Shown: piece after piece, positions 1-64,000 of the stretch | Numbering within the stretch: position 1 is the stretch's first letter | Layout: the number at the start of each line of letters is the position of its first letter | NCBI RefSeq assembly: GCF_000168975.1 | Contig: NZ_AAUW01000019.1 | Coordinates: 1-64,000, forward strand | DNA length: 64,000 nucleotides | From: Roseibium aggregatum IAM 12614 | GTDB lineage: Bacteria; Pseudomonadota; Alphaproteobacteria; Rhizobiales; Stappiaceae | Direction of reading: 5' to 3' | Notes under the pieces: generated by a model | Told to the model about the DNA's origin: nothing | Database searches by the model: none | What the model saw: only the letters and a program-made list of their open reading frames with translations | Made by a program: the position numbers and the translations under genes

Positions 1-698
1 GACATCAAGACCATCGACTGGAAACGCTCCGCCCGGCGCCGCTCTCTCGTGCCAAGGAATTGCGCGCCGAGCGCAACCATCATGTCATCGTCGCACTCGA
101 CAACGGTTACCTGATGCGGGAGGAGATCGGTGGCCTGCCGAAGATCGATCACGCCGTGACCGCCGCGCTCGCGACTGCCTGGGCGGCCGCCATCGGCGGC
201 GATCTGGTCGGCTATTATTCCTACGACGTCAAACCGCGCACCTTCTCCGCACCCACCGCGGGCCGCACGGCCTTTGCGCGCCTGCGGAGCTGGACGGCGG
301 AGCTTTCCTATGTCAGCCGCGAAACCAACCACACCCTGGCCCTGACCGAACTCAACGCACGCACGCCCAAGCGCAGCCTGCTGATCATCTTCACCGATTT
401 CGTCGACACCACATCGGCCGAACTGCTGGTGGAAAACATCGGCATCCTGGCCAAACGGCATCTCCTGATTTTCGTTGCCATCCGCGATCCGGACCTGGAA
501 CAGTTCGTGGAAACGGCTCCGGGCGATCTCGATGGCGCGGCCCGGCTTGTGGCGGCCAATCAGGCCCTCAACGAACGCCGCCTTGTGTTTGAAAAACTGT
601 CCCGACTGGGTGTCACCATTGTTGACGCCAAACCGAATGCCGTGACCTCGCGGCTGATTTCCGCCTATCTCGAAATCAAGGCCCGGGAGCTGATCTGA
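1..698 (+). CDS. DUF58-domain protein, C-terminal part; cut by the window edge and apparently frameshifted
   Basis: DUF58 proteins usually sit beside MoxR ATPases and carry a von Willebrand-like fold; their role is poorly known. Frame 1 from base 1 reads DIKTIDWKRSARR, the typical DUF58 core (x-IDWKxSAR). The continuation, KELRAERNHHVIVALD, is in frame 3 from about base 54. Adding one G near base 51 (gtgcc to gtggcc) would join them as ...SLVAKELRAERN, and frame 1 otherwise stops at 112-114. Either the gene is broken or the base is a sequencing error. The C-terminal part from base 60 is intact (212 residues) and its stop overlaps the next start. Neighbours SpoIIM and RDD fit the usual gene set. 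The family call is fairly sure; the frameshift is read directly from the bases. Confidence 0.75.
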   Translation, partial: HQDHRLETLRPAPLSRAKELRAERNHHVIVALDNGYLMREEIGGLPKIDHAVTAALATAWAAAIGGDLVGYYSYDVKPRTFSAPTAGRTAFARLRSWTAELSYVSRETNHTLALTELNARTPKRSLLIIFTDFVDTTSAELLVENIGILAKRHLLIFVAIRDPDLEQFVETAPGDLDGAARLVAANQALNERRLVFEKLSRLGVTIVDAKPNAVTSRLISAYLEIKARELI

Positions 699-1693
699 TG
701 GACACACAGGATCTGATGCGCTCCGCCCGGTTCCGCAAGGAACGGGAAGCCGACTGGCAGAGACTGGAAACCCTGGTCCGCAAGGCGGAAGGCCGCGGCC
801 TTCAGCACATGGAATTTGCGGAGACCCGGGATCTTGCCTCGCTTTACCGGCAGGCGACGACCTCGTTGGCGATTGCCCGCGAAATCTCACTCGACAAAGC
901 CCTGCTCGGCTATCTGGAAGCGCTCACGGCCCGTGCGTATCTCTGCGTCTATGCCCCGCAGGAACGGCTCGGCGGGCTGCTGGAGCGTTTCCTGAAGGAA
1001 GGCGCGCCAAGGGCCATGCGCCGGTCCTGGTTCTATATCCTGCTCGGGTTCCTGTGCATGGGCCTCGGCGCCCTGACGGGCTACCTGCTCTATTTCGAGA
1101 ACAACGACTGGTTCTACGTGATGATGCCGGCCGAACTTGCCGGGGGCAGAGGTCCGGACGCGACCACGGAATCCTTGCGATCCGTGATCTACGGCGACGA
1201 TCAGGCAAGCGGGCTAGGTGCATTTGCGACCTATCTGTTTTCCCACAACACCCGCATCGCGATCTTCGTTTTCGGACTTGGCGTCTTTGCCTGCGCACCC
1301 GCTATCTTGCTGACGTTCTACAACGGCCTGTCTCTTGGTGCCTTTCTGGCCCTTCACGTCGACCGGGGGCTCGGCCTCGACCTTGCCGGCTGGCTGTCGA
1401 TCCACGGCGTGACCGAAATCTCGGCCATCTGCATCGCCTGCGGCGGCGGCCTTCAACTGGGGACCGCAGTGCTGTTTCCCGGCAACAGATCGCGCAGCGT
1501 GGCCCTCAGGGAAGCCGGGCGCGATGCGGTGAAACTGGCCATTGTCGCGGCGATCATGCTGGTGGCAGCCGCACTTCTGGAAGGCTTCGGCCGGCAACTG
1601 GTGCAGGACCTTGAGGCCCGGCTGATCATCGGCTGGGGCATCGGTGCGCTCTGGCTGTCGTGGTTCCTCCTGGGCGGGCGGAGCCGGCGATGA
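698..1693 (+). CDS. SpoIIM-family (DUF95) integral membrane protein
   Basis: A 331-residue protein. The soluble helical N-terminus (about 1-105) is followed by about five hydrophobic spans from residue 110 to the C-terminus, as in the stage II sporulation protein M family found widely in non-sporulating bacteria. The stretch around FYNGLSLGAFLALHVDRG and the HGVTEISAICIACGGG segment match the family's conserved membrane core as I know it. The start ATG shares one base with the upstream stop (TGATG), so translation is probably coupled. It lies between the DUF58 and RDD genes, a common arrangement with MoxR. The molecular role is unknown. Confidence 0.85.
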   Translation: MDTQDLMRSARFRKEREADWQRLETLVRKAEGRGLQHMEFAETRDLASLYRQATTSLAIAREISLDKALLGYLEALTARAYLCVYAPQERLGGLLERFLKEGAPRAMRRSWFYILLGFLCMGLGALTGYLLYFENNDWFYVMMPAELAGGRGPDATTESLRSVIYGDDQASGLGAFATYLFSHNTRIAIFVFGLGVFACAPAILLTFYNGLSLGAFLALHVDRGLGLDLAGWLSIHGVTEISAICIACGGGLQLGTAVLFPGNRSRSVALREAGRDAVKLAIVAAIMLVAAALLEGFGRQLVQDLEARLIIGWGIGALWLSWFLLGGRSRR

Positions 1694-2613
1694 GGGTGCG
1701 CTTCTGGAAACGGGTCAAACCCGACAGGCCCTCCCCTTCAACGCTTGTGCCGCCGGAAGGCGTGCCGCTGACACTGCCCATAGCAGGCGTTGGTGTGCGC
1801 TTCGCGGCCCAGCTCACCGATATCGTGTTGACCGCGATTGCCGCAATCTGCGTGCTGATCCTGCTTGGCCTCCTGGACCTGACTTCGCCGCAGACGCTGG
1901 TGGCCATCGGCGCCCTGCTGTTCTTTCTGATCCGCGTTCCCTACTACGTCATGTCAGAGCTGGCCTGGAACGGTCAGACCATCGGCAAGCGCCTGATGAA
2001 GATCAAGGTGGTCTCCCATGACGGCGGACCGCTGACCGCTCGCGCGCTTGTCCTTCGCAACCTGATGAAGGAAGCGGAGATCTTTCTGCCTGGAACGCTG
2101 CTGCTGACGCTGGATTCGGCAACGCCGCTCGCCTCGCTCGCGGCCTTTGCCTGGGTCACCATGGCGCTGATGATACCGCTGTTCAACCGCTACCGGCGCA
2201 GGCTGGGCGACATGATGGCCGGCACCCATGTGATCCACCTGCCCGTGCCGGTGCTTCTGAAGGATCTGGCCAGCGAGACGGTCCCGATCGGGACGACACG
2301 CAAGAAATTCGTCTTCCTGTCGCACCAGCTCGACCATTACGGCGCCTTCGAACTGCAGACGCTGGAATCCCTGCTGCGCGGCCAGAACACACCGTCCGGA
2401 GCCGAAGCGGCCCGCCAGCGCAACGCCACGCTGGAAGCCATCGTGGAAAAGATCCGCAAGAAGATCGGTTATGCCGCACCGGTGCCCCCGGTGGACCGGC
2501 TGCCGTTCCTTCAGGCGTTCTACAACGCCCAGCGGGAACATCTCGAGCAACGCCAGCTCTTCGGTGACAAGCGGGAAAACAAGCACTACGCCCAGTCTGG
2601 CGAGGAACGTTAG
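1690..2613 (+). CDS. RDD-family membrane protein
   Basis: A 307-residue protein whose N-terminal half carries the RDD pattern: R at about 33 and D at about 38 in RFAAQLTDIVL, then hydrophobic segments, and the QTIGKRLMKIKVV and RRLGDMMAGTHVI stretches typical of the domain. The C-terminal third is soluble and charged. The ATG at 1690 overlaps the preceding stop as ATGA; an in-frame GTG at 1660 exists but lies deep in the spoIIM-like gene. Some RDD proteins have been linked to ion transport, but nothing here assigns a substrate. It ends the DUF58-SpoIIM-RDD unit. Confidence 0.85.
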   Translation: MRVRFWKRVKPDRPSPSTLVPPEGVPLTLPIAGVGVRFAAQLTDIVLTAIAAICVLILLGLLDLTSPQTLVAIGALLFFLIRVPYYVMSELAWNGQTIGKRLMKIKVVSHDGGPLTARALVLRNLMKEAEIFLPGTLLLTLDSATPLASLAAFAWVTMALMIPLFNRYRRRLGDMMAGTHVIHLPVPVLLKDLASETVPIGTTRKKFVFLSHQLDHYGAFELQTLESLLRGQNTPSGAEAARQRNATLEAIVEKIRKKIGYAAPVPPVDRLPFLQAFYNAQREHLEQRQLFGDKRENKHYAQSGEER

Positions 2614-2710
2614 CCGCGCCGCCTGACGCTGCGCATTTCCAGCCCCCAGTGGACCAGTCAGTTTGCAGAAACAAGACAATCAAGCGCTCAGAGCCTATTT
2701 CCGCGACCGG

Positions 2711-3556
2711 GTGAGCCAGACGACCGGGGGCACGCGGGAGCAATCTACCCGGCAGCCACTCGGCATTGGCTCGCTGATTGGAAGCAGTTTTTCGATCATG
2801 CTCCGGCAGCTTCTGCCCGTGCTCCTGGTCGGCTTCGTGACAAGCCTGCTCGGAGCTTTTCTGGCGTGGTCGATGGTCGGCATCGACGCAGCGCTCAATC
2901 TGGAATCCGATGATGCCAGCGATCTGGCCGGGCTGAGGGATCTTGTCACGGCCTGCGTCGACGTTCTCGTGTTTGCCATGACCGCGGCATGTCTTGCGCA
3001 ACTGACCTATGACGTGAGGCTGAACCGGCCCGTCTCGATTGCCCGCTATCTTCTGCCGGCCTTGAAGGCGAGCCCGGCGATCTTCCTGCAAAACAGCCTG
3101 CTGCTCATCGTCTTCGTTCTGACTGCCCTGCCGCCGATCATCACCGCCGTCTATTTTGATACGATCGTCATCTCGCTCATGACGCTCGGGGTTCTGCCCT
3201 TTCTTGCGCTGTGGGGATGTTCGGTCTTTCTGGTTCTTGCGCCCGCTGTTGTCATTGAGCGGACCGGTTTCGGCGGACTGAAGCGCTCCTGGTCGCTGAC
3301 GAAAACCTACCGCTGGCAGATTGCAGGAGCCGTGCTGCCGGTTTGGCTCTGCTCGTTTGCCATTGCACTTGCCGGCGCCCTGCCCGTGGAGTTTCTCGCA
3401 AGGCAGGGACATACCGCCTGGGCCCTGCCCGTCTTTGCCGCAACCAACGCACTGGCCAGCGGCCCTTTGGCAATTCTCGCCTCACTGGTCTACGCACGCT
3501 TACGCGAAATCAAGGAAGGCATCAGTGTCGACCAGGTGGCCGACGTCTTCGACTGA
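2711..3556 (+). CDS. Multi-span membrane protein, paralogue of the next gene
   Basis: About 281 residues with several hydrophobic segments. The stretch VVIERTGFGGLKRSWSLTK resembles a motif of the glycerophosphodiester-phosphodiesterase membrane-domain/YciC-like proteins. It is clearly paralogous to the gene at 3818: both start with a short Thr-rich tail followed by LG(I/V)GS(I/L)IG.SFSI and both end YARLREIKEG(I/V)SVDQ. That comparison supports the GTG at 2711 (SQTTGG...) as start rather than the in-frame TTG at 2663, which would add 16 residues. Neither has a strong ribosome site. Function unknown. Confidence 0.75.
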   Translation: MSQTTGGTREQSTRQPLGIGSLIGSSFSIMLRQLLPVLLVGFVTSLLGAFLAWSMVGIDAALNLESDDASDLAGLRDLVTACVDVLVFAMTAACLAQLTYDVRLNRPVSIARYLLPALKASPAIFLQNSLLLIVFVLTALPPIITAVYFDTIVISLMTLGVLPFLALWGCSVFLVLAPAVVIERTGFGGLKRSWSLTKTYRWQIAGAVLPVWLCSFAIALAGALPVEFLARQGHTAWALPVFAATNALASGPLAILASLVYARLREIKEGISVDQVADVFD

Positions 3557-3817
3557 GTGTCAGGAGGCTCGGCTTCCGCGTCCGAGCCCGCTTGAGGGCT
3601 GCGACAGATGGATTTATGGTGGATAACCGCAAGGCGGTACGTCTTCGTCGGAAGGCGGACATGATGTTTGCGCAATCAGAGATTCACGGTTTTCGGACAG
3701 TCCATAGCCTCCGGCAGATAATTTTCGCCCCGCTTGGCGAGCTTCACTTGTTGGCATATGAGCTGAATTTGAATACCCGCTTTTGAAAAAACTATTGGAA
3801 GATTACGGAGCAATTGA

Positions 3818-4600
3818 ATGACCGACACGACCATTAGCCAACCCACTGCCTCCCTGGGCGTTGGCTCCATTATCGGCGAGAGTTTCTCTATCCTCTTCAG
3901 GCATTTCATCCAGGTTGTCATCGTCGGCTTCGTGCCGAACCTGATCGGCTTTCTGATTTCCGGTCTTCTGATCGGCTTCGGCACGGCGCTTGGTGTCCAG
4001 CCGCAGGAGTTTACCGGACCTGGCAGCGTGGTTGCCAACGTCCTGTCGATCCTGGTCAGCATGGTGGTCTACTCCATCACAACCGCCCTTCTGGTTCAGC
4101 TCGCCTATGACGCCAAGCTGTCGCGTCCGGTGCGTCTCGGCCGCTATTTCGGCCCGGCCCTGAGTTCCGTTGTGCCGCTGGCCGTCCTGACGATCGTCGT
4201 CTCGATCCTGGTCGGTATCGGACTGGTCCTGCTGATCGTTCCGGGCCTGTGGGTTTATGCGGTATTTGCCGTCATGGCACCGGCCGTCGTGATCGAACGC
4301 GCCGGCTTCAGCGGCCTCGGCCGCAGCAAGCACCTCACCAAGGAATACCGCTGGCCGATCCTGGGCGCGCTGGTTCTGGCCATCATCTGCGCCAGCATCA
4401 TCAACATCGTTGCCCTGTTCGTCGTCGGTCTCGTGGCCAGCGCCGGCAGCATCGGCATGGTTATCGGCGTCATCCTGTTTGCCGCAATTTCCACCGTTGG
4501 TGCGGGCTTCATCAGTATCCTTGTCGCGCTGATCTATGCACGCCTGCGCGAAATCAAGGAAGGCGTCAGCGTCGACCAGATCGCAGCCGTCTTCGACTGA
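3818..4600 (+). CDS. Multi-span membrane protein, paralogue of the previous gene
   Basis: A 260-residue protein with about six hydrophobic segments and the same VVIERAGFSGLGRSKHLTKE and C-terminal YARLREIKEG motifs as its upstream neighbour. The ATG has a good ribosome site (GGAG about 8 bases upstream). The two copies are separated by 261 bases with no recognisable gene, so they may be transcribed separately. A GC-rich hairpin follows at 4671. The family resembles YciC/glycerophosphodiester-phosphodiesterase membrane-domain proteins; no biochemical role can be read from the sequence. Confidence 0.8.
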   Translation: MTDTTISQPTASLGVGSIIGESFSILFRHFIQVVIVGFVPNLIGFLISGLLIGFGTALGVQPQEFTGPGSVVANVLSILVSMVVYSITTALLVQLAYDAKLSRPVRLGRYFGPALSSVVPLAVLTIVVSILVGIGLVLLIVPGLWVYAVFAVMAPAVVIERAGFSGLGRSKHLTKEYRWPILGALVLAIICASIINIVALFVVGLVASAGSIGMVIGVILFAAISTVGAGFISILVALIYARLREIKEGVSVDQIAAVFD

Positions 4601-4670
4601 TCGCGTTGCAACGCCGGGCTTATCCGCCTTGCGTCTCCAAATTCGTCCAGCGAGCGGGTCTGGACAGCAA

Positions 4671-4702
4671 ACACCCGGGGCCTGCCCCGGGTGTCTTGTC
4701 TT
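4671..4702 (+). terminator. Rho-independent terminator-like hairpin
   Basis: ACACCCGGGG-CCTG-CCCCGGGTGT forms a near-perfect stem, followed by a moderately T-rich tail (CTTGTCTTTG). It lies between the membrane-protein gene ending at 4600 and ccmA. Confidence 0.7.
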
Positions 4703-4792
4703 TGAGCAAGGACAAGGCGGGGAATTTTCCTTGCATCATAACAGGGCAGCCAACTAACAAGGTTCAACCCAACCAGCCGCCGGAGTGTTCCC

Positions 4793-5455
4793 CTGAAACT
4801 CATTGCCGAAAACCTGACCATCGACCGTGGCGGACGCCGGGTGTTTCAGGATCTCTCCTTTGAGCTTCCGTCCGGCACCGCGCTGGTCGTGACGGGTGCG
4901 AACGGCATCGGCAAGTCCTCCTTGCTGCGCTCGCTGGCGGGCCTGGTTGCCCTCGCCGGCGGAACCTTGCGGCTGGAAGACGGTATCGATGACCGGGTGC
5001 CAGCCGAACATGCCCACTATTTCGGCCATCAGAACGCGGTCAAGGCAGCGCTTTCGGTGCTGGAAAACCTGTCGTTCTGGCAAGGCTTCACCTCACCGGT
5101 CACGACACCGGCCTACCGGGCTGCCGCGCTGTCGCCCGAGGCCGCGCTCGATCTCCTCGGCATCGGACACACGATTGACCTGCCGGCGGGGTTTCTGTCG
5201 GCCGGCCAGACCAGGCGGCTGGCCCTTGCCCGGCTACTGGTGACCCCGCGCCCGATCTGGCTGATGGACGAGCCGACATCGGCCCTCGACAAGGCTTCGG
5301 AAGGCCAGCTTCTGGAGCTTATGAACGGACATCTGGCGGCCGGCGGCCTGATCGTGACCGCAACCCACACCGATCTGGCACTCGTCAACACCAGGATCCT
5401 GCATCTGCGCACCGCAGATCCCGTTTCCCCGCACGAGGAGGATCTGCCCGCATGA
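4793..5455 (+). CDS. ccmA: Heme exporter ATP-binding protein CcmA
   Basis: ATPase of the CcmABCD machinery that moves and releases heme for cytochrome c maturation; it works with CcmB on the cytoplasmic face. Walker A GANGIGKS is at about 35-42, the ABC signature is LSAGQ, and Walker B LMDEP is followed by TSALD. Proper CcmA N-terminal sequence (KLIAENLTIDRGGRRVFQDL) runs upstream of the first GTG (4841), and no ATG, GTG or TTG lies in frame before it. A CTG at 4793 has GGAG 7 bases upstream and gives a normal-length protein of 220 residues, so I place a CTG start there. The stop overlaps ccmB (ATGA). Confidence 0.9.
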   Translation: MKLIAENLTIDRGGRRVFQDLSFELPSGTALVVTGANGIGKSSLLRSLAGLVALAGGTLRLEDGIDDRVPAEHAHYFGHQNAVKAALSVLENLSFWQGFTSPVTTPAYRAAALSPEAALDLLGIGHTIDLPAGFLSAGQTRRLALARLLVTPRPIWLMDEPTSALDKASEGQLLELMNGHLAAGGLIVTATHTDLALVNTRILHLRTADPVSPHEEDLPA

Positions 5456-6123
5456 GTTCCTGGGCTGCAGTGCTGTTTCGTCGGGATCTTCGGTTGTCGG
5501 TGCGCGTTGGCGGCAGCGCGCTGGTCGGCGTCCTGTTTTTCCTGGCGGTTGTCACCGTCATTCCCTTCGGCGTCGGTCCGGATCTGAACCTTCTCTCCCG
5601 CATCGGCCCCGCCATCTTGTGGATCGGTGCGCTCCTGGCGACCCTGCTGGGTCTGGACCGGCTGTTTCAGGCCGACCGGGAGGACGGCACGCTGGATCTG
5701 ATGCTGATGGCCGGGCGGCCACTGGAACTTCTGGTGCTGATCAAGTGCCTGGCCCATTGGGTGGCAACGGGCCTACCGCTGGTGATCGCCGCGCCCTTGC
5801 TTGGCATCTTTCTCAATCTCGACCCTGTCGCAACGGGAGCCGTCACGCTGACGCTGCTGGTCGGCACGCCTGCCCTGACGCTGATCGGTGCCATCGGCGC
5901 GGCCCTCACTGTCTCCCTGCGCCGGGGCGGCCTGCTGCTGGCCGTGCTGGTGATACCGCTGGCCATTCCCGTGCTGATTTTCGGCGTCAGCGCCGCGGAC
6001 GCCGCCATTCATGACCCCGTACCGTTCCTGACGCCGTTCCTCATCCTGTGTGCGCTGTCCCTGATCGCAGCGGTGATCGGCCCTCTTGCCGCCGCCGCCG
6101 CGCTCAGGTTCGCAGGCGATTGA
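5452..6123 (+). CDS. ccmB: Heme exporter membrane protein CcmB
   Basis: A 223-residue protein with about six membrane segments, matching the usual CcmB length. The early DLRLSVRVGGSALVGVLFF, the LDRLFQADREDGTLDLMLM stretch and the PLAIPVLIFG segment are characteristic of the family. It partners CcmA in the inner membrane. The start overlaps ccmA by four bases. Downstream, instead of ccmC, come a 57-bp inverted repeat and a LysE-family gene on the opposite strand. Confidence 0.92.
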   Translation: MSSWAAVLFRRDLRLSVRVGGSALVGVLFFLAVVTVIPFGVGPDLNLLSRIGPAILWIGALLATLLGLDRLFQADREDGTLDLMLMAGRPLELLVLIKCLAHWVATGLPLVIAAPLLGIFLNLDPVATGAVTLTLLVGTPALTLIGAIGAALTVSLRRGGLLLAVLVIPLAIPVLIFGVSAADAAIHDPVPFLTPFLILCALSLIAAVIGPLAAAAALRFAGD

Positions 6124-6130
6124 AATCGCT

Positions 6131-6187
6131 TAGGGTGTGGATCCATAAATGAAGATGAAATGGTTTCATTTATGGGGCCACACCCTA
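6131..6187. repeat. 57-bp inverted repeat between convergent ccmB and lysE-like genes
   Basis: The arms at 6131-6153 and 6165-6187 are 23 bases each and inverted, with two mismatches, around an 11-base loop. Each arm begins TAGGGTGTGG..CCATAAA. The right arm contains the stop codon of the lysE-like gene (TAG at 6187-6185). The same sequence appears once at 30105 and in shortened form at 48583. It could act as a two-way terminator or be a small mobile-element relic. Confidence 0.85.
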
Positions 6188-6817
6188 GTTGCGTCCGCTC
6201 AGGGCAAGACGGCAGGCAAGGCCGGCGAAGACGCCTGCCAGCAGATATTGCGGCAGACGCGGAAACCGCACGAGACCGGAAAGACGGCTGCGGATATGGC
6301 CGCCGAGCAGGACGACGGAACCGTTCACCAGAAAACCGATGCCGTTGATGACGGACGCCAGAACCAGCATCTGAACGGTCAGCGAGCCGCCGTCGGCGGA
6401 AATGAACTGCGGAAAAAGAGCCAGCACGAAGAGCGCCATCTTCGGATTGAGAAGATTGGTTGCCAGGCCCTCGAGAAAGATACGCCGGTGGCTGAGACGT
6501 CTCAGGCCAGTCACCGGTTCAAGGCCCGCGCCTTGCGACCGCAGCGCCTTCCAGGCGAGGTAAAGCAGGTAGGCGCATCCTGCCCAGCGAATCGCCTCAT
6601 AGGCGGCCGGCACTGTCGTCAGAAGCTGTGACAGGCCCATGGCCGCCGCAAGCGCATGACAATAGGTGCCCAGCGCGATGCCGGCGTAGGTCAGGAAGCC
6701 CGCGGACTTTCCCTGGCTGATGCTGCGCGAAGCAATGAGCAGCATGTCGGGTCCGGGTGTCGCGGTCAGAACCAGCGAGGCTGCGGCGAATATGAGAAGC
6801 GTGGAAAAATCCGGCAT
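6185..6817 (-). CDS. LysE-family amino-acid exporter (RhtB/LeuE type)
   Basis: A 210-residue membrane protein with about six spans. The N-terminal pattern LTATPGPDMLLI and the later FLEGLATNLLNPKMALFVLALFP are diagnostic of the LysE/RhtB superfamily; the substrate cannot be read from sequence. The ATG at 6817 has AAGGA about 8 bases upstream. It lies on the opposite strand between ccmB and ccmC, which normally adjoin, and its stop codon sits inside the 57-bp inverted repeat. It may have been inserted into an originally continuous ccm operon. Confidence 0.9.
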   Translation of the reverse strand: MPDFSTLLIFAAASLVLTATPGPDMLLIASRSISQGKSAGFLTYAGIALGTYCHALAAAMGLSQLLTTVPAAYEAIRWAGCAYLLYLAWKALRSQGAGLEPVTGLRRLSHRRIFLEGLATNLLNPKMALFVLALFPQFISADGGSLTVQMLVLASVINGIGFLVNGSVVLLGGHIRSRLSGLVRFPRLPQYLLAGVFAGLACRLALSGRN

Positions 6818-6991
6818 GGTGAGGTCCTTGAAGGTGAAGCCGGTAGACCCCATTACCACCATTGGCCGCAAACACAACTCGTAATTGGCCCCGCGTGGAC
6901 ATGGATTTGTGCATGGACTTGACACCGCGCAATGCGCACTGCGGCATACTCGTCCATTGAAGCGCGCAACGCTCTCGATTAGAACGGTTCT

Positions 6992-7759
6992 ATGGCAATT
7001 TGGGATTATGCAAATCCGACGCGGTTTTTGAGGCTGGTGCAGGTGGTTCTGCCCTGGCTCATCGGCCTGTGCGTTATCGCGTTCGCCGCCGGGCTCTACA
7101 TGAGTTTCTTCGTCGCGCCGGAGGACTATCAGCAGGGCGACACGGTGCGTATCATGTATATCCACGTGCCGGCCGCCTGGCTCAGCATGATGTGCTACTC
7201 CGTCATGGCGTTGTCTTCTCTGGGAACCCTCGTGTGGAAGCACCCGCTGGCGGATGTTTCCGCCAAGAGCGCGGCTCCCATCGGCGCGGCCTTCACCTTC
7301 ATGGCGCTGGTGACGGGATCGCTCTGGGGCAAGCCCATGTGGGGCACCTACTGGGTATGGGACGCCCGGCTGACCTCGGTTCTTGTTCTCTTCATCATGT
7401 ACCTGGGTCTGATGACGCTTTGGCGCACGATGGAAGACCCGATCAAGGCCGGCAAGGCGGCAGCCATTCTGACACTTGTCGGCGCGCTGAACCTGCCGAT
7501 CATCAAGTTCTCGGTCGACTGGTGGAACACGCTGCATCAGCCGGCGAGCGTCATGCGCATGGACGGCCCGACCATTCACCCGGATATCCTCTGGCCGCTG
7601 CTGGTCATGGCGATTGCCTTTACGCTGCTGTTCTTCGTGCTGCACCTGATGGCGATGCGCAACGAAATCCTGCGCCGCCGCGTGCGTGCCCTGCGCCTGC
7701 GCGCCGCCAGCGCCGCCCAGCCGGGCACGGCGGCTGCCACGGCACAGCCTGCGGAGTAA
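6992..7759 (+). CDS. ccmC: Heme transporter/handling protein CcmC
   Basis: Inner-membrane protein that loads heme onto CcmE. The WGTYWVWD heme-handling motif is at 117-124, the periplasmic histidines are in YIHVP (about 58) and NTLHQ (about 182), and about six spans are visible. At 255 residues it is of normal length. The start codon begins a new unit, ccmC-ccmD-ccmG, because the lysE-like gene separates it from ccmAB. A TTGACA element at 6919 may belong to its promoter, but I cannot see a matching -10 box. Confidence 0.95.
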   Translation: MAIWDYANPTRFLRLVQVVLPWLIGLCVIAFAAGLYMSFFVAPEDYQQGDTVRIMYIHVPAAWLSMMCYSVMALSSLGTLVWKHPLADVSAKSAAPIGAAFTFMALVTGSLWGKPMWGTYWVWDARLTSVLVLFIMYLGLMTLWRTMEDPIKAGKAAAILTLVGALNLPIIKFSVDWWNTLHQPASVMRMDGPTIHPDILWPLLVMAIAFTLLFFVLHLMAMRNEILRRRVRALRLRAASAAQPGTAAATAQPAE

Positions 7760-7764
7760 GTCTC

Positions 7765-7947
7765 ATGGATCTAGGCCCACACGCTGGTTTCATCTGGGCT
7801 TCCTACGGCCTTTGTCTTCTGACAGTCCTCGGCCTGATCGCCTGGGTGCGCATCGACAAGGCCCAGCAGGAAAAAGCCCTCAAGGACCTGGCTGCCCGGG
7901 GCATCTCGCGCGCCCGGCCGGCCGGCGAAGGAAAAACAAGCTCATGA
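7765..7947 (+). CDS. ccmD: Heme exporter protein CcmD
   Basis: A 60-residue protein with one N-terminal membrane segment (about 8-27, from FIWASYGLCLLTVLGLIAW) and a charged cytoplasmic tail (RIDKAQQEKALKDLAARG), the standard CcmD layout. It stabilises the CcmABC complex and helps release holo-CcmE. GGAG lies 8 bases before the ATG. It sits 5 bases after ccmC and overlaps ccmG by ATGA, so the three genes are co-translated. Confidence 0.92.
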   Translation: MDLGPHAGFIWASYGLCLLTVLGLIAWVRIDKAQQEKALKDLAARGISRARPAGEGKTSS

Positions 7948-8564
7948 CGTCCCACGATACCGGTGCCGGACAAGCCGAACCGCGAACCGCAAAACGCGGG
8001 TTCCCGGTTCTGGTGCTGCTGCCGCTGGTGGTGTTCGCCGGCCTTGCCGCCCTGTTCCTGTTTAAGCTGACCCTTGGCGGCGACCCGCAGAAAATTCCCT
8101 CCGCGCTGATCAACAAACCGGCGCCGGAATTCGACCTGCCGCCGGTCGAAGGCCTGACCGAGGGCCACACTGCTGTTCCCGGATTTTCCCGCCAGGATCT
8201 CAGCGGCAAGATTTCGGTCGTCAACGTGTTTGCCTCCTGGTGCGTGCCCTGCCGCCAGGAACACCCGCTTCTGGAAGACCTGGCCAAGGTCGAGGGCATT
8301 CAGCTTCTCGGCATCAACTACAAGGACAAGCCGGAAAACGCGCGCCGGTTTCTGGGCAGCCTCGGCAATCCCTATCAGCGCGTCGGCGCCGATACCGCCG
8401 GCCGCACGGCCATCGAATGGGGGGTCTACGGTGTGCCGGAAACCTTCGTCATCGATGGGGACGGCATGATCCGGTACAAGTTCATCGGCCCGCTGAGCAG
8501 TGAAACCTACCAGAACGTCTTCCTGCCCGAACTGAAGAAGATCATGGCCAGCGACAAATCCTGA
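7944..8564 (+). CDS. ccmG: Thiol:disulfide interchange protein CcmG/DsbE
   Basis: A membrane-anchored periplasmic thioredoxin that reduces apocytochrome c. It has one N-terminal anchor (about 20-43) and a thioredoxin fold with the active site WCVPC (C100, C103) and the cis-proline region GVPETFVID. Length is 206 residues. The start overlaps ccmD. It is the last gene of the ccmCDG unit; about 190 bases without a gene follow before the epimerase. Confidence 0.93.
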   Translation: MTSHDTGAGQAEPRTAKRGFPVLVLLPLVVFAGLAALFLFKLTLGGDPQKIPSALINKPAPEFDLPPVEGLTEGHTAVPGFSRQDLSGKISVVNVFASWCVPCRQEHPLLEDLAKVEGIQLLGINYKDKPENARRFLGSLGNPYQRVGADTAGRTAIEWGVYGVPETFVIDGDGMIRYKFIGPLSSETYQNVFLPELKKIMASDKS

Positions 8565-8755
8565 CCCTGCGCATTTCGGGAACACCGGCTGCGTGGTCTT
8601 GAGACCAGCTGCCCTGGTGAAAACGGCCGGTTTCTTTAGCCCACCACTTTCCGGCTGGTGCCGCCGCCCTAAAGGCAGCACACCATTTACAAATTGCCCC
8701 ACGCCCGCTCTAAAGTCCGGATCACTTTTAAAAGCCGATTTCGAAGAGGTCTGAC

Positions 8756-9676
8756 TTGAAAGTTCTTGTGATCGGCGGCTGCGGGTTCATCGGCTCTCAC
8801 GTGGTGGACAAGTGCCTGCAGGAAGGCCTGTCGGTGCGGGTCATGGACACACGGCCGGAACTCTACCGGCCACCGCTTCCCGGCGTCGACTACGTGTTTC
8901 AGGATCTGTCCGATCATCACCGGCTTGCCGGTGCTCTGGCCGGTGTGGACGCCGTGGTGCATCTGGCCAGCACGACCGTTCCCTCGACATCGAACCTCGA
9001 TCCGGCGGCGGATATCGCCGGCAACCTCATTCCAACGGTGCGTCTTCTGGAGGCCATGCGGGCCAGCGGTACGCGAAAACTGGTCTTCTTCTCCTCCGGC
9101 GGCACGGTTTACGGTATTCCGGCGAAGGACCCGGTGCCGGAGGACCACCCGCTGAACCCGATCTCCTCCTACGGCATCGTCAAGGCAGCGATCGAACAGT
9201 ACCTGCGCATGGAACAACAGCTCCACGGGCTGGAGTTCGCCGCGCTGAGGCCGGCGAACATCTATGGACCGCGCCAGGCGCAGGTCGGTCTGCTTGGCGT
9301 GATCGGAACCTACCTGCGGAAGGTGTCGGATGATGAACCCATCGAAATCTGGGGCGACGGCAGCATCGTGCGCGACTTCGTTCACGTCGAGGATGTTGCC
9401 GACCTTTGTCACCGCGCTCTGGTCTCGAACGCTTCCGGCAGCTTCAATGCCGGAAGTGGCGTAGGCACGTCCATTTCACAAATCGTCGAGATCATCAGCC
9501 AGACCACGGGCCACCCCGTGCAACCGGTCTACAAGCCGGGCCGGAACTTCGACGTGCCACGAGTGGTTCTGGACATCGCCAAGGCACAGGCGACATTCGA
9601 CTGGCTGCCCACCGTACCGCTTCACCGCGGCATCCGGGAAACCTGGGACTGGGTGAGGAGTCAGAGTGCCTCTTGA
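8756..9676 (+). CDS. NAD-dependent sugar-nucleotide epimerase/dehydratase (extended SDR)
   Basis: A 306-residue extended short-chain dehydrogenase, like UDP-glucose 4-epimerases. The NAD-binding GGCGFIG is at 7-13, the FSSGGTVYG segment carries the catalytic Ser, and YGIVK (Y139, K143) is the active pair. RPANIYGPRQ and GDGSIVRDFVHVEDVA are family signatures. The start is a TTG with AGAGG upstream; the protein begins MKVLVIGG. It is the first gene of a same-strand run leading to lipid glycosyltransferases, so it could supply UDP-galactose or a related sugar. The exact substrate is not proven. Confidence 0.85.
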   Translation: MKVLVIGGCGFIGSHVVDKCLQEGLSVRVMDTRPELYRPPLPGVDYVFQDLSDHHRLAGALAGVDAVVHLASTTVPSTSNLDPAADIAGNLIPTVRLLEAMRASGTRKLVFFSSGGTVYGIPAKDPVPEDHPLNPISSYGIVKAAIEQYLRMEQQLHGLEFAALRPANIYGPRQAQVGLLGVIGTYLRKVSDDEPIEIWGDGSIVRDFVHVEDVADLCHRALVSNASGSFNAGSGVGTSISQIVEIISQTTGHPVQPVYKPGRNFDVPRVVLDIAKAQATFDWLPTVPLHRGIRETWDWVRSQSAS

Positions 9677-9804
9677 AGGTCCAACGGCACACGATCCCGC
9701 CGGACCAGCCATTTCAGAAGATTTACCCATAATAAATCAGCGCCAGCATAGATAAGCCGGGCTCCAGGGTCTTTATTGACCATGAGTAAAGGGGGAATGT
9801 GCGC

Positions 9805-10923
9805 ATGAATGTAACCGGCGGCGGGGCAAAAGTCCGACTGGAACAATTGACCGGACTGCGCTTTTTCGCAGCCTTGCTGGTCTTCGGAGTGCATTTCCGC
9901 TGGGATACGAGCGGCGATTTCGTCAAGACCATCGCCGAGCAGGGCTACGTCGGCGTCTCGTTCTTCTTCATCCTGTCCGGCTTCGTGCTGACGCAGTCCT
10001 ACAAGACGAGGATCCTTGCCGGCACGATTTCCTTCCGCAAATACTTCCTGCTCCGGATTGCCCGCCTGACGCCCCTGCATTTCCTCACGGGCCTGCCGTT
10101 TCTCTACTTCTCGATCATGCAGGTCGAGGCGATCTACTCCGAGGAATTCAGCGTCATCAAGACGGTCCTGAACCTGACCTATCTGCAGAGCTGGGTTCCC
10201 GTCTCGTCGATCTATTTTTCTCTGAACGCGCCCTCCTGGTCTCTGTCGGACGAGATGTTCTTCTATCTGTGCTTCTTCGCCCTGGTCACCTTTTCACCGC
10301 GCAAGCTTCTTGCTTTGACGCTGGGGCTCGGCCTTGTGGTGTTTATTTCCGCTGTTCTCGTTCAGCTTTTCCTGGGCGAGGTGATCTTCTTCGGCAAATA
10401 CCCGTTCTCCCATTGGCTGTTCTATGTCTTTCCGGGCTTCCGCATCCTGGAGTTTCTGGTCGGCATGCTGCTGCACGAGGTCTGGCGCCGCGGTGTCCGG
10501 CTGCCCGGCATGGTGCAGCCACTCAGCTATCTTCTGCTGTTCCTGACCATGTGGCTGGCCCCGGACGTGCCGGACCCGTTCCGCTACTCCCTGTTCTTTC
10601 TTCCGGTGATCACCCTGTTCTTCTTTGCACACCTGACGGAAGGCGCGGCACTTACCCGGGTGTTTGCAACCCGCCCGCTCGTGCTGCTCGGCAACGCTTC
10701 TTTCGCCTTCTACCTGGTCCACCAGCCGTCGCTCCATCTGATGAACATCTTCCTGCGGCCGGCCATCCCGGCGGATGTCGTTTTCTTTCCGGTTTCGCTG
10801 TGCATCACCGCCGCGTTTTCGGTCTTCCTCTACAAGGTTTACGAAATGCCGGCGGAACGTGCCTTGAAATCCTGGGTCAACGGCAAAAGACCGGTGCCAG
10901 CACCGAACAAGGCGCTGCCGTGA
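9805..10923 (+). CDS. Acyltransferase 3 family membrane protein
   Basis: A 372-residue protein with about ten membrane spans. The start LRFFAALLVFGVHF and YVGVSFFFILSGFVL, and the downstream LRIARLTPLHFL, are the conserved opening of the acyltransferase 3 (OafA/NolL-like) family; the family's usual His is H in GVHF. These enzymes O-acylate sugars of polysaccharides, LPS or glycolipids. The ATG at 9805 has GGGGG 9 bases upstream and is preferred over the GTG at 9799. The acceptor is unknown; the neighbourhood suggests a glycolipid or surface sugar. Confidence 0.88.
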   Translation: MNVTGGGAKVRLEQLTGLRFFAALLVFGVHFRWDTSGDFVKTIAEQGYVGVSFFFILSGFVLTQSYKTRILAGTISFRKYFLLRIARLTPLHFLTGLPFLYFSIMQVEAIYSEEFSVIKTVLNLTYLQSWVPVSSIYFSLNAPSWSLSDEMFFYLCFFALVTFSPRKLLALTLGLGLVVFISAVLVQLFLGEVIFFGKYPFSHWLFYVFPGFRILEFLVGMLLHEVWRRGVRLPGMVQPLSYLLLFLTMWLAPDVPDPFRYSLFFLPVITLFFFAHLTEGAALTRVFATRPLVLLGNASFAFYLVHQPSLHLMNIFLRPAIPADVVFFPVSLCITAAFSVFLYKVYEMPAERALKSWVNGKRPVPAPNKALP

Positions 10924-11067
10924 ACCGCAAGACTCTGCATCCCGGAGCGGCAGGCCGCTTAACATAATCTCAATGCTGACGGCCGATCATTGCGGCCAAC
11001 CGGCGCCATCAGACCACAGACCGCCAGCCGCCTCCCGGCCAGATTGGCACCAACCACGAGTATTCCG

Positions 11068-11694
11068 TTGCTTTCCGAACTAGCCTTTTCCGCCCTGACA
11101 GACGTGATCCTGGCGTGCGAGCTGTTTTTCCTCGCCGGCCTCAGCTTTCGCCCTGGCCTTCAGCCGTTCTCTCCTGCCTGGATCTGGGCGCTGACACTGG
11201 CCCTGATCGGGCTGGCCTCGATGCTGGGCGCGATTGATCACGGCTTCTTTGAAGCCATCGGCCACGAAGGGCACCGCCCGTTCGTGATCGTCACCCGGAT
11301 CGTCATTGTCCTGGGCAGTCTCAGCATGATCGTCGCGGCCAGCTTTCAGTATTTGTCCCCACCTCTGCGTCAGGGGTTTGTGGCTGCCGGTGCCCTGGGC
11401 GCGCTCTGGCCGGTCTTCATGATCCTGACCTCCGACGATTTTCTGTCGGTCATCCTCTATTACTCCGTCGGTCTTGTTTTCCTGCTTGTGCTCAGCATCT
11501 TCCGGTTCCGCCAGAACAGGGGCACGCTGGTGATGATCGCCGGCATTCTGCTGACACTGGGCGTCTCCGCGATGATCCTGATGCAAAGCCCGGGCTTCTG
11601 GGGCCTCGGCCTTTATGGCAGCTACCATGTTCTGCTGATGCCGATCGTCGTGCTTTTGTATTTCGGCGGCCGCTGGTTCAGGACCACGAGGTAG
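11068..11694 (+). CDS. Unrecognised multi-span membrane protein
   Basis: About 208 residues, with some seven hydrophobic helices spaced evenly from ELAFSALTDVILACELFFLAG to the C-terminal HVLLMPIVVLLYF, and very short loops. An acidic-aromatic loop AIDHGFFEAIGHEG follows the second span. I do not recognise the family with certainty (possibly DUF6962-like). I chose the TTG at 11068, where hydrophobic sequence begins; an in-frame TTG at 10990 would add a low-complexity Arg/Pro-rich tail. It sits directly before the cNMP/CPBP fusion gene, in line with the lipid genes. Confidence 0.65.
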   Translation: MLSELAFSALTDVILACELFFLAGLSFRPGLQPFSPAWIWALTLALIGLASMLGAIDHGFFEAIGHEGHRPFVIVTRIVIVLGSLSMIVAASFQYLSPPLRQGFVAAGALGALWPVFMILTSDDFLSVILYYSVGLVFLLVLSIFRFRQNRGTLVMIAGILLTLGVSAMILMQSPGFWGLGLYGSYHVLLMPIVVLLYFGGRWFRTTR

Positions 11695-11703
11695 GGTAAC
11701 CGC

Positions 11704-12843
11704 ATGCACAGCGCTTCCATTCCGGTTGAAGAAAAAACCCGCGAAACGGACGATCTTCAGGCGATCTTCCGGAAGATGACGGAGTTCATGCCGCAGCGGG
11801 TTGCCGACGCGGTACAGGCAGCCTCACGCAAGGTTCCTGTCGCAGCGCATGAGGATGTCATCGTCGAGGGAGAGTGCAACGACGCACTCTACATCGTGCT
11901 GGAAGGCACATTCGGCATCTACCGCAAGGGGGGAGAGACGGCCGCAGACCACCGTGTTGCGGAAATCGGTCCCGGGCAGCCCTTCGGCGAAATGGCTCTT
12001 CTGGACGGCGAACCACGTTCGGCGACGGTGCGCGCGGAAACAGACGGCATCGTGCTTGAAATCGAGCCGAATCGGATTCTTGAGCTTGCCGACGGGCAAG
12101 CCAGTCTAGCCGAGTTCAAGGGAGCGCTCGCCTCCTTCGTCACCCGGCGCATGCGCGCCTCCACGCAGGAGCACGTGGCGGCCCTGCAGCGCGAACTGGA
12201 CCTCAGGAACGAACAGCAACAGTTCGGCAAGTTCTTCGTCTACTCGCTGATCATGATGTCCATCGGCACGCTGGTGAACAACGTGCTGGCCCGCACCATC
12301 GTCCATGTGGATGTCTACACCGAGGTCTTCGCCTGGCAGTATCTCGCCATCCTGCTGGTTCCCAGCCTGTTCGTCATCCGCCACATGGGCATTTCGGTCG
12401 CGTCGCTCGGGATAACCACTGTCGGTCTGAAGAAATCCCTGATCGAAGGCGCGGTCATTTCAGTCGGGCTCTGCATCTTTGCATGGGGTCTGGCGGCGGT
12501 GCTCAAATCCTTCGACGCGCTACCTGGCAAACCATTGCCGTTCAATCTGCTGGGGACCCTGAGCTATTTTCTTCACAGCGCCCTGCAGGAAATCATCGCC
12601 AGAGGCTTTCTGCAGTCTTCCTTCCAGCGGTTTCTGGGCGACAAGGGCAAATGGCGCTCGGTTCTGCTGGCCTCGGTGTTGTTCGGAATGTTTCACCTGC
12701 ATTTCGGCATTCCTGCCGTGCTGATGACCATTGGCACCGGATTTATTTTCGGCTGGATCTACATCAGACACCAGAACATCGCCGGCGTGATACTCATTCA
12801 TTACATGATGGGTGTCGCAGCGTTCAATACAGGCTTGATCTGA
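11704..12843 (+). CDS. Cyclic-nucleotide-binding domain fused to a CPBP (CAAX protease-like) membrane domain
   Basis: A 379-residue two-domain protein. Residues about 20-150 form a CRP-type cNMP-binding domain with the phosphate-binding cassette FGEMALL...PRSATV (E96, R105 kept), so ligand binding is plausible. Residues about 175-379 are hydrophobic and resemble the CPBP/Abi family. The first motif EExxxR reads QEIIAR (Q295), the FxxxH motif is kept (F327, H331), and the third HxxxN/D reads HYMMG (H366, G370). With the first Glu and last Asn/Asp lost, it may be a non-catalytic relative. AGGGT precedes the ATG. It heads the desaturase/CFA/glycosyltransferase run. Confidence 0.82.
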   Translation: MHSASIPVEEKTRETDDLQAIFRKMTEFMPQRVADAVQAASRKVPVAAHEDVIVEGECNDALYIVLEGTFGIYRKGGETAADHRVAEIGPGQPFGEMALLDGEPRSATVRAETDGIVLEIEPNRILELADGQASLAEFKGALASFVTRRMRASTQEHVAALQRELDLRNEQQQFGKFFVYSLIMMSIGTLVNNVLARTIVHVDVYTEVFAWQYLAILLVPSLFVIRHMGISVASLGITTVGLKKSLIEGAVISVGLCIFAWGLAAVLKSFDALPGKPLPFNLLGTLSYFLHSALQEIIARGFLQSSFQRFLGDKGKWRSVLLASVLFGMFHLHFGIPAVLMTIGTGFIFGWIYIRHQNIAGVILIHYMMGVAAFNTGLI

Positions 12844-12900
12844 GACGCCAGCGTAAGCTAGTGCTGCTGCCTCGACCCTATCGCACCAGGTTGGAACGAC

Positions 12901-13836
12901 ATGATTGCGCGTGACTATTTCATACCTCGACCAGCCATCTATTTTCGCGATTTCGGTATTTACCTGGCGCTCTTTGTTGTCGGCTTCGTTTGGGGTGTGA
13001 ACGCTTCCTGGCCGATGGTAATCCTGCCCTGGCTGCTGGCGACCTTCGGCCTGCACCGCGCGGGCCTTTTCTGTCACGAGATCGTTCATATCAAGGACGA
13101 GAAGCTGCGCGGCTTCCGGGCATTCTACACCTGGACGGTGGCGCTCGTTGTCATGGTGCCGCCGTTGCGGTTCCAGTTGCCGCATCTGGCCCATCACCGG
13201 CTCGGCATCTTCGGAACGCCTGAAGATCCGCAATACCCGCTCGTGCGCGGCAATCCGTTTGCCATGGCCATGGTTCTGCTGGTCATCCCCTTCGTGGTGC
13301 CTTTCACCAATCTTCTGATGACGATAACCGCCGCGTTCGGCGCCTTCCGTCTGGAAGCCGCGCTCGACCGCTGGGCGACAGAGAAACTCGGCTTTTCGCT
13401 GAGCTCGTCGTTGACGCCCGAACAGCAGGTGGAAGTCAGCCGGCACGCCCGGGTTACGCTGGTGCTCTTTCTGGCCGCAATCGTCTTCTTCCCCGGCGCT
13501 CTGCCTTTCTATTATGCGGTGCTGGTTCTGGGATGGACGCTTCTGACCGCGCGCATTCCGCTGGAACATGAACTGGAACGCCTGGCCGAAACCTCCGGCC
13601 GGGAAGACCAGATGATCGACAGTTTCACGATAGAGTCGCCCCTGGCTCTGATCGTGCAGCCCGTGGGCTTTCGCTATCACACAGCACATCACATGTACCC
13701 CGGTGTTCCCTATCACAATCTGCCCGCGCTCCATGACGAGCTGAAGCGGACCATGCCGGAGTACAGGGACAGCATCATTTCGATTTGGACTGCGATCAGC
13801 GGGCCCAAACGCCGTCCTGCCAATTCTCTTCGTTGA
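12901..13836 (+). CDS. Membrane fatty-acid desaturase-like di-iron enzyme
   Basis: A 311-residue membrane protein with the three histidine boxes of desaturases/hydroxylases: HEIVH (59-63), HLAHH (95-99) and HTAHH (260-264), separated by hydrophobic spans. Members insert a double bond or hydroxyl into acyl chains or related lipids using O2 and electrons from ferredoxin or cytochrome. The next gene is a cyclopropane-synthase-like methyltransferase, whose known relatives act on double bonds, so the two could work in sequence. The chain position and substrate are unknown. The ATG has GGA about 6 bases upstream. Confidence 0.85.
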   Translation: MIARDYFIPRPAIYFRDFGIYLALFVVGFVWGVNASWPMVILPWLLATFGLHRAGLFCHEIVHIKDEKLRGFRAFYTWTVALVVMVPPLRFQLPHLAHHRLGIFGTPEDPQYPLVRGNPFAMAMVLLVIPFVVPFTNLLMTITAAFGAFRLEAALDRWATEKLGFSLSSSLTPEQQVEVSRHARVTLVLFLAAIVFFPGALPFYYAVLVLGWTLLTARIPLEHELERLAETSGREDQMIDSFTIESPLALIVQPVGFRYHTAHHMYPGVPYHNLPALHDELKRTMPEYRDSIISIWTAISGPKRRPANSLR

Positions 13837-13852
13837 TTCAGAAAGCCCACCG

Positions 13853-15085
13853 ATGAAAGACGTTATCCGCCAGCTCGCAGAAGCCATGTCTGCGGCTTCT
13901 CCTGACGCACAGTTCGAGGTTCGCTATTGGGACGGAACCGGCTTCTCCATCGGGACCGAGCCGGAGTTCATCCTGCATTTCAAGAACGAACGGGCACTTT
14001 CCAGGGTGCTGTCGGATGCCTTCATGGGCTTTGGCGAGAGCTACATGCTGGGTGATATCGAGGTGGAAGGCGACATCAAGAAGCTCTTCTACCTGGGCTT
14101 TGCCATCGATTTCGCGGAACGGCCCATGTCGTTGATGCTGCGGCTCAAGCTGGCGTTTCATTTTCTGCGCGCACGCAACACCATTGCCCGCTCGCGCGAG
14201 AACATTTCCTTCAGCTACGACATCGGCAACGATTTTTACGAGATCCTGCTCGGGAAGGGCATGATCTACACCTGTGCCTATTTCACCTCGCCCGACAACA
14301 CGCTGGATGAAGCGCAGAACAACAAGCTGGAGCTGGTCTGCCGCAAGCTGTGCCTGAAGCCGGGCGAACATATTGCCGATCTCGGCTGCGGCTGGGGCGG
14401 CTTTCTGATGTATGCCGCAGAAAACTACGGCATCACGGGTGTCGGCTTCACCATTTCGGCGGAACAGCGCGACTATGCGGTCCGGAAGATTGCCGAGCGG
14501 GGCCTCTCCGACAAGATCGAGATCCGCCTGAAGGACGCCCGCGAAGCGGACGGCCTTTACGACAAGGTTGCCTCGATCGGCATGGTCGAGCACATGGGCA
14601 ATGCCCAGATCGCACCGGTGTTCGAGCGGATCGCCCATATCCTCAAGCCGCAGGGTCTTGCCTTCGTCCACACGATCGGCAACGAGATCCCCCGGCCGAT
14701 CGACCCCTGGATCGACAAATACATCTTCCCTGGTACGCAGGCATCGCCGCTGACGACAATGGTCGAGGCCGCCGGCAAGAATGATCTCTACATGATCGAC
14801 CTTGAGAATATCCGGCTGCATTATCCGCCGACGGTCAAATACTGGCTCGCGAATTTCGACGCCAACATCGACCGTATCCGCGAGATGTATGACGACACCT
14901 TCGTCAGAAGCTTCCGGCTTTATCTGGAAGTGGCAAGTTCCTCCTTCAGTTGGGGCGACAACCGGCTGTACCATCTGCTGATGACCAAGGGGCTGAACAA
15001 CGACGTGCCGATGACCCGGGAGCATCTGGTTCTGCCAAAATCCGGCACGTCCACGGCCGGTGCGGCCCCGGAAGGTGGTGCATGA
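13853..15085 (+). CDS. Cyclopropane-fatty-acyl-phospholipid synthase family methyltransferase
   Basis: A 410-residue SAM-dependent enzyme of the Cfa family. Family blocks in order: ISFSYDIGNDFYEILLGKGM and YTCAYF (active-site Cys), the SAM-binding DLGCGWGGF, GFTISAEQ, then GMVEHMG (Glu) and FVHTIGN (His), and the C-terminal W/Y-rich block KYWLANFDANIDR. These match the residues known to bind bicarbonate and SAM in E. coli Cfa. It adds a methylene group across cis double bonds of membrane lipids, which fits the desaturase just upstream. It overlaps the next gene by ATGA. Confidence 0.9.
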   Translation: MKDVIRQLAEAMSAASPDAQFEVRYWDGTGFSIGTEPEFILHFKNERALSRVLSDAFMGFGESYMLGDIEVEGDIKKLFYLGFAIDFAERPMSLMLRLKLAFHFLRARNTIARSRENISFSYDIGNDFYEILLGKGMIYTCAYFTSPDNTLDEAQNNKLELVCRKLCLKPGEHIADLGCGWGGFLMYAAENYGITGVGFTISAEQRDYAVRKIAERGLSDKIEIRLKDAREADGLYDKVASIGMVEHMGNAQIAPVFERIAHILKPQGLAFVHTIGNEIPRPIDPWIDKYIFPGTQASPLTTMVEAAGKNDLYMIDLENIRLHYPPTVKYWLANFDANIDRIREMYDDTFVRSFRLYLEVASSSFSWGDNRLYHLLMTKGLNNDVPMTREHLVLPKSGTSTAGAAPEGGA

Positions 15086-16299
15086 CGGATCCCGTCCATG
15101 TGGCAGTGATCTATACGGACGCAGGCGGTGGCCACAGGGCCAGCGCCTTCGCCCTCAAAGCATGTCTCGAAGGGTCCGGCAGATACAGGGTCAGCCTGAT
15201 AAACCCCTATACCACGTTGATCCCTCATCTCGACCTGTTCAGCCGCTTCGGCTCGCGTACAGGCGAGAACATCTACAACGAGGTCATCTTGCGGCAGGGG
15301 CGCACGGGTCTCACCTGCTGGCTCTTTTATGCTGCCCTCCGCCTGAACTACGTGTTCTGCGAAAGGCCGGCCATCAGCATCCTTGCCCGGCATTTCGAAG
15401 ACATCCGCCCGGACGTTGTGCTTTCGGTGATGCCGCTGGGAAACCGGGTGATGCTGGAGGCGCTGAAACGCTACCGCGCCACCATAACCGACGGTCTGCT
15501 GCCCGAAGGCGCGGTGATGATCACCGACTGGGCGGAACTGGCAAGGGGCGTCTGGTTTCCCAACCGGGCTGACTATCACGCGATTTGCGGCACGCAGGAC
15601 GCCTTGCGCAATGCTGAAAAACTGCCGAAGCTTGCCGGCAAGGTCCATGCGATGGGCGGCCTGCTGATCCGGCCGGAGTTCACCAACCCGGCGGAGCGTG
15701 CCAGCAAGCAGGCGCTGAACCTTGATCCTGCCAGGCCGGTCGTGACCGTGCTATACGGCGCCCAGGGCAGCATGCGCATGCTCGAACTGGCCAAGGCAAT
15801 GCGAGACGTTCCGCACACTGCCCAGGTGGTGTTTCTTTGTGGCCGGAACGAAGCGCTTGCAGGCGAACTGCGCACCATGGACCTGCCGTATCCGGTCCAG
15901 GTGCTCGGATTTACCGACAAGGTTGCGCAGTATCTTTCCGCCAGTGATCTTTTTATCGGCAAACCCGGGCCGGGCAGCACCAGCGAAGCCATGGCGCTCG
16001 GCCTGTCCATGCTGCTCGACACGAGCCTGGCGCTGCCGCAGGAAGCCGCTGTCCTGCGCCATGTTGTAAAGACGGGCGCCGGACAGGCCTTTTCGACATC
16101 GGCCGATTTTTCACAGCACTTCAAGGCAGCCATAACCGCCATCGAGAGCGGCCAGGCACGGCAGCCGCTTGCCGCCAACACCTCGCCAGCCGACATCCTT
16201 GAGATCATGGACCGCATCGGCGCTTCCCGCGTTCCGGCTGCGGGCTCTTTGCAGCCGACCGGTGAATTGCCGCGCACCCGGCATGTTTCCAGAGCCTGA
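15082..16299 (+). CDS. MGDG-synthase/MurG-like (GT28) lipid glycosyltransferase
   Basis: A 405-residue protein. The N-terminus VAVIYTDAGGGHRASAFAL is the glycine-rich acceptor loop of plant MGDG synthase and bacterial processive diacylglycerol glycosyltransferases. The C-terminal nucleotide-sugar half shows VLYGAQGS, VVFLCGRNEALAG, QVLGFTDKV and FIGKPGPGSTSEAMALG, the GT28 donor site. It probably moves a hexose from a UDP-sugar to diacylglycerol on the cytoplasmic face. The ATG overlaps the Cfa-like stop (ATGA) and a diacylglycerol-kinase-like gene follows 3 bases later, so all three are tightly co-translated. The sugar cannot be read from sequence. Confidence 0.85.
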   Translation: MTDPVHVAVIYTDAGGGHRASAFALKACLEGSGRYRVSLINPYTTLIPHLDLFSRFGSRTGENIYNEVILRQGRTGLTCWLFYAALRLNYVFCERPAISILARHFEDIRPDVVLSVMPLGNRVMLEALKRYRATITDGLLPEGAVMITDWAELARGVWFPNRADYHAICGTQDALRNAEKLPKLAGKVHAMGGLLIRPEFTNPAERASKQALNLDPARPVVTVLYGAQGSMRMLELAKAMRDVPHTAQVVFLCGRNEALAGELRTMDLPYPVQVLGFTDKVAQYLSASDLFIGKPGPGSTSEAMALGLSMLLDTSLALPQEAAVLRHVVKTGAGQAFSTSADFSQHFKAAITAIESGQARQPLAANTSPADILEIMDRIGASRVPAAGSLQPTGELPRTRHVSRA

Positions 16300-16302
16300 C
16301 CG

Positions 16303-17235
16303 ATGCCTGAGGATGACCAGGGCTCCGCGACGGGAGGCAGCCGCCCACCAGAACACAATCTGAAGATCAGGGTTGTCTACAACCCCCGCACAGGCCACAA
16401 GCGCGAGAACCGCTTCCGCACCGTCCTGGCCCTGCTTGAGGCAGGCGGACATACTTGCGAAATCCTGACCACGACGAAGGCAGGCGATGCTGCCGCTTTC
16501 GTTCGGGAAACGACATCAGGCGACGCCGATATCCTGGCAATTGCAGGGGGCGACGGCACGATCAATGACGCGGTCCAGGGCGCCGGACCGCAAACACCTC
16601 CGCTCGGTCTCATTCCCCTTGGAACGGCGAATGTGCTGGCCCATGAACTGGGCATCGGTACGGATCCGCACAAGATTGCAAGCTGCCTCCTGGAAGCGCA
16701 CGTCCTCAAGGTCCAGCCCGGTCAGGTCAACGGTCATCGCTTCATGATGATGACCGGCATCGGTCTCGACGCCCAGGTGGTGTCGGGCCTCAGCCGCGCA
16801 ACCAAGACCCGCTTCGGCAAGATGGCCTATCTCTTGGAGGTCTTCCGCACCCTGCAGCGCTGGTCCTGCCCGCCGCTGGATATCCAGATGGACGGCAAGG
16901 CCGTTCAGGCGGCCACACTCATTGTCAGCCGTGGAAAGCGCTATGGCGGGACCTTCGTGCTCGCACCACGCTGCGACCTCGCCGACGCGGGGCTGCACGT
17001 TACGGTGTTCCCCCCCGGCGGCTCCCTGTCGGTCTTTGGGCGCTTTTTGCTGATACCAACTGGTCTTCTGCTACGGCTTGGCCTTGCCGTTCAGCACCCT
17101 GTGCGGACGGTCGAAATTCTTGGCCCCGCAGGCGACCCGATACAGGCCGACGGCGACATTGTTGCCCATGTTCCGGCGCAGATTTCGGTATGCGACGAGA
17201 CGATACGCCTTTGCGTTCCAAAGCCGCTGCGCTGA
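16303..17235 (+). CDS. Diacylglycerol/lipid kinase family protein (DAGK catalytic domain)
   Basis: A 310-residue protein with the DAGK/sphingosine-kinase fold: VVYNP near the start, the nucleotide-binding GGDGTIND at 82-89, the IPLGTANVLAHEL segment (about 104-116) and a C-terminal beta-rich lipid-binding domain. It should phosphorylate diacylglycerol or a similar lipid alcohol, returning to phospholipid synthesis the diacylglycerol that the adjacent glycosyltransferase would otherwise use. It starts 3 bases after that gene. A convergent glycosyltransferase gene ends 25 bases downstream. Confidence 0.88.
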   Translation: MPEDDQGSATGGSRPPEHNLKIRVVYNPRTGHKRENRFRTVLALLEAGGHTCEILTTTKAGDAAAFVRETTSGDADILAIAGGDGTINDAVQGAGPQTPPLGLIPLGTANVLAHELGIGTDPHKIASCLLEAHVLKVQPGQVNGHRFMMMTGIGLDAQVVSGLSRATKTRFGKMAYLLEVFRTLQRWSCPPLDIQMDGKAVQAATLIVSRGKRYGGTFVLAPRCDLADAGLHVTVFPPGGSLSVFGRFLLIPTGLLLRLGLAVQHPVRTVEILGPAGDPIQADGDIVAHVPAQISVCDETIRLCVPKPLR

Positions 17236-17259
17236 GTTCAGCAGCGAGCGACCTCAGTC

Positions 17260-18414
17260 TTATAGTCCGGCGAGCCCGGCGAGACGGCGGCAGGCACTCA
17301 TCCAGTCAAAATCCTCACGTGCGGCAACCGGCGGCTCCGGCACTGTCTTCAAGGCATAATCCAGCGCCTCAAGCGCACCGTCCAGCTCGGTATAGAAATG
17401 CGCGTTGGGATAGGCCTTGTAGGGAAGGTTGCCCGGGCAATCGGGCAGGATGACGTGCCGGCCGGCAACCAGCGCATCGGCGGTGGCGGTACACAGGATC
17501 TCGCTGCGGGAGGGGTTCACCATGATGCGGTACCGACCGATATCGGACCAGAACCGTCGGTTCGGTCCGAGGAACCGCAAGTCTGCGCCTTCCTTTCGCG
17601 CAAAGGCGCGAAACTCCGCTTCATCCCGGCCGCCGCCGATGACATCGATGGATCTGCCTGCACGAGCCGCGATACGGGCAAGGTCGTCCAGGCCTTTCTC
17701 CCAGAGAAACGCCCCCAGGAAGTAGATCCCTTCTGTTTCTTCCGTAACCAGCGGCACCTGCGCATAGCCGGGCATGACGCCGGTCACCCGTTCCACCGGC
17801 ATGGTGACGCCCGGCAAGGTCAGCGCCGGTGACAGGCTGAGAGGAAGATCGATGCGCAGCCGCAGGGCGCGGCCATGAAGATAAGACACCAGCCGGGCAA
17901 GACTGTTTGGAAACGGCAGCCCGGACATGCGGATGTAAGTTTCGTAATCGGTCATGCAGAGGCCGATGGTCTTGTCCGCGCGGATCCCCTTGCGCCCGGT
18001 CGTCGCCGGATACCAGCACAGGTGCTCCGGTTCGCTGGCGACCAGACACCGGGCTGGCGGGGCGGCGCGGTAGACGTCTTCCATCGGCACGATCGAGCCC
18101 ATGCCTGCAACGTAACGCGCCCGATAGGGCCGGCACTCCGGCAGCTTATAGGGTCCGAAGGACTGAAGCTCGCTCTGTAACCAGGTGAGCTGCTCTTCAA
18201 AATCGGCAAAGCGCGCCTCGCCCCACAGGTGTTGCTGCGAGTGCGCATCGAGCCAGGGCAGAACATAGACGACGCGATATCCAAGGGCCGTTAGGCCACA
18301 GGCATGCCAGAGCGAGATGAAGGAGGGACCGGTCATCCACGGAAGCGCGGCGCTTGTCAGCACAGCAAAGTCACAGATCTCATGACCTTTGTTTTGTTCG
18401 CCAGGCAGGGGCAC
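17260..18414 (-). CDS. DGD1-like (digalactosyldiacylglycerol synthase type) GT4 glycosyltransferase
   Basis: About 384 residues. From memory of plant DGD1, several blocks line up in order: TSAALPWMTG (DGD1 TTASLPWMTG), VYVLPWLDAHSQQ (VIPWLSLKDQ), SEPEHLCWYP (EEPEHLTWFH), IGLCMTDYETYI (VVHTNYLEYV), FLGAFLWEKGLDDL (IGAYVWSKGYKEL) and MVNPSRSEILCTATADAL (FLNPSTTDVVCTTTAEAL). This makes a second galactosyl or hexosyl transfer onto a glycosyldiacylglycerol likely. The start is uncertain: GTG at 18414 has GGAG 4 bases upstream; GTG at 18363 would cut the first beta strand. It is convergent with the MGDG-synthase-like operon. Confidence 0.8.
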   Translation of the reverse strand: MPLPGEQNKGHEICDFAVLTSAALPWMTGPSFISLWHACGLTALGYRVVYVLPWLDAHSQQHLWGEARFADFEEQLTWLQSELQSFGPYKLPECRPYRARYVAGMGSIVPMEDVYRAAPPARCLVASEPEHLCWYPATTGRKGIRADKTIGLCMTDYETYIRMSGLPFPNSLARLVSYLHGRALRLRIDLPLSLSPALTLPGVTMPVERVTGVMPGYAQVPLVTEETEGIYFLGAFLWEKGLDDLARIAARAGRSIDVIGGGRDEAEFRAFARKEGADLRFLGPNRRFWSDIGRYRIMVNPSRSEILCTATADALVAGRHVILPDCPGNLPYKAYPNAHFYTELDGALEALDYALKTVPEPPVAAREDFDWMSACRRLAGLAGL

Positions 18415-18762
18415 TAGTCTCCGGTTTAAACGAGCAGGACCACGGAACGTTACCCGGCCGAGACCTGGCAGACTATGCGATACATGCCAGCCAAGGCACG
18501 GGGCAACAGCTTGGCACACGTCATCAACCACATGTTTCTCGCCTCCCGGACAATCCGGCATTGCCTGCAGGGGCAGCCAGCCAGGCAGAAAGGCTGATCG
18601 TCGCTCCTGCCGTTTTTGCCGAAGGCACCCCCGCGCCAAATGGTGAAGCCCTGTCACAAACGCGCGAATGAGGACGTCTATTGGCAAAGTCACCCGCTCG
18701 TGACTTTCGGTTGAGAGCGCGATTGCATATTTTAGAAGCACTCGAACAAGGAAATGAACCAA
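18415..18762. promoter_or_regulatory. Divergent intergenic region between the DGD1-like and DUF1223 genes
   Basis: 348 bases without a convincing gene. It must hold both promoters. The one clear structure is an inverted repeat at 18684-18705, AAAGTCAC-CCGCTC-GTGACTTT, with perfect 8-bp arms, about 60 bases before the DUF1223 start. It could be an operator. I see no clear -35/-10 pair. Confidence 0.4.
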
Positions 18763-19536
18763 ATGGTGGGATCGTTCTCCCGGAAGGCCGGAAAAGCCCT
18801 CCGAACAGTGTTTTTTGTAACCGGCGGAATAGTTGCCCTGTCCGCCCCGGTGAACAGCGCCCTGGCGCAGCCCGAAAAGGTCATTGAACTGTTTACCAGC
18901 CAGGGCTGCTCCTCCTGCCCACCGGCCGATCGGCTGGCGGAAAAGCTGGTGGAGGAAGACAACAACGTTCTGACCATGGTGCTGCCGGTGGATTACTGGG
19001 ATTACCTTGGCTGGAAGGACACGCTGGCAAGCCCCGTCAATTCGCAGCGCCAGCGCGCCTATGCGACGCGGCGCGGCGACCGGTCGGTCTACACTCCGCA
19101 AATGGTGATCAACGGTGAAGAACATGTCATCGGTAGCCGCGAGGGGGACGTCAGGGCCGCATTGGAACGTACGGATCCCTTCACCGCCAAGATCGATCTG
19201 AAAATCACCGACATGGTCGTTCAGGCGACGGTGAACGGCACCCTGCCAAAGGGGTACAACATGGCGACGATCTATTTCCTGCGCATGCAGGATGAGGCTC
19301 TGGTCGACATCGGCCGCGGCGAAAACGCAGGCCGCAAGGTGCGTTATGTCAATGTGGTGCGCAACCTGCAGCCCATGGGGATGTGGTCCGGCGGCCAGGA
19401 AACCTTCCGCATGCCCAAGTCCAAGCTGATGCTCAAGGGCGATGCCCGTTGCGCGGTTGTCGTGCAGCTTGAAAATAGAGATGGCCCGGGCCGGATCATT
19501 GGCGCTGCCACGATGAACAGGATCGGCGGTCTCTGA
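18763..19536 (+). CDS. DUF1223 exported thioredoxin-like protein
   Basis: About 257 residues, with an N-terminal signal or anchor segment (TVFFVTGGIVALSAPVNSALA) and then the DUF1223 core: VIELFTSQGCSSCPPADRL, with a CxxC-like Cys pair in a thioredoxin setting, DYWDYLGWKDTLAS and YTPQMVINGEEHVIGS. The periplasmic role is unknown; a redox or metal-binding function is inferred only from the cysteines. AAGGA lies 10 bases before the ATG at 18763 but only one base before the in-frame ATG at 18754, so I prefer 18763. Confidence 0.85.
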   Translation: MVGSFSRKAGKALRTVFFVTGGIVALSAPVNSALAQPEKVIELFTSQGCSSCPPADRLAEKLVEEDNNVLTMVLPVDYWDYLGWKDTLASPVNSQRQRAYATRRGDRSVYTPQMVINGEEHVIGSREGDVRAALERTDPFTAKIDLKITDMVVQATVNGTLPKGYNMATIYFLRMQDEALVDIGRGENAGRKVRYVNVVRNLQPMGMWSGGQETFRMPKSKLMLKGDARCAVVVQLENRDGPGRIIGAATMNRIGGL

Positions 19537-19759
19537 ACCGCCTCCCTTGGTGTGGCCAAATATCAATTCCCCCTGAAAATCAGGGTATTTATCCCACAAG
19601 CCGGGTTGTAACACCGGAGAAAACTGCTACCCCTTGCCCCGTTCGGCCAGCCATTGAACCGTGACCGCCTTGTTGGCGCACGGTTTGCAAAACCCAGCGG
19701 CCGGTCACGTTCTCTGCTTTGCCTTCATCCGGCGGAGCGAATCGGTCCTGGGGGAACGC

Positions 19760-20653
19760 ATGAAATTGAAGCGCAGGCTTCGGATTGCCTTTTTGAGCAT
19801 CGTTTTCGGCGTGATTGTTCTCGGCCTGAAGATCGGTGCTTACCTGTTGACGGGCTCCATCGCGCTCTATTCCGATGCGCTGGAAACCATCGTCAACATT
19901 GCGTCCGCCATCGCAACGCTCGCAGCCGTCTGGTTCGCGGCCAAGCCGGCCGACAGCAACCACCCCTATGGCCACGACAAGGTCGAGTATTTCGCCGCGG
20001 TTCTCGTCGGCGTCATGATCGTGCTTGCCGCCCTGTCGATTTTCCGGGCGGCATGGCTCGGCTTTGTCAATGGCGACAGCCCGGAATATTCCCCCGCAGG
20101 CATCGGGATGAACCTGCTTGCCGCCGTCATTAACGGCGCCTGGGCACGTTATCTGATGCAATACGGCAAACACGCGCGCTCACCGGCCCTTGTGGCCGAC
20201 GGCAAGCATCTGATGACGGATGTCGCCAGCTCCGTCGGTGTTCTGGGCGGCGTTGTGCTGGTGATGCTCACGGGCTGGAAAATCATGGATCCCGCGCTTG
20301 CGGTTCTTGTTGGTCTGACAGTGCTCTGGTCCGGCTGGGGCCTTGTCAAGGAATCCGTCGGCGGCCTCATGGACGAAGCCGCCTCGCACGACACATTGGA
20401 CAAGATCCGTGTTCTGATTTCAGAACATGGCGAAGGCGCCCTGGAGGCGCACGACCTGCGCACCCGCATTGCCGGAAAATCCACCTTCATCGATTTCCAC
20501 CTGGTCGTGCCGGGCGAAATGTCCGTCGACAAGGCGCATGAGATCTGCGACCGCATTGAGGTTGCCATCGTTGAAGATGTCCCCGGGGCCCGGATCACCA
20601 TTCACGTCGAGCCGGAACACAAGGCCAAGCACTCCGGCATAGTAGTGCTTTAG
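19760..20653 (+). CDS. Cation diffusion facilitator (CDF) metal exporter
   Basis: A 297-residue protein with six membrane spans and a C-terminal cytoplasmic domain. The metal-site motifs YSDALET (span II) and ADGKHLMTD (span V) give the HxxxD-type tetrahedral site of Zn/Fe/Mn exporters, and HPYGHDKVEYFAA is the family signature between them. The C-terminal FHLVVPGEMSVDKAHEICD belongs to the CDF dimerisation domain. The ATG at 19760 has GGGGGA about 4 bases upstream. Metal specificity cannot be read. Confidence 0.9.
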   Translation: MKLKRRLRIAFLSIVFGVIVLGLKIGAYLLTGSIALYSDALETIVNIASAIATLAAVWFAAKPADSNHPYGHDKVEYFAAVLVGVMIVLAALSIFRAAWLGFVNGDSPEYSPAGIGMNLLAAVINGAWARYLMQYGKHARSPALVADGKHLMTDVASSVGVLGGVVLVMLTGWKIMDPALAVLVGLTVLWSGWGLVKESVGGLMDEAASHDTLDKIRVLISEHGEGALEAHDLRTRIAGKSTFIDFHLVVPGEMSVDKAHEICDRIEVAIVEDVPGARITIHVEPEHKAKHSGIVVL

Positions 20654-21010
20654 GCCAGCCTTCAAAAAGAGCAGGGGGTGCCGCACATCTGTGACCGGCT
20701 GAAATCTTCGCAGACACCGGATGTCTGAACGTACGTTTTACGCCACTGTCTATTGCGGCCAAGGCAGACTGTCAGGTTTGCGCTTGTACGCCCGCAGGCC
20801 GACCGAAATCCTTCTTGCCCTGGCTCGTGACTATCCATAATACTCTGCAACCGGTGATCGCCGCCGCCGTCTCGGCAACAGGTCTGCATGGGCAGTTGCG
20901 CTCTGCGGATCTTCATCGGTGACCCACCCCTGAGACGTTGACCCCAATGCTCCGGTCCCGCAGCACGCCCGCCCCGGTTACTTCGGATCGATTTGAGGAA
21001 CCAATCGCAT
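20654..21010. other. 357-bp region with no recognisable gene
   Basis: It lies between the CDF gene and the orphan ugpE-like gene. I read all frames for remnants of the missing ugpA, ugpB or ugpC partners and see none. GAGGAA at about 20995-21000 probably serves as the ribosome site for the downstream ATG at 21011. Confidence 0.4.
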
Positions 21011-21835
21011 ATGCCCAACTGGCGGCGCTGGCATGCCCAGCTTCTTGATCATCTGATCCTGATAGGCGGCGCCCTCCTGATGACGCTGCCCGTCTATTCG
21101 ATCTTTGCCGCCACCACCCACGAGGGGGGGCGCGTGCGGCCAAGGCTCGATCTGGGCGGCAACGCGCTGGAAAACTACGGAAACTTTCTGCAGGCAAGCG
21201 CAGGCTTTTCAGGTGATGTCACGGCCTTGTCCATGATGTGGAACTCATTCCTTCTGGGTGCGGGCTTTGCAACGCTGAAGGTCGTTCTGTCCCTCATGAC
21301 GGCCTACGCGCTGATCTATTTCCGCGTCCGCTTTGCCAGCGCCATCTTCGCCGTGCTGCTACTGACCTTGCTGCTGCCGCTGGAATCGCGGTTTCTGCCG
21401 ACCTATGCCGTGACTGTGGACCTTGGCCTCGTCAACACGCGGGCGGGCCTCATCCTGCCGCTGGTGGCCTCCGGCCTTGGAACGCTGTTCTTCCGCCAGT
21501 TTCTGATGACGGTGCCCGACGCACTGCTGGAATCGGCCCGGATCGACGGCGCCAGCCCGCTGAAGTTCTTCAAGGACATACTGGTGCCCCTGTCGCTGCC
21601 GACAGCAGCGGCCCTCTTCCTGGTGATGTTCGTCAACGGCTGGAACCAGTATCTGTGGCCGGTCATCGTCACGTCGGAGGAAAGCACCTACACGCTGGTG
21701 CGCGGCATGCAGTTTTTCGGCAATTCAAGCCTGCGTGGATTGATGCTGGCCGTGCTTGCCTTCGTGCCCCCGGCCCTGCTTGTCATATTGTTTCAACGAC
21801 AAGTCGTTAAAGGCCTCTTCGACGGCTCACACTGA
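21011..21835 (+). CDS. ugpE: Orphan ABC permease of the UgpE (sn-glycerol-3-phosphate) type
   Basis: About 274 residues with six spans. The EAA loop reads LLESARIDGASPLKFFKDILVPLS. Extended stretches match E. coli UgpE (TLLLPLESRFLPTYAV, LTLPL-like LILPLVASGLGTLFFRQFLMTVPDALLE, FVNGWNQYLWPVIV). In a normal ugp operon it works with UgpA, UgpB and the ATPase UgpC to import glycerol-3-phosphate or its diesters; none of these is present in this window. It is followed by a HAD phosphatase. I chose the ATG at 21011; a TTG at 20993 is in frame. Confidence 0.82.
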   Translation: MPNWRRWHAQLLDHLILIGGALLMTLPVYSIFAATTHEGGRVRPRLDLGGNALENYGNFLQASAGFSGDVTALSMMWNSFLLGAGFATLKVVLSLMTAYALIYFRVRFASAIFAVLLLTLLLPLESRFLPTYAVTVDLGLVNTRAGLILPLVASGLGTLFFRQFLMTVPDALLESARIDGASPLKFFKDILVPLSLPTAAALFLVMFVNGWNQYLWPVIVTSEESTYTLVRGMQFFGNSSLRGLMLAVLAFVPPALLVILFQRQVVKGLFDGSH

Positions 21836-21905
21836 CGGCAACCGGTCTTGAAGAACGGTACCCACTGCCCCAATTTTTCCGGTTAACCCGAAAGGCCCCT
21901 CCTCC

Positions 21906-22589
21906 ATGGCATTTGAAGCGATCCTGTTCGACTGTGACGGCGTTCTGGTGGATTCGGAAATCATCTATGTCGAAGTCGAACGCGAGCATCTGGCCCGGAT
22001 CGGCCTGAAGTATGAGCTTCACGATTATATGGACAAGTTCCAGGGGCTTGGCAGCACGGATTTCTGGGCAGCGCTCGACCGGGACTACCAGACCCTGGGC
22101 AAGGGCCCGCTGCCCGAAACATTCGGGCCGGAGCTGGACGCAGCCACCCAGGAGCGGATCGACCGCGAGCTTGAGGAAATCAGGGGCATCAAGGAGTTGC
22201 TGGACGCTCATGACGGCCCGCGTGCCGTCGCCTCCTCCTCCCGCCTGCACCGGCTGACCCACAAGCTGCAGCACACCGGGCTCTTTCCCTATTTCGAGCC
22301 GCACATCTATTCCGGAGAGCAGGTTGCCAACGGCAAACCGGCACCGGACCTGTTCCTGTTCGCGGCTGAAAAACTGGGCATCGACCCGAAAGCCGCACTT
22401 GTGGTGGAGGACAGCGTCAACGGCGTGAAGGCCGGCCTTGCCGCCGGCATGACCGTGTGGGGATTTGTCGGCGGCGGCCATTGTCACGACGGCCACGGCG
22501 AACAATTGCTTGCCGCCGGAGCGCACAAGGTGGTGGACAGCCACGACAACCTTGCCGGCTTGCTTCGCAGCGAAAGCACCGCTGCCTGA
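21906..22589 (+). CDS. HAD-superfamily phosphatase (subfamily IA, YieH-like)
   Basis: A 227-residue haloacid-dehalogenase fold phosphatase: motif I DCDGVLVDSE (D9, D11), motif II around VASSSRLHRL, motif III Lys in NGKPAPDLF and motif IV VVEDSVNGV. The cap insertion follows motif I. Relatives include 6-phosphogluconate and 2-deoxyglucose-6-phosphate phosphatases; the substrate here is unknown. It lies 70 bases after the ugpE-like permease, so a phosphorylated import product is a possible but unproven substrate. Confidence 0.87.
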   Translation: MAFEAILFDCDGVLVDSEIIYVEVEREHLARIGLKYELHDYMDKFQGLGSTDFWAALDRDYQTLGKGPLPETFGPELDAATQERIDRELEEIRGIKELLDAHDGPRAVASSSRLHRLTHKLQHTGLFPYFEPHIYSGEQVANGKPAPDLFLFAAEKLGIDPKAALVVEDSVNGVKAGLAAGMTVWGFVGGGHCHDGHGEQLLAAGAHKVVDSHDNLAGLLRSESTAA

Positions 22590-22645
22590 GCGTGGGCTAG
22601 TTCCGGGCTGATTTCCGGTCAGAACTTCGAACATTCCCGAAAGAC

Positions 22646-22670
22646 CCGCGCGCCGTCACCCGGCGCGCGG
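22646..22670. terminator. Strong GC hairpin between convergent genes
   Basis: CCGCGCGCCG-TCACC-CGGCGCGCGG forms a perfect 10-bp stem between the HAD gene (ends 22589) and the second amt gene (ends 22680). T-tracts on either side are weak (TTT at 22678-22680, TCTTTC on the minus strand). It probably terminates or stabilises both transcripts. Confidence 0.55.
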
Positions 22671-22679
22671 TCCGGCATT

Positions 22680-23900
22680 TCAGCGCCCCAGATCATGTTC
22701 CGGATTGGCGCTGATCTTGTGGATCGAAAGATCGGCGCCGCGGTGCTCGTCTTCCTGAGACAGCCTGAGGCCCAGGATCGCTTTCAGGACACCGTAGACC
22801 GCAAGCCCCGCCCCCAGAGCGAAGGCTGCCCCCAGAACGGTGCCGATCACCTGCGAAACCGGCGACACGCCGCCAAGGCCGCCCAGGGCCTCGAGCCCGA
22901 AGACCCCGGCAGCGAGACCACCCCAGGCACCGCAAATGCCGTGAAGCGGCCAGACACCCAGAACGTCGTCGATCTTCAGCTTGTTCTGGCAGATCTCGAA
23001 GCCGGTGACGAAGACAGCCCCGGCGACACCGCCAACGATCAGACTGCCAATCGGATGCATGACATCCGAACCGGCACAGACGGCGACGAGACCGGCCAGG
23101 GCGCCGTTGTGAACGAACCCCGGGTCGTTGCGGCCAACGACCAGCGCCACCAGAATACCGCCAACCATCGCCATGAGCGAGTTGATCGCAACAAGACCGG
23201 AAATGCTCTCAAGCGACGCGGCCGTCATCACGTTGAAGCCGAACCAGCCGACACAAAGCATCCAGGACCCCATGGCAAGCCAGGGCAGCGAGGACGGCGG
23301 AATGCCGATGGGCCGGCCGTTGCGGTCGTAGCGGCCCATGCGTGCGCCAAGCAGCAGAACGGCGCCGAGCGCGATCCAGCCGCCGACGGCATGCACCACC
23401 ACAGAGCCGGCAAAATCATGGAAAGGTGCCCCGAACGTGGCTTCCAGCCATCCCTGGAAACCGAAGTTGCCGTTCCAGACCAGCCCTTCGAACAGGGGAT
23501 AAACGACACCAACCAGAGCGACCGTCGCCAGACATTGCGGCCAGAACTTCATCCGCTCCGCAATGCCGCCGGAGATGATCGCCGGGATCGCCGCGGCGAA
23601 TGTGGTCAGGAAGAAGAACTTCACCAGGCTCAGGCCCTGAAGTTCGAACCCTTCACCGCCCCCGGACAGCGTCGCCGCATTGACGAAAAAGGTCGTCCCG
23701 TAGGCCACGGCGTATCCGACGAAGAAATAGGCCACCGTCGACAGCGCGAAGTCGACGAGGATTTTCACCAGCGCGTTGACCTGGTTCTTCTGCCGGACGG
23801 TGCCGACCTCCAGAAAAGCGAAACCGCCGTGCATGGCGAAAACGAGAATAGCTCCCACAAGGACGAAAAAGACATCCGCCCCGACCCCGGTTTGATTCAT
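22680..23900 (-). CDS. Ammonium transporter (Amt family), second copy
   Basis: A 406-residue protein with about eleven spans, no signal peptide, and the Amt signatures GGFAFLEVGTVRQKN, DFAGSVVVHAVGGW (first pore His) and PLHGICGAWGG (second pore His). It differs clearly from the AmtB encoded upstream and has no adjacent PII gene. GGGGGT precedes the ATG. A sigma-54-like box lies 58-72 bases upstream of the start, so it is probably induced in nitrogen limitation as a separate unit from glnK-amtB. Confidence 0.92.
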   Translation of the reverse strand: MNQTGVGADVFFVLVGAILVFAMHGGFAFLEVGTVRQKNQVNALVKILVDFALSTVAYFFVGYAVAYGTTFFVNAATLSGGGEGFELQGLSLVKFFFLTTFAAAIPAIISGGIAERMKFWPQCLATVALVGVVYPLFEGLVWNGNFGFQGWLEATFGAPFHDFAGSVVVHAVGGWIALGAVLLLGARMGRYDRNGRPIGIPPSSLPWLAMGSWMLCVGWFGFNVMTAASLESISGLVAINSLMAMVGGILVALVVGRNDPGFVHNGALAGLVAVCAGSDVMHPIGSLIVGGVAGAVFVTGFEICQNKLKIDDVLGVWPLHGICGAWGGLAAGVFGLEALGGLGGVSPVSQVIGTVLGAAFALGAGLAVYGVLKAILGLRLSQEDEHRGADLSIHKISANPEHDLGR

Positions 23901-23957
23901 TGTGACCCCCAGATAGGCAATTTGCCGTTTGTTTTTGCGTTTCGGAGCGCACAGCAT

Positions 23958-23972
23958 TCAAACTGCATGCCA
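23958..23972 (-). promoter_or_regulatory. Sigma-54-like promoter for the second amt gene
   Basis: Minus strand reads TGGCATG-CAGT-TTGA. This matches the -24/-12 pattern TGGCAYR-N4-TTGC with correct spacing, except A for the last C of the -12 box. It lies about 58-72 bases before the ATG. Confidence 0.5.
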
Positions 23973-24121
23973 AACGGGCAAAAGGCCAAAAAAGACGCGG
24001 GAATCAGCGGATTTTTTAATCGAAGAAGAAAGACAGCCTGCTCCTGCAGGTTATTGATCAGATTAATTTCTAATCATTCGCATATTTTTTAGGCTGACCT
24101 GCACCAAAAGAGCTTTTGGAC

Positions 24122-24152
24122 AAAAAAGAGCCCGGGGTTGCCCCCGGGCTTT
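24122..24152 (-). terminator. Rho-independent terminator of glnK-amtB
   Basis: Read on the minus strand, AGCCCGGGGG-CAA-CCCCGGGCT forms a strong stem followed by CTTTTTTG, 57 bases after the amtB stop codon. Confidence 0.88.
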
Positions 24153-24208
24153 CCAAGTTTGCGGTCTGAGCCAATAGACCGCCTGGGAGATGTTTTCGGG
24201 CGGGCGCC

Positions 24209-25576
<1,368 letters not shown>

Positions 25577-25596
25577 GATACGTTTCCTTACCTAAA

Positions 25597-26592
<996 letters not shown>

Positions 26593-27024
26593 ATGCGTCA
26601 AAGAATTATTGTTTGCCCTTTGATCGAAAACGAAGGCGCGTACCTTCTGTGCAAGATGCCAAGCGACCGCGGCGTCTTTCCAGGCCAATGGGCTCTGTCC
26701 GGCGGCGGTCTGGAACAAGGTGAAAAGATCACAGAGGGTCTGCTTCGGGAAATATCGGAAGAATTGGGGGCCGAGCTGACCATCGAGACGGTGCAACCCT
26801 GGACCTTCCGGGACGACATCCGGACAAAGACATATCCGGACGGCACGACCGAACAGATCTACATGATCTATCTCATCTTCGACTGCAAAGCCTCGAACCG
26901 TAACGTTTCCATCAACGACGAATTCGAGGATCACGCCTGGGTTCTTCCCGCGGACCTTGAAAACTACGACCTCAACGAAGCCACCCGCGTCACGCTCAAG
27001 GCCAAGGGCTTGCTGCCTTCCTGA
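26593..27024 (+). CDS. nudI: Nucleoside triphosphatase NudI
   Basis: A 143-residue Nudix hydrolase matching E. coli NudI almost end to end as recalled: [55 protein letters not shown]. The Nudix box GGGLEQ...[10 protein letters not shown] is intact. NudI hydrolyses pyrimidine dNTPs. The ATG at 26593 is preceded by GAGAAAG; extending upstream to 26518 adds unrelated sequence. It is a single gene between the glnK control region and a chemoreceptor. The close resemblance to the enterobacterial protein could mean transfer. Confidence 0.9.
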
Positions 27025-27475
27025 AAGAAAAAACGCCACAGGCGCGGAAGCTCACCCGGCACGAGACCGCTTACAACCCCTTTCGCGCCCGTTTACCGCC
27101 TGTTTTCAACGCAAATGGAGCCCTGCCCCGACAGGGCAGGCAGCGACTCGCCTCAAGTATGAACACTTCCTTTCCGTCAAAAGTCTTACAGTTGCCGTGA
27201 CAAGTAAAAAACTTGGCATTTTACGACACACCCGCAATACTTAAGTCTAAAAACTACGTGCCACTACTTATAATTACCAAAGGTTGCAATTAAAGACTCC
27301 AAAGGCGATCAAAGGTTGGTTAAACTCAAGGAGAAGTTGAGATTTTTTGGATCAGTATTTGATTTCATCAGCATTTCGTAAAACATACAGCGCCAAATAT
27401 AACCCAAAGTAACCTTTGTTTAAGATCACCACGCTTACATTTTATGCAACGAGTTTAGTGGCGGGAAACACAAGA
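27025..27475. other. 451-bp AT-rich region upstream of the PAS chemoreceptor gene
   Basis: Clearly more AT-rich than its surroundings from about 27150 on, and without a plausible gene. It probably contains the chemoreceptor promoter and leader. I see no sigma-28-type box (TAAA-N15-GCCGATAA) and no terminator. Confidence 0.4.
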
Positions 27476-28954
27476 ATGCTGGGAATTTTAGACGGCGCAG
27501 CTCAAGCGACTCTGGACGCAATCAGCCAGTCCCAAGCGATGATCGAATTCAAACCCGACGGCACGATCCTGACGGCGAACGAGAATTTTCTTCGCCTCAT
27601 GGGCTATACGCTTGAAGAAATCCGGAACAAGCATCACAAGATCTTTGTCGACGCAGAGTATTCAAACAGCTCTGACTATCGAGATTTCTGGAACAAACTC
27701 GCGCACGGCGAATACTGGTCATCGGAATTCTTGCGCTTCTCCAAGAGCGGCGACGAAGTCTGGATTCAAGGATCCTATAACCCGGTCAAGAACCGGGCGG
27801 GCCGCGTCGTCAAAGTGGTCAAGGTTGCCACCGATATTACGGAAGAAAAGCTCAGGAACGCGGATTACTTTGGACAGGTCAACGCGATCAGCCGGTCCCA
27901 GGCGGTCATTCAATTCGACCTGAACGGCAAGATCCTGGACGTGAATGACAACTTCCTGAATGTCATGGGCTACACGCTCGACGAATTGAAGGGCCAGCAC
28001 CACAGTCTGTTCGTTGAGCCCGAATTCCGCGCGAGCGCGGATTACAAGCGCTTCTGGCAGGATCTCGCCAATGGTGAGTTCAAGGCGGACGAATTCAAGC
28101 GTATCGGCAAAGGAGGCAAGGAAGTCTATATCCGTGCAACTTATAACCCGATCATGGATGCAGCAGGCCGCCCCTACAAGGTGGTGAAATTCGCCACCGA
28201 CGTCACGGCCCAGGTGCGCGAACGTCACAGGCGCATCGACACGCAGCGCGAAATCGATGCCGACCTTGTTGAGATTGCCCGGGCAATTGCTGAGACGACC
28301 GAACAAGCCAGCAGTTCAGCCTCCGCATCCGAGCAGACGTCTTCCAGTGTTCAGACAGTCGCTGCGGCTTCGGAAGAGCTGGTGGCCTCCATTCAGGAAA
28401 TCAGCCGCCAGGTTCAGGTGGCGCTTGATGTTTCCCACAAGGCCGTTGGCGAAGCCGAGCGATCCAGCCAGATCATGTCGGGGCTTTCAGAGGATGCCAA
28501 GACGATCGGCTCGGTGATCGAACTCATCGATGGCATCGCGAACCAGACCAACCTTCTGGCGTTGAATGCGACCATTGAAGCCGCGCGTGCCGGAGAAGCC
28601 GGCAAGGGCTTTGCGGTCGTCGCGTCCGAAGTCAAAAGCCTGGCATCTCAAACAAGCAAGGCGACCGAAGAAATCTCGACTCAGGTGAATTCCGTGCAGC
28701 AAACCACGGATGATGCGGTGACCGCGATTTCGAACATCATGGAAGTGATCAACAGCATCGGCGAGATTGCGGCAAGCATTTCGTCGGCGGTCGAGCAACA
28801 GGCAGCCGTTACGAACGACATTTCCTCGAACATGCAGGCGGCAGCTCAAGGCGTTGAATTGATCACCAACAACATGCAGTCCATCTCTTCGGCAACAGCG
28901 CAGATCGACGCTTCCACACGGAACGTCAGACAGGCATCCCAGTCTTTGCTGTAG
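27476..28954 (+). CDS. Soluble methyl-accepting chemotaxis protein with two PAS domains (BdlA-like)
   Basis: A 492-residue cytoplasmic chemoreceptor without membrane spans. Two tandem PAS domains (about 15-135 and 137-257) share the repeated pattern ISxSQA(M/V)I.F..(D/N)G.IL..N.NF...MGYTL. The signalling domain follows, with the hairpin tip [36 protein letters not shown] split here around residue 370. The layout is like P. aeruginosa BdlA or Aer-type receptors, so it probably senses a cytoplasmic redox or energy signal. The ATG at 27476 is preferred over a TTG at 27416. No other che genes lie nearby. Confidence 0.9.
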
Positions 28955-29143
28955 GCGGACGCTTGCAGCCAGCCCCAAAGAAAGGCTGTGCGAACAAACA
29001 GCCTCGTTTGAAAAGTTCTGCGGGCGGTTTCCGGTAGGCTCTTTGCCGCCGGCACCGCCCGCACGGGTTTGCGCTGCTGTTTTCAAAGCAGTGGTCGTTG
29101 GAGCAGAAGCTCCGAAACACCGCTTCGCTTCGCAGCACTGTCC

Positions 29144-29695
29144 TCAGGCCGAAAACCCGCCGCTTTTCAGATAGGCGATCTCTTCGGGCGTCGATTCCCG
29201 GCCGAGAACCTCGTTGCGATGGGGAAAGCGACCGAAGCGCCGGATGACGTCGAGGTGGATCAGCGCGTAGTGGTAGGTTTCCTGAATTCCGAGAACCCGG
29301 CAGAGATCGACGGACCTCTCCTGGTGCGCCATGTCTTCCGAATGCTCGAAAGGCAGATAGAAGAAGCTGCGGGCGTCCTTCGGAAAAGCCCGGTCGAAGC
29401 CGCGATCAAGAGCGATTTCAGCAATCTGAACCGCCTTCGGGTCCGCGCGGAACGCCTTGGGGCTGCCCCGGAAGACATTACGCGGGAACTGATCGAGCAG
29501 AATGAGCAGCGCAAGCGCGCCATCGGCTGTCTCGGCCCAGGCATCGAGCTTGCCCTCGGCCGCATCCTCGATGGCGGGCAGGAACCTCTCCCGGCATCGC
29601 TTGTCGAACTTGTCGTCCTTTGCAAACCACTTCTCCGGACCGGCCTGCCACCAGAAATCGAGAACAACGAATGAAGTGATCGGCTGGTCTGTCAT
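29144..29695 (-). CDS. DUF924 family protein
   Basis: A 183-residue soluble helical (TPR-like) protein with the family blocks VLDFWW (about 10-15), PEKWFAKDDKFD, LILLDQFPRNVFRG and HSEDMAHQERSV. The biochemical role of DUF924 is not established. The ATG at 29695 has GGAAG upstream. It is divergent from the TusA-like gene; no functional link is visible. Confidence 0.9.
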   Translation of the reverse strand: MTDQPITSFVVLDFWWQAGPEKWFAKDDKFDKRCRERFLPAIEDAAEGKLDAWAETADGALALLILLDQFPRNVFRGSPKAFRADPKAVQIAEIALDRGFDRAFPKDARSFFYLPFEHSEDMAHQERSVDLCRVLGIQETYHYALIHLDVIRRFGRFPHRNEVLGRESTPEEIAYLKSGGFSA

Positions 29696-29876
29696 GAGGG
29701 CAACTTCCGGGAAGTGAGACGGTGAAACAGGTGTGATCCGTTCCTGCCAGCTTCCCTTGCCCGCTGTCAACGCAGCGCAAGCCAAACTCTGGCGGCTGAC
29801 GGCCCCTTCTTGTATGAAGAGCCTATATAGGGAACACCCCGGCCGAGTTGAAACGGCCCCTGTCACGGAGACTTTG

Positions 29877-30107
29877 TTGACGACCGGAACGACACTCGAC
29901 CTGAAGGGCCTGAAATGCCCGCTGCCCGTGCTCAAGACCCGCAAGGCCCTCACCCGCCTTGCCAACGGCGAGCAGCTGACGGTGCTGACCACCGACCCGA
30001 TGGCGGAAATCGACATTCCCCATTTCTGCAACGAGCAGGGTCATACCCTGCTGGAGGCAGAACGCGTAGAGGGCGGCCACCGGTTCGTGCTCACCAAGGG
30101 CAGCTAG
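29877..30107 (+). CDS. TusA-family sulfurtransferase
   Basis: A 76-residue protein with the TusA signature LDLKGLKCPLPVLKTRKAL, where Cys14 in the CPxP motif carries the persulfide. Relatives act as sulfur carriers in tRNA thiolation, molybdenum-cofactor or sulfur oxidation pathways; the partner here is unknown. I place the start at the TTG at 29877, with GGAG 6 bases upstream. The TAG stop codon is the first three bases of a dispersed repeat (see 30105). Confidence 0.88.
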   Translation: MTTGTTLDLKGLKCPLPVLKTRKALTRLANGEQLTVLTTDPMAEIDIPHFCNEQGHTLLEAERVEGGHRFVLTKGS

Positions 30108-30123
30108 GGTGTGGACCCATAAA
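30105..30123 (+). repeat. Copy of the dispersed TAGGGTGTGG..CCATAAA repeat
   Basis: TAGGGTGTGGACCCATAAA, matching each arm of the inverted repeat at 6131-6187. Its TAG is the stop codon of the TusA-like gene. No inverted partner is seen downstream. Confidence 0.75.
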
Positions 30124-30154
30124 CCAGCAAACAATCAATGCCGGGCTTGAAGCA

Positions 30155-30454
30155 TCACTGCATCTTGCCGGCAATGTTGTCGATTTCGACCGCAAGCTTC
30201 AGATCCAGCTTGCTGAGGCCGCCGACATCATGCGTCGACAGCGTGATATCGACGCTGCGGTAGACATTGAACCACTCGGGATGATGGTTCATCTTTTCCG
30301 CCACCAGCGCAACCTGGGTCATGAATCCGAAGGCTTCACGGAAATCTTGAAACTTGAAGGATTTCGATATTGCTTCGCGGCCATCGCACATTTGCCAATC
30401 CGGCAAGTCGCTCAGTCCGGCAGCGCGGTCTTCCGGCTTCAGTCGTTCAACCAT
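30155..30454 (-). CDS. phhB: Pterin-4a-carbinolamine dehydratase
   Basis: A 99-residue protein of the PCD/DCoH family. The active-site histidines are in [13 protein letters not shown], the central [15 protein letters not shown] matches the family, and the C-terminus holds [13 protein letters not shown]. It regenerates the pterin cofactor of aromatic amino-acid hydroxylases; no phenylalanine hydroxylase lies in this window. It is convergent with the TusA-like gene, with the repeat between them. Confidence 0.92.
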
Positions 30455-30589
30455 ATGATCCTCCTTGTTTCGCGCAAGGGCCCACCTTCAAAGCGAACCC
30501 TGCGCCTGCCGTGCGTCTAATCCAGTTCTGTGTCAGCCCGAAGGCGGGCTGACAGCTTCGGCCCCGCATCTGTTCAAAGGATAGCTCCC

Positions 30590-31048
30590 TTGCTCCACAC
30601 CGTCCTGTTCGTTTGCCTTGGCAACATCTGCCGGTCGCCGCTTGCGGAAGGTGTCTTCCGGTCCATTGTGAGCGAAGCAGGCCTGGAAGACAGGTTCGAG
30701 ATCGATTCCGCGGGAACAGGCGCCTGGCACGTCGGCAACCCGCCGGACCCGCGCTCCATCGAGATCGCGGCGCAACACAGAATCGACATCTCGTCCCAAC
30801 GGGCTCGGCAGGTAAGTGCCGGAGATTTCCGCCGTTTCGAAACCATCGTCGCGATGGATCGGGACAATCTCGCCGCGCTCAAGCGTCTGGGCGGGGCAGG
30901 TTCCACCGGGCTGCGGCTTCTTTTGAACACGCCGCCGCAGGACGTTCCCGATCCCTATTACGGCGGGCCGGACGGCTTCGAGCAGGTGTACCAGCTTGTG
31001 CGGACCGGCGGTGAACGGCTCTTGCAGGATCTGACAGCCCGCGTTTAA
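30590..31048 (+). CDS. Low-molecular-weight protein-tyrosine phosphatase
   Basis: A 152-residue phosphatase with the N-terminal P-loop VCLGNICRS (Cys9, Arg15; CX5R) and the general-acid loop VPDPYYGG. I chose the TTG at 30590, giving MLHTVLFVCLGN, with AAAGGA about 9 bases upstream; a longer reading from 30530 adds a non-conserved Arg-rich tail. Such enzymes often dephosphorylate polysaccharide tyrosine kinases or Arg-phosphate, but no kinase is adjacent. Confidence 0.9.
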   Translation: MLHTVLFVCLGNICRSPLAEGVFRSIVSEAGLEDRFEIDSAGTGAWHVGNPPDPRSIEIAAQHRIDISSQRARQVSAGDFRRFETIVAMDRDNLAALKRLGGAGSTGLRLLLNTPPQDVPDPYYGGPDGFEQVYQLVRTGGERLLQDLTARV

Positions 31049-31169
31049 GAAGCCCCGGATCTTTTTCTGAAAAGGCCGAGTGACCGAGGATTGCCGGGCC
31101 CGTGTTCATAAATCCGTCTCAGACACTGATGTAAGGGTGTCTGACCTGCACGGCTTCCTTGGCACGAAA

Positions 31170-31430
31170 ATGAAAATTCTGTGGTGGTCCCTTGCGGCCG
31201 CGCTGATCCTGGCCGGACTGATAACGGTCTGGCTGCCGATCCCGACCGGCGTTCCGCTGCTTGCGCTCGGCATGATTATCATTGTCGGCACAAACCGGAG
31301 CGCCGCACGCATGCTGCGCAGCCGCAGGCGCAAGACGCCACCGCTCAACATGGCCATCACCTGGGTGGAGGACCGCTCTCCCCTGCGCTTTGCCCGCATT
31401 CTGAAACGCACCAGGCCGCGCAAGAAATAA
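31170..31430 (+). CDS. Small two-span membrane protein of unknown function
   Basis: An 86-residue protein with a hydrophobic hairpin (about 4-45) containing WLPIPTGVPLLALGMIIIVGTN, followed by an Arg-rich cytoplasmic tail that ends RPRKK. It resembles small PGPGW-type membrane proteins, but I am not certain. The ATG at 31170 immediately precedes the hydrophobic part; no strong ribosome site is visible, and an in-frame start at 31080 is possible. It is convergent with the PAP2 gene 7 bases away. Confidence 0.6.
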   Translation: MKILWWSLAAALILAGLITVWLPIPTGVPLLALGMIIIVGTNRSAARMLRSRRRKTPPLNMAITWVEDRSPLRFARILKRTRPRKK

Positions 31431-31437
31431 AGAGCGT

Positions 31438-32298
31438 TCAGCGCTCCGAAAAGACCCGGCCGACCTTGCGAAACGTTCGCCGCGCCCGCAATGCCAGCCT
31501 TTGCAACACGTGCTGCAGACGCCGCCCCCACACGGTGAACCATTCATCGAGCTGACGATCGCTCACCAGGGGTGGTGTCTTGCGGTACAGCAGATGGTGG
31601 ACTGCAAGGACGAGCAGCAGCGTTACCCCCCAGGACAGCAGCGTATCGGACAGGAAGTGACCGCCGAAGGCGACACGGTTGGCCGACAGGATCAGGCCAA
31701 GCGGGATCAGAAAGGCAAGGGTGCCCTTCCGCCAGGTCGCGGGCACAAGCAACGCAAGCGCCGCCACCAGCCACATGGCAGCCGAGCCTTCGCCGGAAAC
31801 GAAGGAACAGTTGCTGTCGCAATAATTCGAGATTTTCCAGACCGGCTGGTACGGCAGATCCCCTCCGAAGATCTCGACATTGCGGGGCCGCGGGCGGCCC
31901 CAGTTGTCTTTCAGGATCAGGTTGACCAGAACCCCCGGTCCGAGGATCAGCGTGGACAGCAGAAACACAGGCTGGCGCAGGGGCATCAGTGGCGGGCGGC
32001 TCGGCACCAGCAACTTGATGAGCAGAACCGCCACGCAGGCAATGGCGATCACCCGGACGAGGAACGGCCCCAGATGGCGGACGTCGCGCAAGAACGCGAC
32101 GTTCTCGGCCTTGAAGCCCTCATCACCGAAATGAAAAAGCCCGCTCGCCCAGAGGTCGACGCCGGGAAAGGTCAGAAAAAACAGCGACACAAGGCAGATG
32201 TAAAGCCCGGTGCACAGCATTGGATGCGTAACGCACCACTTGGCAGTTTTGTTCAAGCCGGTCTTGGGATTATGCTGTTGATGACGGGTCTGCGACAT
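31438..32298 (-). CDS. PAP2-family membrane phosphatase (LpxE-like)
   Basis: A 286-residue protein with six spans. The three catalytic motifs are present: KDNWGRPRPRN (KX6RP), the SGEGS form of PSGH in CSFVSGEGSA, and NRVAFGGHFLSD (SRX5HX3D type). The active site faces the periplasm and should remove phosphate from a lipid, for example lipid A 1-phosphate, phosphatidic acid or undecaprenyl pyrophosphate. The NCSFVSGE variant is similar to LpxE-type enzymes as I know them. The exact substrate is not proven. Confidence 0.87.
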   Translation of the reverse strand: MSQTRHQQHNPKTGLNKTAKWCVTHPMLCTGLYICLVSLFFLTFPGVDLWASGLFHFGDEGFKAENVAFLRDVRHLGPFLVRVIAIACVAVLLIKLLVPSRPPLMPLRQPVFLLSTLILGPGVLVNLILKDNWGRPRPRNVEIFGGDLPYQPVWKISNYCDSNCSFVSGEGSAAMWLVAALALLVPATWRKGTLAFLIPLGLILSANRVAFGGHFLSDTLLSWGVTLLLVLAVHHLLYRKTPPLVSDRQLDEWFTVWGRRLQHVLQRLALRARRTFRKVGRVFSER

Positions 32299-32379
32299 GG
32301 CTGCTCTTTAACGCATCCGAAGGTCCTGTCCAATCCCTTCCTGATACCGGCCGGTTCAGATTTTGCGGAGTTGCGGAAT

Positions 32380-33057
32380 GTGAAAAATACTCAGCCGCCT
32401 GCGGCCCCTACAGGCACGAATATCGTGTCATTGCAGCAGGACCGGAAACCGGTGGTGGAATTCTGGTACGAGTTTGCATCCACTTACAGTTATCTCTCGG
32501 CCATGCGGATCGAAACGCTGGCAAGCGACTATGGCGTCGCCATCGCCTGGAAGCCGTTCCTGCTTGGTCCTATTTTCAAGAAACAGGGCTGGCCGACCTC
32601 CCCTTTCAATTTATACCCCACCAAGGGTCGCTATATGTGGCGCGACATGGAACGGCTTTGCGAACGCTACGGCCTGCCGCTCACCATGCCTATGCCCTTT
32701 CCGCAAGATTCCCTGCTGGCCGCCCGCATTGCACATGCAGGCCAGAACCAACCCTGGATTGGCGCTTTTACCCGGGCGGTGTATATCGCGGAATTCGGAC
32801 AGGGCCTGAACATTGCCGAGGAAAGCCTCATGGCCGAGCTGCTTCTGGAAACCGGCGCTCCGGCCAGGCAGGCTCTTGAAACCGCCCACAGCCGGGAAAC
32901 CAAGATAAGCCTGCGTGCCGACGTCACCGAAGCCGAGAAACTCGGCATCTTCGGCGCCCCCAGTTTTGTCCTTCCGGACGGTGAGCTTTACTGGGGGGAC
33001 GACCGGCTGGAACAAGCCCTTGAAGTGGCAGGAAATATGGTTGCCACGGACGTTTAG
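32380..33057 (+). CDS. 2-hydroxychromene-2-carboxylate isomerase / DsbA-like (GST-kappa) protein
   Basis: A 225-residue thioredoxin-fold protein with a helical insert. VEFWYEFASTYSYLSAMRIE carries the Ser in place of the DsbA cysteines, WKPFLLGPIF and GIFGAPSFVLPDGELYWGDDRL are HCCA-isomerase signatures. Such enzymes isomerise aromatic degradation intermediates or act as glutathione-dependent isomerases; no aromatic pathway is adjacent. The GTG at 32380 has GGAG 9 bases upstream; longer readings run into sequence antisense to the PAP2 gene. Confidence 0.87.
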   Translation: MKNTQPPAAPTGTNIVSLQQDRKPVVEFWYEFASTYSYLSAMRIETLASDYGVAIAWKPFLLGPIFKKQGWPTSPFNLYPTKGRYMWRDMERLCERYGLPLTMPMPFPQDSLLAARIAHAGQNQPWIGAFTRAVYIAEFGQGLNIAEESLMAELLLETGAPARQALETAHSRETKISLRADVTEAEKLGIFGAPSFVLPDGELYWGDDRLEQALEVAGNMVATDV

Positions 33058-33121
33058 GGCCGCATCCCAACCGTTCCAGCCCCACACAACACCGGGCTTG
33101 CGGGATTCTGGATTGAGCAAT

Positions 33122-33149
33122 ATATACGAAACGTATACGTTTCATATAT
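33122..33149. promoter_or_regulatory. Palindromic operator upstream of the ParD-like gene
   Basis: GAAACGTATACGTTTC at 33128-33143 is a perfect 16-bp palindrome, extended by ATATA/TATAT arms to 28 bases with one mismatched pair. It overlaps a TATATT -10-like sequence and lies 22 bases before the ParD-like ATG, as expected for autoregulation by a ribbon-helix-helix antitoxin. Confidence 0.75.
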
Positions 33150-33171
33150 TCACTCACTTCAGGAGACACTC

Positions 33172-33378
33172 ATGGGCATCGTCAAGATCGATGAAGATCT
33201 GCACGAGCAAGTCCGCCGGGCCAGCACGGTCATGTGCCGCTCCATCAATGCGCAGGCAGAATTCTGGATGAAGATCGGCATGCTGGCAGAGGCCAATCCG
33301 ACCCTCTCCTTCAGCGACATCGTGAAGATGCAGCTCGAGGCAGCACAGGTTCCGTCAGCAGATGCGGCGGTTGCCTGA
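33172..33378 (+). CDS. ParD-like antitoxin family protein (ribbon-helix-helix)
   Basis: A 68-residue protein. The first beta strand GIVKIDEDLHEQVRRAS, then SINAQAEFWMKIGMLAEANP and a C-terminal helix, fit the ParD-like family of type II antitoxins. GGAG lies 6 bases before the ATG. No ParE/RelE-type toxin is present; the next gene, one base downstream, is methionine aminopeptidase. A 28-bp palindrome directly upstream suggests it represses its own operon and therefore the aminopeptidase. Confidence 0.8.
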   Translation: MGIVKIDEDLHEQVRRASTVMCRSINAQAEFWMKIGMLAEANPTLSFSDIVKMQLEAAQVPSADAAVA

Positions 33379-33379
33379 C

Positions 33380-34150
33380 ATGGTCAAGAGCCCGGAAGAA
33401 CTGGATCTCATGCGCAACTCGGGCAGGTTGCTTGCCACCGTCTTCGAAATGCTCGATGGCCTCGACCTTTGCGGCCTGTCGACCCTTGCCGTCAACGACA
33501 TGGTGGAGCGCTTCATCACCGAGGACCTTGCCGCCCGTCCGGCCAGCAAGGGGCAATACGGGTTTGAATATGTCCTGAACTGCTCGATCAACCAGGTGGT
33601 CTGCCACGGCATTCCGGATCAGGACGAGATCATCCGTGACGGCGACATCATCAATCTGGACATCACGCTGGAAAAGGACGGTTTCATTGCCGATTCCAGC
33701 AAGACCTACGTGGTTGGAAACGCCAGCGCGGCCGCAAGACGTCTGGTGCGCGTTGCCCAGAAAGCGATGTGGATGGGCATCGAGCAAGTGAAGCCCGGGG
33801 CCTATCTGGGCGACATCGGCTACGCGATCGAAAAACACGCCAAGAAGAACGGCTATTCGGTGGTTCGCGATTATTGCGGGCACGGCATCGGCCGGGAAAT
33901 GCACGAAGAACCCAGCGTCCTGAATTTCGGGCGGCGCGGCACCGGCATGAGGCTGCGCGAAGGCATGGTCTTCACCGTCGAACCCATGATCAACCAGGGC
34001 ACCAGCAGGGTGTTGACCGAAGAGGACGGCTGGAAGGTGGTGACAAAAGACGGCAAGCTGTCCGCCCAGTTCGAACACACGGTCGCGGTAACCGCCGATG
34101 GTGTCGAGGTGCTGACCCTGCGCCGCGGCGAAACAGCCCTGACGAGCTAG
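33380..34150 (+). CDS. map: Type I methionine aminopeptidase
   Basis: A 256-residue metallopeptidase that removes N-terminal Met. All metal ligands can be seen in context: D in LDITLEKDGF, D in IADSSKTY, H in YCGHGIGREMHE, E in FTVEPMI and E in QFEHTVAV, plus the substrate His in VCHGIP. The start is one base after the ParD-like stop (ATG 33380); an in-frame ATG at 33362 overlaps that gene by 17 bases. The pairing with an antitoxin-like gene is unusual for a housekeeping enzyme. It may be a second, regulated copy. Confidence 0.93.
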   Translation: MVKSPEELDLMRNSGRLLATVFEMLDGLDLCGLSTLAVNDMVERFITEDLAARPASKGQYGFEYVLNCSINQVVCHGIPDQDEIIRDGDIINLDITLEKDGFIADSSKTYVVGNASAAARRLVRVAQKAMWMGIEQVKPGAYLGDIGYAIEKHAKKNGYSVVRDYCGHGIGREMHEEPSVLNFGRRGTGMRLREGMVFTVEPMINQGTSRVLTEEDGWKVVTKDGKLSAQFEHTVAVTADGVEVLTLRRGETALTS

Positions 34151-34166
34151 AGGCTAGGGGGGGGGC

Positions 34167-35360
34167 CTAACCCGCCCTGCGCCTGCAGGCCTGTTTCATC
34201 GCCTCGAAAAGGGCAGCAGGGGACAGGGGTTTCGTCAGGGTTTCCCGGAACCCGGCTTCGCGCAGGCGCTTGTCGCCAACCGATTCCAGCGCCGCTGTCA
34301 CGGCGATCAACGGCAGGTCCGGACGAAGAGCCCGAAGGGCCGTGGCCGTTTCAACACCGTTCATGCCGGGCATGTGCAGGTCGAGCAGCGCCGCATCGAA
34401 GTCGGTTTTCTGAACAAGGCCTATGGCCTGTTCGCCGGATCTGGCGGCCTCTGACGAAATGCCGAAGGATTCCAGCAGCGCGGCCAGCAGGCGGCAGTTG
34501 GTTTCGTTGTCATCGACGATAAGCACATGCGCCGACAGCGGCCCGGCGGGTGAGGCGTTTGCGGTTGCTGCCGATGCCCCAGTCGCCAGGCCCTCGGCCT
34601 GCAACAGCCCCTCATCGCCTGCATGAAGCGGAATTTCGACATTGAACCGGCTGCCGCCGGTTTCCGAACGCTCCAGCGTCAGACGGCCGTTCATGTCCCG
34701 GACGAATTGCGCCGTACCCCAAAGACCGAGACCTGTTCCTGGCGCGGTCTCCCTGCCATGCCGGCCCCGCACGAATGGGCGGAACAGCCGCGCGCCTTCC
34801 TCCGGTTCGATGCCCGGCCCGCTGTCTGAAACGGAAATCAGGATGGAAGAGGGCCTGGCTTCGCCCGGGTCATTGTCTGGAGCATCGTCTGGCCCGAGGA
34901 TATCCTCTGGACCAGCGCCGCTCGCCTGAACCTGAACGGTTACACCACCTTCGGCAGTGTATTTCACCGCATTGTCCAGCAATGTCATGATCACCCGGCG
35001 CAAGGTGCCGCCGCTGGGGGTCACCGCTTCGCCGGCCTCCTCGTCGATCTCAAGCGTCAAGGTCAGGTTTTTCGCTTCCGCCGCCACCTTGAACAGATCG
35101 GCGATTTCCGTAACCACATCGGCGATCCGGGCGGGAGTCAATTCGCCGTGCGAACCCGGTTCGGCGGCCGTGACCAGTTCACCCGTCATCTGCGTCAAGG
35201 CGTCGATGGAGCGAATCAGGATCGACAGTTGTTCCTTCTGGGTCCCGTTCAAGGGGCCTGTCCCGATCAGTTCCGCCGTCAGACGCATGGCGGCAAGCGG
35301 CGTCCTGAGATCGTGGGCCAGAAGCGCAAGTTTGACGCTGTCCTCGTCATGATTTGCCAT
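34167..35360 (-). CDS. Hybrid histidine kinase without a sensor domain
   Basis: A 397-residue protein. The dimerisation/phospho-accepting segment is at the very N-terminus: HDLRTPL with His16. A GHKL ATPase domain follows (N box DNAVKY, G1 DSGPGI, G2 GTGLGLWG), then a linker rich in Ala, and a receiver domain (VDDNE, phospho-Asp in LLDLHMPG, Thr in AVTAA, Lys in TKPLSP). There is no input domain and no membrane span, so it must be driven by a partner protein. It is convergent with map, across a run of nine Gs. Confidence 0.9.
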   Translation of the reverse strand: MANHDEDSVKLALLAHDLRTPLAAMRLTAELIGTGPLNGTQKEQLSILIRSIDALTQMTGELVTAAEPGSHGELTPARIADVVTEIADLFKVAAEAKNLTLTLEIDEEAGEAVTPSGGTLRRVIMTLLDNAVKYTAEGGVTVQVQASGAGPEDILGPDDAPDNDPGEARPSSILISVSDSGPGIEPEEGARLFRPFVRGRHGRETAPGTGLGLWGTAQFVRDMNGRLTLERSETGGSRFNVEIPLHAGDEGLLQAEGLATGASAATANASPAGPLSAHVLIVDDNETNCRLLAALLESFGISSEAARSGEQAIGLVQKTDFDAALLDLHMPGMNGVETATALRALRPDLPLIAVTAALESVGDKRLREAGFRETLTKPLSPAALFEAMKQACRRRAG

Positions 35361-35551
35361 GCGGCCGGGGATCCTTCGCCTGAACGGGTCTCAACCGGGC
35401 TTGCCAGACAAGCGGCAAAAAGCCAAGTTGGTCGAAATTCTGCTTACCTTGCCGTGTGGCCGCTGTCCATCCGGACCGGCATCCGCCAGCGCCCTGTTCC
35501 ATATCGACCAGCTGTAGCCTTCGGGCTGCCGCCTGGGATGAAGACCCTTAA

Positions 35552-36526
35552 ATGCTTGCTCAAACACTTACCATCGTCGCGCCTGTCTTTCTTCTGATCG
35601 GCATCGGTTACTGCCTCGCCAAAACCCGCATCCTGAACCAGAGCGTCAGCGAAGCCCTCGGGCAGTTCGTCTATGTCGTGGCAATCCCGGTGCTGATTTT
35701 CCGGACACTGATCGGCGCCGATCTGAGTGCGGGTGTTCCGGTGGCCCTTTGGGCGACCTATTTCATCGGGGTCGGCTTTGCCTGGCTGCTCGGCTCACTG
35801 ATCATTCGCAAGGGGTTCGGCAGAGACGCAAGAGCAAGCGCAATCGGCGGAATTTCGGCTGCTTTTGCCAACACGGTGATGGTCAGCTTGCCGCTGGTCG
35901 CCGCAGTCTATGGCGACGATGGCCTTGTTCCGCTGCTGCTGATTATCTCGATCCACCTGGCCACAATGACGGTACTGATGGCGGTGACGATGGAGCGGGC
36001 CGCGGCAGTCGACAACGGCACGGCAGTCCCGCCCCTCTCCCAATTGCTTATGGGGGCTGGAAAAAGCCTGGTGAAGAACCCGCTTGTGGTCACCATCGTC
36101 ATCGCTTTTCTCTGGCGGCAGACTGGCCTCAACCTGCCGGAAATCGGCCTCGACGTTCTCAGCCGCATCGCCGCAACAGCGCTGCCTCTGGCACTCTTGT
36201 CACTCGGCATGAGCCTGGTGCAATACGGCATGCGCGGCAACATAGTGCCGGGACTGCTGCTCAGCATCATCAAGATGCTGCTGATGCCGATCGTCGTTTT
36301 TGTGGCCGGGGCCTTCGTGTTCCACCTGCCGCCGCTGTGGACAGCAGTTGCGACCCTGACGGCAAGCTGCCCGACGGGCGTCAACGCCTATATTTTTGCC
36401 AACCGCTATGGCACCGGCCATGCCATGTCCGCAAATGCGATCACCATGACCACGCTCTGCGCCATCGTCACGGCCAGCTTGTGGATCTGGTTCCTGGATC
36501 ACTGGTTCGGTATGAGCCTGCGCTGA
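35552..36526 (+). CDS. AEC-family (auxin efflux carrier-like) transporter
   Basis: A 324-residue protein with about ten spans in two inverted halves. The opening MLAQTLTIVAPVFLLIGIGYCLAK and the C-terminal TASCPTGVNAYIFANRYG are typical of bacterial AEC carriers, which move malonate, malate or related compounds. Substrate unknown. No strong ribosome site is seen before the ATG. It is convergent with gluQ. Confidence 0.88.
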   Translation: MLAQTLTIVAPVFLLIGIGYCLAKTRILNQSVSEALGQFVYVVAIPVLIFRTLIGADLSAGVPVALWATYFIGVGFAWLLGSLIIRKGFGRDARASAIGGISAAFANTVMVSLPLVAAVYGDDGLVPLLLIISIHLATMTVLMAVTMERAAAVDNGTAVPPLSQLLMGAGKSLVKNPLVVTIVIAFLWRQTGLNLPEIGLDVLSRIAATALPLALLSLGMSLVQYGMRGNIVPGLLLSIIKMLLMPIVVFVAGAFVFHLPPLWTAVATLTASCPTGVNAYIFANRYGTGHAMSANAITMTTLCAIVTASLWIWFLDHWFGMSLR

Positions 36527-36550
36527 GCACCCGCCCTGAGGGCCGAACCC

Positions 36551-37435
36551 CTAAAGCCCGATCCGCTTGCGTAATTCGGCATGTGTCATGCCCGCCTCGC
36601 GCAGCGACCTGAGGCTGGTATCCTTGCTGGATTTCGACAGTTTGCGCCCGTCCGGCCCGAGGATCAGCCGATGATGCCGGTAGACCGGCGCCGGCAGACC
36701 AAGCAACACCTGCAAGACCCTGTGCACGCTGGTGGCATGATAGAGATCCTGTCCGCGCAGCACGTCGGTTATGCCCTGCCTGGCATCATCGACCACAACG
36801 GACAAGTGATAGCTTGTCGGCGTGTCCTTGCGGGCGAGGACAACATCGCCCCAGGCAGCCGCATCGACCGGCACGGCGACCGGTTCGGCGAACAGGGTAT
36901 CGCCTTCCGCACCCGTTTCCTGCCATGTCAGCGGACCGCCGACCTGTTCAAGAGCGCGTTTCATGTCGAGGCGCAGTGAAAACGGCGCGTCGCTGGAAGC
37001 CCGGCTCTTGAGTTCCTCCGGCGGCAAAACCTTTGCATCGCCCGGATAAAGCGGCGCCCCATCGGGATCGCGCGGCCAGCTTTCCCCATCGGCCTCGGCA
37101 GCGGCAACAAAGGCCTTGATTTCGGCACGCGTCAGATAGGCGGGATAAACCAGCCCCATGTCCTGCAACTGTTCCAGGGCCGCCCGGTACTGCGGAAAGT
37201 TTTCCGATTGGCGCAGCACGGGCTGATCGAGCGGCACTCCTAACCAGGCAAGATCCTCAAACATGTTCCGCTCAAGCTCCGGCGTGCAGCGGGTCTGGTC
37301 GATGTCCTCCACACGCACGAGAAACCGGCCGCTGAGCGCGACAGCCGCCCGCGCGTTGAGCAGAGCCGAAAGTGCATGCCCCAGATGCAGATGCCCATTG
37401 GGCGAAGGCGCGAAGCGGAACACGGGCTGGGTCAT
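36551..37435 (-). CDS. gluQ: Glutamyl-Q tRNA(Asp) synthetase
   Basis: A 294-residue GluRS paralogue lacking the anticodon-binding domain. The opening FRFAPSPNGHLHLGHALSAL (HIGH motif as HLGH) and KLSKSSKD (KMSKS) are intact. It charges glutamate onto queuosine of tRNA(Asp). The region that holds zinc-binding cysteines in E. coli (YPAYLTRAEIKAFVAAAEAD here) has no cysteine, so this enzyme is probably zinc-free. The length fits the family. Confidence 0.92.
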   Translation of the reverse strand: MTQPVFRFAPSPNGHLHLGHALSALLNARAAVALSGRFLVRVEDIDQTRCTPELERNMFEDLAWLGVPLDQPVLRQSENFPQYRAALEQLQDMGLVYPAYLTRAEIKAFVAAAEADGESWPRDPDGAPLYPGDAKVLPPEELKSRASSDAPFSLRLDMKRALEQVGGPLTWQETGAEGDTLFAEPVAVPVDAAAWGDVVLARKDTPTSYHLSVVVDDARQGITDVLRGQDLYHATSVHRVLQVLLGLPAPVYRHHRLILGPDGRKLSKSSKDTSLRSLREAGMTHAELRKRIGL

Positions 37436-37562
37436 GAGATCTTTAAAGTCTGTTGACGCGGAACGGGCTGATGGGTGAAGTCCTACCTATCATTCCCGCG
37501 CGGCCGCGCAAGAGACAGTCTTGCCCGGCGGCCTCAGACATTTCCGGCAAAGCCTAACCGAC

Positions 37563-38204
37563 ATGACGCCTATTGCGACCGAAAAGGACATCGAAGCCGG
37601 TCTTGAGACACTGATCCGTCTCGACCCGCGCCTGCTGGAAATTGCCGGAACGGCGGGCCCGATCCCCTTGCGCCGCCGTGCGGCGGATTTCGCGGGCCTG
37701 GCGCAGATTATCACCGGGCAGCAGGTGTCCGTTGCCAGTGCGGCCGCCATCTTCGCGCGCCTTCAGGCGCTGATATCACCGCTGACGGCGGAAAACCTGG
37801 CTCGTTTCACCGATGAAGATCTGGCTGGCGTCGGCCTGTCGCGGCCGAAAATCCGGACCTTGCGCGCTCTGTCCGAAGCTTGCGAGGCAGGCCTGGACCT
37901 GGCCCACCTGGCGGAAGCACCGGCGGAGCAGGCGCACCGTGCCTTATGCGAGATCAAGGGGATCGGGCGCTGGACCGCCGATATCTTTCTGCTGTTCTGC
38001 GCGGGACACCCGGACGTCTTCCCGAGCGGCGATCTTGCCTTGCAGGTGGCGGTTCAGGACTCTCTCGGCCTTGTCGAGCGTCCAGCTCCAAAACACCTCG
38101 ACATCATCGCGGAAGCCTGGGCGCCACACCGCGCCGTCGCCGCCCGCCTGTTCTGGGCCTGGTACAAGGTGAAGAAGCAGGGCCGGGAAACCCTGCCCAT
38201 TTAG
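37563..38204 (+). CDS. DNA-3-methyladenine glycosylase II family (AlkA-like)
   Basis: A 213-residue HhH-GPD glycosylase. The helix-hairpin-helix is in CEIKGIGRWTADIFLL, the catalytic Asp in FPSGDLALQ, and IITGQQVSVASAAAIF is an early family block. It excises alkylated bases in base-excision repair. Compared with E. coli AlkA it lacks the N-terminal beta domain, as do many short bacterial forms. The ATG at 37563 starts MTPIATEKDIE. Confidence 0.88.
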   Translation: MTPIATEKDIEAGLETLIRLDPRLLEIAGTAGPIPLRRRAADFAGLAQIITGQQVSVASAAAIFARLQALISPLTAENLARFTDEDLAGVGLSRPKIRTLRALSEACEAGLDLAHLAEAPAEQAHRALCEIKGIGRWTADIFLLFCAGHPDVFPSGDLALQVAVQDSLGLVERPAPKHLDIIAEAWAPHRAVAARLFWAWYKVKKQGRETLPI

Positions 38205-38227
38205 AGACTGGACGCCTATGGTGCCCC

Positions 38228-39013
38228 CTATCTGGCAGACATCTCCCCAACCGCCCGAAGCAGAAGGTCGATGTCCTGTGGCCGGGACAGACGGTGGTCG
38301 CCATCCGGCACCAGCGAAAAGGTGACGTCGTCCAGCGGCAGGGCGTCAACAAGACGGCGTGCATGGCTTTCCGGCACATCCGGGTCCTGTGCGCCCTGCA
38401 GGATGGTGACGGGAGCCCCGAGATGAAGCGGCGCTCCGAAAAGCAGGTGAGTGCGCCCATCCTCGATCAGCTTGCGCGTGATCACATAAGGTGCGTCGCT
38501 ATAGGCCGACGGCTGTTCCCAGCGCCCATCGGCAAGGATGGTGGAACGGATCTCGACGCTGAAGCGCTGTTTCCACATCAGCTCCTCGGTAAAATCGACC
38601 GCAGGAGCAATCAGCACCAGGCCCTTGATCCGGCCGCTGCCCTTGCGGGCCAGTGCCAGCAACAAGGCGATCCAGCCCCCCATGGAGGAACCGACCAACA
38701 CGGTTTCGCCCGGGCAATAGGCGTCGAAAACCGCAAGCGCCTCCTCCAGCCAGTCCGAAACGCAGGCATCTTCGAAATCGCCGCCCGACAGGCCATGGCC
38801 GGAATAGTCGAACCGCACCACGCCCTGCCCGTTTCGCGCGCCCTCTTCGGCCAAGGCCTCGGCTTTGGTGCCGGACATGTCCGACTTGAACCCCGACAGC
38901 CACAGGATGTCGGGTCGCGAACCGGCCGACGAACCCGGGGAATTGCGCACGGCAATCCGGCGTTTGGCGTCGTTTTTTCCGATCTGGATGAATTGCAGTT
39001 CGGAATCACCCAT
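38228..39013 (-). CDS. Alpha/beta hydrolase
   Basis: A 261-residue hydrolase: nucleophile elbow GSSMGG, the oxyanion/first-loop region LSGFKSDMSGTKA, DYSGHGLSGGDFED, late Asp in QGAQDPDVP and the catalytic His in PDGDHRLSRP. It resembles the palmitoyl-thioesterase ABHD10-like group (RFDYSGHG), but the substrate is unknown. The start is ambiguous: ATG 39013 (MGDSELQFI) or in-frame ATG 39055, which adds MARTENIYQNESLN. It is divergent from the GT4 gene. Confidence 0.85.
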   Translation of the reverse strand: MGDSELQFIQIGKNDAKRRIAVRNSPGSSAGSRPDILWLSGFKSDMSGTKAEALAEEGARNGQGVVRFDYSGHGLSGGDFEDACVSDWLEEALAVFDAYCPGETVLVGSSMGGWIALLLALARKGSGRIKGLVLIAPAVDFTEELMWKQRFSVEIRSTILADGRWEQPSAYSDAPYVITRKLIEDGRTHLLFGAPLHLGAPVTILQGAQDPDVPESHARRLVDALPLDDVTFSLVPDGDHRLSRPQDIDLLLRAVGEMSAR

Positions 39014-39100
39014 ATTAAGGCTCTCGTTCTGATAGATGTTTTCTGTCCGTGCCATTTGGCACAGACGCCCCCGCCTTGACCAGTTCACCGGAGATCCGAT

Positions 39101-40276
39101 TTGGTTCATCTGCCCCCTGAGACCACGATTTTGCAAGTGATCCCGGATCTCAACTCCGGCGGCGCCGAACGCACGACGCTTGATGTGGCCAAAGCGGTGG
39201 TGGCGGCCGGAGGAACGGCTCTTGTTGCAAGCCAGGGCGGCCAGATGGTGTCGGAGCTGGAAGCTCTTGGCGCCGAACACATTGTCCTGCCCGTCAAATC
39301 GAAAAACCCGGCTGTCCTCTGGAAAAACGCCGCCAGGCTGGCGGAAATCGTGACCACACGCAATGTCAGCCTGCTTCATGCCCGCAGCCGGGCACCGGCA
39401 TGGTCGTGCCTGTGGGCCGCACGGCGCACCAAAACGCCATTCGTAACCACCTACCACGGCACCTACAATCAATCGAACGCGCTGAAAGGCTGGTATAATT
39501 CGGTCATGGCTCGGGGCGATGCGGTGATCGCCAATTCGCACTTCATCTGCCGGCTGATCGAAGAGCGGCATCCGTTTGCGAAAGGCAAGATCACCGTGGT
39601 CCAGCGCGGCTCCGATCTGAAGGGCCTGCTGCCGGACAACGTCAGCGCGCTCCGGCTGCAGGCGCTGAAGGACCAGTGGGGCATTCCTGCCGGACGGCCG
39701 ATCCTCATCAACATGGCCCGGCTGACCGCCTGGAAGGGGCAACGTGTCGTGATCGAGGCGATGGCACTCTTGAAAGACAAGACCCTGACCGACCCGATCG
39801 CGATCCTCGCGGGTGATGCCCAGGGCCGCGACGGCTATCTGGCGGAATTGAAGAAGCTGGTCGCCGACAACGGCCTGCAGGACAAGGTTCGGATCGTCGG
39901 TCATTGCGCCGACGTTCCCGCCGCCATGGCACTCGCTGATATTGCCATCGTGGCCTCGGTCGAACCGGAGGCTTTCGGCCGCGCGGCCGTGGAGGCGCAG
40001 GCCGCAAGGGTTCCGGTCATCGTTTCCGATCTCGGGGCTGTGCCCGAAACCGTACTCGCGCCGCCCGACACGGCTGAAAGCGAACGCACCGGCTGGCGGG
40101 TGGCACCGGGCGACCCTCAAGCTCTGGCGGACACCATCATTCAGGTGTTGAGCCAGAACGACGAAGAGAAAACGCAGGTTGCGGACCGGGCACTGGCCCA
40201 TGTCCGCAAGAATTTCTCTGTCGAAACCATGTGCGCCCGCACGCTCGACGTTTATGCCGGCCTGCTGGGCACCTGA
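39101..40276 (+). CDS. Glycosyltransferase family 4 (LPS/polysaccharide type)
   Basis: A 391-residue GT-B enzyme. N-terminal VIPDLNSGGAERTTLD is the classic GT4 opening. The donor half has INMARLTAWKGQRVVIEAM (K contacting the nucleotide sugar), VGHCADVPAAMALADIAIVASV and EAFGRAAVEAQAARVPVIVSD with the EX7E motif. It probably acts in LPS core or exopolysaccharide assembly. The TTG at 39101 has GGAG 7 bases upstream, so it is a clear TTG start. Confidence 0.9.
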   Translation: MVHLPPETTILQVIPDLNSGGAERTTLDVAKAVVAAGGTALVASQGGQMVSELEALGAEHIVLPVKSKNPAVLWKNAARLAEIVTTRNVSLLHARSRAPAWSCLWAARRTKTPFVTTYHGTYNQSNALKGWYNSVMARGDAVIANSHFICRLIEERHPFAKGKITVVQRGSDLKGLLPDNVSALRLQALKDQWGIPAGRPILINMARLTAWKGQRVVIEAMALLKDKTLTDPIAILAGDAQGRDGYLAELKKLVADNGLQDKVRIVGHCADVPAAMALADIAIVASVEPEAFGRAAVEAQAARVPVIVSDLGAVPETVLAPPDTAESERTGWRVAPGDPQALADTIIQVLSQNDEEKTQVADRALAHVRKNFSVETMCARTLDVYAGLLGT

Positions 40277-40278
40277 TT

Positions 40279-42243
40279 TCAGCCAGCGCGTACGCGTGCC
40301 AGAAAGCCGTCGACCTCCGCTTGAAGCGCCCGGGCATTGCTCGCAAGCGTGCCGGACGCCGCCTGCAGCTCTTCTGCCGCTTGCCCCGACTGGGTGGCTG
40401 CTTCGCTGACGCTGCTGATATTGCGTGTCACGTCCCGCGTACCAGTCGAAGCTTCGTGAACATTGCGCGCGATCTCGGTGGTTGCCGCACCCTGCTCTTC
40501 GACGGCCACCGCGATCCCACCGGCGATCTCGTTGATTTCGAAGATCGTCTTTGTGATACTGTCGATAGCCGAAACCGCGTCACGGGTCGCCAACTGGACA
40601 CCGGAAATCTGCTGGGAGATTTCCTCGGTCGCCTTCGTCGTCTGACTGGCCAACTCCTTCACTTCCGACGCAACGACGGCAAATCCCTTGCCGGCTTCAC
40701 CCGCACGCGCCGCTTCAATAGTGGCATTGAGCGCCAGAAGGTTTGTCTGCTCGGCGATATCGGAAATGAGCTTCACCACTTCACCAATGCGCGAGGCGGC
40801 TTCAGCGAGCCCCTGCACCTGGTCGTTGGTCTTCTTGGCTTCCGCTGTTGCCGTGGCAGCGACGTTGGAAGACTGGGCAACCTGCCGGGAAATTTCGGAA
40901 ACCGTCGACGACAGCTCTTCAGCTGCGGAAGCGACGGTCTGAACGTTGGCGGATGCCTGTTCGGCTGCCGCGGCAACGTTCGAAGATTGCTGCTGGGTCT
41001 GCTCGGCGGTCGCGCTCATGGAACTTGCGCTCGATTCCAGCTGGGACGACGAGGACGACACCGCCTGTACGATTTCGCCAACAGAACTTTCGAAACTGTC
41101 GGCAAGCTCCATCATGATCCGCTTCTGTTCGGCGGCGTTTCTTGCTTCCTGTTCCTTCTGCTCCGTTTCCAGTTCGCGGGTCCGGACAGCATTGGCGCGG
41201 AAAACCTCCACGGCGCGGGCCATGCTACCGATCTCGCTCTTGCGGTCGGTGTACTGGACGTCAACATCAATTGATCCGCCAGCGAGCGTTCCCATGGTTC
41301 CGGTGAGTGCTTTCACCGGCCTCGTAATGCTGCGGCCGATCAGCCAGCCTAGTCCGATGGACAGCGCCAGCGCGATTGCGGAAACCGTCAGGAATGTCTT
41401 TTTGGAAAAGGCCTGGGCCGTGTCCAACGTTTCGCCAGCCGCCAGTTTGCCTGCATAGGCAGCTTCAGACATCACCGCCCATTCCGGGCCAACCTGGGCG
41501 TAAATCGACTCGATCTCCGCCAGATCGGTAGTGATCTTCAAGGACATTTCCGCATAGGCCCGGAAAGAGGCCTGGTAAGTATCCAGCAGCTTGCCGATTT
41601 CAGCCTGTTCTGCCTCGGGCAACCCGCTTTTCGGCAGCAGGTCCGCGAACTCGGCCCGCCGCTCATCGATCCTGCCGACATATTTCTCGTCTCCACGCAT
41701 CATGAAATCCTTTTCATGACGGCGCATCATCAGCATCTTGACGGTCAAGGCGTCCAGATTGGCGGCATCCAGCTTGCTTTCCACGTCATGGACGGCAGTG
41801 CGCAGAGAACCTTGCAGTCCGGCGCTTTCGTCAAGCCCCATTCGGGTAAGCTCATCTGTCAGAGCGTCGAACTTTGCCTTGTGCTGGTCCAGAACGCTAC
41901 GAAGCTTGGCGATATTATCCTTGATGGAAGCCGATTGCGGCTTGGTATCGACATCGTTCAGGTTGCTCTGGGCTTTCTCGAATTCGGCCTTGTACTCCTC
42001 GACGAAGGCAAGATCCTTGTTCAGAAGAAAGTCCTTCTGGCTGCGCTGCATATTCTGGGCATGAGCCTGAACCTGCGAAACCTTAAAGTCCATTTGCGAG
42101 TATTCAGCCAGATTGTCGATTTCACGCGATACGATTTGCTGGCTGTAGAGGGCCGTACCAAGCAATACGCCAATGGCGACAACAGCAATCGCGGACAGCG
42201 CTCCGACACGCGCCGCTATAGGCAGATCTGCAAAGAACTTCAT
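40279..42243 (-). CDS. Transmembrane chemoreceptor (MCP) with HBM-like sensor and HAMP
   Basis: A 654-residue receptor: span 1 (about 10-32), a helical periplasmic domain of about 250 residues, span 2 (about 285-305), HAMP and the signalling domain with tip [20 protein letters not shown] split here near 500. The periplasmic part contains two repeats of an R..KDF pattern (QRSQKDFLLNKD; RRHEKDFMMRGDEKYV), a feature of helical bimodular sensor domains that bind organic acids. The ligand is unknown. The C-terminus lacks a CheR-binding pentapeptide. Confidence 0.92.
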   Translation of the reverse strand: MKFFADLPIAARVGALSAIAVVAIGVLLGTALYSQQIVSREIDNLAEYSQMDFKVSQVQAHAQNMQRSQKDFLLNKDLAFVEEYKAEFEKAQSNLNDVDTKPQSASIKDNIAKLRSVLDQHKAKFDALTDELTRMGLDESAGLQGSLRTAVHDVESKLDAANLDALTVKMLMMRRHEKDFMMRGDEKYVGRIDERRAEFADLLPKSGLPEAEQAEIGKLLDTYQASFRAYAEMSLKITTDLAEIESIYAQVGPEWAVMSEAAYAGKLAAGETLDTAQAFSKKTFLTVSAIALALSIGLGWLIGRSITRPVKALTGTMGTLAGGSIDVDVQYTDRKSEIGSMARAVEVFRANAVRTRELETEQKEQEARNAAEQKRIMMELADSFESSVGEIVQAVSSSSSQLESSASSMSATAEQTQQQSSNVAAAAEQASANVQTVASAAEELSSTVSEISRQVAQSSNVAATATAEAKKTNDQVQGLAEAASRIGEVVKLISDIAEQTNLLALNATIEAARAGEAGKGFAVVASEVKELASQTTKATEEISQQISGVQLATRDAVSAIDSITKTIFEINEIAGGIAVAVEEQGAATTEIARNVHEASTGTRDVTRNISSVSEAATQSGQAAEELQAASGTLASNARALQAEVDGFLARVRAG

Positions 42244-42676
42244 AATGGTCTCTTTTTTCGGGACAGCTCTTTTTCGAGCCTTGCACAGTGTGCCCAGAAA
42301 ACGCTCAAGCGATTAATATTCCTTTACGCAGCTTAAATACTTAGCCAACCAACTTATAAACCACAGGTTTATACTTCAAGTCACTCAATCATTCAGAGAA
42401 TTCAGTCGACTTATTGTTTAGGCAAAACAGCCTTTTTCACTGCACTTGAATACCGGCCTGCCCAAAAACCGCACAGTCCAGCGGCGCCTTCCTGTCACTT
42501 TTAACCATCAAAGAAGGAGTGCAGACGCCAGCGTGCGTCATTTTTTCGCGTTGGGTCGGTGCAATCTTTTTCAGGATTTCAGCCAAAAGTGACCCGCAAA
42601 CCGGCAAAGGCTTGGGTTCGTGCTGCCGGGACGCAAACCGGAGAGCCCTGCCGTAAAAACCACCAGATCGCGGGCG
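42244..42676. other. 433-bp region upstream of the chemoreceptor gene
   Basis: AT-rich near the receptor start (42290-42430), probably its promoter and leader. The rest, up to the thpR stop at 42677, shows no gene and no clear terminator. Confidence 0.4.
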
Positions 42677-43213
42677 TCACGCAGCCAGCGGATAGGCCTC
42701 TTCCACGAGATAAGGGCCGCCACCGACGCTCGACTTTGCCGAAAACAGCACGAACCGTCCGGCGATGAAGGGCTGCGCCTGGAAATTGCCGCGCTCGCTC
42801 AGCCACTTGGCCACATCTTCGTTTGTCGAGGTCTTGCAGCGGGCCAGGGTGACATGCGGTACATATTTGCGTCGCTCGGCCGGTAGGTGCAGGCGCTGGA
42901 GAATGCGCTCCTGCTCGGCCTGCAATTCGGCAAGCTGAGCCGTCGGCTCCACCCTTGCCCAGACCGCATGCGGCTTGCCGTTGCCGAAAGAGCCAAGTCC
43001 GTTGAGCCGGATTTCCACCGGGTCCCTGCGGATACGGTCGAGCGCCGCGACAACCTCGTCGGCCGTGCGGTCGTCGATGTCGCCGATGAAGCGCAAGGTG
43101 ATGTGGTAGTTCTCCGGATCGATCCAGCGGGCGCCCCGAAGGCCTCCCCGGAGCATCGAAAGCATGAGCGCCGTCTGGGACGGTATCTCAAGGCCTGTAA
43201 AAAGGCGCGGCAT
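42677..43213 (-). CDS. thpR: RNA 2',3'-cyclic phosphodiesterase (2H phosphoesterase)
   Basis: A 178-residue 2H-family protein with both catalytic motifs, H37-I-T39 in NYHITLRFIGD and H120-V-T122 in PHVTLARC. RLFTGLEIP at the start and GGGPYLVEEAYPL at the end are family features. It opens 2',3'-cyclic phosphates at RNA ends. GGAGGGA lies before the ATG at 43213. Confidence 0.92.
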   Translation of the reverse strand: MPRLFTGLEIPSQTALMLSMLRGGLRGARWIDPENYHITLRFIGDIDDRTADEVVAALDRIRRDPVEIRLNGLGSFGNGKPHAVWARVEPTAQLAELQAEQERILQRLHLPAERRKYVPHVTLARCKTSTNEDVAKWLSERGNFQAQPFIAGRFVLFSAKSSVGGGPYLVEEAYPLAA

Positions 43214-43322
43214 GGGTGTTCCCTCCGCTGTCGCTGATAAATCCCATGAGGAATCAACTTCATGAAAATCGCAAGACAAAAAGCTAACATTTTGAGCCCG
43301 TTCAAAAATTCAGCGTGGCGCT

Positions 43323-43358
43323 CAAATAAAAACCGGGCTGGTTGCTCACCAGCCCGGC
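43323..43358 (-). terminator. Rho-independent terminator after the aldo/keto reductase gene
   Basis: On the minus strand CCGGGCTGG-TGAGCAA-CCAGCCCGG forms a perfect 9-bp stem followed by TTTTTATTTG, 57 bases after the reductase stop. Confidence 0.88.
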
Positions 43359-43414
43359 TTCCGATTTGCAAATGATTCTCTGAAAAGAATGAGCGATCAG
43401 GCAGTTACAGCTTC

Positions 43415-44467
43415 TTACGGTGCCGGATTGCCGAACTGCTGGTGCAGCGCGTCGATTTTCTCCAGAACATCCTCGCTGAGCGTGATGTCGGCGGCGCCGA
43501 TATCGGTGTCCAGTTGCTCCAGCGAGGTGGCGCCCAGAATAACCGACGTCATGAACGACCGCGACATGGCAAAGGCCAGCGCCATCTGCGACGGATCGAG
43601 CCCGGCCTCCTTCGCAAGGTCCACATAGGCGTCGAATGCCTCGATAGAGCGCGGGTCCTCGTAACGCTGCAGCCGGTTGAACAGGGTTTTGCGAGCGCCT
43701 GCGGGAAGAGCCCCATTGCGGTATTTGCCCGTCAGATAGCCCTGTGCCAGCGCGGAATAACCCAGAAGCCCGACATTTTCGCGTTGGGCCACTTCCGCAA
43801 GGCCGGTTTCGAAGGTCCTGTTGACGAGCGAATAGGCGTTCTGGATGGAGACGACCCGCGGCACGTCATACATTTCGGACGCAGCCACGTAGCGCATCGT
43901 GCCCCAGGCGCTTTCATTCGACACGCCCACATGCCGGATCTTCCCGGCCTTGACCAGGTCTCCCAGAACTTCCAGCGTCGACTGAATGCTGTTTTCGTCC
44001 GGCGCAGGCTCGACATCTGTCCAGCGCGTCGGGTTTGAGCCGAAGCCGCCGACGTTCCGGTCCGGCCAGTGGATCTGGTACAGATCGATGTAGTCGGTTT
44101 CCAGGTTCTTCAGGCTGCGGTCGACCGCAAATTCAATTTGCTCACGAACCAGTTTCGCTTTTTCGCCGTTTTCACGGAACCAGTCCATGTCGGTCCGCCC
44201 AACCACCTTGGTGGCCATGACGATCGTGTCCCGCATGCCGGTTTTCTTGAACCAGGTGCCGATGATGCGTTCGGTCCGGCCCTGGGTCTCTTTCTTCGGC
44301 GGGATCGGATAAAGCTCGGCTGCATCGAAGAAATTGATACCCTTTTCGACCGCGCGATCCATCTGGGCGTGGCCTTCCGCCTCGGAGTTCTGTTCCCCGA
44401 AGGTCATGGTCCCCAGGCTAAGGGCACTGACCGTTATATCGGTGCGGCCAAGACGGCGCTGTTCCAT
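43415..44467 (-). CDS. tas: Aldo/keto reductase, Tas-like
   Basis: A 350-residue NADPH-dependent TIM-barrel reductase. It matches E. coli Tas through long blocks as recalled: LSLGTMTFGEQNSEAEGHAQ, DAAELYPIPPKKETQG, IDLYQIHWPDRN, GKIRHVGVSNESAWG, GLLGYSALAQGYLTGKY and ILGATSLEQLDTDI, with the catalytic Tyr in AELYP and Lys in TKVVG. The physiological substrate is unknown. The ATG at 44467 has AAGGAT 7 bases upstream. It ends at a clear terminator. Confidence 0.9.
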   Translation of the reverse strand: MEQRRLGRTDITVSALSLGTMTFGEQNSEAEGHAQMDRAVEKGINFFDAAELYPIPPKKETQGRTERIIGTWFKKTGMRDTIVMATKVVGRTDMDWFRENGEKAKLVREQIEFAVDRSLKNLETDYIDLYQIHWPDRNVGGFGSNPTRWTDVEPAPDENSIQSTLEVLGDLVKAGKIRHVGVSNESAWGTMRYVAASEMYDVPRVVSIQNAYSLVNRTFETGLAEVAQRENVGLLGYSALAQGYLTGKYRNGALPAGARKTLFNRLQRYEDPRSIEAFDAYVDLAKEAGLDPSQMALAFAMSRSFMTSVILGATSLEQLDTDIGAADITLSEDVLEKIDALHQQFGNPAP

Positions 44468-44545
44468 AAGACTATCCTTCAAATTTTGAAAATGGGGCAT
44501 CCCGGAAGCCGGAACGGCTTCCTCCCCGGGTCAAGGGTAAAGCCC

Positions 44546-45172
44546 CTAGGATTGGGCTTTGGCCAAAAGCTCTTCCACTTTCGGCAAGATGTTTTCGACG
44601 ATGATTTCCACCCCTTTGGCGTTGGGATGCATACCGTCGGAAAGGTTGAGATCGGGATTGAGGGCAACGCCCTCCAGAAAGAACGGATAAAACAACGCAT
44701 CGTGCGCCTTGGCAACATCCGAGTAGATCGGATCGAAGGCGTCGGCATATTCCGGGCCGAGATTGCGCGGCGCCATCATGCCCGCGACAAGCACCGTAAT
44801 GCCCCGGTCTGTCAGGCGGCGGACGATCTCGTCGATATTCTTGCGCGTCAGCTCCGGCGAGATCCCGCGCAAGGCGTCATTCGCCCCCAGTTCCAGGATC
44901 ACGGCATTGGTGTCCGGCCCGACGGACCAGTCCAGCCGGGACAGCCCGCCGCTGGAGGTATCGCCTGACACACCGGCATTGATGACGTCTACCGACTGTC
45001 CCTTCGCGTCGAGCGCTTTCTGGAGCTGGTCTGTGAACCCTTCGCCCGCGGAGAGCTGATAGCCTGCGGACAGGCTGTCCCCCAGAACCACCAGCTTCAG
45101 ATCGGCCGCCTGAGCCGTTACGGGCAGGAAGGACAGGACGATAATCGTCAGGCAGGCAATAAATCGGTTCAC
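44546..45172 (-). CDS. SGNH-family arylesterase/lysophospholipase (TesA-like)
   Basis: A 208-residue exported esterase. The signal peptide runs to about AQAA (residues 1-23), then block I VVLGDSLSAGY with the nucleophile Ser, LGANDALRGI (block III Asn) and the C-terminal DGMHPNAKG with the catalytic Asp and His. It acts on lysophospholipids or aryl esters in the periplasm. GTG start with GAGGG upstream. It is divergent from an ABC transporter pair, the same layout as tesA-ybbA-ybbP in E. coli. Confidence 0.9.
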   Translation of the reverse strand: MNRFIACLTIIVLSFLPVTAQAADLKLVVLGDSLSAGYQLSAGEGFTDQLQKALDAKGQSVDVINAGVSGDTSSGGLSRLDWSVGPDTNAVILELGANDALRGISPELTRKNIDEIVRRLTDRGITVLVAGMMAPRNLGPEYADAFDPIYSDVAKAHDALFYPFFLEGVALNPDLNLSDGMHPNAKGVEIIVENILPKVEELLAKAQS

Positions 45173-45295
45173 TTGAACCCTCTTTTGGGACTGGAAGACG
45201 CTTTACAACAGGCCCATATGGTCGCAGAGCGTCCAATTGTCGAGGGCTTGTATACGTCAGGAAGACGATCACACGCCCATTGTAAAGGCCAGAGA

Positions 45296-46006
45296 ATGAC
45301 AAATTCGCCAGCGATCGCCCTCAAAGACGTTCACCTGACCCTCGGCGAAGGCGCCGGGCGGGTGCATATCCTGAAGGGGATCGACCTTCAGATCGAGAAG
45401 GGGGCCTCGGTCGGCCTTGTGGGCCCGTCAGGCTCCGGAAAATCGACCTTGCTGATGGTCATGGCGGGCCTGGAACGTGCCGACGAAGGGGCGGTCAACG
45501 TCGCCGGATCGGAACTCGGCCCCTTGTCGGAAGACCAGCTCGCCCGCTTCCGAGGCCGCAACGTCGGCATCATCTTCCAGTCGTTTCATCTCGTGCCCAA
45601 CATGACGGCGCTGGAAAACGTGGCCGTTCCTCTGGAACTTGCAGGCGACACCTCCGCCTTCGACAAGGCGAAGGCGGAACTGGATGCCGTTGGCCTCGGC
45701 CACCGCATGCATCACTATCCGGCGCAACTGTCCGGCGGCGAACAGCAGCGTGTCGCCGTGGCGCGGGCGCTGGTCGTCGAACCCGAGATCCTGATTGCGG
45801 ACGAACCGACCGGCAATCTCGATGAAAGCACGGGCGCGCAAATCGTCGACCTGATGTTCACCGCCCAGAAGAACCGGGGCACCACGCTGGTCCTGGTCAC
45901 TCACGACCCGAGCCTTGCCGCCCGCTGCGACCGCATGATCCGCGTCCGCTCCGGCGAAATCGAGGAAGAAACGTCCGATCGCTCCCGCCGCGAGGTGTCT
46001 GCATGA
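45296..46006 (+). CDS. ybbA: ABC transporter ATP-binding protein, YbbA/LolD type
   Basis: A 236-residue ATPase of the MacB/LolD group: Walker A GPSGSGKST, signature LSGGEQQRVAVARAL, Walker B LIADEPTGNLD, H-loop VTHDP. It pairs with the large permease whose start it overlaps by ATGA. Together with the divergent TesA-like gene it forms the conserved ybbA locus. The ATG at 45296 has AAAGG about 8 bases upstream; the stretch back to 45173 is not conserved coding sequence. Confidence 0.92.
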   Translation: MTNSPAIALKDVHLTLGEGAGRVHILKGIDLQIEKGASVGLVGPSGSGKSTLLMVMAGLERADEGAVNVAGSELGPLSEDQLARFRGRNVGIIFQSFHLVPNMTALENVAVPLELAGDTSAFDKAKAELDAVGLGHRMHHYPAQLSGGEQQRVAVARALVVEPEILIADEPTGNLDESTGAQIVDLMFTAQKNRGTTLVLVTHDPSLAARCDRMIRVRSGEIEEETSDRSRREVSA

Positions 46007-48585
46007 GCGCGTTTGTCCCGGGAGCCGTGCCGGCAAACCACCAGACAATGCGCCTGGCAACCCGGTTCGCCTTCCGTGAACTGCGGGGAGGCCTCAAGGG
46101 CTTTTATATCTTCATCGCCTGTATCGCACTTGGCGTCGCGGCCATTGCGGGCGTCACCTCTGTCTCCCGGGCTCTGACCGAAGGCATTTCCCGCGAGGGG
46201 CAGACCATCCTGGGCGGAGACCTCGATTTTTCGCTGATCCACCGCGAAGCCGATGCCGAACAGCTTGACTATCTGAACAGCCTTGGCGAAGTGTCCCGCG
46301 TCGCGACCATGCGGGCGATGGCCCGTCGCCCGGAAACCGGCGATCAGGCGCTCGTCGAACTGAAGGCCATCGACAACCCCTACCCCCTTTACGGCACGTT
46401 TGAGCTTGCGTCCGGAGAGGCGCTGGAAGCGGCTCTGGCCCGGAAGGACGGAACCTGGGGTGCCGTTGCGGATCCCTCCCTTCTGGCGCGGCTCGGCGCA
46501 AACGTTGGCGATACGCTGTCGCTCGGGCGCGCCACCATCCGCATTGCCGGCACCATCGCCAATGAACCCGACAAACTGTCCGGCGGCATGGAGTTTGGTC
46601 CGCGCCTTCTGATATCCGATGCAGCCCTGCCCGAAACCGGATTGATCCAGCCCGGCAGCCTGGTGCGCTGGCACTACCGCGTGCGCATGGACCCGGCGCC
46701 CAACCTGGAAACGATGGAAGAGGTCGTCGAAGAGGCCAAGACCGCGCAACCGGATGCCGGCTGGCGTATTCGGTCCCGCGCCAATGCATCCCCAGGCCTG
46801 CAACGCAGCATCGACCGCTTCGCCCAGTTTCTGACGCTGGTCGGCCTGACCGCGCTGGTGGTCGGCGGCGTCGGTGTCGCCAATGCCATCCGCGCGTATC
46901 TGGAAACCAAGCGCGAGGTCATCGCCAGCCTCAAGTGCCTGGGGTCGACAGGCGGCTTCGTCTTCAAGATCTATCTGGTTCAGATGCTGGTGCTTGCCCT
47001 GCTCGGCATTGCGGTCGGCCTTGCACTGGGGGCCTTGATCCCCTTTGCCGCGGCCGCCGCCCTTGCACCGGTTCTGCCCGTGAAGCTTGCAGCCAGCATT
47101 TATCCGGCGGAACTTGCCCTCGGGCTCGTCTACGGCCTCCTGACCGCGCTCGCTTTCGCGATCTGGCCGCTCGGCCGGGCGCACGACGTGCCACCAACAG
47201 CGCTCTTCCGGGACATCGTGACGGGTGGTGCCAAACTGCCGCGCAAACGCTACCTTGTCGCCACCGGCGTCACCGTTCTTGCCCTTGCCGCCATTGCCAT
47301 TCTGCTGGCCCATGATCAGCGCATGGCCGGTATCTACATCGCGGCCTCCGCCGCTGCCTTCATGCTGCTGGTGCTGGTCGCCCGCGGCATCATGGCCGTT
47401 GCCAGACGCCTGCCCAGCGTGCGTTCGACCGAGCTCAGGCTGGCGATAGCAAATATTCACCGCCCCGGCGCACTGACCCCGTCTGTCGTGCTGTCTCTCG
47501 GGCTTGGCCTGTCGCTGCTGGTGGCACTTGCCCTGATCGACGGCAATTTGCGGCGCGAACTGACCGCGACCATTGCCGACAAGGCGCCGAGTTTCTTCTT
47601 CATCGACATCCAGAGCCATGAACGCGATGCCTTCGAGGTGCTGCTGAAGACCGAGGCACCCGCCGCCAACCTGCAAAGCGTCCCCATGCTGCGCGGGCGC
47701 ATCGTTTCGCTGAACGGCATTGCGGCCGACAAGTTCGTGCCCGCCCGGGAAGGTTCCGGCTGGGTGCTGCGCGGCGACCGCGGCATAACCTATGACGCCA
47801 GTCTGCCGAAGAACTCGAAGCTGGAAGAGGGGGCCTGGTGGCCGCAGGATTATTCCGGCATTCCTCTGGTGTCCTTCGATTCGGAAGCCGCCACCGATCT
47901 CGGCCTGAAGATCGGCGACCAGATCACGGTCAATGTCCTTGGCCGGGAAATCACGGCGGAGATTGCCAACACCCGGACAGTGGAATGGCAGTCCCTTGCG
48001 ATCAATTTCGTGATGGTGTTTTCGCCCAACACCTTTGCCGGCGCCCCGCACGCCCACCTGATGACCCTCGGCTGGGACAACGACGTCCCGGAAGAAAAAG
48101 AACTGGGCCTCCTGAAGACCGTCTCGAACGCCTTTCCGACGGTGACGGCCATTCGAGTGAAGGACGCGATCTCGCAGGTCAACGACCTTGTGGCACAGCT
48201 TGCCTGGGCGATCCGGGGTGCAAGCTCGATCACGCTGATCGCCAGCGTGCTGGTTCTGGCCGGAGCCCTTGCGGCCGGTCATCGCAGCCGGATCTATGAT
48301 GCCGTCATCCTGAAGACCATTGGCGCGACACGGGCACGCCTGATCTTCGCCTATGCGCTCGAATACGCCATCCTGGGCCTTGCAACGGCGGTTTTTGCCC
48401 TGCTGGCGGGCGGCGTTGCCGCCTGGTACGTGATCACGCAGATCATGGACGGCTCATTCGTGATGATGCCGGTGACGGCAGCCGGAGCCGCGCTGATTGC
48501 GCTGGTGTTGACGGTTGGCTTCGGTCTTATCGGCACCTGGCGCGTCCTGGGTGAAAAACCTGCGCCGGTCTTGCGGAACCTCTAG
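46003..48585 (+). CDS. ybbP: Large FtsX/MacB-type ABC permease, YbbP type
   Basis: An 860-residue permease with about ten spans: an N-terminal span followed by a large periplasmic domain, a group of spans near 270-500 with the first FtsX domain (VGLTALVVGGVGVANAIRAYLETK), a second periplasmic domain and a C-terminal FtsX domain (GHRSRIYDAVILKTIGATRARL). This duplicated layout is typical of YbbP. It probably works mechanically with YbbA on an envelope lipid or protein. Its TAG stop is the first three bases of a shortened copy of the dispersed repeat. Confidence 0.92.
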   Translation: MSAFVPGAVPANHQTMRLATRFAFRELRGGLKGFYIFIACIALGVAAIAGVTSVSRALTEGISREGQTILGGDLDFSLIHREADAEQLDYLNSLGEVSRVATMRAMARRPETGDQALVELKAIDNPYPLYGTFELASGEALEAALARKDGTWGAVADPSLLARLGANVGDTLSLGRATIRIAGTIANEPDKLSGGMEFGPRLLISDAALPETGLIQPGSLVRWHYRVRMDPAPNLETMEEVVEEAKTAQPDAGWRIRSRANASPGLQRSIDRFAQFLTLVGLTALVVGGVGVANAIRAYLETKREVIASLKCLGSTGGFVFKIYLVQMLVLALLGIAVGLALGALIPFAAAAALAPVLPVKLAASIYPAELALGLVYGLLTALAFAIWPLGRAHDVPPTALFRDIVTGGAKLPRKRYLVATGVTVLALAAIAILLAHDQRMAGIYIAASAAAFMLLVLVARGIMAVARRLPSVRSTELRLAIANIHRPGALTPSVVLSLGLGLSLLVALALIDGNLRRELTATIADKAPSFFFIDIQSHERDAFEVLLKTEAPAANLQSVPMLRGRIVSLNGIAADKFVPAREGSGWVLRGDRGITYDASLPKNSKLEEGAWWPQDYSGIPLVSFDSEAATDLGLKIGDQITVNVLGREITAEIANTRTVEWQSLAINFVMVFSPNTFAGAPHAHLMTLGWDNDVPEEKELGLLKTVSNAFPTVTAIRVKDAISQVNDLVAQLAWAIRGASSITLIASVLVLAGALAAGHRSRIYDAVILKTIGATRARLIFAYALEYAILGLATAVFALLAGGVAAWYVITQIMDGSFVMMPVTAAGAALIALVLTVGFGLIGTWRVLGEKPAPVLRNL

Positions 48586-48597
48586 GGTGTAGCCCCT
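48583..48597 (+). repeat. Shortened copy of the TAGGGTGT repeat
   Basis: TAGGGTGTAGCCCCT: the first 8 bases match the repeats at 6131 and 30105 and the CC block is kept, but CATAAA is lost. Its TAG is the stop codon of the ybbP-type gene. Confidence 0.45.
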
Positions 48598-48833
48598 TCC
48601 AGCAGGCTATTTCCAAGGCCCTGACTGCCCTGGCGAAACAAAACCGAATGCATTCTTGCCGGCCGCGGGTCTATTCCGGCCCGGCCTTCGCCGGCTTTGG
48701 CAATTTTCGATCCTGAGAGTGCCTTGAAATACAATCCAGTCGCGAAAAACTTCAGCCCCGCACAACTTGCATACTGAATAGATCTTGGCTATCCGGTTCA
48801 GCTCTGGGCAGATTGTTAAAAAGGGGTCATTCC

Positions 48834-49607
48834 ATGTTCAAGTTTTTCCCGAAATTGCGTTTGAAGACCATTGCCGGGGCGGCGGCCCTGTCCGCAGTTG
48901 CGGCCATGGCATTCGCTCCAGCGGCTTCGGCGGAAAGCCCGTTTCATACCGGGGTCTGGCAGCTCAACACGCCGGAAGGCCCGCGTGGCCTCGTCGTCAG
49001 TGACTGGCTCGTGTTCGAAAACGGCTTGCCGAAGCGCTGGCTGTACCGCAGGGCCGGCACCAACGACGCCAACCAGTTCGATTTCTTCACCCGCTCCATG
49101 AACGATTCCGGCTACACGCCGGTCGGCATCCGGGTGTACCGCACCGGCGACAACGCGATGAAATATACTCTTGCGCCCAAGGGCGAGGATCCGATCGAGG
49201 TTTCCGCCGTTCGTCTGTCGATTCCTAATTTCGAGAATTCCTGCCTCTCCGTCGAGAAGAAGGGCAAACGCTTCTTCGGCAACTGGGTTGGCACCGAAGG
49301 CTCCAAACTCAAGAAACTGAACGTCTCGAAAAACCGGCTGACCATCGATGGCGAAGCCCGCAAGGTGTCCATCGAGGAAGTTCGCGTTGGCCGCATGGGC
49401 ATTACCGAGGACGGAAAGCCGATCGCATTCCTCACCGATGCAGGTGGCGACTATGCGGTTCTGCAGTGGTTCAGGCCGGGCGTGAGCGTTGAGCAGATGC
49501 GCGATCCGGAGAAGGAAATCCTGGACTTCGCGTCGGAAGAAATCGTTCGCAATCCAGGCGGCACCTGCGACAGGCAGATCGAATCCCGCCTCAAAGCCAT
49601 GAAATAA
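48834..49607 (+). CDS. Exported protein of unknown function
   Basis: A 257-residue protein with a clear signal peptide (about 1-32, cut after AASA) and a mature part without membrane spans that starts ESPFHTGVWQLNTPEG. It is rich in beta-forming and charged stretches (YTLAPKGEDPIEVSAVRLSI) and holds two widely spaced cysteines (CLSVEKK, GGTCDRQ) that could form a disulfide. I do not recognise the family. GGGG precedes the ATG. It stands alone between ybbP and the Bax-inhibitor-1-like gene. Confidence 0.75.
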   Translation: MFKFFPKLRLKTIAGAAALSAVAAMAFAPAASAESPFHTGVWQLNTPEGPRGLVVSDWLVFENGLPKRWLYRRAGTNDANQFDFFTRSMNDSGYTPVGIRVYRTGDNAMKYTLAPKGEDPIEVSAVRLSIPNFENSCLSVEKKGKRFFGNWVGTEGSKLKKLNVSKNRLTIDGEARKVSIEEVRVGRMGITEDGKPIAFLTDAGGDYAVLQWFRPGVSVEQMRDPEKEILDFASEEIVRNPGGTCDRQIESRLKAMK

Positions 49608-49789
49608 TCTGCCTGAATCTCAGTCTGTTCTTAAGGATAGGCTCAATTAAACGGCCTCGAGCGCAAAGATTACGAACTTTTCATCGAATCCGACTTGTGC
49701 TCGAGGCAGGCTTTTCCCATATGTTGAGGGAGTTGTGTTGCATGCGCGATTGCATGCACACGTCTATCTAGAAGGGGATTCATACGACC

Positions 49790-50572
49790 ATGTCGACCTA
49801 TGACCGTCAATCTCAAGGCGCGTATACCGTCGCCGGCGCACGCGCCGAGGCCGGCATCGATCAGGGCCTGCGCACCTACATGCTGGGCGTCTATAACTAC
49901 ATGACCATCGGCCTTGCGCTGACCGGCTTTCTTGCGCTGGCAACCGTCATGCTTGCAACGACCACCGATCCGAACTCCGCCGTCGCCAGCCTTGGCAATG
50001 GCCGCATGCTCACCCAGCTCGGTGTTGCCATCTACGACAGCCCGCTGAAATGGGTTGTCATGCTCGCACCGCTCGGAATGGTGTTCTGGCTGTCCTTCCG
50101 CATTCAGTCCATGAGTGCCGGCGCAGCGCGGACCCTTTTCTTTGTGTATGCGTCCGTGATGGGTATCTCCCTGTCCTCGATCTTCCTGGTTTACACCCCG
50201 GGTTCGATCGCGCAGGTCTTCTTCATCACCGCCGGTACCTTTGGCGCGCTGAGCCTGTTCGGCTACACCACGAAGAAGGACCTGTCCGGCTGGGGCTCGT
50301 TCCTGTTCATCGGCCTGATCGGTATCGTGATCGCGTCGCTGGTTAACATCTTCATGGCATCTTCCGCTCTGCAGTTCGCGATCTCCGTGATCGGCGTTCT
50401 GGTGTTCGCCGGCCTGACTGCCTACGACACTCAGCAGATCAAGGAAATGTACTACGAAGGCGACAGCGGTGAAGTCGCAACGAAGAAGTCCGTGATGGGC
50501 GCTCTGCGTCTCTACCTCGACTTCATCAACCTGTTCATCATGCTGCTGCAGCTTTTCGGCAACCGCGACTAA
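49790..50572 (+). CDS. Bax inhibitor-1/YccA family membrane protein
   Basis: A 260-residue protein with seven spans. LRTYMLGVYNYMTIGLALTGFLA near the start and the C-terminal AYDTQQIKEMYYEG and ALRLYLDFINLFIMLLQLFGNRD are standard for the BI-1/YbhL branch. Relatives leak calcium or protons or interact with FtsH; no specific role is visible. A strong terminator follows 25 bases after the stop, so it is monocistronic or last in its transcript. Confidence 0.92.
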   Translation: MSTYDRQSQGAYTVAGARAEAGIDQGLRTYMLGVYNYMTIGLALTGFLALATVMLATTTDPNSAVASLGNGRMLTQLGVAIYDSPLKWVVMLAPLGMVFWLSFRIQSMSAGAARTLFFVYASVMGISLSSIFLVYTPGSIAQVFFITAGTFGALSLFGYTTKKDLSGWGSFLFIGLIGIVIASLVNIFMASSALQFAISVIGVLVFAGLTAYDTQQIKEMYYEGDSGEVATKKSVMGALRLYLDFINLFIMLLQLFGNRD

Positions 50573-50596
50573 GCGCAGTCTCTTGAACAAACGGAA

Positions 50597-50622
50597 AAGC
50601 CCGGCTCTGCCGGGCTTTTTTG
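50597..50622 (+). terminator. Rho-independent terminator after the BI-1-like gene
   Basis: AAGCCCGGC-TCT-GCCGGGCTT followed by TTTTG. Confidence 0.93.
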
Positions 50623-50752
50623 TGACTGAAAAACAGGCTTGAAGACCCTCCTCGCGCCGCCTCATCCTCCTCTGGAAGCCTTCAATCGGCACGATGGCCA
50701 GCGAAGCGCCAGGAAGCAGAGAGGCTTGCGGCAAGCCCTGGGCGACGAAGCT

Positions 50753-51142
50753 TCAGGCGTCGACCACCCGAAGGTGTTTTTTCTTCTCCAGAACCCTCAG
50801 AACCTGCGCCAGATCGTGGCCACGCTTAAGGATCATGCCCCCGGTTGCCACGACCGAATAAGCGCCCTGGCGACGGGCCAGCTTCGGATCCTTCTCGATC
50901 CGATAGAGCGGCATTTCGGAAGATCTGCGAAACACGGAGAAGATTGCCCGGTCCTTTAGAAGATCAATGGCGTAGTCCCGCCACTCGCCGTCGGCAACCA
51001 TGCGCCCGTAAAGCCGCAGGATGACATCGAGTTCGCGCCTGTTGAAGGCAACAATGGGTTTGGGAGGGGGAGCCGGGTGATGTTGTGGCGACGGGCCTGT
51101 CCCCGCACCACGCTGAAACGCGCTGTCGTCGGCCTCGCTCAT
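50753..51142 (-). CDS. DUF2794 family protein
   Basis: A 129-residue soluble protein. The Pro/His-rich N-terminus is followed by the conserved core PIVAFNRRELDVILRLYGRMVADGEWRDYAID and FRRSSEMPLYRIEKDPKL, which I recognise as DUF2794, a family common in alphaproteobacteria with no known function. It is a single gene, convergent with the BI-1-like gene. Confidence 0.88.
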   Translation of the reverse strand: MSEADDSAFQRGAGTGPSPQHHPAPPPKPIVAFNRRELDVILRLYGRMVADGEWRDYAIDLLKDRAIFSVFRRSSEMPLYRIEKDPKLARRQGAYSVVATGGMILKRGHDLAQVLRVLEKKKHLRVVDA

Positions 51143-51606
51143 TCCGCCTCCATTCCGCTCGCGGTTCCGCCGAAACAGGCAATCGCCAAGAGAATCGTCG
51201 AGGCAATACCTGTCACCTGCCTGTCATGATGCGTCTTCTTTGGCCAGTCTGGCAAGCCCGCAACGTCATAATGACCAACACCGGCGTGGCACCAGCGTAG
51301 TTTTGCCAATAAGTTTCCCGGGGAGAAGTGTAAAAACGAACGTTACGGCACTTTGCCAAGAAAGAATGCTTAAATTTCCTTGATTTTGCCGCATTCCAGC
51401 CCTTGGCCAGCCATTTTAACCACCCATATTATGATCATACCCTGATGGGTATGGCCCGTAGAAGCCGCGGAATGCATTAGCCCCCCAGCCCCCCGGGGTT
51501 TTTACTGGCCAACCAGATTTAATGAGTCAAACATCAGGGCAACTGAAGGGCCGGCATTATGCCGGCCCTTTTCATTTCTGGGCGCGCCTTCCCTTCTGCT
51601 TGCAGC
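51143..51606. other. 464-bp intergenic region with several hairpins; possible small-RNA locus
   Basis: No protein gene is convincing. On the plus strand there is a perfect hairpin at 51436-51453 (CATACCC-TGAT-GGGTATG), a short CCCC-CC-GGGG stem followed by TTTTT near 51490-51503, and a strong terminator at 51546-51573. No upstream plus-strand gene needs these terminators: the nearest gene upstream is on the minus strand. A short AT-rich stretch with CATATTATG at about 51425 could hold a -10 box. This pattern fits a small RNA but is not proof. Confidence 0.4.
51546..51573. terminator. Strong hairpin terminator
   Basis: AAGGGCCGGC-ATTAT-GCCGGCCCTT followed by TTC on the plus strand. On the minus strand it lies 34 bases after the stop of the MocR-type gene but has only a weak T tail, so it may serve both directions. 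Confidence 0.8.
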
Positions 51607-52998
51607 TTACTTCAGAAAATCCCGCAGGAATGACAGCAGCCTTGCATCGGTTCCATAGGCGACGTTGACCCGCATCGCCGGCTTCTGCCGCGTCTCCCGG
51701 TTCGGATAGAAGACGGACCCCGGCGCAATGAAGATGCTTTGTCGGCTGGCTGCTGCACACAGGTCCCGTTCGTCCACATCATCGGGAAACTCCACCCAGA
51801 GATAGAACCCCGGTATCGAACATTCCCGGACGGACAGGCCGATGGCCTCCAGAGTTCCGAAGGATGCCTTGTAGGCCTCCTCCACCCTGCTCCTGAGACG
51901 GCGCAGGTGCCTTAGATAGTGCCCGGCCTGGATCAGGTTGAACACGAACCGTTCCACGTGATCGGAAGAATTGACCAGCGTCAGCATCTTGATGTCGGCA
52001 AGCCGGCGGATGATGTCAGGGTTTCCCGCCACATAACCGCACCTGAGACTGGCGGACAGGGTCTTGGAGAAGGTACCCAGATAAAGCACGCGCTGGAGCT
52101 GGTCGAGGGCAGCGAGCCTCGGCAGCGTGGCCGGCAGGATGTCTGCAAGCGCATCGTTCTCGACCAGAAGAAACCCCCAGCGCTCGGCAAGCTGCATCAA
52201 CCCGAATGACCGCGATGGCGACAGCGATCCGCCGGTCGGATTGTGGCCGTGGGACTGGGTCACGAACATCTTCGGCCGGTAAAGAGCCAGTTTCGCGGTC
52301 AGGTCTTCCAGGTCCGGACCGTCCCGGTCACGCCGAATACCGACAATCTGCACCTTGGCAAAGGTCAGCTTGGAAAAGAGCGGGTAATAGCCCGGTTCAT
52401 CGACAAAAACCGTATCACCGGGCTCTGTCAGATGCCGGATGATCAGGTCCAGACCGTGATTGACGCCATGGGTCAAAAGAAGCCCCTGCGGATCGGCCGG
52501 GATCGACCGCTCCAGCAACTGCATCCGCAGCCGGTCTCTCAACGGGCCATATCCCCACGAACTGCCGTAGCCGAATTCGATCGCGTCGGGAAAGGGTGTC
52601 TTGGCATTGGCGAAATGGCGGCGCAGCTCCGCCCCTTCCATCCAGGACGGCGGCGGGCGCCCGTCACCCGGGCGCACTTCATAGTGCTGCTCCAACTGCT
52701 CCCGCAGCAGCGACATGCCATCGACCGCAGCCGTGACATGAGGCGCAGGCGGGGTCTTGGTTGCAGGTCCGACCTGTGACATGTAGTACCCGGAGCCGGC
52801 CCGTGCTTCCAGAAGTCCCCGGGCGACCAGCCGGTCGTAGGCCTCCGCCATCGTGTTTTTGGAAACGCCGTTTTCCCGCGCAGCCTGACGGATGGAAGGC
52901 AGTCGCTCGAAGGTCTTATACGCCCCGGCCTCGAGCAACAACGCCACCTTCTCGACGATCTGGTCAACGCGAGACAGTTTCCGACTGCTACTCGTCAC
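51607..52998 (-). CDS. MocR-type transcriptional regulator (GntR HTH + aminotransferase domain)
   Basis: A 463-residue protein. Residues about 1-75 are a GntR winged helix (FERLPSIRQAARENGVSKNTMAEAYDRLVARGLLEARAGSGYY). The rest is a fold-type I aminotransferase domain with VTQSHGHNPTGG and the PLP lysine in GTFSKTLSASLRCGYV. MocR proteins such as PdxR, TauR and GabR bind direct repeats at divergent promoters and respond to PLP plus an effector. It is divergent from a TRAP-HMG-CoA reductase operon, with TGTCCC repeats between, so it probably controls that operon and itself. Confidence 0.92.
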   Translation of the reverse strand: MTSSSRKLSRVDQIVEKVALLLEAGAYKTFERLPSIRQAARENGVSKNTMAEAYDRLVARGLLEARAGSGYYMSQVGPATKTPPAPHVTAAVDGMSLLREQLEQHYEVRPGDGRPPPSWMEGAELRRHFANAKTPFPDAIEFGYGSSWGYGPLRDRLRMQLLERSIPADPQGLLLTHGVNHGLDLIIRHLTEPGDTVFVDEPGYYPLFSKLTFAKVQIVGIRRDRDGPDLEDLTAKLALYRPKMFVTQSHGHNPTGGSLSPSRSFGLMQLAERWGFLLVENDALADILPATLPRLAALDQLQRVLYLGTFSKTLSASLRCGYVAGNPDIIRRLADIKMLTLVNSSDHVERFVFNLIQAGHYLRHLRRLRSRVEEAYKASFGTLEAIGLSVRECSIPGFYLWVEFPDDVDERDLCAAASRQSIFIAPGSVFYPNRETRQKPAMRVNVAYGTDARLLSFLRDFLK

Positions 52999-53002
52999 CT
53001 TA

Positions 53003-53068
53003 ATTGTCCCTCAATTGTTTCTGGGACAGTGCTGCCTATAAATCCAACAACTGTCCCTTGATTGTCCC
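53003..53068. promoter_or_regulatory. TGTCCC repeat operator between the MocR gene and the TRAP operon
   Basis: Four copies of A(C/T)TGTCCC: ATTGTCCC at 53003-53010, inverted (GGGACAGT) at 53023-53030, ACTGTCCC at 53050-53057 and ATTGTCCC at 53061-53068. The last two are direct repeats 11 bases apart, one helical turn. A partial copy (GACAGT) lies at 53081. This is the expected binding site of the MocR regulator. Confidence 0.7.
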
Positions 53069-53131
53069 AATCATTTTTATGACAGTTTGCGCCATCATGC
53101 CAGCAAATGGCAATTTCCTTGGGAGGAAAAA

Positions 53132-54163
53132 ATGACCAAAGTAAGTAGACGCAGCCTTCTTGCAGGCGCAGCCGTTGGCGGCACAGTGCTCGCGGCACCA
53201 ATTGCTGCCAAGGCGCAGGAATCGGTCGAGTGGCGCATGCAGGCGCTCTGGGATGCCGGCACCACTCCTTTCGAATTCGAGAAGAAGTTTGTCGAGCGCG
53301 TCAGCGAACTGACCGACGGCAAGTTCAAGATCACACTGTTTTCAGCCGGCCAGCTCGTACCCGCCAACCAGGCATTCGATGCCGTACGCGCCGGTGCGTT
53401 CCAGCTCATGAAGACCTTTGACGGCTATGAAGCCGGCAAGATTCCGGCGTTCGCCTTCACCTCCACCATCCCGTTCGGCTTTCCCGAGTCCGACCAGTAT
53501 GAAGCCTGGTTCTATGAAAAGGGTGGTCTGGATCTCGCTCGCGAAGCCTACGCAAGGGCTGGCCTCTTCTACATTGCCCCCACCGTCTATGGCGAAGAGC
53601 CGATCCATTCGACCGTGAAGATGGAAAGCATCGCCGACATGGCCGGCAAGAAGGGCCGCTTTGTCGGGCTCGCTTCCGCGGTCATGGCCGACCAGGGTGT
53701 TTCCGTGACGCCGCTGCCGACGGCGGAAGTCTATACCGCGCTGGAAAAAGGGTTGATCGATTTTGCCGACCGCGGCGATCTGACCGCCAACTACGAGGCA
53801 GGCCTTGGCGAAGTTGCCAAGTTCATCATCCTGCCGGGCGTCCATCAGCCGACCACCGCCACCAGCTATGTCGCCAACCAGGCTGCTTACGATGCCCTGC
53901 CGGACGATTACAAGGCGGCGCTTGCCGTTGCGGCTCGGGAAATCTCCGGCTCGCTGCGTCAGCACATCATGGTGCAGAATGTCGATGTCCTGAAGAAATA
54001 CGGCGAACAGGGTGTCGAAGTCATCCAGCTCGACCCGGCCGATGTCGCTGCCAACCGGGCCAAGGCCGTCGAGTCCTGGAAAAAGGCTACCAAGGAAGAT
54101 GACCTGGCAAATCGCGTTCTCGCGAGCCAGATTGAGTTCATGACAGCCCTCGGGCTGATCTGA
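53132..54163 (+). CDS. dctP: TRAP transporter substrate-binding protein DctP
   Basis: A 343-residue periplasmic binding protein. The signal MTKVSRRSLLAGAAVGGTVL has a Tat-like SRRSLL and ends at KAQE. The mature part has the DctP core: VEWRMQALWDAGTTPFEFEKKF, ISPGQ-like FSAGQLVPANQAFDAVRAGAFQ and ALEKGLIDFADRGDL. GGGAGGA lies 5 bases before the ATG. The gene order P-Q-M followed by a degradative HMG-CoA reductase suggests the ligand is mevalonate or a close relative. The ligand call is inference. Confidence 0.92.
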   Translation: MTKVSRRSLLAGAAVGGTVLAAPIAAKAQESVEWRMQALWDAGTTPFEFEKKFVERVSELTDGKFKITLFSAGQLVPANQAFDAVRAGAFQLMKTFDGYEAGKIPAFAFTSTIPFGFPESDQYEAWFYEKGGLDLAREAYARAGLFYIAPTVYGEEPIHSTVKMESIADMAGKKGRFVGLASAVMADQGVSVTPLPTAEVYTALEKGLIDFADRGDLTANYEAGLGEVAKFIILPGVHQPTTATSYVANQAAYDALPDDYKAALAVAAREISGSLRQHIMVQNVDVLKKYGEQGVEVIQLDPADVAANRAKAVESWKKATKEDDLANRVLASQIEFMTALGLI

Positions 54164-54234
54164 CCCTTCCTCCCACCGGACGGTAGACGGCACCTCCCTG
54201 CCGTTTGCCGTCCGGCCGTTTTTCCGATCGGCAA

Positions 54235-54753
54235 ATGCTCAGCTTCATGAAATCCGTCAGTTCCATCGTCACCGGCGTCAACCGGTTGTTCTTCCTCCTT
54301 GCGGCGACGCTCATCTTCGCGGTGGTGCCGATCCTGCTTTTCGAAGTGGTCGCAAGATACCTGTTCGATGCGCCGACGGTGTGGGCCATGGAAGCCAGCA
54401 CGCTGATCTTCGGCCCGCATTTCATGCTGGCCGGACCTTACCTTCTTCATCTGAAGGGCCACGTTGCCGTCGACATCTTCAGTGAAAAGCTGACGGGCTG
54501 GCCAAAGGCGGCGCTCGACGTGTTCTCCTATCTCGTCATTGCGGTCTTTGCGGGCGTATTCGCCTGGGTAAGCTGGCCGCTTGCAGTCAATGCCTATTCC
54601 CTTGGCGAGACCAGCTTTTCCGCCTGGAACCCGCCGGTCTGGTGGCTGAAATTCGTGGTGCCACTCTCCTTCGCGCTGCTGTTTGCGCAGGCCCTTGTTG
54701 AAGCCTTCAACGCGGCACGTCCGGCGCGGGAACAGACGGGAGCAAGTGCATGA
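54235..54753 (+). CDS. dctQ: TRAP transporter small permease DctQ
   Basis: A 172-residue protein with four spans, the normal size for DctQ. The block VVARYLFDAPTVWAMEASTLIFGPHFMLAGPYLLHLKGHVAVDIF is characteristic. The ATG at 54235 is likely; ATG 54247 is an alternative. It overlaps dctM by ATGA. It couples the binding protein to the large Na+-driven subunit. Confidence 0.9.
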   Translation: MLSFMKSVSSIVTGVNRLFFLLAATLIFAVVPILLFEVVARYLFDAPTVWAMEASTLIFGPHFMLAGPYLLHLKGHVAVDIFSEKLTGWPKAALDVFSYLVIAVFAGVFAWVSWPLAVNAYSLGETSFSAWNPPVWWLKFVVPLSFALLFAQALVEAFNAARPAREQTGASA

Positions 54754-56063
54754 GCTCCGAATTCGTCCTTGCCATCATGTTCGCCAGCCTGGTGGGTCTG
54801 CTGCTCACAGGCCTTCCGCTTGCCTTCACGCTCGGCGCACTTGCCCTCGTTTTCACGATAACGCTCTGGGGCCCTGCCGCCCTGTCCGTCACCGTGCTCA
54901 ATCTCTACTCCACCATGACGTCGGAATCGCTTCTGGCGATCCCGCTCTACGTCATGATGGCCAGCATCCTTCAGCGTTCCGGGGTCATCGAGAGCCTTTA
55001 CCGTGCCATGGAACTCTGGTCCCGGCGACTGCCGGGCGGCCTTGCGGTTGGCACCATCGCCATCTGCACGATCATCGCCGCCATGACCGGCATCGTCGGA
55101 GCAGCGGTTGCCGCCATGGGCATGCTTGCCCTGCCATCCATGCTGAAGCGCAAATACAGTCCGGAACTTGCCATCGGAACCATCTGCGCCGGCGGCACGC
55201 TCGGCATCCTGATCCCGCCTTCGGTGATCACCATCGTCTATGCCGTGACCGCCCAGGCCTCCATCGGCCAGATGTTCATCGCCGGCGTGGTGCCGGGCCT
55301 GCTGCTGGCCTCGCTCTATATCGGCTACATCGTCCTGCGGTCCGCACTCAATCCGTCCATCGCCCCCCGCCCGGACAACGATGCCCCGGCGACATGGGAA
55401 GAGCGTATCGCTTCGCTGAAATCCCTCATCCTGCCGCTGCTGATCATCGTCGGCGTCCTGGGTACGATCTACATGGGCATCGCGACGCCCACGGAAGCGG
55501 CGGCCGTCGGCGTCTTCCTGGCGTTCCTGTCGTCCCTGATCGAGCGCCGTTTCGGCTGGGAGCTCGTCTCCGGCGTCGCGCTGGACGTGGTCAAGGTGAC
55601 GGCCATGATCCTCTGGATCACCATCGGCGCCCGGGCCTTCGTTGCGATCTTCACCGGCACCGGCGGCGCGGACTTCCTCTTGTCCTTCATTCAGGACCTC
55701 GACACCAACCGCTGGATCGTGCTTGCGGTCATGCTGGGCATTCTGTTCTTCCTCGGCATGTTCCTGGACGAAATGGGCATCATCCTCTTGTGCGTGCCCG
55801 TGTTCCTGCCAGTGATCGATTTCCTTGAGTTCGACCGGCTCTGGTTCGGCATCCTGTTCCTCGTTTCGGCGCAGATGGCCTACATCTCCCCGCCCTTCGG
55901 CTACACGCTCTTCTACATGAAGGGCGTCCTGCCCGCCGGCATCGGCATGGGCACGGTCTACCGTGCCATCGTTCCCTTCATCCTGCTGCAAGCCATCGGT
56001 ATCTTCATCTGCGCCCTGTTTCCGGAGCTGGTGTTGTGGCTGCCGCAATCCATGATCAATTGA
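54750..56063 (+). CDS. dctM: TRAP transporter large permease DctM
   Basis: A 437-residue, twelve-span secondary transporter subunit of the DctM/SiaM group. LLLTGLPLAFTLGALALVF at the start, AAMTGIVGAAVAAMGMLALPSMLKRKY, GGTLGILIPPSVITIVYAV and TEAAAVGVFLAF are family signatures including the sodium-site region. Four-base overlap with dctQ. It ends 16 bases before the HMG-CoA reductase gene. Confidence 0.93.
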   Translation: MSSEFVLAIMFASLVGLLLTGLPLAFTLGALALVFTITLWGPAALSVTVLNLYSTMTSESLLAIPLYVMMASILQRSGVIESLYRAMELWSRRLPGGLAVGTIAICTIIAAMTGIVGAAVAAMGMLALPSMLKRKYSPELAIGTICAGGTLGILIPPSVITIVYAVTAQASIGQMFIAGVVPGLLLASLYIGYIVLRSALNPSIAPRPDNDAPATWEERIASLKSLILPLLIIVGVLGTIYMGIATPTEAAAVGVFLAFLSSLIERRFGWELVSGVALDVVKVTAMILWITIGARAFVAIFTGTGGADFLLSFIQDLDTNRWIVLAVMLGILFFLGMFLDEMGIILLCVPVFLPVIDFLEFDRLWFGILFLVSAQMAYISPPFGYTLFYMKGVLPAGIGMGTVYRAIVPFILLQAIGIFICALFPELVLWLPQSMIN

Positions 56064-56079
56064 CAGACAGGTTCCCCCG

Positions 56080-57363
56080 ATGAGTGACGTCACTTCGTCC
56101 CGTATTGAAGGTTTTCACAAGCTGGACCCGTCCGGCCGGCTTCTGGCCGTCCAGCGCCAGGCGAAGCTGGACAACAAGTCCGTCTCGGATCTTGTGGAGG
56201 CGGCCTCCGGACATATCGAACTGGCCGACCGTCTCGTTGAAAACGCCATTTCCAGCATCTCCATTCCGGTCGGCATCGCGACCAACATGACCGTGGACGG
56301 GCGCGACGTGCTGGTTCCCATGGCAAGCGAGGAATCTTCCGTCATCGCCGCCGTGTGCAACTCGGCCAAGCGCTGCCGGTCAACCGGTGGCTTCAAGACT
56401 TCGACAAGCGGCCCGCTGATGGCGGCCCAGATCCAGCTTCTGGGGGTCAGCGATCCGGAAAACGTCCGCCTGAAGGTTCTGGAACGCATCGATGACATCC
56501 GCACCATCTGCGAGGAGATCGATCCCCTTCTGGTCAAGCTCGGTGGCGGGTTCCGCGACCTCGACATCAGGGTGATCGACACGGCCGAAGGCCCGATGAC
56601 CATCGTGCACATCATCGTCGACACGCGCGATGCGATGGGCGCAAACGCCGTCAACAGCATGGCCGAAGCCCTGGCCCCGAAACTGGAGGAATGGACCGGC
56701 GCGCGCAGTCTCCTCCGCATTCTGACCAACCTTGCCGACCGCCGCGTGGCCCGTGTGCGGGCCGTCTGGCCGCTGGAGGAAATCGGTGGTGAAAAGGTTC
56801 GCGACGACATGTTGTCGGCCTATCACTTCGCCGATGCCGACCCCTATCGGGCGGCCACCCATAACAAGGGCATCATGAACGGCATCAGCGCGGTGGTTCT
56901 CGCCACCGGCAACGACACCAGGGCCGTGGAAGCCGGTGCCCATGCCTTTGCCGCCAGGGATGGTCGCTACCGCTCGATGTCCCGCTGGGAAAAGGACGGC
57001 GACGGCAACCTCGTCGGCATCCTGGAACTGCCGATGGCCGTCGGGCTGATCGGTGGCGCCACAAAAATCCACCCCACCGCACAGGCCAACCTGAAAATCC
57101 TTGGCGTGACCACGGCGGACGAACTGGCACGGATCATCGTTGCCGTCGGCCTGGCACAGAATTTCGGTGCCTTGCGCGCACTCGCCACCACCGGCATCCA
57201 GAAGGGCCACATGGGCCTGCACGCCCAGAACGTTGCCCTGATGGTTGGCGCAACAGGTGAGGAAATCGACCAGGTTGCCAGCGAGTTGAAGGCACTCGGC
57301 AAGGTGCGGCAGGATCTGGCCGAGGAAATCCTCGCCCGGTTGCGGCAAGGCGACAAAGCCTGA
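56080..57363 (+). CDS. mvaA: Degradative (class II) hydroxymethylglutaryl-CoA reductase
   Basis: A 427-residue enzyme matching Pseudomonas mevalonii HMG-CoA reductase along its whole length as recalled. Catalytic residues: E85 in ASEESSVIAA (E83 there), K263 in HNKGIMNG (K267), D279 in ATGNDTRAVEAGAHA (D283) and H377 in QKGHMGLH (H381). In mevalonate degradation it oxidises mevalonate to HMG-CoA. It is the last gene of the TRAP operon, 16 bases after dctM. No HMG-CoA lyase (mvaB) lies in the window, so that step must be elsewhere. Confidence 0.94.
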   Translation: MSDVTSSRIEGFHKLDPSGRLLAVQRQAKLDNKSVSDLVEAASGHIELADRLVENAISSISIPVGIATNMTVDGRDVLVPMASEESSVIAAVCNSAKRCRSTGGFKTSTSGPLMAAQIQLLGVSDPENVRLKVLERIDDIRTICEEIDPLLVKLGGGFRDLDIRVIDTAEGPMTIVHIIVDTRDAMGANAVNSMAEALAPKLEEWTGARSLLRILTNLADRRVARVRAVWPLEEIGGEKVRDDMLSAYHFADADPYRAATHNKGIMNGISAVVLATGNDTRAVEAGAHAFAARDGRYRSMSRWEKDGDGNLVGILELPMAVGLIGGATKIHPTAQANLKILGVTTADELARIIVAVGLAQNFGALRALATTGIQKGHMGLHAQNVALMVGATGEEIDQVASELKALGKVRQDLAEEILARLRQGDKA

Positions 57364-57529
57364 GACTTTTTCATAGGCTTTGGCCGGACGGATCGCACGA
57401 CAAGGACCGTGTGTCCTGCCCGGCCACTCAACTGATGGATCCCGGTTGCGCTGAAATCGCAATTATTGGCGCCGTAACGGCAAGATTGCCTCTTTTCCGT
57501 CGGAATGCTTGCTGTATCTTTCTAGGAGC

Positions 57530-58048
57530 ATGACAACCGACCTGATCGATCTGCGCGCGGCTCGAACCGCCGATTGTGAGGCACTCGCCGGCATCCACAG
57601 CGAAGCCTGGCTGGGTGCCTATCGGGGAGTCTTGCACGGTGTCGACCTGCAAAAGATGATCTCCCGCAGAGGCAGCACCTGGTGGCGCGGCGCGCTCGCC
57701 AGGGGTGTCGATATCAAGATCCTCAGCATTGCTGAAATTCCCGCCGGTTACGCGACCTATGGGCCTTGCCGGTTGAGCGGCACCGGCATGGACGGCGAGA
57801 TCTACGAGCTGTACCTGAAACCGGAATATCAGGGCCTCGGTTTCGGCCGGGTCCTGTTCCAGAACGTGCGCGAAACGCTGGCGGCGAAAAACATGCCCGG
57901 ACTTGCCGTCCAGGTGCTGAGCGCCAACGAGCCGGCCCGCGCCTTTTACAAGGCCCTCGGCGGCAAACTTGCGGCAAAGTCCTGGTACAGGATCGGTGGC
58001 CGCAGACTGGACCTCAGCATCTACGCCTGGCCACAAGGAAGCACCTGA
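57530..58048 (+). CDS. GNAT-family N-acetyltransferase
   Basis: A 172-residue GNAT protein. The acetyl-CoA loop is in LKPEYQGLGFGRVLFQNV (Q/RxxGxG/A as QGLGFG), preceded by the beta strand MDGEIYELYL and followed by VLSANEPARAFYKALGG. The acceptor is unknown. The ATG at 57530 has AGGAG only one base upstream, so the real start could be the TTG at 57509; the conserved part begins after either. Confidence 0.85.
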   Translation: MTTDLIDLRAARTADCEALAGIHSEAWLGAYRGVLHGVDLQKMISRRGSTWWRGALARGVDIKILSIAEIPAGYATYGPCRLSGTGMDGEIYELYLKPEYQGLGFGRVLFQNVRETLAAKNMPGLAVQVLSANEPARAFYKALGGKLAAKSWYRIGGRRLDLSIYAWPQGST

Positions 58049-58079
58049 CCCATATGGCGTGCTTGCCCAGGCTGTGGCC

Positions 58080-58646
58080 CTAGTAAAGAATTCCGGGATT
58101 GCCGATGATCTGCGGCGGCTGCGTGCAGTCGAAAGACCCGGCCATGCTATCAGCAGCCTGGCGCGCCATCTCGTTGGCGTTCTTGTTGGCCTGAGCATCG
58201 ATCCGGGCAATCTGACAGGTGCCGCCACCGGGCAGCAACTGGGTCACGATCAGCACGCTGCCGGTTTTGGTACTGTCTTCGAGGCTCGGAAACCAGCGCA
58301 GGATGGTTGCAAAGGGAACGCCCCCCTTGAGGCGCCATTCCAGCGTTTCGTTGACCGAGTTGAAACTGGGCAGTGTCTGGCCTGCCGCGGGCTCGTTGGC
58401 GGCATCGGGACCAAAGGAAACGAACATGCGCAGGTCGCCCTCGGCAACATAGACACCCGTGCCCTTGTAACCGGCGCACTGCCAGGCACCGCCGAAGGTG
58501 CCCTCTTCCTCATCCGGGGACGTGATCAACTGGCAGCCGTCCAGCAGGATTTTAGTATAGGTGCTTTCGATTGGCGCCGCCGTTGCAGCCTGCAGGGCCG
58601 CAAGCAACCCACTGAGCGCCAAAAGGGAAAGCCTGAGCCGTTTCAT
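58080..58646 (-). CDS. Exported protein of unknown function
   Basis: A 188-residue protein with a signal peptide (MKRLRLSLLALSGLLAALQA, cut near TAA) and a soluble mature part of mostly beta character, with three cysteines (LDGCQLI, AWQCAGYKG, GTCQIAR) and a fourth near the end. The segment TFGGAWQCAGYKGTGVYVAEGDLRMFVSFG may be a ligand- or wall-facing domain. I do not recognise the family. It is convergent with the GNAT gene. Confidence 0.75.
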   Translation of the reverse strand: MKRLRLSLLALSGLLAALQAATAAPIESTYTKILLDGCQLITSPDEEEGTFGGAWQCAGYKGTGVYVAEGDLRMFVSFGPDAANEPAAGQTLPSFNSVNETLEWRLKGGVPFATILRWFPSLEDSTKTGSVLIVTQLLPGGGTCQIARIDAQANKNANEMARQAADSMAGSFDCTQPPQIIGNPGILY

Positions 58647-58780
58647 GAATCTGTCTCCTCCCGAACCTGCGGCGAAAATAGAGGCATGTTAATCAATTAG
58701 GTGCAATGCAAAAATAAAGGGCTTGAACTTCTTCGGCTGGATTGCGATAGACGCAGCAACGAAAAACAGGAGTTTTCTAA

Positions 58781-59320
58781 ATGCGTATCGACGCTGTGCC
58801 GATTGGCAAGAATCCACCGGAAGACATCAACGTCATTATCGAGGTCTCCGTTGGCGGCGAGCCGATCAAATACGAGATGGATAAAGAAGCCGGTGCGATG
58901 TACGTCGACCGCTTCCTGTACACACCGATGCGGTATCCGGGCAACTACGGCTTTGTCCCGCACACACTGTGCGGCGATGGCGATCCGATCGATGTGATCG
59001 TGGTCAACCAGCGCCCGATCGTTCCGGGCGCCATCATGAGCTGCCGTCCGATCGGCGTTCTGCTGATGGAAGACGAATCCGGCCAGGACGAAAAGATCCT
59101 CGCGGTTCCCTCCCACAAGCTGAGCAAGCGCTACGACAACGTCAATGACGTGTCAGATATTCCGGAAATCACCATCGCCCAAGTGAAGCATTTCTTTGAG
59201 CACTACAAGGATCTGGAACCGGGCAAGTGGGTGAAGATCACCGGCGTGGAAGGTGTTGAATCCGCAAAGCGGCTAATCCTGGAATCCATCGCACGCGCCC
59301 AGAAGGAAGCTGCTGAGTAA
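58781..59320 (+). CDS. ppa: Inorganic pyrophosphatase (family I)
   Basis: A 179-residue soluble pyrophosphatase with the signature DGDPIDVIV (metal-binding aspartates), KYEMDKE (Lys/Glu of the active site), [11 protein letters not shown] and KYDN-like RYDNVNDV. It hydrolyses pyrophosphate to drive biosynthesis. Monocistronic: a clear terminator follows. Confidence 0.96.
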
Positions 59321-59348
59321 GCGCTTTCCGGCAGGACGAAAACAACAA

Positions 59349-59387
59349 AGGTCCCCCGCGTTTCGAAATCGCGGGAGGCCTTTTTTG
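59349..59387 (+). terminator. Rho-independent terminator after ppa
   Basis: AGGTCCCCCGCG...CGCGGGAGGCCTTTTTTG: a long stem with one mismatch and a six-T tail, about 30 bases after the stop. Confidence 0.9.
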
Positions 59388-59402
59388 TTAGTGGGACGGG
59401 TT

Positions 59403-59837
59403 TCAGCGTTCCGCTGCTGCCTCGATCCGCTCCATGTCCTGGTCGGACAGGCCGAAGTGATGTCCGATCTCGTGGATCAGCACGTGGGCGACGACATCAC
59501 CCAGGCTCTCGTCCATGGCTGCCCAGTAATCCAGGATCGGTCGGCGGTAGAGCCAGATACGGTTGGGCATCTGTCCGGTCAGCACGCTCTCCGCGCCCTC
59601 GCTTAAGCCCTGCCCCTCGAACAGGCCCAGAAGATCGTGCGGGTCGTCGATGCGTAGTTCATCCAGCACCTCGTCAGGCGCATAATCGGCCAGGCTGATC
59701 TGCAGATGACCGCAGCGCAGCAGAAGGTCGTCCGGAAGTCCGGACAGGATCTCGCTCGCCATCGCCTCGAAATCTTCCAGGTCAGGTGCTTTGGTTTCGG
59801 TCCAGCTGCTTTGGCTGACCGGCCGGACGGATGCCAT
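59403..59837 (-). CDS. Zincin-like metallopeptidase (DUF1025 type)
   Basis: A 144-residue protein with the minimal metalloprotease motif HEIGHHFGLSD at 122-132 (HExxHxxGxxD). IWLYRRPILDYWA upstream is typical of the short bacterial zincin-like family. Substrate unknown; no signal peptide, so cytoplasmic. The ATG at 59837 has AAGGAAG 3 bases upstream; an in-frame ATG at 59864 is possible. It is the last gene of a minus-strand run with dsbB. Confidence 0.87.
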   Translation of the reverse strand: MASVRPVSQSSWTETKAPDLEDFEAMASEILSGLPDDLLLRCGHLQISLADYAPDEVLDELRIDDPHDLLGLFEGQGLSEGAESVLTGQMPNRIWLYRRPILDYWAAMDESLGDVVAHVLIHEIGHHFGLSDQDMERIEAAAER

Positions 59838-59864
59838 ATCGCTTCCTTTTAGGGATCGGTTCAT

Positions 59865-60143
59865 TCAGGTTTTGGGCAATACGTAAGTAACGACAAGATA
59901 AATCGCCAGTCCGATCGCGAACACAAGCCCGAGACCACGGCCGATCCGGCTGCCCCACACCTCGATACGGTCGTCTTCATCCTTGTCGGCGGCGCTCAGG
60001 TGATCCTTCGCCCGGTCTGCCATGCGCACAAACGTCGAGCCGGCCACCGTCTCGCTTTCCGCATTCACCCGGTCGAGTGTGCGCAGCGCCTCCTTGCGGA
60101 GTTTCTCTTTCGGGTGGTCGTTCTCATTCTCGTTCTGGCTCAT
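59865..60143 (-). CDS. Small C-terminally anchored membrane protein
   Basis: A 92-residue protein. The charged cytoplasmic part, Asn/Glu-rich at the start (SQNENENDHPKEK), is followed by one C-terminal span (GLGLVFAIGLAIYLVVTYVL). Unrecognised. Its start overlaps the dsbB stop by four bases, so it is co-translated with dsbB; a role in envelope redox is only a guess. Confidence 0.7.
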   Translation of the reverse strand: MSQNENENDHPKEKLRKEALRTLDRVNAESETVAGSTFVRMADRAKDHLSAADKDEDDRIEVWGSRIGRGLGLVFAIGLAIYLVVTYVLPKT

Positions 60144-60664
60144 GCACCTACACTGGCCGCGTTGCCCCGGCGTTTCAACCCGAAAGCGGCCAAAAGCGCC
60201 AGAAGGGCAAGCCCTCCGGAAGCCACCGCGTTCCAGCCGGCAAAGGACAGGCCGAACATCCGCCAGCTTGCCTCGGTGCAGCTCACGACGCGGGTCGACT
60301 TCAGCGCCTGCAGCATGTTGGCGGCGGATGTCGGCGTCGCGGTGCCGCCACCGCAATCGCTCGGGCCATCCCAGAACTGCCATTCGGCACCGGACTGATA
60401 GACACCAAGGCCGGAACCATAGGCAAACACGGCCGCAACGATGAAAAGCACGACCAGTGCCAGACCGGTCCTCTTCGCCTGCATCAGGAAAAGCGCCAGC
60501 AGGGCCAGCGGCAGGCCCACGTAATAGGGAATGCGCTGCTCCAGGCACAGCTTGCAGGGCACATAGCCGCCGATCAGCTGAAAGCCCCAGGCTGTCGCGA
60601 TCGCCGCAAGGCCGCCCAGCAGCAAAAGCCCCGTCAGATTGCGCGATATCCGGTCGGCTGTCAT
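60140..60664 (-). CDS. dsbB: Disulfide bond formation protein DsbB
   Basis: A 174-residue inner-membrane quinone reductase partner of DsbA, with four spans. The first periplasmic Cys pair is in PCKLCLEQR (CxxC); the second is widely spaced, in PSDCGGG and RVVSCTEASW, as in DsbB. It reoxidises DsbA and passes electrons to quinone. DsbA itself is not in this window. It is followed by an overlapping small membrane protein gene. Confidence 0.9.
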   Translation of the reverse strand: MTADRISRNLTGLLLLGGLAAIATAWGFQLIGGYVPCKLCLEQRIPYYVGLPLALLALFLMQAKRTGLALVVLFIVAAVFAYGSGLGVYQSGAEWQFWDGPSDCGGGTATPTSAANMLQALKSTRVVSCTEASWRMFGLSFAGWNAVASGGLALLALLAAFGLKRRGNAASVGA

Positions 60665-60680
60665 CTCATCCTCTTAACTG

Positions 60681-61259
60681 TCAGATATACCTAAGCACCA
60701 GGAAACCGCCGACCAGCAGCACCACAAATATGGTGAACATGAGACCGAGCCGCTTTTCGATGAAATCGCGGATCGGCGGGCCGAACAGATACAGCAATCC
60801 GGAAACGACGAAGAAGCGGATCCCTCGCGAAACGATGCTGGCGGCAATGAACACCGGCAGGCTGAGCCCCAGCGCCCCGGAGGCAATGGTGATGACCTTG
60901 TAGGGAAACGGCGTCAGCCCGGCGATGAAGACAAACCACCAGCCATACTGATGATAGATGTCCTTGAACTCGTCGACGAACCCCATCTTGCCGTAGAAGG
61001 TCAGGATCGGCACCGCCACCTGTTCGAACAGGAACAGGCCGATGACATACCCCAGAATACCGCCGGCAACCGACGTCAGCGTGCACAGCAGCGCGTACCA
61101 CCAGGCTTTCTCGCGCCGGGCAATCACCATGGGGATCAGCAGGATGTCCGGCGGGATCGGAAACACCGAGCTTTCGACAAAAGAAACGGTGCCAAGCGCG
61201 GCAGGCGCACGCGGTCCGGCGGCAAGGGACAGGGTCCAGTCGTAAAGGCGTCTGATCAT
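60681..61259 (-). CDS. YqaA/DedA-like (VTT/SNARE-associated) membrane protein
   Basis: A 192-residue protein with about five spans. FVESSVFPIPPDILLIPMVI and YGWWFVFIAGLTPFPYKVITIASGALGL are the two re-entrant/Pro-rich segments of the YqaA branch of the DedA superfamily, which takes part in lipid or undecaprenyl-phosphate flipping. GGGAAA precedes the ATG. It is 16 bases from dsbB and probably co-transcribed. Confidence 0.9.
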   Translation of the reverse strand: MIRRLYDWTLSLAAGPRAPAALGTVSFVESSVFPIPPDILLIPMVIARREKAWWYALLCTLTSVAGGILGYVIGLFLFEQVAVPILTFYGKMGFVDEFKDIYHQYGWWFVFIAGLTPFPYKVITIASGALGLSLPVFIAASIVSRGIRFFVVSGLLYLFGPPIRDFIEKRLGLMFTIFVVLLVGGFLVLRYI

Positions 61260-61470
61260 GGCGTTTCCCTTAGCCGTTGCGCTGCAAAAAGTCACCTAGG
61301 GAAATGCGAGAACCGCCAGCAGCACAATGCCGCGCTGACACACCCCCGCGGCAGGTGACCTCTTCGCAAACAGGCCTCGGCACACAGCTTTGGCACATAG
61401 GGCAGACTTTTCTCGCACTTCTGCTAGCATTGAAGCCTCAACGGGTTCCCCACGCCACTGGGAGGGGGAG

Positions 61471-62148
61471 ATGACAGGAACAGCCTCGAGCATCGCCAAA
61501 CTGGCATTCGCCTTGATGATCAGCGCTCCGGCTACGGCCGCCGCCCAGCAGGTCGAGATGGAAGGAACGGTCAAACTGACACCCTTCGAGGCCGAGGGCG
61601 TAACCCTGTCGACGATCTATACGGTGGACGCAGCCTTCGCCGCAAAACACGGCGTCGAGGTTCCTGTCCCCTTCAGCCTGGCTGCGCCACGCCGCGAGGC
61701 TCAGCAGATTGTCGCCCAGGCAAACCCCGCCGGCGGCGGGCCGATCAAGATCTACTTCACCACAGACGACGAAACCAAACGCATCTATTCCTCCCTGCAG
61801 ATCGTCACCTACACCATGAAGACCGACGATCCGCAGAAGCGCCTCGAAGTGGGCGACTATGTTGCCATCGAGCTGTTGAAACAACTCGGCACCACCGACG
61901 ACACACGGCTGAACGTCCGCCGCCAGATCACACTTGGCGATCTGCCCGCATCCGAAATCGTCGGCAACTTCATCAACAAGGAAGGCGACCAGTTGCTTGT
62001 ACGGCTGGTCGCGCTGTCAAAACCCGACAGCCACAAAGGCATCGTCGGCATCGCCATCGGCCACCCTCGTCAGGGACGTATCAAAAAAGTGGAAGACATC
62101 TACCAGACCAGCGCTTCCCTGGCCTTCGACACGGTGACACTAAAGTAG
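61471..62148 (+). CDS. Exported protein of unknown function
   Basis: A 225-residue protein with a signal peptide (about 1-26, ending TAAAQQ) and a soluble mature part. YTMKTDDPQKRLEVGDYVAIELLKQLGT and LVRLVALSKPDSHKGIVGIAIGHP are its most ordered stretches. No cysteines or spans. I do not recognise it. GGAGGGGGAG runs right up to the ATG. It stands alone between the YqaA-like gene and the tRNA. Confidence 0.7.
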   Translation: MTGTASSIAKLAFALMISAPATAAAQQVEMEGTVKLTPFEAEGVTLSTIYTVDAAFAAKHGVEVPVPFSLAAPRREAQQIVAQANPAGGGPIKIYFTTDDETKRIYSSLQIVTYTMKTDDPQKRLEVGDYVAIELLKQLGTTDDTRLNVRRQITLGDLPASEIVGNFINKEGDQLLVRLVALSKPDSHKGIVGIAIGHPRQGRIKKVEDIYQTSASLAFDTVTLK

Positions 62149-62234
62149 CTTATGTGGCTGTGCTGTTGCGCCGGCGGGAGGCAGAGCCTCGACCCATTCC
62201 GGCGCGTTCGGTCAGTAACTCAAAGCGCTTGCCT

Positions 62235-62319
62235 TGGTGCCCCCCGCCGGAATCGAACCGGCACTCCCGAAGGAACCGGATTTTGAATCCGGCGCGTCTA
62301 CCAGTTCCGCCAGGGGGGC
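62235..62319 (-). tRNA. tRNA-Leu (anticodon CAA)
   Basis: The minus strand folds as a class II tRNA: acceptor GCCCCCC/GGGGGGC, anticodon stem CCGGA-TTCAAAA-TCCGG with anticodon CAA, a variable arm (TTCCTTCGGGAG) and T arm GCCGGTTCGATTCCGGC. The 3' CCA is encoded. Length is 85 bases. Confidence 0.96.
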
Positions 62320-62575
62320 AATCCGGTATCGGATTGGGTGCCTATCATGGGCTTTTGTCCGATGCAAGCGGTTCGAGCGCGCTGCTGCTTGCCGCCGCCG
62401 ATTGCCGGTCTCATTGCTGTCGGTCGAATTTGAAGAAGTTCCTTCACACCCCCTTAACCCTGGGCCGCAAAAACCTGGCCTGAGCACTCTCAAAGCGTGG
62501 TTTGCGGCGCATATTTAAGCTGTTTGCAACCGCTGCTCGCGCAAGTGACCAGTGACAAAAATTTGGGAGACACGG

Positions 62576-63070
62576 ATGACACTTGCCGGCAGCCTTCAAG
62601 AGACAAAACGGACCAAGACTTCTACGGTGGAAGATGCCGCCCGGCACGGGCTGGCTTTCACGCAATCCTTCGTCGACAAGTCACAGTTGATGCCCGCGCC
62701 GATCCGGCCCGAATGGGTGCTTGAAGGCGACCCGAAAGCCATGTGCGCCGTTCTGGCCAGACACAAGTTTGGCTGGGGCGATGCCTGCCACTGGTCGTGC
62801 ACGGCGGGCAAGTTCCGCTGGCACTACGGCTGGGACGAATCGGTGATGTTCCTGGAAGGTGAAGTGCGGATCACCGACGAGACCGGCCATGTCTATGAAG
62901 GCAAGCCCGGTGTCACGCTGTTTTTCCCGGCGGGCACCTCCGCCGTCTGGGAAGTTCCAACCTACATCCGCAAGCTCGCCTTCAACCAGAAGCCGGTTCC
63001 CTGGTATCTGCATTATCAGTCCCGCATCCTGGAGAGACTGAAGGGCGTCGGCCACAAGCTTTTCGGGTAA
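62576..63070 (+). CDS. Cupin-domain protein
   Basis: A 164-residue protein of the small cupin (DUF861-like) group. The beta barrel covers about residues 60-150; FRWHYGWDESVMFLEGEVRITDETGHVY is the first cupin motif (His and Glu ligands partly changed) and GVTLFFPAGTSAVWEVP the second. The ligand or substrate is unknown. The ATG at 62576 has GGGAGA 6 bases upstream. Confidence 0.82.
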   Translation: MTLAGSLQETKRTKTSTVEDAARHGLAFTQSFVDKSQLMPAPIRPEWVLEGDPKAMCAVLARHKFGWGDACHWSCTAGKFRWHYGWDESVMFLEGEVRITDETGHVYEGKPGVTLFFPAGTSAVWEVPTYIRKLAFNQKPVPWYLHYQSRILERLKGVGHKLFG

Positions 63071-63103
63071 GCTGAAAGATCCGCGCGCCAGAGTCAGACT
63101 TGC

Positions 63104-63137
63104 GACGGCAGCTGCCTGCTGGCTGCCGTCCCCTTGA
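63104..63137 (+). terminator. Hairpin terminator-like sequence after the cupin gene
   Basis: GACGGCAGC-TGCCTGCTG-GCTGCCGTC forms a 9-bp stem; the tail CCCCTTGA is poor in T, so termination is likely but not certain. Confidence 0.5.
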
Positions 63138-63215
63138 GTTTGTTAGCCAGCGAACATAAGCGCAAATTGTGCGCTTTTTCTGGACAAGCAGAAACCGCTT
63201 GGCTAGTAATTCTGC

Positions 63216-64000
63216 ATGAGCAAATCAGGACGTGAAATCGAGCTCAAGCTCGAGCTGGAAACGAGCGCCCAGGACGCTTTGAAACGGGCCGGATCCATCG
63301 ATGGGTTTACCGCCAGCCGGGCGGTGAACAAGACGCTGCAGTCGATCTATTTCGACACGCCGGACCAGGCATTGCGCAAGGCCAAAATTTCGCTGCGTGT
63401 GCGGAAATCCGGCAATAGCTGGGTTCAGACTGTCAAGCTCGGCACCGGCGTGATGGGCGGGCTGTCCTCGCCCGTGGAGGCCGAACACCCGGTCAAGGGC
63501 CGCGCGCTCGATTTTTCCGTCATCGAAGACCCATGTGTTCACGAGCGCCTTCTGGAAATCATCGGCGATGCACCTCTGTCGGAGTGCTTTGAAACGGTGA
63601 TGAAACGCACCGTGCGCAACCTCACCAGGGACAGCGACGGGACCTTCATCGAATTGGCCTTCGACAGCGGCAACATTCTGGCCGGCAGCGGCAGCCAACC
63701 GCTGACCGAACTTGAAATGGAACTGAAGTCCGGCCCGAGCCTTGCTCTTTTCGAAGCCGCCAGGGCACTGTTGAAAGATATTCCGTTCCGCTTTTCGCCC
63801 TATAGCAAGGCGGAACGCGGCTATCGTTTCGCAGAAGGCAGTGCGCCGGCGGAACGGGCTCCCTATTTTGCCGAGGAGGTCACCTTCGAGAGCGGCATCA
63901 CCACAGAGCACGCCTTCCGCGATGTGCTGCGCTCCTGCCTGACGCAGATTTCCGAAAACCGGCTCGCGGTTTTGTCGTCGGACGATCCGGAAGGCCCCCA
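63216..64000 (+). CDS. CYTH-domain protein (probably CYTH-CHAD), cut by the window edge
   Basis: An open frame runs from ATG 63216 to the end of the window (261 residues so far, no stop). The N-terminus MSKSGREIELKLEL has the CYTH motif ExExK (7-11). LQSIYFDTPDQALRKAKISLRVRKSG, FIELAFDSG and LTELEMELKSG are the following strands of the triphosphate tunnel. After about residue 205 the helical sequence (AFRDVLRSCLTQISEN) looks like the start of a CHAD domain. CYTH proteins hydrolyse triphosphates such as thiamine triphosphate or PPPi; CHAD domains bind polyphosphate. Confidence 0.9.
   Translation, partial: MSKSGREIELKLELETSAQDALKRAGSIDGFTASRAVNKTLQSIYFDTPDQALRKAKISLRVRKSGNSWVQTVKLGTGVMGGLSSPVEAEHPVKGRALDFSVIEDPCVHERLLEIIGDAPLSECFETVMKRTVRNLTRDSDGTFIELAFDSGNILAGSGSQPLTELEMELKSGPSLALFEAARALLKDIPFRFSPYSKAERGYRFAEGSAPAERAPYFAEEVTFESGITTEHAFRDVLRSCLTQISENRLAVLSSDDPEGP

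Follow-up and report, generated by a model that had tools for sequence, protein, structure and literature searches.

A nine-gene block in Roseibium aggregatum pairs MGD-like and DGD-like glycosyltransferases in a putative glycolipid cassette

The closest described system is the plant and algal pathway, in which MGD1, an enzyme of family GT28, is followed by DGD1 or DGD2 of family GT4. A passage of a 2016 review restricts DGD1/2 homologues to plants and algae (PMC4742570), and an excerpt of a 2019 paper mentions that some proteobacterial homologues had been reported, with the direction of transfer unclear (PMC6946739). The PlcP-Agt remodelling system of Alphaproteobacteria likewise forms glycosyl-diacylglycerol in marine members, and the same excerpted source states that DGDG synthesis in marine heterotrophic bacteria “awaits further characterization” (PMC4796936). 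The end products of the cyanobacterial MgdA-MgdE-DgdA route, MGDG and DGDG, would be alike; however, in the passages describing it, MgdA is a GT2 enzyme acting via a glucolipid epimerase, and DgdA is not homologous to DGD1 (PMC4742570; PMC8227023). The processive diacylglycerol glucosyltransferase with the structure 9wde belongs to family GT28 and has a diacylglycerol acceptor.

The locus described here has the same two enzyme families as the plant pathway, in the same expected order, but both genes lie inside one bacterial cluster together with acyl-chain enzymes, and the GT4 is devoid of the residue equivalent to His151 of DGD2. The gene neighbours differ from those of PlcP-Agt systems. In contrast to the 9wde enzyme, the second sugar would apparently be added by a separate GT4. 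The cluster itself was not found among the matches listed in open-access full texts, taken as excerpts.

The window (the whole 64-kb stretch of DNA analysed) carries the nine-gene block at positions 8756–18414, and Pfam and NCBIfam profiles recovered all the genes with the coordinates and families first noted. The plus strand encodes an SDR sugar-nucleotide epimerase (8756..9676; Pfam Epimerase, 2e-50), a polytopic acyltransferase 3 (9799..10923; Acyl_transf_3, 9e-23), a seven-helix membrane protein (11068..11694; DUF6962, 1.5e-38), a cNMP-binding domain fused to a CPBP/Rce1-like membrane domain (11704..12843; cNMP_binding, 9e-18; Rce1-like, 2e-15), a membrane fatty acid desaturase (12901..13836; FA_desaturase, 1e-31), a cyclopropane-type Cfa/CMAS methyltransferase (13853..15085; CMAS, 9e-75), an MGD1-like GT28, which is a putative monoglycosyldiacylglycerol synthase (15082..16299), and a DAG kinase/YegS-type lipid kinase (16303..17235; DAGK_cat, 1e-26; YegS_C). 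The DGD-like GT4, a putative second glycosyltransferase, is convergent on the minus strand (17260..18414), with a gap of 24 bases to the kinase gene (17235/17260). The ATGA overlap of the Cfa and GT28 genes (15082–15085) and the three bases separating GT28 from the kinase (16299/16303) were also confirmed. The “UDP-sugar epimerase” of the original prediction held as a divergent GalE-like SDR and not as the GalE equivalog (168 bits against a cut-off of 262), and what had been called simply a membrane protein was assigned to DUF6962.

The block is bounded by dsbE/ccmG, a cytochrome c maturation gene (7944..8564, plus strand), on the left and by a DUF1223 gene (18754..19536, plus strand) on the right, both outside it. 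The 45 genomes of the genus gave 30 loci for examination, three with the cluster and 27 without, and in all 27 of the latter ccmG and DUF1223 adjoin directly. Thus, the block looks like an insertion at this site. Genome G072 holds the same nine genes at a different genomic site. A foreign composition was rejected, with GC of 60.5% in the cluster and 60.4% across the window. Plasmid carriage was rejected as well: among 72,556 plasmid records the GT4 had no match, and the GT28 had only 24–34% relatives, in five records. The dN/dS values were 0.04–0.16 across the eight cluster genes compared (DUF6962 was left out).

The comparison covered 22 loci with the GT4 family (L050, on the same contig as L014 of G054, is not counted), and in 17 of them a GT28 gene was located within about 10 kb; four of the five loci without it are contigs of 3.8–10.9 kb. 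The desaturase and an SDR, the latter from a large superfamily, were each found in 16 loci, DUF6962 and the CPBP protein each in 15, Cfa and the DAG kinase each in 10, and acyltransferase 3 in six, never alongside a small methyltransferase family. Most of these loci belong to Alphaproteobacteria, including Pseudodonghicola, Thalassospira, Terasakiella, Caenispirillum, and R. suaedae, and two to purple sulfur bacteria; the block is present in a few marine bacteria and is rearranged in distant relatives. The original prediction was to fall if homologues were scattered; instead, the neighbourhood is common to several genera and classes. The gene grouping exceeds chance, since these families also occur side by side in numerous further genomes and the block lies between flanks that adjoin elsewhere. 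The divergences of GT28 and GT4 correlate (r 0.82, 0/9999 permutations, 19 genomes), a value confounded by common species history.

The closest solved structure to the GT28 is plant MGD1 (4wyi, E 1.2e-27, vs. 4.5e-10 for 9wde), and a profile comparison gave 1.3e-37 and 1.1e-23, respectively; the 9wde alignment falls into two pieces, with part of the N-domain skipped. All 25 bacterial GT28s share His155 of MGD1, the catalytic residue, as well as Glu438, Gly432, Pro433, Gln455, and Glu456, while Phe413 is present in 23; the position of Pro433 is occupied by Gly in 9wde. In an excerpt on the plant enzyme, Glu438 is a ribose contact and Phe413 stacks on uracil (PMC12022483). The putative assignment of this GT28 to the MGD-synthase type is supported by its nearest solved relative and by the key residues. 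Only Pfam Glyco_tran_28_C matches the window GT28, MGDG_synth (PF06925) has no match at 1e-3 anywhere in the genome, and the best NCBIfam match is diglucosyl diacylglycerol synthase, at 58 bits and far under the cut-off of 500. On the GT28 tree, which has one plant row, MGD1 joins 9wde (96/89), both on long branches and apart from the cluster GT28s.

Plant DGD2 (8p6s) is the nearest solved relative of the GT4 by sequence (E 6e-33) and by far the nearest fold in a Foldseek search with the AF2 model (E 2e-29; next match 1e-12). The “DGD1-like” assignment is thus supported as to the nearest sequence and fold; however, plain DGD1 identity is not. Among 27 GT4 rows (26 distinct sequences, L055 and G203 being identical), the position of DGD2 His151 is occupied by Met in 22, including the window, Leu in three, Glu in one, and His in one. 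Because Met or Leu replaces His151 in 25 of 27 rows, the enzyme is, judged by its residues, DGD-like and not simply DGD, and the label “DGD1” is not safe. An excerpt of the structural study describes His151 as galactose-contacting and conserved in all structures compared, and three related enzymes mutated at the corresponding His as dead proteins (PMC12022483). The UDP contacts T21, G22, and K243 of DGD2 are present in all 27 rows, position 313 is Glu or Asp, and the equivalent of Glu321 in the UDP site is Glu in 19, Asp in seven, and Leu in one. The window GT4 has Asp at E321, Ala at K238, and no equivalent of N26, which is mostly not conserved in the rows. No claim is made about the direction of MGD/DGD gene transfer, since the placement of DGD2 on the GT4 tree is weakly supported (67/44), MGD1 joins 9wde, and branches are long.

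The three His boxes of the desaturase occur in all 15 sequences checked, including the window (partial L059 was left out), and no solved-structure relative was found at E 0.1. Homologues suggest that DUF6962 starts at the TTG at 11068, not at 10990. Its AF2 model (pLDDT 94.7, seven helices) matched in the PDB a designed GPCR-like fold best (E 8.7e-3), followed by rhodopsins, AdipoR1 (TMq 0.63), and myomaker; in a viral library, ceramidase was the best match (E 1.6e-3). The TMq values with viral ceramidase and hemolysin III were 0.52–0.67, and rhodopsin/GPCR-like folds rank equally high in the PDB. These weak, mixed matches give a faint hint of a CREST-like fold (ceramidase, PAQR). In the cNMP-CPBP protein, QExxxR, FHxH, and the last His are invariant in 14 of 14 aligned sequences (L058, split into two ORFs, was left out). 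The motifs of CPBP/Rce1-like glutamic proteases are EExxxR, FxxxH, and His; in the cluster proteins Q replaces the first Glu. In locus L068, a PAS domain substitutes for the cNMP domain. The genes for DUF6962 and the sensor-CPBP protein point to a possible, previously undescribed way of controlling membrane lipids.

From these families we infer the substrates, products, step order, and regulation of the block, which is probably an accessory glycolipid cassette in which GT28 and then GT4 would act on diacylglycerol with modified acyl chains. The GT28 would use a UDP-sugar to place a hexose on diacylglycerol, galactose or glucose being the likeliest, and a second sugar would come from the GT4, with the SDR providing or changing the nucleotide sugar. 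In the acyl chain, the desaturase would introduce a double bond and Cfa then a cyclopropane or methyl group, acyltransferase 3 may modify a head-group hydroxyl, and the DAG kinase may turn excess diacylglycerol back into phosphatidic acid. Accessory or regulatory roles would fall to DUF6962, which may be a membrane hydrolase of the CREST type, and to the sensor-CPBP protein, the two tying the pathway to cNMP or, where PAS is present, to a different signal. The mono- and diglycosyl-diacylglycerol pathway of the original prediction is thus retained on account of the MGD/DGD-type glycosyltransferases and their common neighbourhood, without its phosphate role and its straightforward DGD1.

The identity of the sugar is the point most open to another reading, namely that the GT28 resembles processive diacylglycerol glucosyltransferases, the SDR makes a different UDP-sugar, and “galactolipid” is a misnomer here. 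This possibility is less likely than the galactose or glucose cassette just outlined but deserves weight: the best NCBIfam match of the GT28, the grouping of MGD1 with 9wde, the SDR score, and the absence of the galactose-contacting His151 and of N26 in most GT4s all agree with it. Against it stand the better match of the GT28 to MGD1 than to 9wde and the shared Pro433. In addition, true GalE proteins were found in two of the four related clusters tested (L063 and L064, 408 bits vs. the cut-off of 262) and elsewhere in the same genome (C20, 430.7 bits), whereas the SDRs of L051 and L068 score under the cut-off, as does that of the window. Because of the latter score, the galactose head group of the original prediction is a presumption in this lineage. 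It is unlikely that the acceptor is another lipid (hydroxylated, sphingoid, or with a special acyl chain) and the product a specialised glycolipid instead of a bulk membrane lipid. A dedicated desaturase and Cfa, in a genome with three further Cfa homologues, and the faint likeness of DUF6962 to ceramidase/PAQR folds would suit such a product, as would the 12 of 22 loci in which Cfa was not found, some of them short contigs. However, MGD1 uses diacylglycerol, 9wde is named for it, 10 of the 22 loci include a linked gene of the DAG-kinase family, and the cluster contains no serine palmitoyltransferase or ceramide gene by Pfam.

A cassette for phosphate starvation equivalent to PlcP-Agt systems appears similarly improbable, and the role originally proposed, replacement of phospholipids in phosphate-poor water, was not borne out. 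With the Pho box consensus, five matches with up to three mismatches were found in the 64 kb (3.4 expected), none in or beside the cluster; with up to two mismatches, 16 cluster regions gave two matches, vs. 0–2 in ten shuffles. Pho-box control was rejected. A promoter scan gave one site vs. 2.6 expected. No PlcP-type gene was found by Pfam among the nine genes or in DUF1223, and the regulator-like gene bears a cNMP or PAS domain, although, as the excerpted source has it, glycolipids do substitute for phospholipids in marine heterotrophs (PMC4796936). Least probable of all is a degenerate, non-catalytic GT4 that would leave a monoglycosyl lipid as the only product. The Met or Leu at His151 and the dead mutants of related enzymes favour it; on the other hand, the GT4 has a dN/dS of 0.05–0.08, retains its UDP contacts and the acidic residue at 313, and is linked to GT28 across classes.

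The linkage of MGD-like and DGD-like genes makes the occurrence of DGD homologues outside plants and algae and DGDG synthesis in marine heterotrophs testable in cultured bacteria, and the His-less GT4 offers a test of what a conserved catalytic residue does. More tentatively, the block may be a transferable and self-contained operon for plant-type galactolipids in proteobacteria, in which the MGD- and DGD-like enzymes are joined by GalE or an SDR, by acyl-chain enzymes, by a CREST-like membrane protein, and by an exchangeable sensor-CPBP controller, and whose GT4 would belong to a His-less DGD clade of altered mechanism or head group. If so, it would be a candidate route to diglycosyl-diacylglycerol in marine heterotrophs, and such a linked pair would be a plausible type of source giving an early alga both chloroplast enzymes together.

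R. suaedae carries the cluster, and the excerpt of a genus-level polar-lipid list covering this species includes unidentified lipids and names no glycolipid (PMC12080928). The best PDB matches of the cluster Cfa are cyclopropane-fatty-acyl-phospholipid synthases, and a simple pattern search found the Cfa His motif in seven of 10 cluster Cfas. CFAS genes were typed in Labrenzia genomes, including L. suaedae, in a paper whose available text does not contain “glycosyl” (PMC6213206); that listing may include the cluster Cfa.

All nine genes of the original prediction (8756–18414) were confirmed in position and family: an epimerase of the SDR superfamily, acyltransferase 3 (9799–10923), DUF6962, a fusion of cNMP-binding and Rce1-like (CPBP) domains, a fatty acid desaturase, a Cfa-type CMAS protein, a GT28 C-domain protein, a DAGK_cat/YegS_C kinase, and a GT4 protein, the latter barely detected by Pfam. 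The translational linkage also held, with an ATGA overlap between cfa and GT28 followed by a 3-base gap between GT28 and the kinase, as did the convergent orientation of the GT4 gene. Three further Cfa homologues were found in the same genome, one of which (G000:C45:174229-175389) had an in-frame TGA inside the match.

A search of the GTDB family matched GT28 in 6/87 genomes and GT4 likewise in 6/87. Close orthologues of GT28 and GT4 (at least 69% identity) occurred together in four genomes of a single genus (45 genomes), about 1 kb apart; the remaining two matches had 29–30% identity for GT28, and for GT4 one had 29% and the other was partial at 34%. In genomes G054 and G035, the nine genes were colinear with the window and occupied the same genomic place, and in R. 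suaedae (G072) they lay at a different site, with the acyltransferase and epimerase order swapped. In all 27 cluster-free loci examined in the genus (L023–L049), ccmG directly adjoined the DUF1223 gene, with roughly 100–250 bases between the matches; the cluster limits are therefore those originally proposed. We infer that the cluster was gained at this site rather than lost from the other genomes. Its GC content equaled that of the window, and dN/dS was 0.04–0.16 over the eight cluster genes compared (DUF6962 left out). Within the same family, GT28 and cNMP-CPBP were also paired independently, with no GT4, at L017:9360-12315 (G014), where a distant GT28 (about 27–30%) adjoined a remote version of the fusion (24%) and an ORF resembling a ketoacyl synthase.

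When the collection of species genomes was scanned with an alignment of GT4 proteins, 22 loci were obtained. The complete nine-gene set occurred outside the genus in both Pseudodonghicola species and one alphaproteobacterial MAG. Rearranged sets of six to eight families were present in Rhodospirillaceae UBA6219, Albimonas, Thalassospira, Terasakiella, Caenispirillum, Pararhodospirillum, and a Methylocystaceae MAG, and partial sets in BAL199, a few further MAGs, and the purple sulfur bacteria Imhoffiella and Lamprobacter; a Verrucomicrobia MAG had only GT4 and GT28 at 22%. Thus, homologues of the cluster genes share a neighbourhood across genera and classes rather than being scattered. Across the window and 21 loci (L050, a duplicate of G054, was dropped), GT4 as bait (22) was accompanied by GT28 in 17/22, the desaturase in 16/22, the SDR in 16/22 (the least informative count, from a large superfamily), DUF6962 and CPBP each in 15/22, the kinase and Cfa each in 10/22, and the acyltransferase in 6/22. 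Four of the five loci without GT28 were on contigs of 3.8–10.9 kb; the fifth, L057, was on 21 kb. Near GT4, L056, L057, and L059 each carried two or more long ORFs that are related to one another; the one scanned (L057:15562-17277) was a radical SAM protein.

Among 385 genomes drawn evenly from the class, 5 matched GT28 and 13 matched GT4, only three of the latter strongly (the window's own genome, G203, and G466). The own genome and G466 carried both, about 6 kb apart in G466. Because both families are so rare, chance linkage is not credible. Pairwise identities of GT28 and GT4 were correlated over 19 genomes (r 0.82; 0/9999 permutations as high), with a contribution of species history. The cluster is real and conserved, a predicted glycolipid cassette with plant-type enzymes, and it is probably moving horizontally. 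It is composed of known families; the linked cassette as a unit was not found in the open-access subset of papers searched, among the matches listed. Its chemistry, sugar, and signal are putative.

Against all PDB sequences, the window GT28 matched only plant MGD1 (4wyi, 1.2e-27) and a processive diacylglycerol glucosyltransferase (9wde, 4.5e-10). The catalytic His155 of MGD1, as well as Glu438, Gln455, Glu456, Gly432, and Pro433 were present in 25/25 bacterial GT28s, and Phe413 in 23/25. Roles of Phe413 and Glu438 are described in PMC12022483. For the window GT4, plant DGD2 (8p6s, 6e-33) was the sole PDB match, and a five-sequence profile reached it at 6e-65. The predicted GT4 model (pLDDT 90.3, built from 24 sequences) also had DGD2 as its best known fold (E 2e-29, TM 0.82; runner-up 1e-12). 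In DGD2 numbering, Thr21, Gly22, and Lys243 were invariant over 27 rows (26 distinct), and position 313 was Glu in 26 and Asp in one. The position of His151 was occupied by Met (22), Leu (3), Glu (1), and His (1). According to PMC12022483, this His is conserved across every structure compared there, and mutating its counterpart in each of three related enzymes abolished catalysis. Since strong purifying selection acts on the GT4 (dN/dS 0.05–0.08), the replacement would reflect an altered acceptor, sugar, or mechanism rather than decay.

The proposal of a galactolipid product was upheld only in part. GT28 and GT4 are closest in the PDB to MGD1 and DGD2; however, His151 is mostly replaced, MGD1 groups with 9wde (96/89) apart from the cluster GT28s in a tree with long branches and a single plant row, and the window SDR is divergent, at 168 bits against a GalE cut-off of 262. 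Among the SDRs of four relatives, those of L063 and L064 were true GalE (408 bits), and those of L051 (174 bits) and L068 (75 bits) fell below the cut-off. A true GalE is encoded in the own genome outside the cluster. Because true GalE occurs there and in two of the four relatives' clusters tested, galactose is the likely head-group sugar.

The suggested phosphate-linked lipid replacement was not borne out: a consensus scan found no Pho box in the cluster, and no PlcP-type gene was found among its genes. Elsewhere in the window, a Pho-box-like site with one mismatch (51210–51227) lay between ORFs 50753–51142 and 51607–52998, both on the minus strand. The genus-level polar-lipid list covering R. 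suaedae, published in PMC12080928, names no glycolipid and includes some unidentified lipids; therefore, the product of the cluster may be conditional or absent.

Acyltransferase 3 was present in six loci (the window and L051–L055) and a small SAM methyltransferase family in nine (L060–L065, L067, L068, and L070; three scanned with Pfam). Because the two never co-occur in a locus, they suggest alternative decorations of the product, possibly of its head-group. The fold predicted for DUF6962 had seven helices (pLDDT 94.7), with weak matches to a designed GPCR-like fold, rhodopsins, AdipoR1, and myomaker in the PDB, and to ceramidase and hemolysin III in a viral library, which gives a hint of a CREST-like protein. 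The usual CPBP motif is EExxxR; QExxxR was found in 14/14 aligned proteins. The sensor domain fused to CPBP was cNMP in the window and PAS in Lamprobacter (L068:11285-12331), and the CPBP protein of L067:11171-12217 aligned likewise to the L068 PAS fusion over its N-terminus. The fusions of L068 and L067 represent a predicted sensor swap of PAS for cNMP.
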